46,660 bases of DNA. Source: a virus. The notes below the pieces were generated by a model. The model was not told the DNA's origin. It worked only from the letters and a program-made list of their open reading frames with translations, and searched no databases. This document shows, piece by piece, positions 1 to 46,660 of this stretch (position 1 is the first letter of the stretch; every line of letters begins with the position of its first letter). Location of the stretch: the IMG/VR virus record IMGVR_UViG_3300017752_000025, positions 1-46,660 of that record; one strand, given 5' to 3'. Position numbers and translations under genes: made by a program.

Positions 1-14
1 TAAAAGGAGAAAGT

Positions 15-170
15 ATGGACTTAATAAAAGACCTACGAGCTCTCAAAAAAGAGAAAAGTAAAGAAATCTCTGCTAGAGCTCAATTAAGAAAAAGAAGTAA
101 AGATAGTATTGCCAGACCAAAGGCAAAGAAAAATCTTTTTTCTAACGATCCTAGATTACAAGGGATATAG
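15..170 (+). CDS. small basic hypothetical protein, 51 aa
   Basis: A short reading frame starts with ATG at 15, five bases after an AAAGGAG ribosome-binding site at 3-9, and ends with TAG at 168-170. The product is highly charged, with Lys/Arg-rich stretches such as LRALKKEKSKE and LRKRSKDS. It has no membrane segment or signal peptide. I do not recognise a family. The strong Shine-Dalgarno sequence and good spacing are the main reasons to call it real. It is followed directly by a late promoter-like box and a hairpin, so it is probably the last gene of an upstream rightward operon; the TAA at 1-3 may be the end of the preceding gene. Confidence 0.6.
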   Translation: MDLIKDLRALKKEKSKEISARAQLRKRSKDSIARPKAKKNLFSNDPRLQGI

Positions 171-172
171 TA

Positions 173-180
173 TATAAATA
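173..180 (+). promoter_or_regulatory. T4-type late promoter box, no sense gene downstream
   Basis: An exact TATAAATA lies just after the 51-aa gene. Downstream there is no rightward gene until 2004; a hairpin follows within 16 bases and then leftward genes. It could drive a short non-coding RNA, drive antisense transcription through tRNA-His and the leftward block, or be a chance match in AT-rich DNA. Confidence 0.45.
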
Positions 181-195
181 ATTATACCACACCAC

Positions 196-228
196 GAGAG
201 GTGAGACCTCCACATATTCTCACCTCTC
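196..228. terminator. perfect 11-bp hairpin between convergent transcription units
   Basis: GAGAGGTGAGA at 196-206 pairs perfectly with TCTCACCTCTC at 218-228 around an 11-base loop. It lies between the rightward gene ending at 170 and the leftward tRNA ending at 246, where a bidirectional terminator is expected. No uninterrupted T run follows on either strand, so it may instead be an RNA-stabilising or processing hairpin. Confidence 0.5.
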
Positions 229-245
229 ACTTAATCTAAAAATTT

Positions 246-319
246 TGGTACAATCGGATTGAATCGAACAATCACCTTCTGCGCCACAGGCAGACGTTCT
301 ACCGTTAAACTACGATTGC
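246..319 (-). tRNA. tRNA-His (GTG anticodon), CCA encoded
   Basis: The reverse strand folds as a full cloverleaf. The acceptor is GCAATCG with CGATTG-T, with a G1:T72 wobble. The D-arm is GTTT/GAAC. The anticodon stem TCTGC/GCAGA holds loop CTGTGGC, so U33 is present and the anticodon is GTG. The T-arm is GATTG/CAATC with loop TTCGATT. The discriminator is A73 and CCA is encoded. The base before G1 is A, so no templated G-1 is present, and position 73 is A rather than the usual C of tRNA-His. That pattern is known from many alphaproteobacteria with a divergent HisRS. It may serve late translation, since phage and host codon use differ. Confidence 0.9.
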
Positions 320-322
320 TCT

Positions 323-541
323 TTAATGTGTATAAGTGTAAACTAAACCAATAAATGTAATTGTCGCTAATACAATATTAGTTGTAATCAATGCGGCTTC
401 ACGCCACATAATAGAAACGATTAACCAAGTCATACCACCAAACAAATTAGCGATAGGACCCCAAGGGTAAATGTTAAGTGAATTTAATGCGGCACCGATC
501 ATTAGAAATCCTGTCGCTATCCATTTAAGATATTTGTCCAT
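323..541 (-). CDS. small membrane protein, 72 aa
   Basis: The product has two or three hydrophobic helices: roughly residues 8-24, 30-46 and 50-70, with a central GGMTWLIVSIMWRE segment. There is no signal peptidase motif, so it is probably an inner-membrane protein. It resembles small two/three-helix proteins of marine phages and bacteria of the DUF6552 type; this is recollection, not a search. Its ATG overlaps the stop of the preceding gene by one base (TAATG), so translation is probably coupled. It is the last protein gene of the leftward block before tRNA-His. Confidence 0.75.
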   Translation of the reverse strand: MDKYLKWIATGFLMIGAALNSLNIYPWGPIANLFGGMTWLIVSIMWREAALITTNIVLATITFIGLVYTYTH

Positions 542-714
542 TATAATTTTTCCTTGTATTCAAAATGTGTCCAAGTTTCTGACGCTTCTTTATCGTCAGT
601 AACGATTGACATGCCTGGACCATACTCATTGTTTGTTGCGAATATGGCCGCATCCATAGGCTTGTCAAATTCTTTTAAGACCGTATTGTCTTTGATGACT
701 TGATACTTACTCAT
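541..714 (-). CDS. small hypothetical protein, 57 aa
   Basis: A frame of 57 codons begins MSKYQVIKDN and ends HFEYKEKL. Its ATG overlaps the end of the upstream gene by eight bases (ATGAGTAA), and its stop overlaps the next start (TAATG). Without it the leftward block would have a 165-base hole, which supports it. The protein is acidic and soluble, probably a small alpha/beta domain, with a DAAIFATNN segment. I do not recognise a family and propose no function. Confidence 0.75.
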   Translation of the reverse strand: MSKYQVIKDNTVLKEFDKPMDAAIFATNNEYGPGMSIVTDDKEASETWTHFEYKEKL

Positions 715-976
715 CAATAAGGTCCATCAGGTCGTATGGTACTCTCCACTTAGCGCCTGAACAATCTACGACTGCTTTCTTAGGCCCAAGTTTTATAACC
801 ACACCCATACGTTTCATACCGTTGGCTCTACCAAACTTGACTTTAGTACCAACTTTAAACTGTTCTTCTTTTACACTTTTTAAAGTTTGTTCAACGATAA
901 AAAGATGACCCGCATGACTAGGCTCTTTAATCCAGTCTAGTATTTTTGGCAAGTCGTTAAATTTAAGTTTACTCAT
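707..976 (-). CDS. small protein with KOW/SH3-like beta domain, 89 aa
   Basis: The C-terminal half (about residues 40-85) reads VGTKVKFGRANGMKRMGVV followed by IKLGPKKAVVDC. This alternation of short strands and glycine turns looks like a small SH3/KOW-type barrel that could bind nucleic acid or protein. The N-terminus (about 1-35) is helical. A good ribosome-binding site (GGGAGGA) precedes the ATG at 976. It is translationally coupled to the next gene. Function unknown; the fold call is from sequence pattern only. Confidence 0.75.
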   Translation of the reverse strand: MSKLKFNDLPKILDWIKEPSHAGHLFIVEQTLKSVKEEQFKVGTKVKFGRANGMKRMGVVIKLGPKKAVVDCSGAKWRVPYDLMDLIDE

Positions 977-994
977 ATATAGTCCTCCCTATTG

Positions 995-1360
995 TTATTT
1001 TAAATATAATGGTCCTGTCCATTGAATAGCATAATTACCTTCAAGTACATTACCTCTTGGTGAGTTTAAAGCAGGTTTATTATAACCAGCGGCTTTTAGT
1101 ATATCACCTTTTTTAAATCTACCAGAGTCTTCTTTCATTACAAAAGCAAATACACTATTACCTTGTACAATCTTAATATACTTTTTACCCATACTTACTT
1201 TTGTTTTGTTATCCCAATTATCAACTTGTTCTTTAGAATAACCTTGTAATTCTTTTTTACCATAACTAGTTGACATTTGTTCATAATCTTTTTTGGCACC
1301 TAACATCATATTAGAAATACCTTCATATATGTTTTCTGCTTTTTGTTCTACTTTTATCAT
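995..1360 (-). CDS. conserved marine-phage hypothetical protein, 121 aa
   Basis: The N-terminal 55 residues are helical and charged. The C-terminal half contains KKYIKIVQGNSVFAFV, KKGDILKAAGYNKPA and a WTGPLYLK end. I recognise this pattern from small conserved proteins of marine T4-like phages of unknown function. An AAGGAG site sits eight bases upstream of the ATG at 1360. There is no signal peptide or membrane helix. It lies in the leftward early/middle block, so a role in takeover or DNA metabolism is possible but unproven. Confidence 0.8.
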   Translation of the reverse strand: MIKVEQKAENIYEGISNMMLGAKKDYEQMSTSYGKKELQGYSKEQVDNWDNKTKVSMGKKYIKIVQGNSVFAFVMKEDSGRFKKGDILKAAGYNKPALNSPRGNVLEGNYAIQWTGPLYLK

Positions 1361-1372
1361 AGTGTTTTCTCC

Positions 1373-1543
1373 TTATTGGTTTGATTGTAAAATTATTGTT
1401 AAGATACCTGTAAAGATACCAGAGATTACCATTGCACCACCAAGTAAATATTGATCTGCTTCAATCGCACCAGTGGCAGCAACCATACTCATTATAAAAA
1501 CTACTCCAAATAATACTGACATATTCTCTCTAAATTTTTTCAT
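1373..1543 (-). CDS. small two-helix membrane protein, 56 aa
   Basis: I chose the ATG at 1543 (MKKFRENMSV) because AGGAGG lies seven bases upstream; an in-frame ATG at 1564 would give 63 aa but has no such site. Two hydrophobic helices span about residues 9-27 and 33-52, separated by the acidic turn EADQY. The short basic N-terminus suggests an N-in topology. The ribosome-binding site overlaps the stop codon of the preceding gene. No family recognised. Small membrane proteins in this position of T4-like phages are often superinfection or lysis-timing factors, but nothing here shows that. Confidence 0.7.
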   Translation of the reverse strand: MKKFRENMSVLFGVVFIMSMVAATGAIEADQYLLGGAMVISGIFTGILTIILQSNQ

Positions 1544-1554
1544 ATTGTTTCCTC

Positions 1555-1755
1555 CTATTTCCAATAATTAACTTCTGATAAATTGTTATTTTTACAAATC
1601 TCTATTACTTGATTATTTGTCAAACCATAATCTTTAATAGGATCTGCGACAAATCTTTGACACTCTGTCACAAAAGGATCTGTGATAAAAGTATCATTAT
1701 AATCAAAACCAAGTTTATTGTCAGTTTTGTATAATTTAATTGTTTTCTTTTTCAT
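1555..1755 (-). CDS. small hypothetical protein, 66 aa
   Basis: A soluble mixed-charge protein that starts MKKKTIKLYK and ends LSEVNYWK. Its stop TAG is embedded in the ribosome-binding site of the next leftward gene. Only a weak AAGGAT site precedes its own ATG. Neither a domain nor a family is recognised. Position in an otherwise gap-free leftward block is the best support. Confidence 0.6.
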   Translation of the reverse strand: MKKKTIKLYKTDNKLGFDYNDTFITDPFVTECQRFVADPIKDYGLTNNQVIEICKNNNLSEVNYWK

Positions 1756-1767
1756 AGTGTTTTATCC

Positions 1768-1959
1768 TTATCGTTGTTTTAGTTTATAATTGTTAATGAT
1801 TTTATTAATTGCGTTTTTCATATTAATATCAATCATATCTAAAAGAGTATTGTCAACTTCAATTACTTCTTTTAACTTTTTGTTTATTTTTTCTATTTGT
1901 TTATATGAGATATTTCTAACTATCGTCATATTATTGTTTTTTATGTTTTTGTTTATCAT
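1768..1959 (-). CDS. small Asn/Lys/Ile-rich hypothetical protein, 63 aa
   Basis: The product is very rich in Asn, Lys and Ile and predicted to be all-helical. The segment QIEKINKKLKEVIEV (about residues 21-35) looks like a short coiled coil. It is the first gene of the leftward block. No clear Shine-Dalgarno sequence precedes the ATG at 1959, and an internal ATG (MTIVRNIS) is also possible. The composition is close to that expected of any open frame in AT-rich DNA, so it is less certain than its neighbours. Confidence 0.45.
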   Translation of the reverse strand: MINKNIKNNNMTIVRNISYKQIEKINKKLKEVIEVDNTLLDMIDINMKNAINKIINNYKLKQR

Positions 1960-1978
1960 ATACTAGCTAATATATCAG

Positions 1979-1986
1979 GATAAATA
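1979..1986 (+). promoter_or_regulatory. variant late promoter box GATAAATA
   Basis: GATAAATA differs from TATAAATA at one base and lies 18 bases before the ATG at 2004, where rightward transcription resumes. The divergent leftward block begins about 20 bases away, so this is the promoter region for both directions. Confidence 0.4.
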
Positions 1987-2003
1987 GATAAGTACAGAGA
2001 AAA

Positions 2004-2207
2004 ATGGGTAAAAAGCAAATTAATTTGGTTAAAAAAGGGTTGATTTACTTGACTTTTTCACTTTTTTTGTTCACCTTTTGTTCTTGTACCAAAATATCGT
2101 GTAAAATTAGGCCAGATTTAGAGAAAATTGGCGATTCGGCGTTGAAAAATAAAGAAAATTTAACAGAAACGAATCTAAAACACGCAAATGTGCGTTGTAA
2201 ATACTAA
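2004..2207 (+). CDS. putative small lipoprotein or exported protein, 67 aa
   Basis: The N-terminus has a basic start (MGKKQINLVKKG) and a hydrophobic helix (about residues 13-28) ending in FTFCSC, which resembles a signal peptide with a lipobox-like cysteine. The remaining 40 residues are polar, charged and probably periplasmic. It is the first rightward gene after the divergent region and has a promoter-like box upstream. Small phage lipoproteins can act in superinfection exclusion or lysis; no partner spanin gene is visible, so I assign no role. Confidence 0.55.
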   Translation: MGKKQINLVKKGLIYLTFSLFLFTFCSCTKISCKIRPDLEKIGDSALKNKENLTETNLKHANVRCKY

Positions 2208-2215
2208 CATAAATA
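2208..2215 (+). promoter_or_regulatory. variant late promoter box CATAAATA
   Basis: CATAAATA ends five bases before the ATG at 2221. With T4 spacing the transcript would begin at or next to that ATG, giving a leaderless message. One mismatch to the consensus. Confidence 0.4.
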
Positions 2216-2220
2216 GAAAT

Positions 2221-2382
2221 ATGACAAAATATTGTGAAAATTGCGGACACGACTGTCACTGTGGTGGCGATTGTATAAAAGAATACGACAAAGGCACTAA
2301 AATTGTGTGTTGTGGTCACTGTAGATGCGATAAAGAAAAAACAAAATCAACAAATAACGAAGATTTATTTAATGGAGCATAA
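2221..2382 (+). CDS. Cys/His-rich small protein, probable metal-binding, 53 aa
   Basis: The protein carries nine cysteines and three histidines in 36 residues. The motifs are CENCGHDCHCGGDC near the N-terminus and CCGHCRC at about residues 30-36. That density suggests binding of one or two zinc ions or another metal. I chose the ATG at 2221; an in-frame ATG at 2188 would add 11 residues and overlap the upstream gene. A late promoter-like box ends five bases before 2221. Similar Cys-rich small proteins occur in marine phages; function unknown. Confidence 0.7.
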   Translation: MTKYCENCGHDCHCGGDCIKEYDKGTKIVCCGHCRCDKEKTKSTNNEDLFNGA

Positions 2383-2388
2383 AATATA

Positions 2389-2646
2389 ATGGCAAAAATG
2401 AGAAAATTTACATTTTGGAACGAAAATGGCGATGAAAAAGATACTGAACAAACAAGTTTAAAGAAAGCAGTTAGAGCTGTACAAGGTGATTATAAAGATA
2501 GGTTTATCAGCGTAGAATATGTGAGTAAAAAAGGTAAACAAATCAGTCAATCTGTAGAAATTCCTATGGGAAGAAAGATTAGACAAGCGATAATCGCAGA
2601 TAAACGAAAAGCGGCACTAAAAGCAGCGAGAGAGGCTAGAAGATAA
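2389..2646 (+). CDS. small basic hypothetical protein, 85 aa
   Basis: The first 55 residues look like a small beta-rich domain (RKFTFWNENGDEK ... FISVEYVSKKGK). The last 30 form a strongly basic helix ending in LKAAREARR. The ATG at 2389 could be replaced by the one at 2398. It overlaps the next gene by one base (TAATG). A nucleic-acid-binding role would fit the charge, but no family is recognised. Confidence 0.7.
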   Translation: MAKMRKFTFWNENGDEKDTEQTSLKKAVRAVQGDYKDRFISVEYVSKKGKQISQSVEIPMGRKIRQAIIADKRKAALKAAREARR

Positions 2647-2789
2647 TGGCAAAAATAGCGAAATCATTTGTAGCGCATGAAAGAATGCCAAAAAAGACTT
2701 CTCAAGGTACTAGTAAAAGAGTTAAAAAAAGTTCTATGAACAAATCTCGTAAAAGATCATTTAAGGTTTACAACTCACAAGGAAAATAA
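2646..2789 (+). CDS. very basic 47-aa protein
   Basis: This short frame fills the gap exactly: its ATG overlaps the previous stop (TAATG) and its stop overlaps the PAAR start (TAATG). The product has about 14 Lys/Arg in 47 residues, with MPKKTSQGTSKRVKKSS and a C-terminal SQGK. I recall similarly short Lys/Arg-rich proteins with a Gly-Gln-Gly end in marine T4-like phages, of unknown role. It could bind DNA or RNA. Coupling to the baseplate operon suggests late expression. Confidence 0.7.
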   Translation: MAKIAKSFVAHERMPKKTSQGTSKRVKKSSMNKSRKRSFKVYNSQGK

Positions 2790-3082
2790 TGCCAGCATGT
2801 GTTAGATCAGGTTTAGATGTCCACGTTGGACACGAAAGTCCTACTCCTAATCCTTTTCATCAAACAGCATATACAGGTGGTTCTCCTAATGTTAAAATAA
2901 ACAGCGCTGCTTCAATTAGAGTTGGTGATACAACAAGTTGTGGTGACCCTGCGGTGGCAGGTAGTTCAACTGTAAGAGTAAATAGTATAGCAATTCATAG
3001 ATTAGGTGACGCAACAGGTGGTCACGGTAGTTGGGTACCTAATGCTGCAGCGACTGGAAGTTCTAATGTATTTTCTGGTTAA
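2789..3082 (+). CDS. PAAR-domain baseplate spike tip protein (gp5.4-like)
   Basis: The 97-residue protein is a single PAAR domain. It opens MPACVRSGLD and has the repeated short strands SPNVKINSAASIRVGD and STVRVNSIAIHRLGD that build the cone, with His and Cys residues (His14, His25, Cys50, His70, His79) able to hold the tip metal ion. In T4 the gp5.4 PAAR protein caps the membrane-piercing spike. Its position immediately before gp25 and gp6 fits a baseplate role. It is coupled to the small basic gene upstream by TAATG. Confidence 0.9.
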   Translation: MPACVRSGLDVHVGHESPTPNPFHQTAYTGGSPNVKINSAASIRVGDTTSCGDPAVAGSSTVRVNSIAIHRLGDATGGHGSWVPNAAATGSSNVFSG

Positions 3083-3087
3083 TCGTG

Positions 3088-3095
3088 TATAAATA
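3088..3095 (+). promoter_or_regulatory. late promoter for gp25-gp6 group
   Basis: An exact TATAAATA lies eight bases before the gp25 ATG at 3104. With T4 spacing the start site would fall near 3101, leaving almost no leader and no Shine-Dalgarno sequence. Confidence 0.7.
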
Positions 3096-3103
3096 TTAGT
3101 GTT

Positions 3104-3532
3104 ATGGCAATATATGACGCTTCAAATACTAATAAAAGTAAAAAATCTGTAAGGTCTTTTTATAAAGATTTAGATTTAGATTTTACTAGAAACGTAGTTA
3201 CAAATGATGTTGTAAAAATTGAAGATGTTAATGCTGTAAAAAGAAGTGTTAAAAATTTAATTCAAACTAATCATTATGAAAGACCATTCCATCCAGAATT
3301 AGGTTGTGGTATAAGAGAATTACTTTTTGAAAATTTTACACCACTTACTGGTATTTTCATAAGAAGAAAAGTAGAAGAAGTTATAACTAACTACGAACCA
3401 AGAGCAAGATTATCACAGGTTTCAGTTAACGAACAACCTGATAGAAATGGAATTGAAGTTACTGTATATTTTTATGTTATGAATATACCTGAACCAGTTT
3501 CTGTAACGACACTATTACAAAGGATTAGATAG
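3104..3532 (+). CDS. 25: baseplate wedge subunit gp25
   Basis: The 142-aa product has the gp25/W-lysozyme-like fold: RSVKNLIQTNHYERPFHPEL, then GCGIRELLFE at about residues 67-76, then IRRKVEEVITNYEPRARL, and a C-terminal beta segment. T4 gp25 (132 aa) is a core wedge component that contacts the first sheath ring; the family is structural rather than enzymatic in phage. It starts just downstream of an exact late promoter with no visible ribosome-binding site and is followed two bases later by gp6. Confidence 0.95.
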   Translation: MAIYDASNTNKSKKSVRSFYKDLDLDFTRNVVTNDVVKIEDVNAVKRSVKNLIQTNHYERPFHPELGCGIRELLFENFTPLTGIFIRRKVEEVITNYEPRARLSQVSVNEQPDRNGIEVTVYFYVMNIPEPVSVTTLLQRIR

Positions 3533-3534
3533 CA

Positions 3535-5388
3535 ATGGCATCAAACAAACTTTCAGTATCAGAATTAGATTTTGATAATATAAAATCAAACTTAAAAACA
3601 TTTTTACAAAATCAAGCAGAGTTCCAAGATTATGATTTTGAAGGTTCAGGTTTTGCTATTCTTTTAGATACTCTTGCATATAATACTCACTATCTAGGTT
3701 TCAATGCTAATATGTTAGCAAATGAAATGTACTTGGACAGTGCTGACATCAGAAAAAATATAGTTTCATTAGCGAAGATGTTAGGTTATACTCCAACATC
3801 ACCTAAGTCTCCAACAGCATCAATTGATGTTTTATTAAACAATGGTTCTGGCGCATCAGTTACCATGGCAAAAGGAACAACTTTCACAACAACTGTAGAT
3901 GGAACAACTTATCAGTTTGTAACAAATGCTTCTCACACAATGACACCTTTAAATGGTATTTACAAGTTTCATAGTATACCAATTTATGAAGGTACTTTAG
4001 TTACATTTAAATATACTGTAGATACTTCTGATCCAGACCAGAAATTTATTATTCCAAGTATAACTGCTGATACATCAACTTTAAAAGTACAAATACAAAA
4101 TTCAGTTTCTGATACTACAACAAACACTTGGACAAAAGCAACAGGTTTAACTTCTTTAGATAATACATCAAAAGTCTATTTTTTACAAGAAGGTGAAAAT
4201 GGTAAGTTTGAAGTTTATTTTGGTGATGGTATTGTTGGTAAATCTTTAGATGATGGTAACATTGTAATTTTAGAATACATTGTTTCCAACAAAACTGAAG
4301 CAAATGGTGCTTCTGCATTTACACTATCAGGAAGTGTTGGTGGATTTACAGATGTTACTATAACAACAGTTTCAAGTGCTCAAGGTGGCGCAGAGGCTCA
4401 ATCAAAAGAGTCAATACGATATAATGCACCGTTACAATATGCAAGACAAGATAGAGCAGTTACAACAGGTGATTATGAAACACTTGTACAAGAAATATAT
4501 CCAAACGCATTATCAGTTTCAGCGTGGGGTGGTGAAGATGATGAAACACCAATTTATGGTGTAGTAAAGATTGCCATTAAAGCAGCATCAGGTTCTACAC
4601 TTACAGATACTACAAAGACAAGTATTATAACACAATTACAAAAATTTAATGTTGCATCTGTTAGACCAGAGATTGTTGATCCAGAAACTACATCTCTTAT
4701 ACTTAATACAGTTGTAAAGTATGATGAAAAAGCAACTACAAAAACTTCAGATACAATAAAATCAAATGTCACAACCACTTTAACAAATTACAACACAGAT
4801 ACACTTCAAAAATTTGATGGTGTGTTTAGACATTCAAAAGTTACAGGTTTAATAGATGATACAGATACTAGTATCTTATCAAACGTAACTAAATTAACTA
4901 TAAGAAAATCATTTACTCCAACATTAAGTACATCTACAAGATATGATGTTTATTTTAGAAATGGTATTTTTAATCCACACTCTGGACATAAATCAGCATC
5001 TGGTGGTGTTATAAGTTCAACAGGATTTAAAGTACCAAATGATAGTAATGTTTATTACCTTGATGATGATGGAAGTGGAAATATAAGAAGATATTATTTT
5101 GTAGGTTCTGTTAGAACATATGCAAATAACACTCAAGGAACAGTTAATTATACAACTGGTCAAATCACAATCAACTCTTTAAATGTTGCGTCAGTAGAAA
5201 ATATACGAGGTGCATCATCTACTGTTATTGAAATAACTGTAGAGCCAGATTCTTATGATATAGTTCCTGTTAGAGATCAGATTTTAGAAATAGATACAGC
5301 AAACTCAACTATCACAGTAGAGGCAGATACTTTTGTTGGTGGTTCTGCTGATGCTGGTATTGGATATACAACAACATCTAATTACTAA
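3535..5388 (+). CDS. 6: baseplate wedge subunit gp6
   Basis: The N-terminus carries the gp6/baseplate J-like signature: FEGSGFAILLDTLAYNTHYL, then an LANEMYLDSADIRKN stretch and LAKMLGYTPTSPKSP. Two gp6 copies per wedge form the T4 inner baseplate ring. At 617 aa it is close to T4 gp6 (660 aa). The middle holds the conserved AQGGAEAQSKESIRYNAP and AVTTGDYETLVQEIYPNA blocks seen in baseplate assembly proteins. It lies between gp25 and the large protein at 5388, whose ATG overlaps its stop. Confidence 0.95.
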   Translation: MASNKLSVSELDFDNIKSNLKTFLQNQAEFQDYDFEGSGFAILLDTLAYNTHYLGFNANMLANEMYLDSADIRKNIVSLAKMLGYTPTSPKSPTASIDVLLNNGSGASVTMAKGTTFTTTVDGTTYQFVTNASHTMTPLNGIYKFHSIPIYEGTLVTFKYTVDTSDPDQKFIIPSITADTSTLKVQIQNSVSDTTTNTWTKATGLTSLDNTSKVYFLQEGENGKFEVYFGDGIVGKSLDDGNIVILEYIVSNKTEANGASAFTLSGSVGGFTDVTITTVSSAQGGAEAQSKESIRYNAPLQYARQDRAVTTGDYETLVQEIYPNALSVSAWGGEDDETPIYGVVKIAIKAASGSTLTDTTKTSIITQLQKFNVASVRPEIVDPETTSLILNTVVKYDEKATTKTSDTIKSNVTTTLTNYNTDTLQKFDGVFRHSKVTGLIDDTDTSILSNVTKLTIRKSFTPTLSTSTRYDVYFRNGIFNPHSGHKSASGGVISSTGFKVPNDSNVYYLDDDGSGNIRRYYFVGSVRTYANNTQGTVNYTTGQITINSLNVASVENIRGASSTVIEITVEPDSYDIVPVRDQILEIDTANSTITVEADTFVGGSADAGIGYTTTSNY

Positions 5389-7967
5389 TGGCAAAGTTCA
5401 CAGATAAAATATCAAGCCTGATTAATCAACAGGTTCCAGAGTTCGTATTAGAACAACACCCTAAATTTTTAGAATTTCTAAAAACGTATTATACGTTTAT
5501 GGAGTCAGCAGAGTTAGGTGTTACTTCTATACAAACAACAGATGGTATTTTATTAGAAACAGAAACTGCACAAGAAAATGAATTAATATTAGATGGTTCT
5601 CGTTTAGATACAGATAGAACACAATTAGATGCCGGTGATAAAATAATTTTAGAAAGTTCTACTTATGGTAAATTTACTAGAGGCGAAATAATCACTGGTC
5701 AAACTTCAAATGCAACTACAACTGTACTTGCTGAAGATTTAGGTAATAATAGACTTTTTATATCAGCACAAGATAAGTTTATAGATGGTGAAACAGTTGT
5801 GGGCGCTAGTTCTAACGCTACAGCAATTATTAATAATTACAAACCAAATCCAGTAAACAATATACAAGAGTTATTAAATTTTAGAGATCCTGATAAAGCT
5901 ATATCAAATTTCTTAACAAAATTTAGAAATGAATTTTTAAACACATTACCAGAAACATTAAGTAATGGTGTTGACAAAAGAAAATTAATTAAAAATGTTA
6001 AATCATTATATCGAGCAAAAGGTACAAATAGAGGACACCAATTATTTTTTAGATTATTATTTGGATTAAATTCAGAAACAATATATCCTAGAGAACAAAT
6101 GTTAAGAACATCTGATGGTACTTGGGATACAAAAACAATATTAAGAGCAATTGGAACTGTTGGTGATACAACTAATTTAATAGGTAGAACAATAACAGGC
6201 GAAACATCAGAAGCCACAGCAGTAGTTGAAAATGTATTTAAATTTCAAATTGGTACAACTGAAGTATCTGAATTAATTTTAAACAATGATACTATTTCAG
6301 GTACCTTTCAAATAAGTGAAGTTGTAAGAGGTACAATAAATGATGAATCTGATATTTTTATCAAAGCAACTATCACAGGTATTCCAAAAACAATTTCTAT
6401 AACTAATGATGGAAATTTATATACTGAAGGAGATAGTATATTAGTTAGTGGTGGTGGTAATGGAGCAATTATTCAAGTAGATTCTGTTGGAAGAGGTGGT
6501 ATTACAGATTTTGTTATTGCAACAGCAGGGTCTGGTTATAAGATTGGTGATGCTATAGAATTTACAAACACAGGAACAGGTGGAGGAAATGCCAGTGCAA
6601 AAGTATCAGTAGTTAACGGAGGATTTACACAAGAAACTTCAACATCTACTGTTGACGACCATATAGTTTTAGAAGACGAAACTGTAAGAGGCGATCCATA
6701 CACAGGTAATAAAGTTGTACAAGAGAGTGGTAGTGGTACTGGTGATATTACAGATATTAGAATAATATCAAATGGAAATAATTATCAATCTTTACCTACA
6801 GTTGCAGTAGATGATACAAATGGATCAAGTGCAGTTGTATATGCATACAGTACAGATATAGGTAGAGTGTTAGGAATGAAGATTGTAGAATCAGGTTCAG
6901 GTTATGAAGCATCTCCGTCACCACCTACATTATTATTACCAAGTTATATTATTATTTCAGGTGTTTCAGGTACATTTCAAGTTGGTGAAAATGTTACAGG
7001 TATTGATGCAACATCAACAGCAGTTTCAGCCACTGTTGTTTCATATACATCAGGTACAGGTATATTAAAAGTTTCTAGTCCAACAGGACAATTTGCTGAA
7101 AAATCAACAATCACATCTGCAGGTGGTGCAACAGCAACAGTTGAAAAAAATGATTTAGGTACAGCGACAGTGTCAATTGGAGCTGTTGTTGATACTACGG
7201 GTACTTATATTAACCAAGATGGTCACTTATCTGATGACTCAATGAAAATACAAGATAGTTTATATTACCAAGACTTCTCTTATGTAATTAAAGTGGGTCG
7301 TTCAATATCCGATTGGAGAGATAGTTTTAAAAAGACAGTACACACATCAGGTTTCTTTTTTTCTGGACAAGTTAATATAGAAACATCAGTAGATGCTAGA
7401 TTAAGAAGATTCACTACAATTAATTCTAATGTTGAATATGAAGGTATACAAACTGTATTAAATACATTATTCTCAACAATCTTTGGAAGAAGATTAGGAA
7501 CAACTACTGATGGAACAACTTTAAGAGTTAGTCCTCAATTAGGTGTTGATCCAGACTTTACTGATTCAACTAGTGAGCATTTCACATCAAATACTAGAGA
7601 TGTCACTTTACATCAACATATAACTTTAATTGGTGCTGGTGGAATAATAAAAGAAGTAACGGATATTAGAAGTAATACAACAAAATTTGGTGTTCCTGTT
7701 GCGGGTCCTACTTTACATAGTATTAATAAATTAGTATTAGGGGAACATTTTGCTAATCGAATTACAATAGCTCAATTAAACGCTTTAACACTGACAGGAA
7801 CAAAAAATAGTAATATTGACGGCGAACAAGTAATAATGGGAGATTTTCCATTTAAATTAAAAACTAATTTTGCGATACCAGCAGAAGTATGGCAAGTATC
7901 TAGTGATAGTTTTGATGAAGATAGAGATACTTTTGATGAAACTAATATAACTTTTGATGCTGCTTAA
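5388..7967 (+). CDS. large baseplate structural protein at the gp7 position, 859 aa
   Basis: The N-terminal 60 residues (INQQVPEFVLEQHPKFLEFL, KTYYTFMES) match the start of large baseplate proteins that follow gp6 in marine T4-like phages. The rest is beta-rich with recurring modules: FTRGEIITGQTSNAT, FIDGETVVGASSNAT, GRTITGETSEATA and FQVGENVTG, plus glycine-rich segments such as TAGSGYKIGDAIEF. The segment near residue 640 (SLYYQDFSYVIKVGRSI) is conserved in the family. By position it may replace T4 gp7, but I cannot show homology to gp7. It is coupled to gp6 through TAATG. Confidence 0.75.
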   Translation: MAKFTDKISSLINQQVPEFVLEQHPKFLEFLKTYYTFMESAELGVTSIQTTDGILLETETAQENELILDGSRLDTDRTQLDAGDKIILESSTYGKFTRGEIITGQTSNATTTVLAEDLGNNRLFISAQDKFIDGETVVGASSNATAIINNYKPNPVNNIQELLNFRDPDKAISNFLTKFRNEFLNTLPETLSNGVDKRKLIKNVKSLYRAKGTNRGHQLFFRLLFGLNSETIYPREQMLRTSDGTWDTKTILRAIGTVGDTTNLIGRTITGETSEATAVVENVFKFQIGTTEVSELILNNDTISGTFQISEVVRGTINDESDIFIKATITGIPKTISITNDGNLYTEGDSILVSGGGNGAIIQVDSVGRGGITDFVIATAGSGYKIGDAIEFTNTGTGGGNASAKVSVVNGGFTQETSTSTVDDHIVLEDETVRGDPYTGNKVVQESGSGTGDITDIRIISNGNNYQSLPTVAVDDTNGSSAVVYAYSTDIGRVLGMKIVESGSGYEASPSPPTLLLPSYIIISGVSGTFQVGENVTGIDATSTAVSATVVSYTSGTGILKVSSPTGQFAEKSTITSAGGATATVEKNDLGTATVSIGAVVDTTGTYINQDGHLSDDSMKIQDSLYYQDFSYVIKVGRSISDWRDSFKKTVHTSGFFFSGQVNIETSVDARLRRFTTINSNVEYEGIQTVLNTLFSTIFGRRLGTTTDGTTLRVSPQLGVDPDFTDSTSEHFTSNTRDVTLHQHITLIGAGGIIKEVTDIRSNTTKFGVPVAGPTLHSINKLVLGEHFANRITIAQLNALTLTGTKNSNIDGEQVIMGDFPFKLKTNFAIPAEVWQVSSDSFDEDRDTFDETNITFDAA

Positions 7968-7974
7968 AAATTAT

Positions 7975-7982
7975 TATAAATA
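7975..7982 (+). promoter_or_regulatory. late promoter
   Basis: An exact TATAAATA lies 22 bases before the GTG start at 8005; an AAAGGA ribosome-binding site sits between them. Confidence 0.7.
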
Positions 7983-8004
7983 TAATAAGTAAAGGAATAA
8001 GAAC

Positions 8005-8670
8005 GTGGCAAAACAAACAATTAATATCGGATCAACGGCAAATGATGGAACAGGTTCTACTATTAGAGCCGGTGGTGATATAGCAAACGATAACTTTAAC
8101 GAAATTTATTCAGCGATCGGTACTGGATCAGCAATACAGTTTAATTTATCAGGTGTAGGAAGTGGCGACGGATTAATATATAATAACTCTAATTCCAGAT
8201 ATGAACCTAGTAGTCTTGTTATCACTACTACAAATACAAAAACACTTGAAAATAAAACTATCGCTTTAGGTAGTAATACAGTTTCAGGTACTACTGCTCA
8301 GTTTAACGCTGCCCTTTCAGATGGTTCTTTTACAACATTAGCAGGTTCTGAAGCACTAACAAATAAAACATTTAATACTACAAACACATTTCCAGCATTA
8401 AGTTTGTTAGACGAATCTTCAACAGCAGGTACAGTATCTTTAGGAGGTACATTACGAATTAATGGTGATGCGAGTATAGCAGCTGCTGTGTCAGGTAGTA
8501 CATTTACTATCTCTTTACAGTCAGGTATAGACGCAGCGAAAATCGCTGATGGTTCTATATCAAATACAGAATTTCAACATCTAAATGGAGTAACGTCAAA
8601 TATACAAACTCAAATTACTGCAATATCTGGAGGATTATCAACTATTGCCTCGGCAATTGCATTAGGATAG
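8005..8670 (+). CDS. fibre-like structural protein, 221 aa
   Basis: The start is GTG with an AAAGGA site eight bases upstream. The N-terminus has NDGTGSTIRAGGDIANDNFN, the NDGTG/NFNE motif typical of phage tail-fibre and baseplate-attached proteins. The middle repeats fibre modules also seen in the protein at 26439: LSDGSFTTLAGSEALTNKT. The last residues are IASAIALG, nearly the same as the end of the protein at 16556. It lies between two baseplate genes, so it is probably a short baseplate-bound fibre or connector. Confidence 0.7.
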   Translation: MAKQTINIGSTANDGTGSTIRAGGDIANDNFNEIYSAIGTGSAIQFNLSGVGSGDGLIYNNSNSRYEPSSLVITTTNTKTLENKTIALGSNTVSGTTAQFNAALSDGSFTTLAGSEALTNKTFNTTNTFPALSLLDESSTAGTVSLGGTLRINGDASIAAAVSGSTFTISLQSGIDAAKIADGSISNTEFQHLNGVTSNIQTQITAISGGLSTIASAIALG

Positions 8671-8682
8671 TTTGAAAACTAG

Positions 8683-8690
8683 TATAAATA
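8683..8690 (+). promoter_or_regulatory. late promoter for gp8
   Basis: An exact TATAAATA lies 19 bases before the ATG of the gp8 gene at 8710, with AAGGAAAG between them. Confidence 0.7.
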
Positions 8691-8709
8691 TGAATAAGGA
8701 AAGATAAAA

Positions 8710-10167
8710 ATGCCAGCAATAATAACAAACAAATTTAGAATACATAACGCAGAAAAATTTACAACTGCATTAACGGGTTCTTCAAATGTCTTTTATTTAG
8801 GAATAGGTAGACCTCAAGCGTTTACTACTTCTACTAGACCAGATGCTCGTACAGATAACGAAGGATCTGATGTAGCTCCATTAACACCCGCAGATTCTAT
8901 ACAAGAAGAATTTTATACTTTTGATGATTTACTTGCAGCAAAAAAAGTTACATCAACAGATATATCATATGTTGTTCCAAGAAGAAATTGGACAACAGGT
9001 ACAACTTACGATTATTACAGACACGATTACGGAAACAGAATTACAGGTACAACAACTACACAAACAGCAAATAGTGGGGCAACTTCTTTATGGGACGCTA
9101 CTTACTATGTTGTTACAGATGATTACAATGTTTACAAATGTATAGATAATGGTGGTAATTCTGCTTCAACAGTAAAACCAACTGGAACACTTTCTACTAT
9201 CATAACTACTGGTGATGATTATAAATGGAAATATATGTACACACTATCTGCTTCACAACAAGTTAATTTTTTATCTACTGACTTTATGGCAGTGGCAACA
9301 AATTCAACAGTATCATCTGCCGCAGTAGATGGTGCGATCAATAATATAAAAATTAAAACTGCTGGTTCTGGTGGTACTAACGGTACACACGCAAGTGTTG
9401 CTATTAGAGGTGATGGATCAAGTGGTGTATGTTCAGTAACTATTGCTGGTGGCGCAGTAACTGCAGTCACAGTAACTGCCGCAGGTTCAGGTTATACATA
9501 TGGTTATGTTAGAGTAGCAGATATTAATTCTGCTGGTGGTGGTTCTTTAAGCGGATCTGAATTAGATTGTATTATTGAGCCAAAAGGTGGACACGGATTT
9601 AATGCAGTAGAAGAATTAGGTGGTTTTTATATAATGTTAAACACTAACTTTGAAGGTGCAGAAACTTCAAATTCAGGTGACTTTACAACTGCAAACGATT
9701 TTAGAAAAATAGCTTTATTGAGAGATCCAAAATCAGGTGGTTCAGCTGCATCGGCATCAACTTTAAGAGGATCAAAGGCAGTTTTATTAACAGGTACGCC
9801 AGGATCTTTTCAAGTTGACGAAGAAATAAATCAAGCATCAACTGGCGCAGTTGGTAAAGTTGTAGAATATGACTCAACAAATAAAATTTTATACTACATA
9901 CAAACTAGATTTAACGATCAAGGTGTAGATGCAAATGGTAATCTAACAGCGTTTTCAGGTGCAAATGCTATTACAGGTCAAACTTCAAGTGCTGCTGGTA
10001 CACCATCAACTTCATCAAGTACGGTTGATAATGTAGCATTTACAAGTGGTTATAATTCAGGTGAGATTGATGCAGATACTGGTGATGTAATATATATTGA
10101 AAATAGATCACCAATAACAAGAGCTTCAGATCAAACTGAAAACGTAAAATTGATAATTGAATTTTAG
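8710..10167 (+). CDS. 8: baseplate wedge subunit gp8
   Basis: The product shares the T4 gp8 pattern in order: ITNKFRIHNAEKF at the N-terminus, FYLGIGRPQ, VVPRRNW (T4 has IPRRDW) at about residues 93-99, YNVYKCIDNG (T4 VYRCLD) and GDDYKWKYMYTL (T4 GDGYVWEYL). At 485 aa it is longer than T4 gp8 (334 aa), because of a glycine-rich beta insertion at about residues 210-290 and a C-terminal extension. gp8 bridges the inner and outer parts of the wedge. It is followed ten bases later by the giant DUF4815-type gene. Confidence 0.85.
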   Translation: MPAIITNKFRIHNAEKFTTALTGSSNVFYLGIGRPQAFTTSTRPDARTDNEGSDVAPLTPADSIQEEFYTFDDLLAAKKVTSTDISYVVPRRNWTTGTTYDYYRHDYGNRITGTTTTQTANSGATSLWDATYYVVTDDYNVYKCIDNGGNSASTVKPTGTLSTIITTGDDYKWKYMYTLSASQQVNFLSTDFMAVATNSTVSSAAVDGAINNIKIKTAGSGGTNGTHASVAIRGDGSSGVCSVTIAGGAVTAVTVTAAGSGYTYGYVRVADINSAGGGSLSGSELDCIIEPKGGHGFNAVEELGGFYIMLNTNFEGAETSNSGDFTTANDFRKIALLRDPKSGGSAASASTLRGSKAVLLTGTPGSFQVDEEINQASTGAVGKVVEYDSTNKILYYIQTRFNDQGVDANGNLTAFSGANAITGQTSSAAGTPSTSSSTVDNVAFTSGYNSGEIDADTGDVIYIENRSPITRASDQTENVKLIIEF

Positions 10168-10177
10168 AGGGAAATAA

Positions 10178-13100
10178 ATGCCAAGTCCAACAGACTTTAA
10201 CCTCTCGCCATATTATGATGACTTTACGGAAAGTAAAAAGTTTCATAGAATACTTTTCAGACCGTCATTTGCAGTTCAAGCGAGAGAATTAACACAGTCA
10301 CAAACACAATTACAAAACCAGATCGAAAGAGTATCTGATCATCTTTTTGATAAAGGTGCAATGATTATTCCAGGCGAGATTGGTTATGACTTGGATTACT
10401 ATGCCGTTAAGTTAACAAGTTTAGGTTCAGGTAATACACTAGCGCAATTTACAAATGGTACAGTTTTAACAGGTGGTTCTTCAGGTGTTAAAGCAGAAGT
10501 TGTAAATACAGCAGCGACAGATGGTACTGATCCAGATACTTTATTTGTAAAATATAGAGATAGTGGTACATCTAAAACAGCAACATCTTTTTCAAACGGA
10601 GAAACAATTACTGGAACAAATAGTGCCAGTGTTTCATTATCTGCTGTTGTTAATTCAACTGCCACAGGTTGTGCAGCAGAAGTACAAGAAGGTGTTTATT
10701 ATATTAATGGATTTCACGTTCAAGTTACAAACCAAACTATAATACTAGACAAATATACTAACACTCCTAGTTATAGAGTAGGTATGACAGTTACAGAATC
10801 TTTTGTAACTCCAAATGATGATACAAGTTTAAATGATAATGCCGCAGGTTCTTCAAACGCAAATGCGCCAGGCGCTCACAGATTTAAAATTGATTTAACA
10901 TTAGCCAAAAAGACATTAACATCTACTGAAGATTCAAACTTTGTAGAATTGTTAAGACTATCAAATGGTATATTACAAAATAGAGTTAGAACAACTGAAT
11001 ATGCTGTATTAGAAGATACGTTTGCTAGAAGAACATATGACGAATCAGGTGATTACACAGTAAAACAATTTGAAATTGATGTTAGAGAACACTTAAAAAA
11101 TACAGGTAGTTCAGATGCAGATATTGTAAGAGGTATTTTTACTTCAGGTAATGGTGGTGATTCAACTAAACTTGCTATTGGTTTATCACCAGGTAAGGCA
11201 TATATTAAAGGTTATGAAATAGAAAAATTAGCGACATCATATATTCCAGTTGATAAGGCTAGAGATTTTGATACTCAAAATGCTTTTCAAACAAGATTTG
11301 ACGTAGGTAACTTTGTAAATGTTACAAACGTTTATGGACAACCTGATACAACTTTTGTATCTGGTGAAACAGAAGCATTTAAAAGAATTAATTTTTATAG
11401 TGAAGCAACAAGTGCACGTGGTACAGAAAATGCTAGTTCAGAATCAAGTATTAATACAATCGGTAGAGCAAAGTCCAGAGGTTTTGAATACACATCTGGT
11501 ACAGCAACATCAAACATATTTGTAAGTTCAAGTTTAACATCAGCAATATACAGACATTATATGTTTGATATTAATATGTTTACACACTTGAACATAACTA
11601 GTGCTCAAACATTCACAACTGGTGAAGTAATTACAGGTGGTACTTCAGGTGCGACAGGTACTTTAGAATCAATATCTACTACTGAAACAACTGCTGTTTC
11701 TGGTATATCAACAGCAAGTCCAGGTGTTGCTACATCAACAGCACATAATTTAAAAGAAGGACAACAAATTAAATTTAGCGCTATCAATGCTGCTAACAAT
11801 TCTACAGCAATGACAACTAGTCAAATATTTACTGTTAGAAACCCTGCTACAAATACTTTTGAATTATATGAAAGTGATGGTACAACTGCTACAAATATTA
11901 CAGCATTTACTTCAGCGGGTAATGCTTTACACGGTGTTGTTATTTTATCAAGTGTTAATGGTGACTTTGTTGCTGGTGAAACAATTACTGGTGGTACATC
12001 AACTAATACAGCAGTCATACAATCTGACGCAGTAGGATTAAAAGGTGTTACAAGTTTTGACTTTCCACAAGTTAAACAAATTGGTATGGCAGGTTCGCCT
12101 ACTTACACAGCAGATACTGCACTCGATGCAACAAATGGATCAAATCTCACATTAACTGGTACACTATCAATCGCAAATAGTGGTACAGCAGTTTCAGGTT
12201 TCAATACAAGATTTACAGAAGAATTATTAATAGGTGATTCAATCTCATTTACTACAGATGGTGGTACTACTTTAACTAGAATAGTTGAGGCTATAATTAG
12301 TAATACTTCTCTAACATTATCTGCCGCTGTTGGTGGTAGTGATGTATCAACAAAAACTATTGCAACAAGAAGAAGAGCAATTATACAATCACCAGAAAAA
12401 AATGTTTCTATATTTAAGTTACCATATGAAAATATTAAAACTTTAAAAACGACTGCAAACGGTGGTTTAACAGATACAAGTTACAGCGCAAGAAGACAAG
12501 AAGTTGTAAATTTATCAGGTGGTTCTGAAACAATTACTGCTGGAACAAACGAAATATTCCCTAGTTTAGATGAAGGTGACTATACAGTTTCAGTTATGTC
12601 AGCAAGTGGAAGTGCTGTTGTTGGTGATGTATTAAGTTTAAGTGGAAATAACCACGAAGGAGGTGCGATCTTTACTTTAGGTGGTTCTCCTACAGGTAAA
12701 CAGTTAACTTTAGATTTTGGTTCAAATTATGGAAGTGCAAAACTAAAAGTAACGTTTACTGTAAATAAATCAAGTACAGCTGCTAACTCAAAAACAAAAA
12801 CTCTAAATGAAGATCAAACATTACAAGTTTCTACTTTAGCAGCAATTACAAAACAAGGTGGTATTAGTTTAGGTAAAGCTGATATTTACAAATTAAATGC
12901 AGTTTATATGTCAGCAGATTTTTCTACTAACGCAACTTCAAGTAATACAAATATTACAACTAGATTTGAGTTAGACAATGGACAAAGAGATAACTTCTAT
13001 GACATTGGTAGAATAAAATTAAAAACAGGTGAGTTAACTCCAACAGGTAGAATATTAATTGACTTTGATTATTTCACACACGGTGCTGGAGATTACTTTG

Positions 13101-15127
13101 ATGTAGATTCATATTCAGGTGTTATTGATTACGAAAATATACCACATTATACATCAGATACAACTGGTGAAGTATATCAGTTAAGAGATAGTTTAGATTT
13201 TAGACCTAGAGTAGGTGCGTCATCAACAATTAATTCAGGTGGACAAGATAGAAAATGGCAAACTACTGATAGTGCTTTAGATACAGAGGCATCAACAGTA
13301 AACATAGTTAAATTTGAATCAAATGTAACAACTGACCACGAATTTTATTTACAAAGAGTAGATAAAATCTTTTTAGACAAAGAAGGTAACTTTAAAGTAT
13401 TAAAAGGTTCAAGTGCATTAAATCCAGAAATTCCTGGAATATTAGACAATGCAATGCACTTATATACTTTGTTTATTCCAGCATATACATTAGATATTGC
13501 TGATGTAGGTATTGAAGCAGTTGATAATCGAAGATATACAATGAGAGATATTGGTCGATTAGAAAAAAGAATAGAAAACGTTGAATATTATACTCAACTT
13601 TCTTTACTAGAATCATCTGCACAATCTTTACAAATACAAGACGCAGATGGATTTGATAGATTTAAAAACGGATTTATTGTAGATAACTTTACAGGTCACG
13701 GTATAGGTGATGCTGGTAATTTAGATTACAAAGTTGCTATGGATTATGCGAGAGGTGAAATGCGACCAACATTCCACGAAGACGCAATACAATTAATTGA
13801 AAGAGATGATGATGGTACTGCAATAGTTGCCGCTGATAGAACAGCAGCAAATTATCAAAAGACTGGTGATCTAATTACACTACCATACACAGAGTCAACT
13901 TTAATAGATCAACCATATGCAAGTAAAACTGTTAATGTCAACCCATTTGGTATCTTTACTTTCATTGGTTCAATCGCTTTAACTCCAACAAGTGATGAAT
14001 GGAAAGAAACTGAAAGAGCACCAGAGTTAGTAATTAATAATGATGATGGTACTTGGGATACTTTAGTTAAAGAATCAGGTAATCCAAATTTACAATCAGT
14101 TGAATTAGGTACAATTTGGAATGAATGGCAAAATCATTGGACAGGTGTATCAACATCTAATAGTACAGAACAATACGAAGAAAGACACGGTCACGGTTGG
14201 AGAGTGATGCAACGTGATATTCAAACTACTAGAAGAACGGGTACAAAAACAAGAACAGGTATTAGACAAGTATTAGTTCCTAAAACAGTTACACAAAATA
14301 TAGGTGATAGAGTTATATCAATAGCATTTGTACCATTTATTAGAAGTAGAGATGTATCATTTAGCGCAACAAGATTAAAACCAAATACAAGAGTTTATCC
14401 TTTCTTTGATACAGAAAATATTTCTGCATACATTACACCAACAGGTGGTAATGCTGGTGATCCAATATTAACAGATTCAAACGGAGCAGTTTCAGGTACT
14501 TTCGCAATTCCTGATCCAAAAGTTAACGCAAATCCTAGATGGAGAACAGGTCAAAGAGTATTCAGATTGACAAGTTCATCTACAAATGATTTAACTTCTG
14601 CACCAGAAACAGCAGCGAATACTGAATATGTTGCAACAGGTACTATCGAAACAGTACAAAATACAATTATTTCAACAAGAACAGCAGGCGTAGAATTTAG
14701 AGCGACAAATGAAACAGAAGCAGTTACACAAACAAGTGTTCAAAGAGGTGCTTCACGTCAAACAGGTTACCACGATCCTTTGGCAGAAACATTTATGATA
14801 GATGATGAGGGCGGTGTATTCTTAACTTCAATAGATATTTACTTTAGTTCAAAAGACGCAAATATTCCAGTAACTTTACAAATAAGAAATACTGTAAACG
14901 GTTATCCTGGACAACAAATATTACCTTTCGCTGAAAAAACTTTAAATCCAGGTTCTGTAAACACAAGTACAGATGGTACAACAGCAACTACATTTACTTT
15001 TGATAGTCCAGTTTATGTACAAGAAAATACAGAATACGCTTTTGTCTTAATGGCAAACTCTACTGATTACAATGTATATGTAGCAAGATTGGGTGATACT
15101 GCTTTAGATTCAGATAGAACAATCTAA
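10178..15127 (+). CDS. giant DUF4815-type baseplate protein, N-terminal 1649 aa, ends at an in-frame TAA
   Basis: The N-terminus (FNLSPYYDDFTESKKFHRIL, then SFAVQARELTQSQTQLQNQIER) is the DUF4815 signature of very large baseplate/virion proteins of marine T4-like phages. Beta-rich repeats follow, including FSNGETITGTNSAS, FTTGEVITGGTSGATG and FVAGETITGGTSTNT. Conserved blocks near residues 1080-1200 (YYTQLSLLESSAQSLQIQDA) and 1520 (QTGYHDPLAETFMID) precede the stop. The frame ends at TAA 15125-15127 inside a conserved segment and then continues open to 16333. In relatives I recall a Ser-Gln-Gln-Pro-Tyr run here, so TCA to TAA would explain it. Possible readthrough, mutation or sequencing error. 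Confidence 0.85.
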   Translation: MPSPTDFNLSPYYDDFTESKKFHRILFRPSFAVQARELTQSQTQLQNQIERVSDHLFDKGAMIIPGEIGYDLDYYAVKLTSLGSGNTLAQFTNGTVLTGGSSGVKAEVVNTAATDGTDPDTLFVKYRDSGTSKTATSFSNGETITGTNSASVSLSAVVNSTATGCAAEVQEGVYYINGFHVQVTNQTIILDKYTNTPSYRVGMTVTESFVTPNDDTSLNDNAAGSSNANAPGAHRFKIDLTLAKKTLTSTEDSNFVELLRLSNGILQNRVRTTEYAVLEDTFARRTYDESGDYTVKQFEIDVREHLKNTGSSDADIVRGIFTSGNGGDSTKLAIGLSPGKAYIKGYEIEKLATSYIPVDKARDFDTQNAFQTRFDVGNFVNVTNVYGQPDTTFVSGETEAFKRINFYSEATSARGTENASSESSINTIGRAKSRGFEYTSGTATSNIFVSSSLTSAIYRHYMFDINMFTHLNITSAQTFTTGEVITGGTSGATGTLESISTTETTAVSGISTASPGVATSTAHNLKEGQQIKFSAINAANNSTAMTTSQIFTVRNPATNTFELYESDGTTATNITAFTSAGNALHGVVILSSVNGDFVAGETITGGTSTNTAVIQSDAVGLKGVTSFDFPQVKQIGMAGSPTYTADTALDATNGSNLTLTGTLSIANSGTAVSGFNTRFTEELLIGDSISFTTDGGTTLTRIVEAIISNTSLTLSAAVGGSDVSTKTIATRRRAIIQSPEKNVSIFKLPYENIKTLKTTANGGLTDTSYSARRQEVVNLSGGSETITAGTNEIFPSLDEGDYTVSVMSASGSAVVGDVLSLSGNNHEGGAIFTLGGSPTGKQLTLDFGSNYGSAKLKVTFTVNKSSTAANSKTKTLNEDQTLQVSTLAAITKQGGISLGKADIYKLNAVYMSADFSTNATSSNTNITTRFELDNGQRDNFYDIGRIKLKTGELTPTGRILIDFDYFTHGAGDYFDVDSYSGVIDYENIPHYTSDTTGEVYQLRDSLDFRPRVGASSTINSGGQDRKWQTTDSALDTEASTVNIVKFESNVTTDHEFYLQRVDKIFLDKEGNFKVLKGSSALNPEIPGILDNAMHLYTLFIPAYTLDIADVGIEAVDNRRYTMRDIGRLEKRIENVEYYTQLSLLESSAQSLQIQDADGFDRFKNGFIVDNFTGHGIGDAGNLDYKVAMDYARGEMRPTFHEDAIQLIERDDDGTAIVAADRTAANYQKTGDLITLPYTESTLIDQPYASKTVNVNPFGIFTFIGSIALTPTSDEWKETERAPELVINNDDGTWDTLVKESGNPNLQSVELGTIWNEWQNHWTGVSTSNSTEQYEERHGHGWRVMQRDIQTTRRTGTKTRTGIRQVLVPKTVTQNIGDRVISIAFVPFIRSRDVSFSATRLKPNTRVYPFFDTENISAYITPTGGNAGDPILTDSNGAVSGTFAIPDPKVNANPRWRTGQRVFRLTSSSTNDLTSAPETAANTEYVATGTIETVQNTIISTRTAGVEFRATNETEAVTQTSVQRGASRQTGYHDPLAETFMIDDEGGVFLTSIDIYFSSKDANIPVTLQIRNTVNGYPGQQILPFAEKTLNPGSVNTSTDGTTATTFTFDSPVYVQENTEYAFVLMANSTDYNVYVARLGDTALDSDRTI

Positions 15128-15268
15128 CAACAACCATATGCTGGTGTATTCTTTAAATCTCAAAATGGTGTTACTTGGTCAGCAGATCAAAACGAAGATA
15201 TTAAGTTTAAAATTAAAAGAGCAGAATTTAGTAATGTCACAGGTACAGTTACATTAACAAACGATACT

Positions 15269-16333
15269 TTGGCTAGTAGAACATTAGCAACTAATCCGAT
15301 CAGAACAGCAAGTGATAGTACAGGTATATTGACTATATCACACCCTAATCACGGAATGCATGGTACATCTAATAATGTTACAATTGCTGGTGTTGCGTCT
15401 GGTACTTATAATGGTATAAACGCAAATCAAATCAATGGTACTTATACAGCAATAGGAAATGTTACTTTAGATAGTTACACACTTAACCCTGCAAATAATT
15501 CTAGTTATTCAGATTCAATTGCTGTTGCAACAAGTGCAGGTGATATAGGCGGTTCTGCAGTAACTGCAACACAAAATAGAACATTTGACGTATTAAACTT
15601 GGCGGGTGTTCAAACAATGCAATTACCTGGAACAGATATTAATTACTACATTAGACCTACAACAGGTAAATCAATTCACGGATCAGAATCAGAATTTAGT
15701 TTAACATCAAATACAAACAAACTTTCAGTTGTTAATAATGATAATATATACTTTACAGCACCAAACGCTGTAATGAGTGAAATAAACGAAACAAACGAAA
15801 TGTCAGGTAATAAATCTTTCTGGACAATATTAGAGTTCTCAACAACAAATACTAAATTGTCACCTGTATTAGATACACAAAGAATGAGTGCCTTTACAAT
15901 TTCAAATAGATTAAATAATCCTACTAATAGTAATACACCTAGTTATGTTGCAGATACAGCGAATACAGGTACATCATCAGCAGCAGTTTATTTAACTAAA
16001 TCAATCAATTTGGAAAATACTTCTACTTCTTTAGATGTTAGATTATCTCAAAATGTAAGATCAAGCTCAAATGTTAAAGTTTACTTTAGAGTATCTGGAC
16101 CTGATGAAGTAAGAAATATAGAAGATTTAAATTGGGTACCATTTAATAGTGACGGAAGTGAAGACACAACTGTTACTCCTGCTGAAGACGATACAACATT
16201 TAAAGAATACAAATATTCAGCTAGTGACATACACGACTTTACAAGTTTCCAAATTAAAATTGTATTAACAGGAACAGTTTCTTCATATCCACCAATTGTA
16301 AAAGATATGAGAGCAATAGCATTGGCAGTATAA
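15269..16333 (+). CDS. C-terminal part of the giant baseplate protein, separated by one stop codon
   Basis: The reading frame after TAA 15125-15127 is the same frame as the upstream gene. It is open at once (QQPYAGVFFKSQN, TWSADQNEDIKF) to TAA at 16331-16333. The first usable start is TTG at 15269, without a ribosome-binding site; the first in-frame ATG is about 90 bases further on. The content (SGNKSFWTILEFSTTNTKLSP, RNIEDLNWVPFN, FTSFQIKIVLTGT) is the usual C-terminal beta domain of these proteins. Independent translation looks unlikely. I regard 10178-16333 as one gene with an internal ochre codon. The next gene overlaps by TAATG. Confidence 0.75.
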   Translation: MASRTLATNPIRTASDSTGILTISHPNHGMHGTSNNVTIAGVASGTYNGINANQINGTYTAIGNVTLDSYTLNPANNSSYSDSIAVATSAGDIGGSAVTATQNRTFDVLNLAGVQTMQLPGTDINYYIRPTTGKSIHGSESEFSLTSNTNKLSVVNNDNIYFTAPNAVMSEINETNEMSGNKSFWTILEFSTTNTKLSPVLDTQRMSAFTISNRLNNPTNSNTPSYVADTANTGTSSAAVYLTKSINLENTSTSLDVRLSQNVRSSSNVKVYFRVSGPDEVRNIEDLNWVPFNSDGSEDTTVTPAEDDTTFKEYKYSASDIHDFTSFQIKIVLTGTVSSYPPIVKDMRAIALAV

Positions 16334-16554
16334 TGGCAAGATTAAAAGTACACGGTTATGAAAATTTAGTAAGAGATACAAGATCAAATGGTATTGTACA
16401 CACAAATACAACAGAATATAGTTTGTATATGGCGAGAGTGAGAGCGAGAGAGAAACAAGGTGATGAGATAAGAAGTGCTGTAAAAGAAATAAATAATTTA
16501 AAAGCAGAATTAAGAGAAATCAAAGACTTAATTAAGGGAGTAGTAAACAAGTAA
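16333..16554 (+). CDS. small coiled-coil protein, 73 aa
   Basis: The N-terminus has GYENLVRDTRSNGIVHTNT, a pattern I associate with a conserved small protein following the giant baseplate gene in marine T4-like phages. Residues about 45-70 (VKEINNLKAELREIKDLI) form a clear heptad coiled coil. It is coupled to the upstream gene through TAATG, which argues that translation normally reaches the end of the giant gene. It may trimerise and act as an adaptor between baseplate and fibre. Confidence 0.75.
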   Translation: MARLKVHGYENLVRDTRSNGIVHTNTTEYSLYMARVRAREKQGDEIRSAVKEINNLKAELREIKDLIKGVVNK

Positions 16555-16555
16555 A

Positions 16556-16966
16556 ATGGCAATACGAAGTGTAGCAACATCTGATACTTTAGAAACGTTT
16601 AGAACAACGTTTAATACAGTAGGTACTGACATAGGTGATTTAACTAGTTTAAATACTACTCATAAATCTACTATTGTTGGTGCTGTTAATGAAGCATTAA
16701 GTGCGACATTTACATTTACCTTAAGAGATGAAAGTTCAACTACACAAGTTATTCAAGGTAACGATACTCTAAACGTTGTAGGTTCAGGAGGTATTGCGGC
16801 TACAGTATCTGCAACTGACACTTTAACTATATCTTTAGATTCTACAATTAGTGGTTTGACTAGTTTTTCTAGTGCATCAATTAACGCTACTTCAACATTA
16901 ACAGAAAATAATGTTAGAGTTGCAACAAAACCTTTTGCGATTGCTCAAGCGATAGCATTAGGGTAG
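16556..16966 (+). CDS. fibre-like structural protein, 136 aa
   Basis: A Thr/Ser-rich beta protein with FTFTLRDESSTTQVIQGND in the middle; the DESST module recurs in the proteins at 8005, 26439, 30959 and 31905. It ends IAQAIALG, close to the IASAIALG end of the protein at 8005, so the two may share a C-terminal docking peptide. The start overlaps nothing and lies one base after the preceding stop. Probable component of a short fibre or baseplate appendage. Confidence 0.65.
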   Translation: MAIRSVATSDTLETFRTTFNTVGTDIGDLTSLNTTHKSTIVGAVNEALSATFTFTLRDESSTTQVIQGNDTLNVVGSGGIAATVSATDTLTISLDSTISGLTSFSSASINATSTLTENNVRVATKPFAIAQAIALG

Positions 16967-16970
16967 ACAA

Positions 16971-16996
16971 TTTTATAACTAAATATAGTTATAAAA
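16971..16996. terminator. AT-rich 11-bp hairpin after the 136-aa fibre gene
   Basis: TTTTATAACTA at 16971-16981 pairs perfectly with TAGTTATAAAA at 16986-16996 around a four-base loop. It lies directly after the stop at 16966. The stem has only one G:C pair and there is no following T run, so it may be a weak terminator or an RNA 3' end stabiliser. Confidence 0.4.
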
Positions 16997-17024
16997 ATTA
17001 TAAAAAAGTACATTATTCGTATAA

Positions 17025-17064
17025 GACCGATAACAATTAATGTATAAATAGTAATATATCGGTC
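17025..17064. repeat. inverted repeat flanking a late promoter
   Basis: GACCGATA at 17025-17032 and TATCGGTC at 17057-17064 are perfect 8-bp inverted copies, 24 bases apart, with the TATAAATA box of 17043-17050 between them. It could be an operator or a hairpin presenting the promoter. No other late promoter in the window has such arms. Confidence 0.55.
17043..17050 (+). promoter_or_regulatory. late promoter inside an inverted repeat
   Basis: An exact TATAAATA lies 43 bases before the ATG at 17094 and is framed by the 8-bp arms GACCGATA and TATCGGTC. Confidence 0.65.
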
Positions 17065-17093
17065 GATATGACTAACAAAAAAATAGGTTAACA

Positions 17094-17462
17094 ATGGCTA
17101 ACGATTTTAAAAGACAAGTAAAAGCAGATGTAGGCACATCAACAGGTGCTTCGGCAGATGCGGTATATTCAGTTCCTGCTGGGGCTGGTTCATCTGCACT
17201 AGAATCAATCGTTATCGGCATTTCAGTTTGTAATAAAAACGCTTCCGAAAGAACAGTTGGATTATTTTTAGATAACTACGATGGATCTAATGATGGTTAC
17301 ATTGTAAAAGCTTTAAAAGTTCCAGGAAATACTACAGTTGAAATTATGTCAGGTAACAAAATAGTTTTACAAAACAGTGGATCAGCAGGTGATGTATTAA
17401 GAGCAGAGGCTTCTGCTGGATCATCAATAGATGTTGTTTTATCAGTTTTAGAAGACGTGTAA
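17094..17462 (+). CDS. structural protein, 122 aa
   Basis: A beta-rich protein with VYSVPAGAGSSALESIVIGI, RTVGLFLDNYDG and a C-terminal GSSIDVVLSVLED segment. This is the pattern of small virion decoration or tail-appendage proteins of marine phages. There is no signal peptide or membrane helix. It heads a group with its own, unusual promoter. The exact virion location cannot be told from sequence. Confidence 0.65.
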   Translation: MANDFKRQVKADVGTSTGASADAVYSVPAGAGSSALESIVIGISVCNKNASERTVGLFLDNYDGSNDGYIVKALKVPGNTTVEIMSGNKIVLQNSGSAGDVLRAEASAGSSIDVVLSVLEDV

Positions 17463-17464
17463 AC

Positions 17465-17472
17465 ATAAATAT
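17465..17472 (+). promoter_or_regulatory. variant late promoter box CATAAATA
   Basis: CATAAATA, one mismatch to the consensus, lies 16 bases before the ATG at 17489 and just after the stop of the preceding gene. Confidence 0.45.
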
Positions 17473-17488
17473 AGAATAAGAGAATAAA

Positions 17489-17731
17489 ATGGTAAGATAC
17501 ATTCAACCAAAAGACAGACCAACTGAAATAAATGTAAGGTCTGCGACAGGCGATGGGTCAACTACAGGTTTTACAGTTACTCAAAATTCAACTGTAAATA
17601 AAGTCTTGGTTGAACTGAATGGCGTTACTCAAAAGCCAACAACAGATTATACTATTTCTGGTACGACTTTGACTTTTGGGACTGCACCCGCGGCTAGTGA
17701 TGTTATAGTGATAAGGGAATTACCAATTTAA
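17489..17731 (+). CDS. small beta-sandwich tail protein, 80 aa
   Basis: The sequence is a single repeat-type beta domain. GDGSTTGFTVTQNSTVNKVL is followed by VELNGVTQKPTTDYT, TLTFGTAP and a closing DVIVIRELPI. This is the pattern of short modules found in phage tail fibres that precede receptor-binding domains ('LDGVTQ.P..DYT.SG.TITF'). Here it is a free-standing protein. It is followed 11 bases later by the S74 fibre gene, with which it may assemble. Confidence 0.7.
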   Translation: MVRYIQPKDRPTEINVRSATGDGSTTGFTVTQNSTVNKVLVELNGVTQKPTTDYTISGTTLTFGTAPAASDVIVIRELPI

Positions 17732-17742
17732 GGAAAATATAA

Positions 17743-18411
17743 ATGACACAAATTAGAGAATCAAACATTTTAGGAGCTTTAGTAACAACTCTTAAAGACG
17801 TGTCAAGTGATACTACACCGCAATTAGGTGGTAATTTAGATTTAAATTCAAAAAATATAACAGGTACTGGTAATATTACTATTACAGGTATTGTTACTCC
17901 AACTAGTATTGGGGCGACAAATTTAAGTGGTAATTTAACCTTAAATAGTAATGATATTACAGGCACAGGAAATATAAATATAACAGGTGATTTAGATGTA
18001 TCTAACGATATTCAATGTGATTCACTAGGAATAGGTACTGCACCGTCAGGAACGAGTGGTGAGATAAGAGCAACAAATGATGTAACTGCTTTTTATTCTT
18101 CTGATGTTGCACTAAAAGAAAATATTTCTAATATACCTGATCCTATTGAAGCAATTAAAAAGTTAAATGGTGTTTTATTTGACTGGAAAAAATCTTATAT
18201 TGATGAAAGAGGTGGAGAAGATGGATATTTTGTTAGAAAAAAAGATGTCGGAGTTATCGCTCAAGAGGTAGAAAAAGTTTTACCTGAAGCAGTAGCTCAG
18301 AGATCAGATGGCATCAAAGCAGTTAAATATGATAGACTAACTTGTTTATTGATTGAAGCTGTAAAACAATTAAATGAAAAAGTAGAAATTTTAACTAGGG
18401 AGAAAAATTAA
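17743..18411 (+). CDS. short tail fibre with C-terminal S74 intramolecular chaperone, 222 aa
   Basis: The N-terminus (QLGGNLDLNSKNITGTGN) is a beta fibre segment repeated once. The C-terminal domain from about residue 119 is the endosialidase-type chaperone: FYSSDVALKENI, RGGEDGYFVRKKDVGVIAQE, VLPEAVAQRSDG and VKYDRLTCLLIEA. The Ser120-Asp121 pair and Lys125 match the Ser/Lys cleavage dyad of S74 proteins, so the domain probably trims itself after helping the fibre trimerise. The domain is about three-quarters identical to the end of the protein at 31905. Confidence 0.85.
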   Translation: MTQIRESNILGALVTTLKDVSSDTTPQLGGNLDLNSKNITGTGNITITGIVTPTSIGATNLSGNLTLNSNDITGTGNINITGDLDVSNDIQCDSLGIGTAPSGTSGEIRATNDVTAFYSSDVALKENISNIPDPIEAIKKLNGVLFDWKKSYIDERGGEDGYFVRKKDVGVIAQEVEKVLPEAVAQRSDGIKAVKYDRLTCLLIEAVKQLNEKVEILTREKN

Positions 18412-18412
18412 A

Positions 18413-19441
18413 ATGGCTGTTCCTTCTACAAACACAAGTTTAGGTGGAGTCCAAACAGAGTTTGGCGGTTCTAATCCAATTCAAATTACCGAGTATTATT
18501 CTGGTGGTTCTTTTGTAGGAGCCAGTACAAGTGCTCCAGTTGCTGGAGGTACAATACCTTCTTCTGGTACAATAAGCATAGGACAATTTAGAGGTGCTGT
18601 TGCAGCATCATTTGTACAAGCTTCTGGTGGAACAGAATCAACATCAGGTGATTACAAAATTCATACTTTTACTGGACCAGGAACATTTACCGTATCAGAT
18701 GCGGGTAACGCAGCAGGGTCAAACTTTGTTGATTACTTGGTAATCGCTGGTGGCGGTGGAGGAGCAGGAAGACACGGTGGTGCCGGTGGCGCTGGTGGTG
18801 TTAGAGAGTCTGACCAAGATGGTGGATGGACAAGTAGTCCAAGAGCAACTGGTACAGGTGTAGCAGTTTCTGCTCAAGGTTATCCAATCACAGTCGGTGG
18901 TGGTTCAGGTGGCGGTAGTAGAGGTTCAACTTCAACTGGAGTAGGTTTCTCAGCAGCAGGTGGTGGTGGAGGTGGTTTCTTTAATAACTCTCCTCACGGT
19001 GGAGAACCTGGTGGTTGCGGTGGAGGATCTGGTGGAGGATTCGGTGGTTCAACAGGTGGTGGAAGTGGTAACACACCTTCAGTAAGTCCACCTCAAGGAC
19101 AAAATGGTGGATCAGGTGCTGGATCAGATGGAGATGGATCTGGTGGCGGTGGTGGTGGAACACTAAACGCAGGACAACCTACACCAAACAACAGAACTCC
19201 TGGTAGAGGTGGTAATGGTATTAGTACAAGTATTTCAGGATCATCAGTTGCTTACGGCGACGGTGGTGGTGGAGGATCAAACGGTCCTAGAGTATCAGGT
19301 GGAGATGGTGGTGGTGGAAGCACAGCATCATCTGGAAGCGGTAACCGTGGTGGTGGCGGAGGCGGAGGAGGCTCTGGACACGAATCACCTGGAGGATCAG
19401 GTGGTAGTGGAATAGTAATCATAAGGTATAAATATCAATAA
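18413..19441 (+). CDS. glycine-rich tail adhesin, 342 aa
   Basis: The first 65 residues are an attachment region (NTSLGGVQTEFGGSNPIQI, SGTISIGQFRGA). Residues about 75-110 form a beta domain (YKIHTFTGPGTFTVSD). From about 112 to 335 the chain is dominated by glycine runs such as GGGGGAGRHGGAGGAGG and GGGGGGGGSGHE, ending GSGIVIIRYKYQ. Such chains are seen in phage receptor-binding proteins, and the T-even gp38 adhesin tip uses polyglycine-II helices with variable loops. Here the segments between glycine runs would be the receptor-contacting loops. A late promoter overlaps its 3' end. Confidence 0.8.
   Translation: MAVPSTNTSLGGVQTEFGGSNPIQITEYYSGGSFVGASTSAPVAGGTIPSSGTISIGQFRGAVAASFVQASGGTESTSGDYKIHTFTGPGTFTVSDAGNAAGSNFVDYLVIAGGGGGAGRHGGAGGAGGVRESDQDGGWTSSPRATGTGVAVSAQGYPITVGGGSGGGSRGSTSTGVGFSAAGGGGGGFFNNSPHGGEPGGCGGGSGGGFGGSTGGGSGNTPSVSPPQGQNGGSGAGSDGDGSGGGGGGTLNAGQPTPNNRTPGRGGNGISTSISGSSVAYGDGGGGGSNGPRVSGGDGGGGSTASSGSGNRGGGGGGGGSGHESPGGSGGSGIVIIRYKYQ
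19427..19434 (+). promoter_or_regulatory. late promoter inside the 3' end of the adhesin gene
   Basis: An exact TATAAATA lies within the last codons of the preceding gene and eight bases before the ATG at 19443. The expected start site would leave almost no leader, as for gp25. Confidence 0.6.
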
Positions 19442-19442
19442 T

Positions 19443-19892
19443 ATGGCACATTTCGCAAAAATAGACGACAACAATTTAGTTTTACAAGTGTTAACTGTAG
19501 ATAATGAAAATGCAACATCTGAGAGTAACGGGCAAAGTTATTTAGAAACACATAATAATTGGCCTGCTAATAAATGGATACAAACTTCATACAATACTTG
19601 GGGTGGACAACATAAACTCGATGGTACTCCTTTTAGAGGAAACTTTGCTGTAATTGGTTATACTTGGGATGGTTCAAATGAAATATTTTGGGCACCCAAA
19701 CCATATGCTTCTTGGACCAAAAATAATTCAACTGCTAGTTGGGTATCTCCTCTAGGTGCAGAACCATCATTAACAGCTGAACAAACTCAGCAAAATTTAG
19801 ATGGTACACACGGTTGGAAATATAATTGGGACGAAGACGCTTATCAAGCAGACAATAGCACTGGTTGGACTTTAGTTAACGGATTAGCTTAA
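19443..19892 (+). CDS. conserved marine-phage fibre-associated protein, 149 aa
   Basis: The N-terminus AHFAKIDDNNLVLQVLTVDN and the Trp-rich segments WIQTSYNTWGG, GNFAVIGYTWDGSNEIFWAP and KPYASWTKNN are hallmarks of a family I know from many marine phages. There it occurs either alone or fused to fibre genes and is thought to be virion-associated. No catalytic residues are apparent. It sits at the end of the fibre block and just before the oxygenase array. Confidence 0.75.
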   Translation: MAHFAKIDDNNLVLQVLTVDNENATSESNGQSYLETHNNWPANKWIQTSYNTWGGQHKLDGTPFRGNFAVIGYTWDGSNEIFWAPKPYASWTKNNSTASWVSPLGAEPSLTAEQTQQNLDGTHGWKYNWDEDAYQADNSTGWTLVNGLA

Positions 19893-19922
19893 TCAACGTA
19901 TTAACTAGTCGGTAAATGATAT

Positions 19923-19940
19923 ACACTATTTAATTAGTGT
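19923..19940. repeat. short inverted repeat before the oxygenase array
   Basis: ACACTA at 19923-19928 and TAGTGT at 19935-19940 form a 6-bp stem with a six-base loop, in the 66-base gap ahead of the array. There is no T run. It may be a weak terminator or processing site; low confidence in such AT-rich DNA. Confidence 0.3.
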
Positions 19941-19958
19941 CTATAAAATGATAATATT

Positions 19959-20612
19959 ATGAAAGAACTGAACTTAAATAAAACACATTCCAATTCATCA
20001 ACAGTTATACCTTTATTTGCCGTTCCTATAGGATTATATACCTTAAATATATCTCAAAAAGAACAAAATCAAATAGAAAATAAAATACAAAACTTAAATT
20101 ACGGTCCTACTAATCAAAGTGGAGGGTCTAATATAAGTAAAGATTTATTTTTATTTAAAGATAAAACATTTAAATTATTAAAAGAAAAAATTTTGAAAAT
20201 GGTTTGTGTTTATAATGAAGAAGTAATGGGTTATAAAAAAACAAATTTTAAAGTGACTACATCTTGGGCAACCAGATGTCAAAAGAACGAAGAATCTGAA
20301 AGACACAAACATTGTAATAGCATGTATTCAGCTGTTTATTATAATAAATGTGATGAAGATATATCTGACATTTCTTTTTACAATAATAATTGGACTAGTA
20401 ACAATTACGATTTAGAAACAACTGAATTTAATACATTCAATTCTAGCTCTTGGTCTTTTAAACCTAAAGACAAACTTTTAATTATTTTTCCTTCTTCTAT
20501 GTATCATAAAATATCAAAAAGTTATGGTGAAATAAATAGATATTCTATAGCATGTAATTTTGTTCCAAAACCACCTTATGGTTATATGGACAGTTTTGTA
20601 AATGAAAAATAA
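19959..20612 (+). CDS. putative 2OG-Fe(II) oxygenase, 217 aa
   Basis: The segment TSWATRCQKNEESERHKHCN and SMYSAVYYNK (His116, His118) matches the HxHxN..(S)..YY motif of the 2OG-Fe(II) oxygenase family common in cyanophages (2OG-FeII_Oxy_5 type). IIFPSSMYHKISKSYGEINR supplies the distal His183, and Arg194 is placed to bind the 2-oxoglutarate carboxylate. The family hydroxylates protein or small-molecule substrates; the substrate here is unknown. It is the first gene of the ten-gene array, and 45 bases separate it from the next. Confidence 0.75.
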   Translation: MKELNLNKTHSNSSTVIPLFAVPIGLYTLNISQKEQNQIENKIQNLNYGPTNQSGGSNISKDLFLFKDKTFKLLKEKILKMVCVYNEEVMGYKKTNFKVTTSWATRCQKNEESERHKHCNSMYSAVYYNKCDEDISDISFYNNNWTSNNYDLETTEFNTFNSSSWSFKPKDKLLIIFPSSMYHKISKSYGEINRYSIACNFVPKPPYGYMDSFVNEK

Positions 20613-20663
20613 GGTTTTAAAAGCTTTATATATATTAGTAAATAAATTTAATGAGGTATGAAT

Positions 20664-21173
20664 ATGATTAAAAAAACACTTTCGGAGATTGACATTTACA
20701 CTGGAGATGTAAACTTACCTAAAGGTATTGAAATAAACCTAGAGGCGTTGAGAGCAGATATACTGTTTTACTTAACTAATAACAAATTTCCACAATCTAA
20801 AAGTACTGATATATTAGATACGTATATCAGAGATTACTTCAATGTAAACTTTAAAAGGTATCTTATACAAAGACACACAACAGGTATTATGTTAAAACCT
20901 AATGAATACTCTTTATCGTTATATGATGTAAATCCTATGGATTTAGTTAATTCAGTAGATTATGTTATGTTTTATGGTGTTAATATTCCTAAAGAAGGCT
21001 CGTGTAAGATTGTGTTTGAATATGACAATAAAAGATTTAAAGATAACTTTTATGAAATAAGTTTAAAAACAAATTCATATGTTATTTTTCCTAGCACTTT
21101 AGTCTATAGGTTTGAACCTAACACTTCAAGTAGTTTAAATTATATTATGAAAACAACTTATGAACTTAAATAA
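20664..21173 (+). CDS. oxygenase-array protein with degenerate metal-site motif, 169 aa
   Basis: I prefer the ATG at 20664 to that at 20658 because GAGG at 20653-20656 is then seven bases away. The C-terminal half has an oxygenase-like layout: GIMLKPNEYSLSLYDVNP, a FYGVNIPKEGSCKIVFEY strand pair, then VIFPSTLVYRFEP. In the last motif a Tyr (148) stands where the distal metal His is expected, and no HxD is present. It may be a non-catalytic member or a partner that scaffolds the others. The next start lies inside its 3' end (14-base overlap). Confidence 0.55.
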   Translation: MIKKTLSEIDIYTGDVNLPKGIEINLEALRADILFYLTNNKFPQSKSTDILDTYIRDYFNVNFKRYLIQRHTTGIMLKPNEYSLSLYDVNPMDLVNSVDYVMFYGVNIPKEGSCKIVFEYDNKRFKDNFYEISLKTNSYVIFPSTLVYRFEPNTSSSLNYIMKTTYELK

Positions 21174-21828
21174 TTATTATTGGTTTTTTCGATCAGCGTT
21201 ATCTTCTAAATTTTGTGATAGAATTTTAAAACGTGCTTTAAAAGAGAAAGATGAAGTTGCTTTAATAGGTGGTGCAAGTGGTGATATTCGGAAAACTTCT
21301 AAAAAACAAATTAATGATCTTAAAAAGATAAGAAGATCAAATATAACCTGGCTAGATGATCAGTGGATTTACAAAAAGATCCACCCATATATTCACACAG
21401 CAAATAGAAATGCTGGTTGGAATTATGAATGGGACTATTCTGAAACTTGTCAATTTACAAAATATAAAACAAAACAATTTTATGATTGGCATTGTGATGC
21501 TTGGCCACTACCATATGGTTCTGCTGATCCAGAGTTACACGTAGGTCCTGTAAGTGGAGAAGTTAATAAACATAAAATAGGTAAAATTAGAAAATTATCA
21601 GTAACAGTTTCGTTGTCTGATCCTAAAGATTACAAAGGTGGCGAGTTAGAGTTTGACTTTAGAAATATGAATCCTGACAAAGAACATAATCGAAAAATAT
21701 GTACAGAAATATTACCTAGAGGTAGTATAGTCGTTTTCCCTAGTCACGTATGGCATAGAGTTAGACCTGTAACAAAAGGAGTTAGATATTCTCTAGTTAT
21801 TTGGAACCTAGGTTATCCTTTTAAGTAA
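21160..21828 (+). CDS. 2OG-Fe(II) oxygenase, prolyl-hydroxylase type, 222 aa
   Basis: This is the clearest oxygenase of the array. YDWHCDAWPLPYG gives the HxD pair His111/Asp113. Then LSVTVSLSDPKDYKGGELEF is the conserved strand with GGEL. GSIVVFPSHVWHRVRPVTKG provides distal His199, and GVRYSLVIW provides Arg209 for 2-oxoglutarate. All four key residues are present and length fits prolyl-4-hydroxylase/PKHD-type enzymes. Such enzymes hydroxylate Pro, Lys or other residues; a fibre protein could be the target (inference). The N-terminal 14 bases overlap the previous gene. Confidence 0.9.
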   Translation: MNLNNYYWFFRSALSSKFCDRILKRALKEKDEVALIGGASGDIRKTSKKQINDLKKIRRSNITWLDDQWIYKKIHPYIHTANRNAGWNYEWDYSETCQFTKYKTKQFYDWHCDAWPLPYGSADPELHVGPVSGEVNKHKIGKIRKLSVTVSLSDPKDYKGGELEFDFRNMNPDKEHNRKICTEILPRGSIVVFPSHVWHRVRPVTKGVRYSLVIWNLGYPFK

Positions 21829-22290
21829 ATGAAGTATTTTTTAGAAAAAAAATTTATAAAATTTAAAAAAGAATTAGACTTTAATAGATTATCTAATTTG
21901 ATGGCAGATAATAATTTTCAAAGTAAAGTTATATCTGTATATAACACTGATTACTTATTAGACAGTATATTTCAAATTAGAAATATACAAGAAGAAACAT
22001 TTTTTACAGAAGTTTTTAACCAAATGAATCATATGTTTAATAATGAAAACCATAGAACTACATTGGATTTATTTTTTTCATATATGAGAGGTGCTAGAGG
22101 TGATGCTCATAGAGATCAGGAATCTGTTCATATTATGGGAGCATTTGGAAAAACTTTATATTGTATTAATAATGAAGAAATAATATTAGAAAAGGGGGAT
22201 AGATTATTCATAGAAAAAGGAGTTAAACATAGAGCTATAGGTTTAACACCAAGAATAATTTTATCTTTTGGTAAATATGAAAACTACTAA
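21829..22290 (+). CDS. cupin-type putative oxygenase, 153 aa
   Basis: The C-terminal half reads GDAHRDQESVHIMGAFGKTL, then IILEKGDRLFIEKGVKHRAI and TPRIILSFG. This is a double-stranded beta-helix with an HxD pair (His94/Asp96), distal His134 and Arg142, the residue set of a 2OG-Fe(II) or JmjC-like cupin. The GDRLFIEKGVKHRA segment is typical cupin. The start follows the preceding stop with no gap. The N-terminal 60 residues are helical and do not resemble a known domain. Confidence 0.7.
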   Translation: MKYFLEKKFIKFKKELDFNRLSNLMADNNFQSKVISVYNTDYLLDSIFQIRNIQEETFFTEVFNQMNHMFNNENHRTTLDLFFSYMRGARGDAHRDQESVHIMGAFGKTLYCINNEEIILEKGDRLFIEKGVKHRAIGLTPRIILSFGKYENY

Positions 22291-22966
22291 TTTTAAAAAA
22301 GACAAATATGCGGTGATAAAGAATGTTATATCAAAAGAATTATCCGAATACATATTTAACTATTTTATGATAAAAAGACAAGTGGCGCAAACTCTTTTTT
22401 ATTCAAAATTTATCTCACCAGAAAATACTGATTGGGGATTTTTTAAGGATCCTCAAGTACCAAATACATATTCTCACTATGCCGATATTGCTATGGAAAC
22501 TCTTTTATTAAAAGTACAGCCAGTAATAGAAAAACATATAAAAGATAAACTCATTCCAACATATTCATATGCTAGAATATATAAAAAGGGTGATATATTA
22601 GAAAGACATAAAGATAGACCTAGTTGTGAAATATCAGTTACAATGAATCTAGGTGGTGATCTTTGGCCAATATATTTAAACCCTGATCCAAAGTCTGGTT
22701 ATGTAGATAAGAATAGTAAAAAAAGAGGAAGACATGCGATCCAAGATTACGTGCCTTCTAGTAAAAAGGGAATTGAAGTAAATCTCAAACCTGGCGATAT
22801 GCTCATATACTCTGGTTGTGATTTAGAACATTGGAGAGATAAATTTAAAGGTAAAGACTGTGCTCAAGTTTTTTTACATTATAACAAACTTAGCAGTGGT
22901 ACAAAAAATATTTTTGATAATAGAAAACATATAGGACTTCCCGTTGAATTTAAAAACAAAGTATAA
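22277..22966 (+). CDS. 2OG-Fe(II) oxygenase, ERHxD family, about 229 aa
   Basis: YARIYKKGDILERHKDRPSC carries the HxD pair, with CEISVTMNLGGDLWPIY as the following strand. LKPGDMLIYSGCDLEHWRD gives the distal His, and AQVFLHYN closes the fold. This ERHxDRPSCEIS...GCDLEHWR signature is a known subfamily in marine phages and bacteria. Two starts are possible: ATG at 22268 or ATG at 22277 (MKTTNFKK); I give the shorter form. Either way the start overlaps the previous gene by 14-23 bases. Substrate unknown. Confidence 0.85.
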   Translation: MKTTNFKKDKYAVIKNVISKELSEYIFNYFMIKRQVAQTLFYSKFISPENTDWGFFKDPQVPNTYSHYADIAMETLLLKVQPVIEKHIKDKLIPTYSYARIYKKGDILERHKDRPSCEISVTMNLGGDLWPIYLNPDPKSGYVDKNSKKRGRHAIQDYVPSSKKGIEVNLKPGDMLIYSGCDLEHWRDKFKGKDCAQVFLHYNKLSSGTKNIFDNRKHIGLPVEFKNKV

Positions 22967-23465
22967 GATTATAGATAATTTTTTAGAAAAAAATGTGTAC
23001 GATCATTTTTCTAATTTTTTAAAGTCTGAAGAAGTACCTTGGTATTTACGACATATTGATTCATCTTATGGTGAAACTAAAAATAAAAATGGTTTTTTTT
23101 CTTTTTGTTTTTATAATAATTTTGAACCAAACCACGATGCCTTTTACACTTATATACAACCATTTATTAAAAAATTAAAAGCAAGATCACTTTTACAAAT
23201 AAGAGCTAATTTAACTTGTAGAGATATTGATAATAACGAGTCATCTTATCACGTGGATTATAATTATAATAATTCTATGACTGGAATTTATTTTCTTACA
23301 TCTTGTAATGCTAAAACAATATTAAAAATTAATAAAAAAGAAATAGTTGTAGATAATATTGAAAATAGAATGTTGTTATTTCCAACGAACATATTACATA
23401 AAGTGGTTTATCAAACTGATATACATAAAAGATATGTTGTTAATTTTAACTTTTTTGGTGAATAA
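22944..23465 (+). CDS. 2OG-Fe(II) oxygenase, HVDY type, 173 aa
   Basis: NESSYHVDYNYNNSMTGIYF gives His103/Asp105 with the following strand, and LLFPTNILHKVVYQTDIHKR gives His152 and Arg163. All four expected residues are there. The start is a TTG at 22944, inside the end of the previous gene, with AGGA nearby; a later start would remove the first strand. The N-terminus KYKIIDNFLEKNVYDHFSNF is typical of phage members of this family. Its stop overlaps the next ATG (TAATG). Confidence 0.75.
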   Translation: MNLKTKYKIIDNFLEKNVYDHFSNFLKSEEVPWYLRHIDSSYGETKNKNGFFSFCFYNNFEPNHDAFYTYIQPFIKKLKARSLLQIRANLTCRDIDNNESSYHVDYNYNNSMTGIYFLTSCNAKTILKINKKEIVVDNIENRMLLFPTNILHKVVYQTDIHKRYVVNFNFFGE

Positions 23466-23794
23466 TGTCAGTTGCTAATTTTACAAAATTATTAAAAGAT
23501 AAAAAATATCCTAAATCAAAAGAAGGTTGGGATATAGAAGGCATATTACATAAGTCAACAAATAGGTCTTATAAGTATGATTTGGGTCCTATTAGAAAAT
23601 TTGAAGATGAATCAGTAGGAAAAATAGGTTTTTTTAAAACCAAAGCAGATAAGATGGTATTTGATTTTAAAGATCAGTGGATAATATTAGACATTGAAGA
23701 ACTACACGAATATATAAAAGAAAATAATGTTAAAAATCTTTTACTTGATGATCTTCTTAAAACTTTAACGTGGAATATAATTGTAGATAAATGA
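23465..23794 (+). CDS. array protein without an oxygenase motif, 109 aa
   Basis: A small alpha/beta protein with FTKLLKDKKYPKSKEGWDI at the start and a conserved-looking core MVFDFKDQWIILDIEELHEY, ending TWNIIVDK. No HxD or distal His motif is present. I believe related short proteins occur in marine T4-like phages but cannot name the family. It overlaps both neighbours (TAATG upstream, ATGA downstream), so it is co-translated with the oxygenases and may be an accessory or substrate-presenting protein. Confidence 0.7.
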   Translation: MSVANFTKLLKDKKYPKSKEGWDIEGILHKSTNRSYKYDLGPIRKFEDESVGKIGFFKTKADKMVFDFKDQWIILDIEELHEYIKENNVKNLLLDDLLKTLTWNIIVDK

Positions 23795-24468
23795 ATTGGC
23801 CTTTAGTAGTTGCAGATGAGTTTTACAAAGACATTGATCTCTTACAAGATTTTGCAGTAAAACAACATTATGAACCTGGACTTAATTTTCCAGGATTTAG
23901 AACAAATTTAATAAGTGAAATAAATCCTAATTTATTTGAAGGTATTGCTTTAAAAACTTTGTCTTTATTATATCCAGATAACTATAATGAGTTGACATAT
24001 AGAGCAACTTCTTATATTCAGAGAATACCAGCAAACTTAATTGATGGTTGGGTACATTCAGATCAAGGAAGTCAAATTACTTCTATAATATATTTAAACA
24101 AAAATATTAATGCTGGAACATCATTATTTAAGCCAGTTGTTCCTTTTCCAAACATTAATGATTACGCTTATGATAAAAGATGTTATTTTCAAAAAGTAAA
24201 TAATTTAGAGAAACTTACGAAAAAAGAAGAAGTATTTTTTACAAGTAAAAGAGATGAAATTAATTCTCAGTTTAGAAAAACTTGTTTCATAAATTCTGAA
24301 TATAATAGGTGTATCTTATTTGATGCTAGTGAATATCATTCAGCAGAAAGTTTTAATTCTAATACTAAAGAAGATAGATATACTTACATTACTTTTTGGC
24401 AAGAGATATGGTACGGAAACAAACAATTAAATCCAACGTTACCTACTTCAAAAAGGATTATGCCATAA
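23791..24468 (+). CDS. 2OG-Fe(II) oxygenase-like protein (DUF6445 type), 225 aa
   Basis: The protein reads WPLVVADEFYKDIDLLQDFA at the N-terminus, LIDGWVHSDQGSQITSIIYL in the middle (His89/Asp91) and CILFDASEYHSAESFN near the C-terminus (His183), followed by DRYTYITFW (Arg196). This set fits DUF6445-type proteins, thought to be related to 2OG-Fe(II) oxygenases. An insertion of about 50 residues separates the two metal motifs. ATGA couples it to the gene before, and TAATG to the gene after. Confidence 0.75.
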   Translation: MNWPLVVADEFYKDIDLLQDFAVKQHYEPGLNFPGFRTNLISEINPNLFEGIALKTLSLLYPDNYNELTYRATSYIQRIPANLIDGWVHSDQGSQITSIIYLNKNINAGTSLFKPVVPFPNINDYAYDKRCYFQKVNNLEKLTKKEEVFFTSKRDEINSQFRKTCFINSEYNRCILFDASEYHSAESFNSNTKEDRYTYITFWQEIWYGNKQLNPTLPTSKRIMP

Positions 24469-25007
24469 TGGATAATTTTATATACTTGTCAAAAATTAGT
24501 AAAAAGGTATGTGAGGATATTGTTAATTATTATTTCAATAATAAAGAGCAGCACTTACAACCAGAGTTTAATAGTGATACTAAAACATCTACGGAATTAC
24601 CTATCTCTGTTAGTAACAATGATTATCCATTTAACAAATATAAAACTGAATTACAAAAATGTATTGATGAATATAGAAATAAGTATCCAGAGGTAGATAC
24701 CTTATTAGAAAAATGGGGTCTATTAGAAGATTATAATATACAATACTATAAACCAGACGAAGGTTTTAAAAAAGTACACTGTGAAAGAGGTTGTATAGAA
24801 GCATCTAAACGAGTCCTTGTTTTTATGACTTATCTAAATACAGTACAAGATGCTGGAACTATATGGCCAAAACAAAAATTTACTTCCGATTGTATTATCG
24901 GCAACACTGTTATATGGCCTACGGATTGGACACACTCTCATAGAGGTATTATAAACTCTAAAAAAGATAAATGTATTATTACAGGATGGTATAGTTTTTA
25001 TGATTAA
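24468..25007 (+). CDS. 2OG-Fe(II) oxygenase, HCE type, 179 aa
   Basis: The ATG at 24468 overlaps the previous stop (TAATG), like its neighbours. A longer form from TTG at 24396 would overlap by 73 bases and add residues not typical of the family. YKPDEGFKKVHCERGC gives His104/Glu106 (HxE instead of HxD). RVLVFMTYLNTVQDAGTIW is the core strand pair. VIWPTDWTHSHRGIINS gives the distal His at 156 or 158, with Lys/Arg following. ITGWYSFYD closes the protein, a signature I recognise from phage oxygenases. Confidence 0.8.
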   Translation: MDNFIYLSKISKKVCEDIVNYYFNNKEQHLQPEFNSDTKTSTELPISVSNNDYPFNKYKTELQKCIDEYRNKYPEVDTLLEKWGLLEDYNIQYYKPDEGFKKVHCERGCIEASKRVLVFMTYLNTVQDAGTIWPKQKFTSDCIIGNTVIWPTDWTHSHRGIINSKKDKCIITGWYSFYD

Positions 25008-25518
25008 AGTAAAGAAAATCCAAAGTTACTATCTAGTTACAAAGATCAAAGAACATAATCAAATTAAAAGTGATCTCTTATCTTTAATTGATAAGATACC
25101 TCAAAATTCTTTTGAAGATATAACACATACAGATTGGAATTTACCTAGAGATTTAAAGAGAGAATATTTAGACTATTTTTATAAAATTATTACACCTTAT
25201 ATGAATGAGATGACTGAATTTTTAGAGGAAAAGAAATGTACTATTCAAAATGGATGGTTTCAACAATATTATAAAAATAACTACCACACTTGGCATAGAC
25301 ACGGAAAAACAAATTTTGCTAATGTATATTATCTAGAGCTGAAAGATACTAAAAGAACAACAAAAGTTAAACCTATAGTAAATAGTAAGAAGTCAATAAA
25401 TCTAATAGCTAAAGAAGGTGAATTAGTTACTTTTCCTGCTATGTTTCAACATACGTCTGAGAAGATTAATAACAATTTTAGAAAAACAATAATATCATTT
25501 AATAGTGATTTTGAGTAA
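25000..25518 (+). CDS. 2OG-Fe(II) oxygenase-like protein, HxH type, 172 aa
   Basis: NNYHTWHRHGKTNFANVYYL (His96, His99, His101) resembles the metal motif of the family with HxWHxHxx.NFS.VYYLEL. EGELVTFPAMFQHTSEKINN supplies distal His151, with Arg161 before the last strand TIISFNSDFE. It is the last gene of the array and overlaps the previous by eight bases. After it a late promoter starts a new fibre group, so the array is one unit ending at 25518. Confidence 0.8.
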   Translation: MIKVKKIQSYYLVTKIKEHNQIKSDLLSLIDKIPQNSFEDITHTDWNLPRDLKREYLDYFYKIITPYMNEMTEFLEEKKCTIQNGWFQQYYKNNYHTWHRHGKTNFANVYYLELKDTKRTTKVKPIVNSKKSINLIAKEGELVTFPAMFQHTSEKINNNFRKTIISFNSDFE

Positions 25519-25536
25519 ATATTTAATTAAAATCAT

Positions 25537-25544
25537 TATAAATA
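25537..25544 (+). promoter_or_regulatory. late promoter
   Basis: An exact TATAAATA lies 19 bases before the ATG at 25564, with AAGGAG between them. Confidence 0.7.
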
Positions 25545-25563
25545 TAAACAACAAGGAGTGAAA

Positions 25564-25782
25564 ATGAGTGAAGAAAAGATTATAACAATTGATGGTAAAG
25601 AGTATAAAGAGTCTGAGTTAACAATTAGATGTCGTAATGTAATTTTTAGTAGATCAGAATTACAAACATCTAAAACAAGACACGAAATGGAACTTGAAAA
25701 GATTGATGTTTTAACTAATTACTACAATATGGAAATCAAAAAAGAATTAGAAAAATTAAATGGCGGCGATAGCAAACCTTAG
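25564..25782 (+). CDS. small coiled-coil protein, 72 aa
   Basis: The ATG at 25564 is preferred over GTG at 25558, which overlaps the AAGGAG ribosome-binding site at 25553-25558. The N-terminus has IITIDGKEYKESEL, a motif of short conserved marine-phage proteins (DUF6447-like), followed by a helix. Residues about 40-70 form a probable coiled coil. Such proteins lie with fibre genes and may be small structural adaptors. It overlaps the next gene by 23 bases. Confidence 0.7.
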   Translation: MSEEKIITIDGKEYKESELTIRCRNVIFSRSELQTSKTRHEMELEKIDVLTNYYNMEIKKELEKLNGGDSKP

Positions 25783-26104
25783 AATAGATCAAGGAGCAAC
25801 TTTTTCAACTGACGTAACTGTAACTGGTACGGACGGAAGTGCGTTTAACTTAACTGGTTACACAGCGGCAGCGAAAATGGCAAAAGGATATGCTTCTACA
25901 CGAACAAGGACAGCGCTTACAACAGCAATCGCAACTGATAGAACAACTGGTGTAATTACTCTATCATTGACAGCGAATCAAACAAACACACTTGACGCAC
26001 CCGCTAGATACGTTTATGACGTAGAAATTACACAAACTTCTGATAGTACAATAACAAGAGTGATTGAAGGTATTATTACAGTTAGTCCATCTGTGACAAC
26101 TTAA
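25760..26104 (+). CDS. tail structural protein, 114 aa
   Basis: The sequence LRIDQGATFSTDVTVTGTDG, NLTGYTAAAKMAKGY, GVITLSLTANQTNTL and YVYDVEITQTSDSTITRV matches a widespread beta-sandwich domain of tail and baseplate-attached proteins (BppU-like N-terminal type). It would be a virion attachment component for the fibres that follow. The start overlaps the previous gene, and the next gene has its own late promoter. Confidence 0.75.
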   Translation: MAAIANLRIDQGATFSTDVTVTGTDGSAFNLTGYTAAAKMAKGYASTRTRTALTTAIATDRTTGVITLSLTANQTNTLDAPARYVYDVEITQTSDSTITRVIEGIITVSPSVTT

Positions 26105-26123
26105 TTCTTTAGTATAGTTTTAT

Positions 26124-26131
26124 TATAAATA
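26124..26131 (+). promoter_or_regulatory. late promoter
   Basis: An exact TATAAATA lies 22 bases before the ATG at 26154, with AGAGAG between. Confidence 0.7.
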
Positions 26132-26153
26132 TAACAAAAAGAGAGATATATCT

Positions 26154-26426
26154 ATGGTAAAAGCCGTAATTAATCGTACAGGTGGCGTATCTGCTAAAAT
26201 TAATAGCACAACTTCATCTGGACCACAAAAAGTTAGTGTTACAACTCCAACGGCTCAAGTTAACGTTGATGGTGTTAGACAATTAAGAAGTTTAACAGAT
26301 GTCAATTCATCTACTCTGGTTGACGGTGCTTTAATCCAATATGATGCTTCATCTGACAAATTTATAACAAGAAACGAATTAGAAACTACCTCAGGAACTA
26401 TAACGTTCAACGGTGGTAACTTTTAG
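26154..26426 (+). CDS. small fibre-connector protein, 90 aa
   Basis: The protein begins MVKAVINRTGGVSAKINSTT and continues with VRQLRSLTDVNSSTLVDGAL, ending TSGTITFNGGNF. The LTDVNSSTLVDGALIQYD module is a common fibre element, in which a helix-loop is followed by a beta turn. It probably joins fibre modules. It is followed 12 bases later by the large fibre gene. Confidence 0.65.
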   Translation: MVKAVINRTGGVSAKINSTTSSGPQKVSVTTPTAQVNVDGVRQLRSLTDVNSSTLVDGALIQYDASSDKFITRNELETTSGTITFNGGNF

Positions 26427-26438
26427 GGGAATTAACAA

Positions 26439-28430
26439 ATGGCAACAATAATTCAGATAAAACGTAGTTCAGGAACTACGGCACCCTCATCACTTAAACT
26501 TGGAGAACTAGCCTATACATTTGGTACAGGTACACAAGGTAATCTAGGAGATAGAATTTTCATAGGTGAAGGTGGTGTAGATGGTAACGGTGACGCAAAT
26601 AACGTTACAGTAATCGGTGGTCAATATTTTACAGATAAGTTAGATCACGTAGATGGAACATTAACAGCAAATTCAGCAATAACTGTTGATACTAACAAAG
26701 CGATTGATGAAATCTTAATAGGTAATAACGCTTCAACAGGTGGTACTTTAAAATTAAACGAAGGTACTAATAACGGAACAAATTTCATTGGACTTAAAGC
26801 TCCGAATGCCGTAACAACCACAACTACTTTCACGTTGCCAGATGGTGATGGTTCAAACGGTCAATTCTTAAAAACAGATGGTTCAGGAAATTTAAGTTTC
26901 GGTACTGTAGTATCTACTTTATCACTTGCCGCTGACTCTGGTTCAAATGATTCAGTTTCAACAGGAGAAACAATTACATTTGCTGGTGGTACTGGAATTG
27001 ATACTACTGTAAGTGATAACAATGTTTCTTTTGCGATTGATAATACAGTCGCTACACTTACTGGTAATCAAACACTTACAACAAAAACAATAGATTTAGG
27101 CAACAATACTTTAACAGGTACTACTGCTGAATTTAATACTGCTTTACAAGATGGCTCTTTTGCTACATTAGCAGGTACAGAAGCATTAACTAATAAAACA
27201 CTTACAGCACCTAAAATTGCTGATGGTGGTTTTATTGCTGACGCTAATGGTAATGAGTTAATTCTATTACAAACAACTACAAGTGCAGTAAACGAATTAG
27301 AAATTACTAATGCTGCTACAGGTAATGGTGTTCAAATTGCTACTTCAGGTGGTGATACAAACATTGATCTTAAATTATCACCGAAAGGTTCAGGTGTTGT
27401 TGATGTTAACTCAAGTAAAATTACAAACGTAACTGATCCATCAAGTGCTCAAGATGCTGCTACAAAAGCATATGTAGATAGTGTTGCTAATGGTTTAGAT
27501 GTAAAAGCTTCTGTTAGATATGCTTCAACAGCAAACGTTACTGGTACATATGATAATAGTGCTGGAACAATTACTGCTGGTTCAAACGGTGCTTTTTCAA
27601 TTGATGGTCAAACTCCATCAGCAAATGATAGAATATTATTAAAAAACCAAACAACTGCTACTCAAAATGGTTTATATAGAGTAACTACAGTTGGTTCAGG
27701 TTCTGCTGCTTACGTTTTAACAAGAACACCAGACGGTGATGAGGCGATTGAAATTACAGGTGGTGCTTTTGTATTCGTTGAAGAAGGTACTGCTAATGCT
27801 GATAATGGTTACGTATTTACACATAACGGAACACCAACATTAGGAACAACTAATATTACAGTTGAACAATTTTCTGGTGCAGGTCAAATATCTGCTGGTG
27901 ACGCAATCACTAAATCAGGTAACACATTAAACGTTGCTGTAGATGATACAACTATCGAAATATCAAGTGACGCATTAAGAGTTAAAGCAGATGGTATTGG
28001 TACAAACCAACTTGCTTCTACTGCCGTAACAACAGCAAAAATTACAAACTTAAATGTAACTGGCGCTAAAATTGCTGCTGACGCAATTGATGGTTCAAAA
28101 ATTGCTGATGACGCTGTAGACTCTGAACATTTAACAGATGGTTCAGTAGATAACGTTCACTTATCAGGTAGTATCGCTAATACTAAATTAGCGAATAGTG
28201 CGATTTCATTTACAGATGAAAGTTCGACTGCTGGTTCTGTATCACTTGGTGGTACATTAGAGTTTTTAACTGGAGAAGGTATTGATACAAGTGCTTTAGG
28301 TAGTACAATAACTATTGCTGCTGAGTTAGCGACAACATCAAACAAAGGTGTAGCATCATTTAGTTCAGATAACTTTACAGTATCTTCAGGTGCTGTAACA
28401 GTTACTTCACTAGATGGCGGAACATTTTAA
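26439..28430 (+). CDS. large tail fibre protein, 663 aa
   Basis: The N-terminus [20 protein letters not shown] is an attachment module also starting the proteins at 28448 and 31905. Fibre modules follow: [48 protein letters not shown], an [20 protein letters not shown] segment (about residues 325-345), then a domain with [18 protein letters not shown] and [19 protein letters not shown]. The last 150 residues return to repeat-type modules ([35 protein letters not shown]). This is the layout of a long trimeric fibre. No S74 domain is present, so maturation would depend on other chaperones. Confidence 0.85.
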
Positions 28431-28447
28431 TTTTTAAAGGAAATTAA

Positions 28448-28894
28448 ATGGCGACTATTATTAAATTAAAAAGAAGTACAACAGCTTCTGCAGTACCAAC
28501 TACAAGTAATTTATCTGATGGTGAAGTTGCTGTAAACATTACTGATAAAAAGATATATCAACGTAATGGTAGTAATATAGTCGAAATATCAAATACTACT
28601 AACTTTGAGAGTGTTGGTAGTGATATATTACCTGACTCTACTGCAACACACGATATAGGTGCAATCACAAATAGTTTTAAAGACATATTTTTATCTGGCG
28701 CCCCTAAAAAACAAGTCAACATATATACAAATGCTGGTGGATTAAGTAGTGTGGCCGCTGGATTTGCTTTTAGATTTAACACTAACATAAAATATTTTAA
28801 CCAAGTTTTTACTAATGCAGGAGGATTGGTTACGCCAGCGATTACAGCACAATCAACAGATTTTGATGACGATAATCCGGCATATACATTTTAA
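28448..28894 (+). CDS. short fibre protein, 148 aa
   Basis: The N-terminus ATIIKLKRSTTASAVPTTSN repeats the attachment module of the preceding gene, followed by LSDGEVAVNITDKKIYQRNG. The middle has a HDIGAITNSFKDIFLSG segment, the pattern of fibre beta modules. The C-terminus has IYTNAGGLSSVAAGFAFR, close to [18 protein letters not shown] at the end of the next protein. It may be a truncated relative of its neighbours, joined by shared ends. Confidence 0.75.
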   Translation: MATIIKLKRSTTASAVPTTSNLSDGEVAVNITDKKIYQRNGSNIVEISNTTNFESVGSDILPDSTATHDIGAITNSFKDIFLSGAPKKQVNIYTNAGGLSSVAAGFAFRFNTNIKYFNQVFTNAGGLVTPAITAQSTDFDDDNPAYTF

Positions 28895-28900
28895 TAAATT

Positions 28901-30901
28901 ATGGCAAATAAAACACCGATAAGACTAGTATTTACAGGCGGAGTACCAACAGGTATTGCTGAATATCAATCAGGTGATACTATTGGAGCTTCGTTTCTAG
29001 CAAATACAGCAGTAACTGCTGGTAGTTATGGCTCAGCAACAGCAATTCCAACATTTTCAGTTGACGCACAAGGTCGTTTAACAGCAGCAAGTACAGTAAG
29101 TGTTGCCACAAATTTAACTATTAGAGATGATACATCTACTACTGATACAGTTTCATTATTATCAGACACACTTACATTTTCTGGTACTACAAATGAAATC
29201 ACAGCAACTGTAACAGATAATAAAGTTACAATAGCATTACCAGATGATGTAACAATAGGCAGAGATTTATCAGTAACTAGAAACGCTGTAATTACAGGAA
29301 ACTTAACTGTAAATGGTACAACAACTACTGTATCTACAACTAATACAGTTGTTTCAGATACACTATTAGAATTAGGAAATGGTACTTCAGGTAGTCCTTC
29401 AAATGATGCTGGTATAGTTATTGAAAGAGGAAGTTCTGATAACGCATTTATAGGATATGATGAAAGTGCTGATAAGTTTAAAGTTGGTACTGGTTCATTC
29501 ACAGGTGCTTCAACTGGTAACTTAACAATTACTACAGGTACTTTAGTCGCAAATTTAGAAGGTAACGTAACTGGTAATGTAACTGGTAACCTAACAGGTA
29601 ACGTAACTGGTAATGTAACTGGTAACCTAACAGGTAACGTAACAGGTGATGTTACTGGTGATTTAACTGGTGATGTTACAGGTAACGTAACTGGTAATGT
29701 AACTGGTGCTGTAACTGGTAATGCTGATACAGCGACAACACTTGCAACAGCGAGAGCAATCGCAGGTCAAAATTTCGATGGTTCAGCAGCGATAACAATT
29801 GCGTCAACTGATTTATCAAACACATCTAACATAACATTAAATGATGCTTCACAAACATTAACTAATAAGACATTAACAAGTCCTGTTATATCTACAATTA
29901 CAGGTTCTACAATCACTTTAGATAGTGCGGGTGATATTAGTTTAGACGCTGATGGCGCTGACATTATATTAAAAGACGCAGGAACAGAATTTGGTAGATT
30001 TACAAACGACTCTACAGACCTTGTAGTTAAAGTTGCTACACAGGATAAAGACATTAAATTTGTTGGTGATGATGGTGGTTCTGCTATCACAGCATTAACT
30101 TTAGATATGTCAGATGCTGGTTCAGCAACATTTAATAGTAATATAGCAGTTGGTGGTAACGCAACAATCACAGGTAACTTAACAGTTAATGGTACAACAA
30201 CAACTGTTTCATCAACTAACACAGTAGTATCTGATCAATTATTTGAATTAGGAAACGGACGTACAGGTTCAGCATCAGGCGATGCAGGTATCGTTATTGA
30301 GAGAGGTAATGATAGTAACATTTTCTTAGGATATGATGAATCTGCTGATGAAGTTGTATTTGGGTCAGGTTCATTTACAGGCGCTAGTACAGGAGATTTA
30401 TCAATAACAGACTCTAATATTAGAGCAGCAAATGTTACAGCATCTGGAAATTTAGCAGTTACTGGTACAACAGCTTTAAATGGTAATATAACTTTAGGTA
30501 ACGCTACAAGTGATACAATTACAGTAACAGGTAGATTTGCTACGGCGTTAGTACCTGATACAAACGTTACATATGATTTAGGTACTTCATCTTTAAGATG
30601 GAGAGATATTTACTTGTCAGGTAATACAATTGACTTGGCAGGTGCGACTATTCAAAGTGATGGTAGTGCAGTTACTTTACCATCAAATTCAAAAGTTGGT
30701 AATGATAAAGTTGCCGTTACTGATGATAGTGGGGCGATTATTAGAAGGGTATCATTTTTTACAGCTTCGGGTGGATTAGCGAGTGCTGCGGCATCTTTCG
30801 TTTTTTCAGGTGGTTCAACAGCAACTGTATTTACAAAAAATCAAACATTTACTCGGGCAAACGGTAGTAATCAAGCTAATTTTCAATTGTTTGAGTTTTA
30901 G
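28901..30901 (+). CDS. repeat-rich tail fibre protein, 666 aa
   Basis: Two copies of a long module are visible: about residues 130-210 ([40 protein letters not shown]) and about 420-500 ([40 protein letters not shown]). Between them lies a run of about 13 GN(V/L)T-type tetrapeptides (residues 221-272) and a [13 protein letters not shown] module. A C-terminal [14 protein letters not shown] module follows. The tetrapeptides would give a regular triple beta-structure. A 36-bp tandem duplication underlies them. The stop region is duplicated just downstream. Confidence 0.85.
29561..29632 (+). repeat. two perfect 36-bp tandem units inside the fibre gene
   Basis: The unit beginning GGTAACGTAACTGGTAATGT at 29561-29596 is repeated exactly at 29597-29632. 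It encodes [12 protein letters not shown] twice. Degenerate 12-bp subunits continue to about 29720. In frame, so slippage would lengthen or shorten the fibre in steps of 4 or 12 residues. Confidence 0.9.
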
Positions 30902-30920
30902 AGAAATGTTTGAGTTTTAG
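30888..30920 (+). repeat. 14-bp direct repeat carrying the stop codon
   Basis: TGTTTGAGTTTTAG occurs at 30888-30901, containing the stop of the fibre gene, and again at 30907-30920, so the last codons FEF and stop are copied 19 bases downstream. This looks like a short slippage or recombination scar at the end of a modular fibre gene. Confidence 0.75.
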
Positions 30921-30931
30921 GGAAAAAAGAT

Positions 30932-30939
30932 TATAAATA
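30932..30939 (+). promoter_or_regulatory. late promoter
   Basis: An exact TATAAATA lies 19 bases before the ATG at 30959, with AAGGAG between. Confidence 0.7.
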
Positions 30940-30958
30940 TACTAAGGAGAAAAAAATT

Positions 30959-31855
30959 ATGTCAGTAAAAACACCAATACGAACAGTCTTTGACGGAAGT
31001 GGAAACGCCACTGGATTAGCCGAATATCAATCGGGTGAATTTATAGGTCTTACTCACGGTGGTTTAGGGGCTTCATTATCAATTGGTTCTGCGGGACAAG
31101 TTTTAAAAGTAAATAGCAGTGCTAATGCGTTAGAATTTGGTGGAGTAGAGGCAGTTATTAATATTGATGGTGCAACTAATTTAGAAAGTGCTACATTAGC
31201 AGTTGGTGACAAATTTTTAGTATCAGATGGTGGTTCTGAGGGTAGAGCAACATTATCACAAATAGATACATTATTTAAAAGTACATCACAGACTTTAACA
31301 AATAAAACTATTAACGCTGATAATAACACTGTTACAAATATAGGACCAAGTGAATTGTCAAATACTGCTGTTACGGCAGCAACTTATGGTTCAACAACAG
31401 CGATACCAGTTATTACAGTTGACGCACAAGGTCGTTTGACAAATGCTTCAAACGCAGCAATATCAACTACATTATTAGTTTCTGACGAAAGTTCAACTCA
31501 AGCATCAATAAGTTTAGGTGCTAGTGAAGTATTAAATGTTGCTGGTGGTTTAGGTATAGATACAACAGTTAGTGGTAAAACTATTACTGCCAAATTTAAT
31601 TTTAGCGATGGTGATGCAGGTCAATTTTTAAAAACGGATGGATCTGGTAATTTTTCATTCGGTGATTCGTTATCTAATTATGATGAATCTTTACAAACAA
31701 CAATACCAGGAGCAACTAATACAGATTTAGCAGGAGGTGAAACACCTTTCGCAGCTGTATCAGACGCTTTCGGTGTAAAAACAATATCAACGGTATACAG
31801 TTTAATGGATCCCGCTGGTGCAACAGAAACTTTAGATTTAGGTGCTTTTAGTTAA
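30959..31855 (+). CDS. tail fibre protein, 298 aa
   Basis: The N-terminus KTPIRTVFDGSGNATGLAEY matches the start of the protein at 28901 ([20 protein letters not shown]), so the two share an attachment module. Internal modules include [54 protein letters not shown] and [18 protein letters not shown]. The last 40 residues (LVSDESS-type and YSLMDPAGATETLDLG) are distinct and may bind a partner. It is not followed by a chaperone domain. Confidence 0.8.
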   Translation: MSVKTPIRTVFDGSGNATGLAEYQSGEFIGLTHGGLGASLSIGSAGQVLKVNSSANALEFGGVEAVINIDGATNLESATLAVGDKFLVSDGGSEGRATLSQIDTLFKSTSQTLTNKTINADNNTVTNIGPSELSNTAVTAATYGSTTAIPVITVDAQGRLTNASNAAISTTLLVSDESSTQASISLGASEVLNVAGGLGIDTTVSGKTITAKFNFSDGDAGQFLKTDGSGNFSFGDSLSNYDESLQTTIPGATNTDLAGGETPFAAVSDAFGVKTISTVYSLMDPAGATETLDLGAFS

Positions 31856-31871
31856 TCACCTATATATAAAT

Positions 31872-31879
31872 TATAAATA
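31872..31879 (+). promoter_or_regulatory. late promoter
   Basis: An exact TATAAATA lies 25 bases before the ATG at 31905, with AGGAG between. Confidence 0.7.
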
Positions 31880-31904
31880 AAAAGAAAACTAGGAGAAAAG
31901 AAAA

Positions 31905-33287
31905 ATGCCAACAGTATTACAATTAAGAAGAGGCACAACTGCGCAAAATGATGCATTCACTGGCGCTGTTGGTGAACTTTCTTTGGATACGCAAAAAGAC
32001 GTTTTAAGAGTACACGACGGTTCAACAGCCGGTGGTGCTCAAGAATTAGTAGGTCTAACAGCAACACAAACATTAACAAATAAAACTTTAACAAGTCCAA
32101 CAATCACAGGTAGTGGAGATATAGCAGCAAATGATTTAACACTTGCTGGTAATCTAACTGTAAATGGTACTACATCAACAGTAGCATCTACAAACACAAC
32201 AATTACAGATAACTTAATAGAATTAAATAATGGCGCAAGTTCAAACGCAAATGACTCAGGTATCTTAATTGAAAGAGGATCTACAGGTGATAACGCAATC
32301 ATAGCATGGGACGAAAGTGCTGATAAGTTCGTAGTTGGTACTACAACTGCTACAAACACATCAACAGGTAACTTAACTATCACAACTGGTACATTACTTG
32401 CTAACGTTGAAGGTAACTTAACAGGTAACGTGACTGGTAACACATCAGGAAGTTCAGGATCGTGTACAGGAACGGCGGCAGTAGCAACAGCGGTCACAGC
32501 CGCAGATGAAAGTTCAGACACTAGTTGTAACGTACTTTTTGTTACAGCGGCGACTGGTGACTTAGGTCCTAAAACAGGTACTAACTTAACTTTCAACAGT
32601 AGCTCAGGTATGCTTACAGCGGGAGGGTTTACAGGTAACGTAACAGGTAACACATCTGGAAGTTCAGGTTCTTGTACTGGTAATGCGGCAACTGCCACAG
32701 CACTAGAAACTGCTAGAAATATCGCAGGTGTATCATTTGATGGTTCAGCTAACATCTCTCTTGCATTGACAAACTTAGGTATATCTGATGGATCTGCAGG
32801 ACAATTCTTAAAAACAGATGGTAGTGCGGGTTTCAGTTTTGCTACAATTTCAACACCAACATTAGCGAGTTTAAATTTAGATACAGATGATGATGTACAA
32901 TTTGACTCTTTTGGTGTAGGTACAGCAGCCTCAGGAACAACTGGAGAAATAAGAGCTACAAATGATGTAACAGCTTTCTATTCTTCTGACGTTGCTCTTA
33001 AGGAAGATATAACTAATATATCTAACCCACTAGAAGCCGTTGAAAAATTAAACGGAGTTTTGTTCAATTGGAAACAATCTTACATTGACCAAAGAGGTGG
33101 TGAAGATGGTTACTTTGTTAGAAGAAAAGACGTTGGGGTTATTGCCCAAGACGTTGAGCAAGTTCTACCAGAAGCCGTTGCAACAAGACCAGATGGTGTA
33201 AAAGCAGTTAAATACGATAGATTAACTTGTTTATTGATTGAAGCAGTTAAAGCACTTAAATTAGAAATAGAAGAATTAAAAAAGTAA
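31905..33287 (+). CDS. tail fibre with C-terminal S74 chaperone, 460 aa
   Basis: The N-terminus PTVLQLRRGTTAQNDAFTGA is the attachment module. Next come [30 protein letters not shown] and LIERGSTGDNAIIAWDES, as in the protein at 28901. A repeated NVTGNTSGSSGSCTG module occurs twice (about residues 179 and 246). From about residue 359 the S74 domain reads FYSSDVALKEDI, RGGEDGYFVRRKDVGVIAQD and VKYDRLTCLLIEA. Ser361 and Lys366 fit the S74 cleavage dyad. The end is nearly the same as in the protein at 17743. Confidence 0.9.
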   Translation: MPTVLQLRRGTTAQNDAFTGAVGELSLDTQKDVLRVHDGSTAGGAQELVGLTATQTLTNKTLTSPTITGSGDIAANDLTLAGNLTVNGTTSTVASTNTTITDNLIELNNGASSNANDSGILIERGSTGDNAIIAWDESADKFVVGTTTATNTSTGNLTITTGTLLANVEGNLTGNVTGNTSGSSGSCTGTAAVATAVTAADESSDTSCNVLFVTAATGDLGPKTGTNLTFNSSSGMLTAGGFTGNVTGNTSGSSGSCTGNAATATALETARNIAGVSFDGSANISLALTNLGISDGSAGQFLKTDGSAGFSFATISTPTLASLNLDTDDDVQFDSFGVGTAASGTTGEIRATNDVTAFYSSDVALKEDITNISNPLEAVEKLNGVLFNWKQSYIDQRGGEDGYFVRRKDVGVIAQDVEQVLPEAVATRPDGVKAVKYDRLTCLLIEAVKALKLEIEELKK

Positions 33288-33314
33288 TACTTTAATTTCT
33301 GATATATTTGTTGG

Positions 33315-33322
33315 TATAAATA
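33315..33322 (+). promoter_or_regulatory. late promoter for neck genes
   Basis: An exact TATAAATA lies 18 bases before the gp13 ATG at 33341, with AAAAGGA between. Confidence 0.7.
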
Positions 33323-33340
33323 GTCTAAAAGGACCTTTAT

Positions 33341-34147
33341 ATGGCAACACCTTCAACTAGAGAACAGTTAAAACAATACGCTTTAAGAGCACTCGGAAAA
33401 CCAGTCATAGAAATTAACGCTGATGACGACCAATTAGAAGATAGAATTGATGAGGCGTTACAGTATTTCGCACAATATCACTATGATGGTATAAGAAGAA
33501 CATACTTAAAGTATCAATACACACAGGCTGATTACGATAGAATAAATGCTGATTCATCAGAATCAGTTACTAAAAATTCTGTAACTACTTCTTGGAAAGA
33601 AGGTAATGGTTTTATCGTTGTACCAGAAAGTGTTGTATCTGTAATTAACTTATTCCCATTCTCTCATAAAGGTAATCTAAACTTATTTGATGTAAGATAC
33701 CAATTAAGATTAAATGACCTATATGATTTTTCTTCAACATCAATTATTAACTATGATGTTGTATTAAGACATTTAGATTTTTTAGACCACGTTCTAGTTG
33801 GTGAAAAACCATTAAGATTTAATCAACACGATAATAGACTTTACATAGACCAAGATTGGAAAAATGATTTAGCTGTTGGTGAGTATCTTGTTATAGAGTG
33901 TTATAGAAAATTAGATCCTGATACTTACACAGACGTATATAACGACATATACTTAAAAAGATATGTGACTTCATTATTTAAAAAACAATGGGGCGCAAAT
34001 TTATCTAAATTCAATGGGGTCGCTATGATTGGTGGCGTATCATTAAATGGTCAACAAATATATTCAGAAGCTTTATCTGATATAGAAAAACTAGAACAAG
34101 AAATTAGATCAAGTTACGAATTAAATCCAGCAATGATGATAGGATAA
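33341..34147 (+). CDS. 13: neck protein gp13
   Basis: The 268-aa product starts TREQLKQYALRALGKPVIEI and has DDDQLEDRIDEALQYFAQYH, EGNGFIVVPESVVSVINLFP and DVRYQLRLNDLYDF, which are conserved in gp13 of T4-like phages. T4 gp13 (309 aa) forms a ring at the head-tail junction and completes the head after packaging. Its partner gp14 follows five bases later, as in T4. Confidence 0.9.
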   Translation: MATPSTREQLKQYALRALGKPVIEINADDDQLEDRIDEALQYFAQYHYDGIRRTYLKYQYTQADYDRINADSSESVTKNSVTTSWKEGNGFIVVPESVVSVINLFPFSHKGNLNLFDVRYQLRLNDLYDFSSTSIINYDVVLRHLDFLDHVLVGEKPLRFNQHDNRLYIDQDWKNDLAVGEYLVIECYRKLDPDTYTDVYNDIYLKRYVTSLFKKQWGANLSKFNGVAMIGGVSLNGQQIYSEALSDIEKLEQEIRSSYELNPAMMIG

Positions 34148-34151
34148 TGCT

Positions 34152-34937
34152 ATGGCCGTCAACCACTATTTTCAACAAGGTAAAGGCATAGGAAGTTCCG
34201 AAGAACAAAGACTTTATGAAGATATAATCATAGAGGGTTTGAAAATCTACGGACAAGATATTTACTATCTTCCAAGAACATTAATCAATAGAGATATTAT
34301 ATTAGGTGAAGATTCTTTATCTAAATTTAGTACAGCACATATGGTTGAAATGTATATGGAAACCACAGAAGGTTTTGCTAGTGAACAAGAAATTATAAAC
34401 AAATTTGGTTTAGAAATTAGAGAAGATACAACCTTTATGGTTGCTAAAAGAAGATTTGATGAAGTTGTAGATAGTAATACTACTTTAATAAAAGAAGGAA
34501 GACCTAATGAAGGCGATATACTTTATATGCCTTTAATGAATAGTTTTTTTGAGATTAAATTTGTACAAGATCAAGAGCCATTTTTTCAATTAAGTAATTT
34601 ACCAGTTTACAAATTAGTTTGTACTCGTTGGGAATACTCATCAGAAAGATTAGATACAGGTGTTACTGATATTGATGCGGCAGAAGATACATATACATTA
34701 GACCAATTAGCACATCAAGTTAGTTTAGAAAACGAAGACGGCGCTTTATTATTAGAGAACGATGCAGCAGATGGTGAAAGTAATTATATGTTATTAGAAA
34801 CTTATAATATTCAAACACAATCATTATATGCTGATAATTTAGATTTAGATACAGAAGCAGGTTTTGATACAGCGTCAACTGCAGACGATATAATAGATTT
34901 CACAGAACGTAACCCATTTGGAGATATAGATTTTTAG
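34152..34937 (+). CDS. 14: neck protein gp14
   Basis: The sequence VNHYFQQGKGIGSSEEQRLY, EDIIIEGLKIYGQDIYYLPR and DIILGEDSLSKFSTAH matches gp14 of T4-like phages, which builds the neck with gp13. At 261 aa the length agrees with T4 gp14 (256 aa). The C-terminus is acidic, with DLDTEAGFDTASTADDIIDF and a terminal NPFGDIDF. gp15 begins directly after its stop. Confidence 0.9.
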   Translation: MAVNHYFQQGKGIGSSEEQRLYEDIIIEGLKIYGQDIYYLPRTLINRDIILGEDSLSKFSTAHMVEMYMETTEGFASEQEIINKFGLEIREDTTFMVAKRRFDEVVDSNTTLIKEGRPNEGDILYMPLMNSFFEIKFVQDQEPFFQLSNLPVYKLVCTRWEYSSERLDTGVTDIDAAEDTYTLDQLAHQVSLENEDGALLLENDAADGESNYMLLETYNIQTQSLYADNLDLDTEAGFDTASTADDIIDFTERNPFGDIDF

Positions 34938-35744
34938 ATGTTTGGAAGATATTTTTATAACGAAAGTATGAGAAGAATGACCATCGCATTTGGTCAAATC
35001 TTTAACAACATACAAATTAAAAGAAAAGACTATAGTGATAATGTTGTACAAACAATTAGAGTTCCATTAGCATATGCTCCAAAAGAAAAATTTTTAACTA
35101 GATTAGATCAACAACCCTCTTTAGATGAAAGAGAATTTTCTATTACTTTACCTCGTATGGGTTTTGAGATTACAGGTATTACATATGATGGTACTCGTAA
35201 GTTAACAAGAATACAAAAATACAAAACTGTTAAAACAGGTGCAGACGGAAAAGTATTAAATTATAATTACACACCAGTCCCTTATAATATATCTTACAAT
35301 CTATATTCGTTTACAGCAACAGCAGAGGGTGGACTACAAATTATAGAACAAATATTACCGTTCTTTCAACCTGATTATACAGTGACTGTAAATGCCATAC
35401 CTGAATTAAATATAAAAAGAGATGTACCAATAGTTTTAAATAGTGTTCAATATGAAGATAGTTATAGTGGTGATTTTTCACAAAGAAGAGCCGTAGTTTA
35501 TACTTTAGGTTTTACTGCGAAGACTTATCTATTTGGTCCAGCAAATACTTCTAAGGTTATTAAAGAAGTACAAACTGATTTATATTCAGACACAGATACA
35601 ACAAACAAAGCGAGAGAAGAAAGAATTATAGTAGTTCCTAATCCAACAAGCGCAGACGCTGATGATGATTTTGGTTTTACTACAACAATTACATCACATA
35701 CAGATGGAAAGAAGTACGTCACAACAACTGATAGTGACGAATAA
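34938..35744 (+). CDS. 15: tail completion and sheath-stabiliser protein gp15
   Basis: The N-terminus FGRYFYNESMRRMTIAFGQI, then FNNIQIKRKDYSDN, RVPLAYAPKEKFLTRLDQQP and PRMGFEITGITYDGTRK are hallmarks of gp15. The protein forms the ring that ends the tail and connects to the neck. At 268 aa it matches T4 gp15 (272 aa). It has a beta-rich middle and an acidic C-terminal tail. It is preceded by gp14 with no spacer and followed by the terminase small subunit. Confidence 0.9.
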   Translation: MFGRYFYNESMRRMTIAFGQIFNNIQIKRKDYSDNVVQTIRVPLAYAPKEKFLTRLDQQPSLDEREFSITLPRMGFEITGITYDGTRKLTRIQKYKTVKTGADGKVLNYNYTPVPYNISYNLYSFTATAEGGLQIIEQILPFFQPDYTVTVNAIPELNIKRDVPIVLNSVQYEDSYSGDFSQRRAVVYTLGFTAKTYLFGPANTSKVIKEVQTDLYSDTDTTNKAREERIIVVPNPTSADADDDFGFTTTITSHTDGKKYVTTTDSDE

Positions 35745-35747
35745 ATA
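35740..35747 (+). promoter_or_regulatory. possible variant late promoter AATAAATA before gp16
   Basis: AATAAATA overlaps the gp15 stop and lies ten bases before the gp16 ATG at 35758. One mismatch; weak evidence in AT-rich DNA. Confidence 0.3.
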
Positions 35748-35757
35748 GTATTATATT

Positions 35758-36228
35758 ATGTCAAAATTAGAAGATAAGGTAAATGAAATATTAGGTATTA
35801 ATGAACCTGAACCTAAAAAAGAATTAGTTAAACAAGACTTTAAACCAGCAGTTCCACGTAGAGAAGATAACGAGAAGGCTGATGTAGATAACGACTACAA
35901 ATACAGCAGAGAAAATTACTACAATCTAATTGAACGAGGCCAAGAAGCGATTGAAGGTATACTGGATATTGCGAGAGAAGGACAACACCCTAGAGCTTAC
36001 GAAGTTGCTGGTCAATTGATAGGACAAGTTGGACAAACTGTTGACAAGTTACAAGACTTACAAAAAAAACTTAAAGACTTAAAAGAAGTTCCTAAAACAG
36101 CAAATCAAAATATAAAGAATGCTCTTTTTGTTGGCTCTACAGCAGAGTTACAAAAGATGTTGAAGAAAGATGAAGATACTAAAGTCAAAGACATCACACC
36201 CAAAAAAGACGACACTAAAGATAAGTGA
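35758..36228 (+). CDS. 16: terminase small subunit gp16
   Basis: The 156-aa protein has the gp16 layout: a flexible N-terminus (SKLEDKVNEILGINEPEPKK), then the coiled core YSRENYYNLIERGQEAIEGI, IAREGQHPRAYEVAGQLIGQ and a long coiled coil to about residue 115. Small terminase oligomers recognise DNA and stimulate the gp17 ATPase. Its last 59 bases overlap the ParB-like gene, whose end overlaps gp17, so the three are translated as a unit. Confidence 0.9.
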   Translation: MSKLEDKVNEILGINEPEPKKELVKQDFKPAVPRREDNEKADVDNDYKYSRENYYNLIERGQEAIEGILDIAREGQHPRAYEVAGQLIGQVGQTVDKLQDLQKKLKDLKEVPKTANQNIKNALFVGSTAELQKMLKKDEDTKVKDITPKKDDTKDK

Positions 36229-36472
36229 TTTAACTTATAATCTTTATTACGAAAATTATAATCCTAAATTAACTGATGGTGTAGAAGATATAAAAGATAT
36301 GATGAATAACCCAATTGAAGTATTTAAACATAAGATTAATCCTACACAACGATATGGTGCCGGCGGTAAACACTATAAAGAAAAACTATATAGTGTAGAG
36401 AAAGGTAATCAAAGAGTTACACAAGCAAAAAGACTTGGGTATACACATATAGAGGCAATTGTAAATGAGTAA
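36170..36472 (+). CDS. ParB/Srx-like domain protein, 100 aa, inserted between gp16 and gp17
   Basis: Residues about 45-100 (NPIEVFKHKINPTQRYGAGG, VEKGNQRVTQAKRLGYTHIE) have the ParB N-terminal/sulfiredoxin-like pattern, in which a GNQR-type motif binds nucleotide. The only upstream in-frame ATG is at 36170, which overlaps gp16 by 59 bases; the first 15 residues may be non-functional. It overlaps gp17 by eight bases (ATGAGTAA). Small ParB-like proteins appear next to terminase genes in some marine phages. A packaging or DNA-nicking role is possible. Confidence 0.75.
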   Translation: MKILKSKTSHPKKTTLKISDLTYNLYYENYNPKLTDGVEDIKDMMNNPIEVFKHKINPTQRYGAGGKHYKEKLYSVEKGNQRVTQAKRLGYTHIEAIVNE

Positions 36473-38117
36473 TGAAGCATACTTAGGAAATCCTAACCTA
36501 AAAAAAGTAAACACACCTGTTGAGTTTACTGAAGAACAAATAAAAGAATATCAAAAGTGTGCGAATGATCCAATTTACTTTATGACAAACTATGTACGAA
36601 TTGTATCGCTTGATGAAGGTTTGGTTCCTTTTAATATGTATGACTTTCAAAAAAATATCGTACAAACAATACACGATAATAGATTTACCATTTGTAAACT
36701 ACCTAGACAATCAGGTAAATCAACAACAACAATTTCTTATCTTTTACATTACGCTTTATTCAATCCAAATTCAAACATCGCTATACTGGCGAACAAAAGT
36801 TCTACTGCGAGAGATATATTAGGAAGACTTCAACTTGCATATGAAAATTTACCAAAGTGGATGCAACAAGGTATCATTAATTGGAACAAAGGTAACATTG
36901 AGTTAGAAAACAAATCAACGATTGTAGCAGCTGCAACTTCAAGTTCTGCTATTCGAGGTGGTTCATTTAATATAATTTTCCTAGATGAGTTTGCTTTCGT
37001 ACCAGCGAATATCGCAGAGATGTTTTTTAGTTCAGTTTATCCTACGATCTCATCTGGTAAAAGAACAAAGATGATTATAGTATCAACACCACACGGTATG
37101 AATCAATATTACAAATTATGGATTGATGCGATCAATAAAAGAAATGATTATGTACCTATAGAAGTTCATTGGTCAGAAGTTCCAGGTAGAGATGAAAAAT
37201 GGAAAGAGATGACTATTCGTAATACAAGTGAAGAACAATTCCAACAAGAGTTTGAGTGTGAGTTTTTAGGTTCAGTAGATACTCTTATCTCACCAGCAAA
37301 AATTAAAAACACACCATATGCTGATCCATTACAATCTAAAAACGGATTAAAGATGTTTACGAAACCTATAAAAGGCAATATGTATGTTTGTTGTGTTGAC
37401 GTGGCAAGAGGTACAAACAAAGACTATTCAGCATTTACAATTATAGATGTTACAAAAGATGAAAGTCGAAAAGTTCCGTATGAAGTTGTATGTACATATA
37501 AGAACAATGAAGTCAAACCATTTGTCTTTCCAAACATCATTACACAAACTTGTAAGGCTTACAATGAAGCGCACATCTTAACAGAAGTAAATGACTTAGG
37601 ACAATCAATCGCTGAAGCGATGCATTTTGAATTAGAATATCCAAATATCTTAATGACAACTCAAAGAGGTCGAGCGGGTCAAATACTTGGAGCGATGTTC
37701 TCTGGTAGAGGTACATCACTTGGTGTACGTATGACAAAACAAATAAAAAAGGTGGGTTGTGCGAATTTTAAGACGCTTATGGAGGGTGATAAACTAAAAG
37801 TCAATGACTTTAGTATAATTGAAGAAATATCAACTTTTTCACGTAGAGGGAACAGTTGGATGGCTGAAGAAGGTACAAATGATGACTTGGTTATGTGTTT
37901 AGTCATATTTGGATGGCTCTCAAATCAACCCTACTTCAAAGAATTATCTGACTCAAATATAAGAAATCAGATGTATATGGAACAACAAAATCTAATAGAA
38001 CAGGATATGGCACCGTTTGGGTTTGTAGATGATGGTATCAATAGTGACCCTATGAATGAAGAAACTGTAGATGAGTATGGCACTCGTTGGTTTCCTGCGG
38101 TTAGAAAAGGTCAATAA
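36465..38117 (+). CDS. 17: terminase large subunit gp17
   Basis: The 550-aa ATPase-nuclease carries Walker A RQSGKST at residues 81-87 and Walker B IIFLDEFAF at about 170-178, with the catalytic Glu175. The motif-III-like segment IIVSTPHGMNQYY lies at about 204-216. The C-terminal RNase H-like nuclease has its acidic residues in VDVARG (Asp312), TEVNDLG (Glu374) and EEGTNDDLVMCL near 490. Homologous to T4 gp17 (610 aa), it drives headful packaging at the portal. Confidence 0.97.
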   Translation: MSNEAYLGNPNLKKVNTPVEFTEEQIKEYQKCANDPIYFMTNYVRIVSLDEGLVPFNMYDFQKNIVQTIHDNRFTICKLPRQSGKSTTTISYLLHYALFNPNSNIAILANKSSTARDILGRLQLAYENLPKWMQQGIINWNKGNIELENKSTIVAAATSSSAIRGGSFNIIFLDEFAFVPANIAEMFFSSVYPTISSGKRTKMIIVSTPHGMNQYYKLWIDAINKRNDYVPIEVHWSEVPGRDEKWKEMTIRNTSEEQFQQEFECEFLGSVDTLISPAKIKNTPYADPLQSKNGLKMFTKPIKGNMYVCCVDVARGTNKDYSAFTIIDVTKDESRKVPYEVVCTYKNNEVKPFVFPNIITQTCKAYNEAHILTEVNDLGQSIAEAMHFELEYPNILMTTQRGRAGQILGAMFSGRGTSLGVRMTKQIKKVGCANFKTLMEGDKLKVNDFSIIEEISTFSRRGNSWMAEEGTNDDLVMCLVIFGWLSNQPYFKELSDSNIRNQMYMEQQNLIEQDMAPFGFVDDGINSDPMNEETVDEYGTRWFPAVRKGQ

Positions 38118-38135
38118 ACTACAATTTTAGGTTAT

Positions 38136-38143
38136 TATAAATA
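38136..38143 (+). promoter_or_regulatory. late promoter for gp18-gp19
   Basis: An exact TATAAATA lies 95 bases before the gp18 ATG at 38239, the longest late leader in the window. Confidence 0.7.
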
Positions 38144-38207
38144 TCAATAACTGAAAAGTTTGACTATGGTCATAAGAAAACTTATGGATTTTGAAAAATT
38201 AAAATGT

Positions 38208-38221
38208 TAATTAGCTAATTA
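38208..38221. repeat. 14-bp perfect palindrome in the gp18 leader
   Basis: TAATTAGCTAATTA at 38208-38221 is its own reverse complement, and it sits just upstream of the AGAGGAGA ribosome-binding site of gp18. A 14-codon frame (ATG at 38166 to TAA at 38208-38210) ends inside it. It could be a regulatory hairpin or a protein-binding site. Confidence 0.55.
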
Positions 38222-38238
38222 TAGAGGAGAATAAACCT

Positions 38239-40179
38239 ATGGCATTTCAAGTATCACCAGGTGTTCTCGTACAGGAAAAAGATTTAAGTAGAATTATTCC
38301 TGCGGTATCAACATCAATCGGAGCTTTTGCGGGACAATTCGCAAAGGGACCAGTTGACGAAATCGTAGCAATTTCTAGTGAACAAGAATTAGTAGATACG
38401 TTTGGAAAACCTGACTCAAATAACTTTGAGCATTTTTTCAGCGCTGCTAACTTCTTAGCATACTCTAATGCATTAAGAGTAGTACGAGCTACCCAAGCAT
38501 CTTTGACAAATGCTAACAGCGCAGGATCAAGCGTGTTAGTAAAAAACATAGATGATTACGAAAATAACTATGAAAGCGGACAAGGTGTAGTAGGAACTTT
38601 TGCTGCAAGAACAGCAGGAGTACACGGTAACAACTTATTAGTTGCTACTTGCCCAACGGCTACAGCTTACGAAGAAATATCAGCGTCATTAGTTGCATCA
38701 ACTTCAACAACAAACGTAGTAGGAGATACTTCTGTTGCTGTTGATAACAATGCAGTATTTAATGTAGGCGATATTATTCAGTTTTCATCAACTGCATCAA
38801 CTGACGACTTTGATGATGGTGACTTTTACAGAGTTACATCATTAGGAGCTCGTGAAGTAATTAATTTTGTTCAACACCCTAGAGGTGCTGGCGGATTAAA
38901 AAGAGTTGTTGCCGATAATGCAAAAATAAAAAGAAGATGGAGATATTACGATTCAGTTGACGGCGCTCCAGGAACATCAGCATATGCATCTGCAAGATCA
39001 GGTTCAGGCGATGAAATCCACGTAGTCGTAGTTGACGAAGATGGTGGTATCACTGGTACTCCAGGCGAAGTAATAGAATCATTTTCTAATTTATCAAAAG
39101 CGAGTGACGCAAAATCTCCACAAGGAGACACTAACTACTATCCAACTGTGATTAAGAATAAGTCACAGTTTATTTACTGGATGGACCACAATACTGCTGG
39201 TTCTAATTGGGGTAATGCTGCAAGTGGAACTACTTTCACAGCAGTTAATACACCAACTTTAGAATCATTATCTGGTGGTTCTGATGGTACTACAGTAACA
39301 GACGGACAATTGAAAACTGCTTACGAGAAGTTCCAAGATGCCGAAACTGTTGATGTAGGATTAATCATCGCTGGTCCAAGTGGAAGTACAACACACGTTG
39401 ACAATCTAATCACTATTGCAGAGAATAGAAAAGACGCTGTTGTATTTTGTTCACCACAAAGATCAGATGTAGTTAATGTTACTAACTCAAATACACAAAC
39501 AACTAACGTTATCGGTTTCTTTGATAACATTAGATCATCTAGTTATGTTGTATTTGATAGTGGTTACAAATATTGTTACGATAGATATTCTGACGTATAC
39601 AGATTTGTTCCATTAAATGGTGACACTGCGGGTCTAGCAGCAAGAACTGATTTAATTGCAGATAGTTGGTTTTCACCAGCAGGCTTTAACAGAGGTATCG
39701 TTAGAGGCGCAGTTAAATTAGCGTACAATCCAACTAAGGCACAAAGAGATCAATTATACCCTGCAAGAGTTAATCCTGTGGCAACTTTCCCAGGTCAAGG
39801 TACAATTCTTTTTGGTGACAAAACTGGATTGTCTTCACCAAGTGCTTTTGATAGAATCAACGTAAGAAGATTGTTTATCACTTTAGAGAAGGCGATTTCA
39901 ACTGCTTCTAAATTTCAACTTTTTGAGTTCAATGATGAATTTACAAGAGCTAACTTTAGAAACATTGTAGAACCTTTCCTAAGAGAAGTACAAGGTAGAC
40001 GAGGTATCACAGACTTTTTAGTAGTATGTGATGAAACTAACAATACAGGCGATGTAATTGATAGAAATGAATTTGTAGCAGAAATCTTTGTGAAACCTGC
40101 TAGAAGTATCAACTTTATCACACTATCGTTTGTTGCAACCAGAACTGGCGTGGCTTTTGAAGAAGTCGCTGGCGGATAA
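38239..40179 (+). CDS. 18: tail sheath protein gp18
   Basis: The N-terminus FQVSPGVLVQEKDLSRIIPA and GAFAGQFAKGPVDEIV are typical of contractile sheath proteins. The C-terminal domain has the conserved SPSAFDRINVRRLFITLEKA and the GITDFLVVCDETNNTGDVID strand exchanged with neighbours. The end, NRNEFVAEIFVKPARSINFI, is diagnostic of the family. At 646 aa it is close to T4 gp18 (659 aa). It is followed 19 bases later by the tube gene. The ribosome-binding site is GAGGAGA. Confidence 0.97.
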   Translation: MAFQVSPGVLVQEKDLSRIIPAVSTSIGAFAGQFAKGPVDEIVAISSEQELVDTFGKPDSNNFEHFFSAANFLAYSNALRVVRATQASLTNANSAGSSVLVKNIDDYENNYESGQGVVGTFAARTAGVHGNNLLVATCPTATAYEEISASLVASTSTTNVVGDTSVAVDNNAVFNVGDIIQFSSTASTDDFDDGDFYRVTSLGAREVINFVQHPRGAGGLKRVVADNAKIKRRWRYYDSVDGAPGTSAYASARSGSGDEIHVVVVDEDGGITGTPGEVIESFSNLSKASDAKSPQGDTNYYPTVIKNKSQFIYWMDHNTAGSNWGNAASGTTFTAVNTPTLESLSGGSDGTTVTDGQLKTAYEKFQDAETVDVGLIIAGPSGSTTHVDNLITIAENRKDAVVFCSPQRSDVVNVTNSNTQTTNVIGFFDNIRSSSYVVFDSGYKYCYDRYSDVYRFVPLNGDTAGLAARTDLIADSWFSPAGFNRGIVRGAVKLAYNPTKAQRDQLYPARVNPVATFPGQGTILFGDKTGLSSPSAFDRINVRRLFITLEKAISTASKFQLFEFNDEFTRANFRNIVEPFLREVQGRRGITDFLVVCDETNNTGDVIDRNEFVAEIFVKPARSINFITLSFVATRTGVAFEEVAGG

Positions 40180-40198
40180 TAGTAGAGGAGAATAGAAA

Positions 40199-40726
40199 AT
40201 GGCAAACATATCGGACTTCAAAGCTAAACTTGCTGGCGGTGGCGCTAGAGCCAATCAGTTTAAGGTAACAATGCCTTTCCCTGGTTACGCACAAGTTGGT
40301 GGCGAAATAGAAGACTTAGCGTTTTTATGTCGTGGTGCAGCAATTCCCGCAATGACGGTGACAAATATAAATGTCAACTTCAGAGGAAGAGCTGTTAAGA
40401 TCGCAGGAGATAGAGAAATCCCTAACTGGACTATCACTGTATTAAATGACACAAGCTTTAAATTGAGAAATGCTTTCGAAAGATGGCAGAATGGTATCAA
40501 CAATATGAGTGACAACGAAGGATTAACAAATCCAGTTGACTATCAAGTTGATGCGTTTGTAGATCATTTAGATAGAAACGGTAATACGATTAAGTCTTAT
40601 ACTTTAAGAGGTGCATACCCAGTTAGTATTAGTGAAATCGCTTTAGACTTTGATGAAAAGACTGAAGTTGAAACTTTTACAGTTGAGTTTGCTTACCAAT
40701 TTTTTGATACAAATACTACAACTTAA
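40199..40726 (+). CDS. 19: tail tube protein gp19
   Basis: The 175-aa product begins ISDFKAKLAGGGARANQFKV and has LCRGAAIPAMTVTNINVNFR, REIPNWTITVLNDTSFKLRN and IALDFDEKTEVETFTVEFAY, all conserved in T4 gp19 (163 aa). The tube polymer is the channel through which DNA passes. It is followed by a strong terminator at 40737-40761, ending the sheath-tube unit. Confidence 0.97.
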   Translation: MANISDFKAKLAGGGARANQFKVTMPFPGYAQVGGEIEDLAFLCRGAAIPAMTVTNINVNFRGRAVKIAGDREIPNWTITVLNDTSFKLRNAFERWQNGINNMSDNEGLTNPVDYQVDAFVDHLDRNGNTIKSYTLRGAYPVSISEIALDFDEKTEVETFTVEFAYQFFDTNTTT

Positions 40727-40736
40727 TATTAATACA

Positions 40737-40761
40737 GAGGGGCTTTCGAGCCCCTCTTTTT
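40737..40761 (+). terminator. rho-independent terminator after gp19
   Basis: GAGGGGCT at 40737-40744 pairs with AGCCCCTC at 40749-40756 around a TTCG tetraloop, followed by five T (40757-40761). It is the only GC-rich hairpin with a T run in the window, and the classical form, so it probably limits read-through from the highly expressed sheath and tube genes into gp20. Confidence 0.93.
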
Positions 40762-40768
40762 AATCCCT

Positions 40769-40776
40769 TATAAGTA
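40769..40776 (+). promoter_or_regulatory. variant late promoter box TATAAGTA before gp20
   Basis: TATAAGTA, one mismatch to the consensus, lies 18 bases before the gp20 ATG at 40795 and after the terminator, where a promoter is needed. Confidence 0.5.
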
Positions 40777-40794
40777 ATAGTACAAGGAGATATT

Positions 40795-42330
40795 ATGGCA
40801 GAATTATTCGGCTTTTCAGTAACACGATTAAAAAAACAAGCTGATCCAAAACAGGCTTTCACAACAGCACAAGCAGAAGACGGTACACAAACGGTCAATG
40901 CTGGAGGTCACTTTGGTTCATACTTGGATATGGAAGGTAATGCTAAAACAGAGCAAGACCTAATTCGTAGATATAGAGAAATAGCTTTACACCCTGAATG
41001 CGATATGGCAATCGAAGATATTGTCAATGAAGCAATTGTCGCAAATGAACTAAAAGACGCAGTAAGAATTAATTTAACAGATTTACCTTACGGCAAAGAA
41101 GTAAGAAGAAAAATAGAAGATGAATTTATTGAAGTTTTAAAATTAATGAACTTCAATACAAAAGGACACGACCTTTTTAGAAGATGGTATGTAGATGGAA
41201 GAATCTTTTTTCAAAAGATTATTGATAGAGAAAGTCCTAAAAAAGGTATCACAGAATTAAAATATATTGATCCAAGAAAGATCAAAAAGATTAGAGAAGT
41301 TAGAAAGAAAAGACCTGACACTCCAATGCCATCATCACTAAACAGTTTGGCTGTAGTTGATGAATATATTGAATACTTTTTATATAATGAAAGAGGACTA
41401 TCAGGTACAACTGGACAATCTGGTATTAAAATAGCACCAGATACAATTGCGTTCTGTCCATCTGGATTAATTGATCAGAATAAAAATATGGTATTGTCTT
41501 ATTTACATAAGGCGATCAAACCTGTTAATCAATTAAGAATGATTGAAGACGCAGCAGTCATTTATAGAATTGCTAGAGCGCCAGAAAGAAGAATATTTAA
41601 GATTGATGTTGGTAACTTACCAAAAGTAAAAGCAGAACAATATTTAAGAGATGTAATGGCAAGATATAGAAATAAACTTGTCTATGATGCTTCTACAGGT
41701 GAAGTTAGAGATGATAGAAACTATATGTCAATGTTAGAAGACTTTTGGTTACCAAGTAGAGAAGGTGGTAGAGGTACAGATATTTCTACATTACCTGGCG
41801 GACAAAATCTTGGCGAGATTACAGATATAGAATATTTTAGAGCAAAACTATATCGTTCTCTAAATGTTCCAACAAGTAGATTAGAAGCTTCTTCAGGTTT
41901 TAGTTTAGGAAGAGCATCTGAAATAACAAGAGATGAATTAAAGTTTACTAAATTTGTTCAAAGATTAAGAAAGAAATTTACTGAACTTTTCAATGATATT
42001 TTGAGAACACAATTAGTGTTAAAAGGTATTATTGCTGAAACAGATTGGATTAATGTAAGAGATAGTTTACAATATGACTTCTTACAAGATGGACACTTTG
42101 CTGAACTTAAACAAACAGAATTGTTAAGAGAAAGAATAGCATTGGCAAATGAAATGAGAGAATACATTGGTAAATTCTTTTCAGTTGATTACGTTAGAAA
42201 ACACGTATTAAAACAAAACACAAGAGAGATTGAGGAAATGGATAAACAAATTAAGAAAGAAATTAAAGATGGTATTATTCAGGACCCAATGGCTCAAGTT
42301 ACAAACAATAGTGACGACACAATAGTATAG
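40795..42330 (+). CDS. 20: portal vertex protein gp20
   Basis: The N-terminus AELFGFSVTRLKKQADPKQA is typical of marine gp20. Conserved blocks follow: EQDLIRRYREIALHPECDMA, then IEDIVNEAIV, FRRWYVDGRIFFQKIIDRES, ELKYIDPRKIKKIREV, and the diagnostic MIEDAAVIYRIARAPERRIF with DVGNLPKVKAEQYLRDVMAR. Residues 340-360 include SREGGRGTDISTLPGGQNLG. At 511 aa it agrees with T4 gp20 (524 aa). The dodecameric portal nucleates the prohead and anchors the terminase. An AAGGAG site precedes the ATG. Confidence 0.98.
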   Translation: MAELFGFSVTRLKKQADPKQAFTTAQAEDGTQTVNAGGHFGSYLDMEGNAKTEQDLIRRYREIALHPECDMAIEDIVNEAIVANELKDAVRINLTDLPYGKEVRRKIEDEFIEVLKLMNFNTKGHDLFRRWYVDGRIFFQKIIDRESPKKGITELKYIDPRKIKKIREVRKKRPDTPMPSSLNSLAVVDEYIEYFLYNERGLSGTTGQSGIKIAPDTIAFCPSGLIDQNKNMVLSYLHKAIKPVNQLRMIEDAAVIYRIARAPERRIFKIDVGNLPKVKAEQYLRDVMARYRNKLVYDASTGEVRDDRNYMSMLEDFWLPSREGGRGTDISTLPGGQNLGEITDIEYFRAKLYRSLNVPTSRLEASSGFSLGRASEITRDELKFTKFVQRLRKKFTELFNDILRTQLVLKGIIAETDWINVRDSLQYDFLQDGHFAELKQTELLRERIALANEMREYIGKFFSVDYVRKHVLKQNTREIEEMDKQIKKEIKDGIIQDPMAQVTNNSDDTIV

Positions 42331-42339
42331 GAGTAAAAA

Positions 42340-42654
42340 ATGAGTGAAGAAGTAAAAAATTTTATAGATAAAATCGCAGATGGTGATAACGCTAGTGCTG
42401 GTGACGCATTTAAAGATGCGTTAAGAGTAAAAGTAGGAAATTCACTTGACGCACACAGACAAGAAGTTGCTGGTAATATGTTTAATGGAAGCGTGGAACA
42501 ACCACATAGTGACCCTAAACCAGTGATCGCTGATCCAGGAACATTTAACCAAGATGGTTCTGTATCACCTACAACTAATGCCGGCGATGGACAAGCAGAT
42601 TTAGATTTATCTCAACCATCACCTGTTGGGATAGATGTAGATAATGCTGGTTAG
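42340..42654 (+). CDS. prohead core-type protein, 104 aa
   Basis: The N-terminal 50 residues (FIDKIADGDNASAGDAFKDA, LRVKVGNSLDAHRQEVAGNM) resemble prohead core proteins that lie between the portal and protease genes of T4-like phages, in the gp67/gp68 position. The acidic C-terminal half is rich in Asp, Pro and Gly and has no defined fold. It would line the inside of the prohead with gp22 and be removed by gp21. Its end overlaps the next gene by 11 bases. Confidence 0.65.
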   Translation: MSEEVKNFIDKIADGDNASAGDAFKDALRVKVGNSLDAHRQEVAGNMFNGSVEQPHSDPKPVIADPGTFNQDGSVSPTTNAGDGQADLDLSQPSPVGIDVDNAG

Positions 42655-42886
42655 TAGAGTCATAAAAGAAAATCGTTTGATTGACTCAAAAAGTTTTAAT
42701 GAGTTACCACCTCTTATGAAAGAGGCAATGGTAGATGTATTTAAACTCATTGAAAAAGAAACTGGTAATATTATAGAAAAGTTTGATGGTGCCGTAGCAA
42801 AAGTATCTGAGTTTCACGGTATCAATATAGAAAAATTTTATGAATATATTGACAAAGAAGTTTTAGAACAATTAGGAGAAAAATAA
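42644..42886 (+). CDS. small helical prohead core-type protein, 80 aa
   Basis: An all-helical, charged protein: KSFNELPPLMKEAMVDVFKL, then IEKETGNIIEKFDGAVAKVS and FYEYIDKEVLEQLGEK. The ATG at 42644 overlaps the upstream gene by 11 bases. By position between gp20 and gp21 it could correspond to gp68 or another core component, but the sequence alone does not prove it. It is followed one base later by the next gene. Confidence 0.6.
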   Translation: MLVSRVIKENRLIDSKSFNELPPLMKEAMVDVFKLIEKETGNIIEKFDGAVAKVSEFHGINIEKFYEYIDKEVLEQLGEK

Positions 42887-42887
42887 A

Positions 42888-43139
42888 ATGGCACAAACAT
42901 TCATAGTTAAGGGTAGTGTTGTCACAAATGCATCTGATAATGATTTCAGTAGAGCACAGTATGTTAGAATTACTGCAACTGGTGACACAACTGCTGTACT
43001 TGAAGAATCAAATGGTAGTACAGTAATTGGTCAAGTGTATTTAGAAGATGGTGATACAGTTATCATTGAAAAACACCCTGCTGAAAAAATTACTTGTCCA
43101 ACTTCAAAAGCTAGTGCAGTTGGATCACCGAGAAGTTAA
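42888..43139 (+). CDS. small virion-associated protein, 83 aa
   Basis: A beta-rich protein with TFIVKGSVVTNASDNDFSRA, YVRITATGDTTAVLEESNGS and VYLEDGDTVIIEKHPAEKIT. This type of short beta-barrel is conserved between gp20 and gp21 in marine T4-like phages and is thought to be capsid-associated. Cys70 is the only cysteine. It is followed two bases later by the paralogous pair. Confidence 0.65.
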   Translation: MAQTFIVKGSVVTNASDNDFSRAQYVRITATGDTTAVLEESNGSTVIGQVYLEDGDTVIIEKHPAEKITCPTSKASAVGSPRS

Positions 43140-43141
43140 TT

Positions 43142-43504
43142 ATGACAATATCAACTACAAAGTTGGTGGACAATAATTTTCATATCATTGTTAATTCAAA
43201 TGGTATCGGAAATGAAGAAGAACAAACTTTAGTTGATGTTGTAAATTCAAACAACGCTTCTAGTGAACCAAAAGTATCTATAGCGAATATCGTTTATGAG
43301 ATACGAGGAACTGGAAACGTAACTGTGTTTTTTAAGAATGACACAGAAAAAAAAGTAGTGTTATCAGGTCGTGGTAATTACGGTTTGAAACCTACTGAAG
43401 AAAAGATAAAAGACACGATAGGAGATATAATACTATCAAGTGACTCTAATGTAACAAAGTATAATGTTGTTATAGAGGCACATAAAGAAACGGGATATAA
43501 CTAA
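43142..43504 (+). CDS. probable capsid-decoration paralogue 1, 120 aa
   Basis: Two adjacent genes share the same layout. Here a strand IANIVYEIRGTGNVTVFFKN is followed by KKVVLSGRGNYGLKPTEEKI, IGDIILSSDSNV and YNVVIEAHKE. Its neighbour has ISKIWYSVNTNNNKAGVEII, AMFLSGNGYFDLRTAGNEIT, TGDVLLSTKNFVTGDNYTLI. Beta-sandwich decoration or structural proteins fit. Its stop overlaps the next ATG (TAATG). Confidence 0.65.
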   Translation: MTISTTKLVDNNFHIIVNSNGIGNEEEQTLVDVVNSNNASSEPKVSIANIVYEIRGTGNVTVFFKNDTEKKVVLSGRGNYGLKPTEEKIKDTIGDIILSSDSNVTKYNVVIEAHKETGYN

Positions 43505-43896
43505 TGGCTGATACAGTAACATCACAAACAATTGCTGACACTTCAGGTGTAAAGTTTGTAACTAAATTAACAAACTTTTCTGATGGTACAGGCGAAACTT
43601 TAGTAAAAAAAGTTGACGCTTCTGAATTAACTTTTATGACTGAAGACGGTAATAGAAAGATTAGTAAGATTTGGTATTCTGTGAATACTAATAATAACAA
43701 AGCGGGTGTAGAAATCATATGGGATGGCGCTACAAATGCTACGGCTATGTTCTTATCTGGTAATGGTTATTTTGATTTGAGAACTGCTGGAAACGAAATA
43801 ACTAACAACGCTACAACGCCAACAGGCGATGTTTTACTATCTACTAAAAATTTTGTAACTGGCGATAATTATACGCTTATTATAGAGTTTAGGTAA
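43504..43896 (+). CDS. probable capsid-decoration paralogue 2, 130 aa
   Basis: It is related in layout to the preceding gene: the LSGNGYFDLRTAGNEIT segment matches LSGRGNYGLKPTEEKI, and DNYTLIIEFR matches KYNVVIEAHK. The additional N-terminal segment ADTVTSQTIADTSGVKFVTK gives a longer start. I have seen the LSGNG...TGDI...YTIILE pattern in marine T4-like virion proteins. A role on the outside of the capsid is inference. A late promoter follows for gp21. Confidence 0.65.
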   Translation: MADTVTSQTIADTSGVKFVTKLTNFSDGTGETLVKKVDASELTFMTEDGNRKISKIWYSVNTNNNKAGVEIIWDGATNATAMFLSGNGYFDLRTAGNEITNNATTPTGDVLLSTKNFVTGDNYTLIIEFR

Positions 43897-43913
43897 AAAA
43901 GTTTATAAATATT

Positions 43914-43921
43914 AGACAAAG
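43914..43921 (+). promoter_or_regulatory. late promoter for gp21
   Basis: An exact TATAAATA lies ten bases before the gp21 ATG at 43932, with GAGAGA in the gap. Confidence 0.7.
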
Positions 43922-43931
43922 AGAGAGCAAT

Positions 43932-44576
43932 ATGAAACTAATATCAGAAGAAGTCGCATCAGCCGAATATCTTGTAGAAGAAAAGAACGGCAAAAAAGAA
44001 TACAAAATCAAAGGTGTATTCTTACAATCAAATATCAAAAATAGAAATGGAAGAGTCTATCCTAGAGAAATCCTAGTTAGAGAAGTGAACAGATATACAA
44101 AAGAATTTATCAATAAAAATAGAGCTTTTGGTGAGTTAGGGCATCCTGACGGACCAACTGTTAACCTTGAGAGAGTATGTCATATGGTAAAAAAATTGAC
44201 ACCTGAAGGCGATAATTTTATTGGTGAAGCGAAAATAATGGATACTCCATATGGTAAGATCGTAAAAGGTCTTATAGATGAGGGCGCTCAATTGGGTGTT
44301 TCAAGTCGTGGTATGGGTTCAATTATGAATAGAAACGGAATTAACTTTGTAAAAGATGACTTTTATCTTGCTACAGCAGCGGATATAGTCGCAGATCCAT
44401 CTGCTCCTGACGCCTTTGTTGAAGGTATTATGGAGAGTAGAGAGTGGGTTTGGGACAATGGTGTTCTTAAACAAGTTGATATTGAATCTTGGAAACAACA
44501 AATCCAAGAGGCGAAAAGAACAGTTTTAGAAGAAAAAAAACTAGAAGTGTTTAAATCGTTTCTTACAAAACTGTAA
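43932..44576 (+). CDS. 21: prohead core protease gp21
   Basis: The 214-aa protein has the herpesvirus-assemblin-like protease fold of gp21. IKGVFLQSNIKNRNGRVYPR leads in. GELGHP gives the catalytic His71. AQLGVSSRGMGS gives the catalytic serine at 124 or 125. DFYLATAADIVADPSAPDAF follows with the acidic member. It cuts core and capsid proteins after a glutamate in (L/I)xE sites; gp23 has LNE at residues 50-52. Length agrees with T4 gp21 (212 aa). Confidence 0.95.
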   Translation: MKLISEEVASAEYLVEEKNGKKEYKIKGVFLQSNIKNRNGRVYPREILVREVNRYTKEFINKNRAFGELGHPDGPTVNLERVCHMVKKLTPEGDNFIGEAKIMDTPYGKIVKGLIDEGAQLGVSSRGMGSIMNRNGINFVKDDFYLATAADIVADPSAPDAFVEGIMESREWVWDNGVLKQVDIESWKQQIQEAKRTVLEEKKLEVFKSFLTKL

Positions 44577-44579
44577 TCT

Positions 44580-44587
44580 TATAAATA
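44580..44587 (+). promoter_or_regulatory. late promoter for gp22
   Basis: An exact TATAAATA lies 51 bases before the gp22 ATG at 44639, with AAAAGGAG in front of the ATG. Confidence 0.7.
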
Positions 44588-44638
44588 TCCATACAAAGGA
44601 AATTTATAAACGTTTATAAAATCAAAAGGAGATTTCTA

Positions 44639-45814
44639 ATGGCCGAAACAGATAAAATAATTGAGGCGGTAGAAGCACAAGCAGAAAAGGAAGTTAACGA
44701 AGCAGTTAATCCTCAAGCTGATGCTCCAAAAAAGAATGCTGTCGCGGCTGAACCTACTCATCTGAAAAATGATGCAGAAGATTTAGGCGCAGCTGTAGTT
44801 AAACCTACGGATAGCAATCCTGACGCCACAAAAAAAGTAAATCAAGTTTCTGGAGATCCTCAACAATCAAGTCAAGGTACTGCTGACGCAATGCCAAAAC
44901 TTAAAGAGGAAGACGAAACTGAGGCAGATGAGAAGAAATCGGAAGTTAAAGAAGGCGAAATGCCAAAAGCAGCGCTAGACGCTCTTAAAAAATCGCAAGA
45001 TAAAAAAGAGATGTCACACGAAGACGAAAAGAAAAAAGATATGAAAGAAGAATCTGAAGAAGATTTAATTGACGTATCTGCAGACGTTGAAGCTTTAACT
45101 AAAGATGAAGACTTATCTGAAGATTTCAAATCAAAAGCAGCAACTATCTTTGAAGCAGCAGTTAAATCAAAATTAACAGATGCTAAAAAGAAAATGCACG
45201 CTTCTTATGAGGAGAAATTAAAAGAAGAAGTTGAAACTACGAAATCAGAGTTAGTAGAAAAAGTTGACTCGTATCTAAACTACGTTGTAGAAGAATGGAT
45301 GCAAGAAAACAAACTAGCGATTGAACGTGGTATCAAAGGTGAAATCGCTGAGGACTTCATCAGTGGTCTTAAAAAGTTATTTGAAGACCATTACATTGAT
45401 GTTCCAGATGAAAAATATGATGTGCTCGAAGATCAAGCTTCTAAAATCGAAGACCTTGAGAAAAAACTTAACGAACAAATCGAAAAGAATGTTGAACAGA
45501 ACAAAGCAATTGGCAGTCTAAAAAGACAAGACATCATTGATGAAGCGTCTAAAGATTTAGCTGACACTGCTAAAGAGAAGTTTAACAAACTTGCTGAAGA
45601 AGTTGAGTTTTCAAACGAGGAAGATTTTACTACTAAAGTAGCAACTATTAAAGAGAGTTACTTTGGTGCGAAGAAAGAATCTTCAACTGATATAGATGAT
45701 GTAGCGGTAGCAGGTGGGTCTGACGAACAAGTTGATCCGGCAGATTTATCGAATAGTATGGCTGCTTATACCGCCGCTATAAGTAAAACAAAAGACATTA
45801 AAATTGTCAAGTAA
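44639..45814 (+). CDS. 22: prohead scaffold core protein gp22
   Basis: The 391-aa protein is very rich in Glu, Lys, Asp and Ala, with an acidic disordered N-terminal third (EEDETEADEKKSEVKEGEMP). Long coiled coils follow: KKMHASYEEKLKEEVETTKS at about residues 185-205 and EDLEKKLNEQIEKNVEQNKA at about 275-300. EEWMQENKLAIERGIKGEIA and ITKTKDIKIVK-like ends are typical of gp22. It shapes the prohead and is degraded by gp21. T4 gp22 has 269 aa, so this is longer, as in other marine T4-like phages. Confidence 0.93.
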   Translation: MAETDKIIEAVEAQAEKEVNEAVNPQADAPKKNAVAAEPTHLKNDAEDLGAAVVKPTDSNPDATKKVNQVSGDPQQSSQGTADAMPKLKEEDETEADEKKSEVKEGEMPKAALDALKKSQDKKEMSHEDEKKKDMKEESEEDLIDVSADVEALTKDEDLSEDFKSKAATIFEAAVKSKLTDAKKKMHASYEEKLKEEVETTKSELVEKVDSYLNYVVEEWMQENKLAIERGIKGEIAEDFISGLKKLFEDHYIDVPDEKYDVLEDQASKIEDLEKKLNEQIEKNVEQNKAIGSLKRQDIIDEASKDLADTAKEKFNKLAEEVEFSNEEDFTTKVATIKESYFGAKKESSTDIDDVAVAGGSDEQVDPADLSNSMAAYTAAISKTKDIKIVK

Positions 45815-45835
45815 ATATAGAGGGAGAAAAGTATA

Positions 45836-46660
45836 ATGTACTTATCTGAAACTTACGAAAAAAAATGGCAGCCAGTCCTAGAGCATTCTGATTTACCAAA
45901 AATCACGGATTCTTACAGACGTGCCGTTACAGCTACTATCTTGGAAAACCAAGAAAGAGCACAAAAAGAAGACGCTGCTTTCTTAAACGAAGCGGCTCCT
46001 GCTAACGCAACAGGTTCTTCAATTGCTAACTGGGATCCAATTTTGATCTCACTAGTAAGAAGAGCAATGCCTAATCTTATCGCTTACGATATCGCTGGTG
46101 TACAACCAATGACTGGTCCAACTGGACTTATCTTCGCAATGAGAAGCAGATACACTTCACAAACTGGCGCAGAAGCTATGTTTGACGAAGCAGATACTGA
46201 ATTTTCAAGCAGAAACGCTGCTGGTGATTCAACTGCGGGTCAAACTCCAGATGCTGCACAAGCTGGTTCTAACCCATCAATCTTAAACGACTCTCCAGTT
46301 GGAGCATACAACAAATTTGAAGGTATGACTACTGCAACTGCTGAGGCTTTAGGAGATGCTGGTTCAAACGCATTTGCTGAAATGGCTTTCTCAATTGAGA
46401 AATCTACAGTAACTGCTAGATCAAGAGCTCTAAAAGCAGAATACACTATGGAACTTGCTCAAGACTTAAAAGCAATCCACGGTTTAGATGCTGAGACAGA
46501 ACTTGCAAACATTTTATCTGCTGAGATCCTTGCGGAAATCAACAGAGAAGTTGTAAGAACTATCTACATCAACGCTGAAAAAGGTGCATCTGCAAACACA
46601 GGTACAATCAACACAACTACTGAAGGTGTCTTCGATTTAGATACTGACTCAAATGGTAGA
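45836..46660 (+). CDS. 23: major capsid protein gp23, N-terminal 275 codons (runs off the end)
   Basis: The frame opens with ATG at 45836, preceded by AGGGAGAAAA, and is open to the last base. YEKKWQPVLEHSDLPKITDS, YRRAVTATILENQERAQKED and AAFLNEAAPANATGSSIANW match marine gp23, as do DPILISLVRRAMPNLIAYDI and QPMTGPTGLIFAMRSRYTS. The protease site is probably after Glu52 (LNE/AAP). The region from about 130 holds the insertion-domain segment and FEGMTTATAEALG. It forms the hexamers of the capsid. Confidence 0.97.
   Translation, partial: MYLSETYEKKWQPVLEHSDLPKITDSYRRAVTATILENQERAQKEDAAFLNEAAPANATGSSIANWDPILISLVRRAMPNLIAYDIAGVQPMTGPTGLIFAMRSRYTSQTGAEAMFDEADTEFSSRNAAGDSTAGQTPDAAQAGSNPSILNDSPVGAYNKFEGMTTATAEALGDAGSNAFAEMAFSIEKSTVTARSRALKAEYTMELAQDLKAIHGLDAETELANILSAEILAEINREVVRTIYINAEKGASANTGTINTTTEGVFDLDTDSNGR

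Follow-up and report, generated by a model that had tools for sequence, protein, structure and literature searches.

The window, the whole 46,660-base stretch analysed here, is a fragment of an uncultured virus in which ARAGORN and Rfam both find a single tRNA gene, a tRNA-His. The gene lies downstream of a leftward run of small open reading frames and about 3.2 kb ahead of the first large baseplate gene. The features of the locus are as follows:

15-170, plus strand: 51-aa ORF on the far side of the locus, resembling (as judged by eye) DNA beside the tRNA-Leu/Arg/Pro cluster of phage Mosig
173-232, plus strand: conserved element beside the tRNA and convergent with it, supported by covariation and by relatives
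173-180, plus strand: T4-like late promoter TATAAATA
186-194, plus strand: predicted RNA 5′ end ACCACACCA, invariant
207-214, plus strand: invariant loop motif CCTCCACA in an 11-bp covarying hairpin
246-319, minus strand: tRNA-His(GTG), 74 nt, with G1:U72, C2:G71, A73 and A at −1 (ARAGORN, Rfam, sequence)
246-248, minus strand: encoded CCA of the tRNA-His, read in the sequence
323-541, minus strand: 72-aa ORF (Pfam DUF6552) immediately upstream of the tRNA on the same strand, within the leftward small-ORF run
3104-7967, plus strand: baseplate gene cluster (gp25; gp6-like phrog_219; phrog_3465), which anchors the locus and the phage lineage

The genes of the window are T4-like (baseplate, sheath, terminase, portal), and it is a fragment of a T4-like pelagimyophage of the Mosig/HTVC008M group. 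Among annotated phages, Pelagibacter phage Mosig EXVC030M is the closest, covering 34% and 32% of the two halves of the window at 73-78% identity, followed by HTVC008M. Both were isolated on SAR11 strain HTCC1062, and from these related isolates we infer that the window's phage infects SAR11; any assignment to an exact host strain is presumptive. Among the structural genes, at 19959-25518, are several genes of the 2OG-Fe(II) oxygenase family and a weak match to cupin, and such oxygenases are present in Mosig too.

ARAGORN called tRNA-His(gtg) at 246-319 on the minus strand and Rfam model RF00005 matched over 249-319 with 67 bits (gathering score 29; E 1.5e-12), in line with the histidine isotype of the original prediction. 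Read 5′ to 3′, the tRNA is GCAATCG TA GTTT AACGGTA GAAC G TCTGC CTGTGGC GCAGA AGGT GATTG TTCGATT CAATC CGATTGT A CCA. The seven-pair acceptor stem begins with G1:U72, C2:G71 and A3:U70 and is followed by A73. The base preceding G1 is A (window position 320 is t on the plus strand), which means that no G-1 is templated and that, with A73, the canonical bacterial G-1:C73 pair is absent. The missing G-1, A73 and the G1:T72 pair had thus all been read correctly; the original description gave no strand for the gene. The covariance model gives the cloverleaf, which is not the minimum in a single-sequence fold of the tRNA. The presence of 27 homologous tRNA-His genes in related IMG/VR contigs, found with the gp6-like protein or a tRNA pattern as query, confirmed that the gene is real and not a chance feature.

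These related genes occupy the same position, upstream of the baseplate genes, wherever both are in view. The tRNA is present in 9 of the 13 relatives that have at least 3.3 kb upstream of the gp6-like gene, and where found its end lies 2.4-3.6 kb ahead of that gene, always on the opposite strand. Four relatives (L162, L169, L174 and L208) have no tRNA-His, as would be expected if the gene were a remnant without function or a passenger gained by horizontal transfer. This explanation is highly improbable, however, as all stems of the window's tRNA pair, the CCA is encoded, and across 11 distinct phage forms (window included) the acceptor pairs covary and the determinants are fixed: pairs 1:72, 2:71 and 3:70 and base 73 are invariant, and pairs 4-7 change but remain paired. 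Among 62 other viral tRNA-His genes, chosen by U72/A73 and G71 with a search pattern that left base 1 free, base 1 is G throughout, which indicates that the wobble itself is maintained, not U72 alone. The body of the phage tRNA drifts as the identity determinants stay fixed, a pattern that selection for charging by the host enzyme would predict. In Mosig, the tRNA-Leu/Arg/Pro cluster adjoins the DNA resembling the 51-aa ORF and occupies the same place as the window's tRNA-His, upstream of the baseplate genes and on the opposite strand. The isotypes differ from the window's His (Leu, Arg and Pro in Mosig, Gly in HTVC008M), and neither Mosig nor HTVC008M has a tRNA-His, which makes it dispensable across the wider group.

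A BLASTN search with the 74-nt tRNA against five SAR11 genomes gave no match because the sequence is too divergent for such a search, and pattern searches were hence used. All 41 full-length SAR11 tRNA-His genes extracted (nine distinct) share G1:U72, C2:G71 and A73 with the window's tRNA, and their base at −1 is T, A or G, with no consistent G-1. In a sample of 147 Pelagibacterales genomes, the tRNA-His of at least 96 (hand count) ends in GTACCA and C73 occurs in none of the tRNA-His among the matches listed; the other listed matches are mostly tRNA-Leu, and 13 genomes gave no match. A published survey found the derived tRNA-His type in seven of eight SAR11 genomes, with only HIMB59 canonical (PMC3937112); together with the Pelagibacterales count, this settles the case of SAR11 for this trait, against the earlier caution that SAR11 identity features are debated. 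Across the class (142 alphaproteobacterial genomes sampled), tRNA-His is either U72/A73, the type of at least 18 genomes among the matches listed (hand count), or C72/C73, and all 23 full-length C73 genes extracted have G at −1.

The host enzyme differs accordingly: in the motif-2 loop of HisRS, all 12 SAR11 genomes compared have G and all three C73 genomes have Q, and a Q to G change in SAR11 HisRS has been reported (PMC3937112). The tRNA-His of SAR11 and RRCH-clade alphaproteobacteria (Ardell and Andersson 2006 and Wang 2007, both as related in citing papers; Yuan 2011; PMC3937112) is among the closest known systems and likewise combines G1:U72, A73 and a GUG anticodon with no consistent G-1. 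A73, U72 and the anticodon are the determinants for Caulobacter HisRS, and G1:U72 with A73 are determinants in two other species (reviews PMC9976931, PMC7590224). Since the divergent HisRS of alphaproteobacteria has U72, A73 and the anticodon as its published determinants, the G1:U72 "wobble" is an identity element, and the alphaproteobacterial identity proposed for the phage tRNA is borne out by both the SAR11 genes and the literature. Thg1, the G-1-adding enzyme, whose presence in the host bears on the same claim, was not found in 16 SAR11 genomes, Mosig, HTVC008M or two related contigs, with Sinorhizobium phage phiM12 as the positive control. In SAR11, the tRNA-His gene directly adjoins hisS (for example, G005:C1:301817 and 301897), and the pair could be moved together.

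Outside these determinants, the window's tRNA-His differs from that of its presumed hosts. At 74 nt it is shorter than the SAR11/RRCH host genes (75-77 nt), its D loop being short and its variable loop having 4 nt; it has C32/C38 in the anticodon loop where the hosts have U/A, and its identity to the nearest host tRNA-His gene found is about 68%. The best BLAST matches of its body are phage tRNA-Gly genes, which, with the two short loops, could reflect a recoded tRNA-Gly that merely resembles tRNA-His. We regard this as the least probable of the alternatives. Among host tRNAs of any isotype compared (25 tRNAs of SAR11 genome G013 plus SAR11 tRNA-His, the hosts being SAR11 only), the body is closest to SAR11 tRNA-His, at 68%, and the tRNA-Gly origin drawn from BLAST in phages was rejected on this comparison. 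The relatives form a graded series from 77-nt host-like tRNA-His through intermediate forms, those with a 77-nt body being about 80% identical to SAR11 tRNA-His, and at the acceptor end U72 is followed by A73, whereas bacterial glycine identity is listed with U73 (PMC9976931).

Taken together, the locus very probably encodes a functional tRNA-His of a T4-like pelagimyophage, of SAR11-type origin and charged by the divergent HisRS of the host. A pathway is proposed where the gene first came from the tRNA-His gene of a SAR11-type alphaproteobacterium and has stayed matched to the divergent HisRS of the host. RNase P of the host would trim the phage tRNA to G1, without G-1, and HisRS would recognize U72 (in G1:U72), A73 and the GUG anticodon and charge it. 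The charged tRNA would decode CAC and CAU codons and would add to, or replace, the host tRNA-His pool during infection, which is the simplest and most likely role. We infer that the phage tRNA is transcribed, charged and used in translation. Codon supply alone would be a weak motive, as the phage shows no enrichment of His codons (1.12% vs 1.44%) and the host already reads them with the same anticodon; CAC makes up 49% of His codons in the window vs 23% in SAR11.

Phage tRNAs are known to replace cleaved host tRNAs, for other tRNAs, and the main role could instead be resistance to host anticodon nucleases, with a variant anticodon arm replacing cleaved host tRNA-His. The lack of His codon enrichment would fit such a role, as would an anticodon stem and loop unlike those of the host (C32/C38) and the fact that tRNA-His is the sole tRNA in the scanned 46-82 kb fragments of the clade. 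Several relatives, however, retain the host-like anticodon loop TTGTGGA, and we consider nuclease resistance unlikely as the main role.

The conserved element on the opposite strand is a more novel feature than the tRNA-His itself. Compensatory changes in the stem of its 11-bp hairpin occupy 27 cells in 26 distinct sequences (window included), against 5.8 (sd 2.1) in shuffles, and its covariation score is 0.325 against 0.131 (0 of 500 shuffles). An optional hairpin, often capped by UUCG, lies between ACCACACCA and this main hairpin, and the UUCG caps and G-U pairs favor the plus strand as the putative RNA strand. Of the 30 distinct copies with enough flank, 26 have tRNA-His on the other strand, 74-113 nt away as counted from the late promoter; further copies include L162:2126-2196, L286:10520-10586, L317:2085-2154 and L507:7585-7654. 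The element matches no Rfam family, and BLASTN against the annotated phages gave no match near its full length. Mosig lacks it, and in HTVC008M and the cyanophages searched the model scores did not rise above chance level. A candidate copy in Mosig, with one CCTCCACA, was rejected because the site lies inside a gene and gives no model match. The window has 15 late-promoter-like TATAAATA sites, all on the plus strand, against 9.2 expected over both strands, and many of them sit just upstream of structural genes.

We tentatively raise the possibility that the tRNA-His forms one half of a conserved cassette, the other half being a small structured RNA made from the late promoter, which could act as a late, as yet undescribed regulator of translation in phage or host or exert antisense control of the tRNA. 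As a similarly speculative outline, the candidate RNA would have ACCACACCA at its 5′ end, then the optional UUCG-capped hairpin and the main hairpin with its invariant CCUCCACA loop, and would run toward the tRNA. The suggested role in translation comes from the loop CCTCCACA, which resembles the 16S anti-Shine-Dalgarno sequence.

How far the tRNA-His alone can identify a host was gauged from a small sample of eight phages with labelled hosts. U72 occurs together with A73 in two of the three phages of derived-type hosts and in none of the five of canonical hosts. Agrobacterium phage Atu_ph07 (G1:U72, A73) and Caulobacter phage CcrColossus (U72, A73, with U1 opposite U72) lack G-1 like the window's tRNA, and both are unrelated to the window phage; the third, phiM12, has G72 and A73. 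In the canonical-host set, S-CRM01, S-CREM1 and KVP40 (Synechococcus and Vibrio) combine C73 with T at −1, G-1 and C73 are both present in Mimi, and Enterococcus phage GVEsP-1 has G-1 and A73. Taken singly, a missing G-1 and A73 are thus not diagnostic of the host, and the missing G-1 was rejected as a marker because three canonical-host phages also lack it. PhiM12 encodes a Thg1-family protein (L399, NC_027204, 394-804) although its host is G-1-less, and the U1:G72 pair of its tRNA-His, next to A73, is odd for the tRNA-His type of that host.

OM43 and cyanobacteria have the canonical G-1:C73 tRNA-His, and the combined U72 and A73 signature excludes cyanobacterial, OM43-like and HIMB59-like hosts. 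It cannot separate SAR11 from Rhodobacterales (Roseobacter), Rhizobiales or Caulobacterales. The original prediction of a host clue holds, the nearest isolates being phages of SAR11; U72/A73 is common to these three other orders. Another alphaproteobacterium of the same tRNA-His type, from the Rhodobacterales or Rhizobiales, is nevertheless a very unlikely host, as the DNA of the window matches pelagiphages first, with isolates obtained on HTCC1062, the tRNA locus is in the same place as the tRNA cluster of Mosig, and SAR11 tRNA-His comes nearest to the tRNA body in a comparison of SAR11 hosts only. Phage relatedness, rather than the tRNA signature, points to SAR11 within the derived-type hosts.

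Phage tRNAs of host type are already known; the addition made here is a phage tRNA-His that conforms to the derived identity set of the host group, which can help host assignment in marine T4-like phages. The combination of U72 and A73 in a phage tRNA-His offers a simple sequence test that divides hosts with a divergent HisRS (SAR11, Rhodobacterales, Rhizobiales and Caulobacterales) from those with a canonical HisRS (cyanobacteria, OM43, HIMB59 and most others). Such a test is of use in the T4-like phages of the sea, for which host jumps between classes have been proposed and where closely related phages can infect hosts of different classes, for example Melnitz on OM43 and Mosig on SAR11 (PMC9004378).
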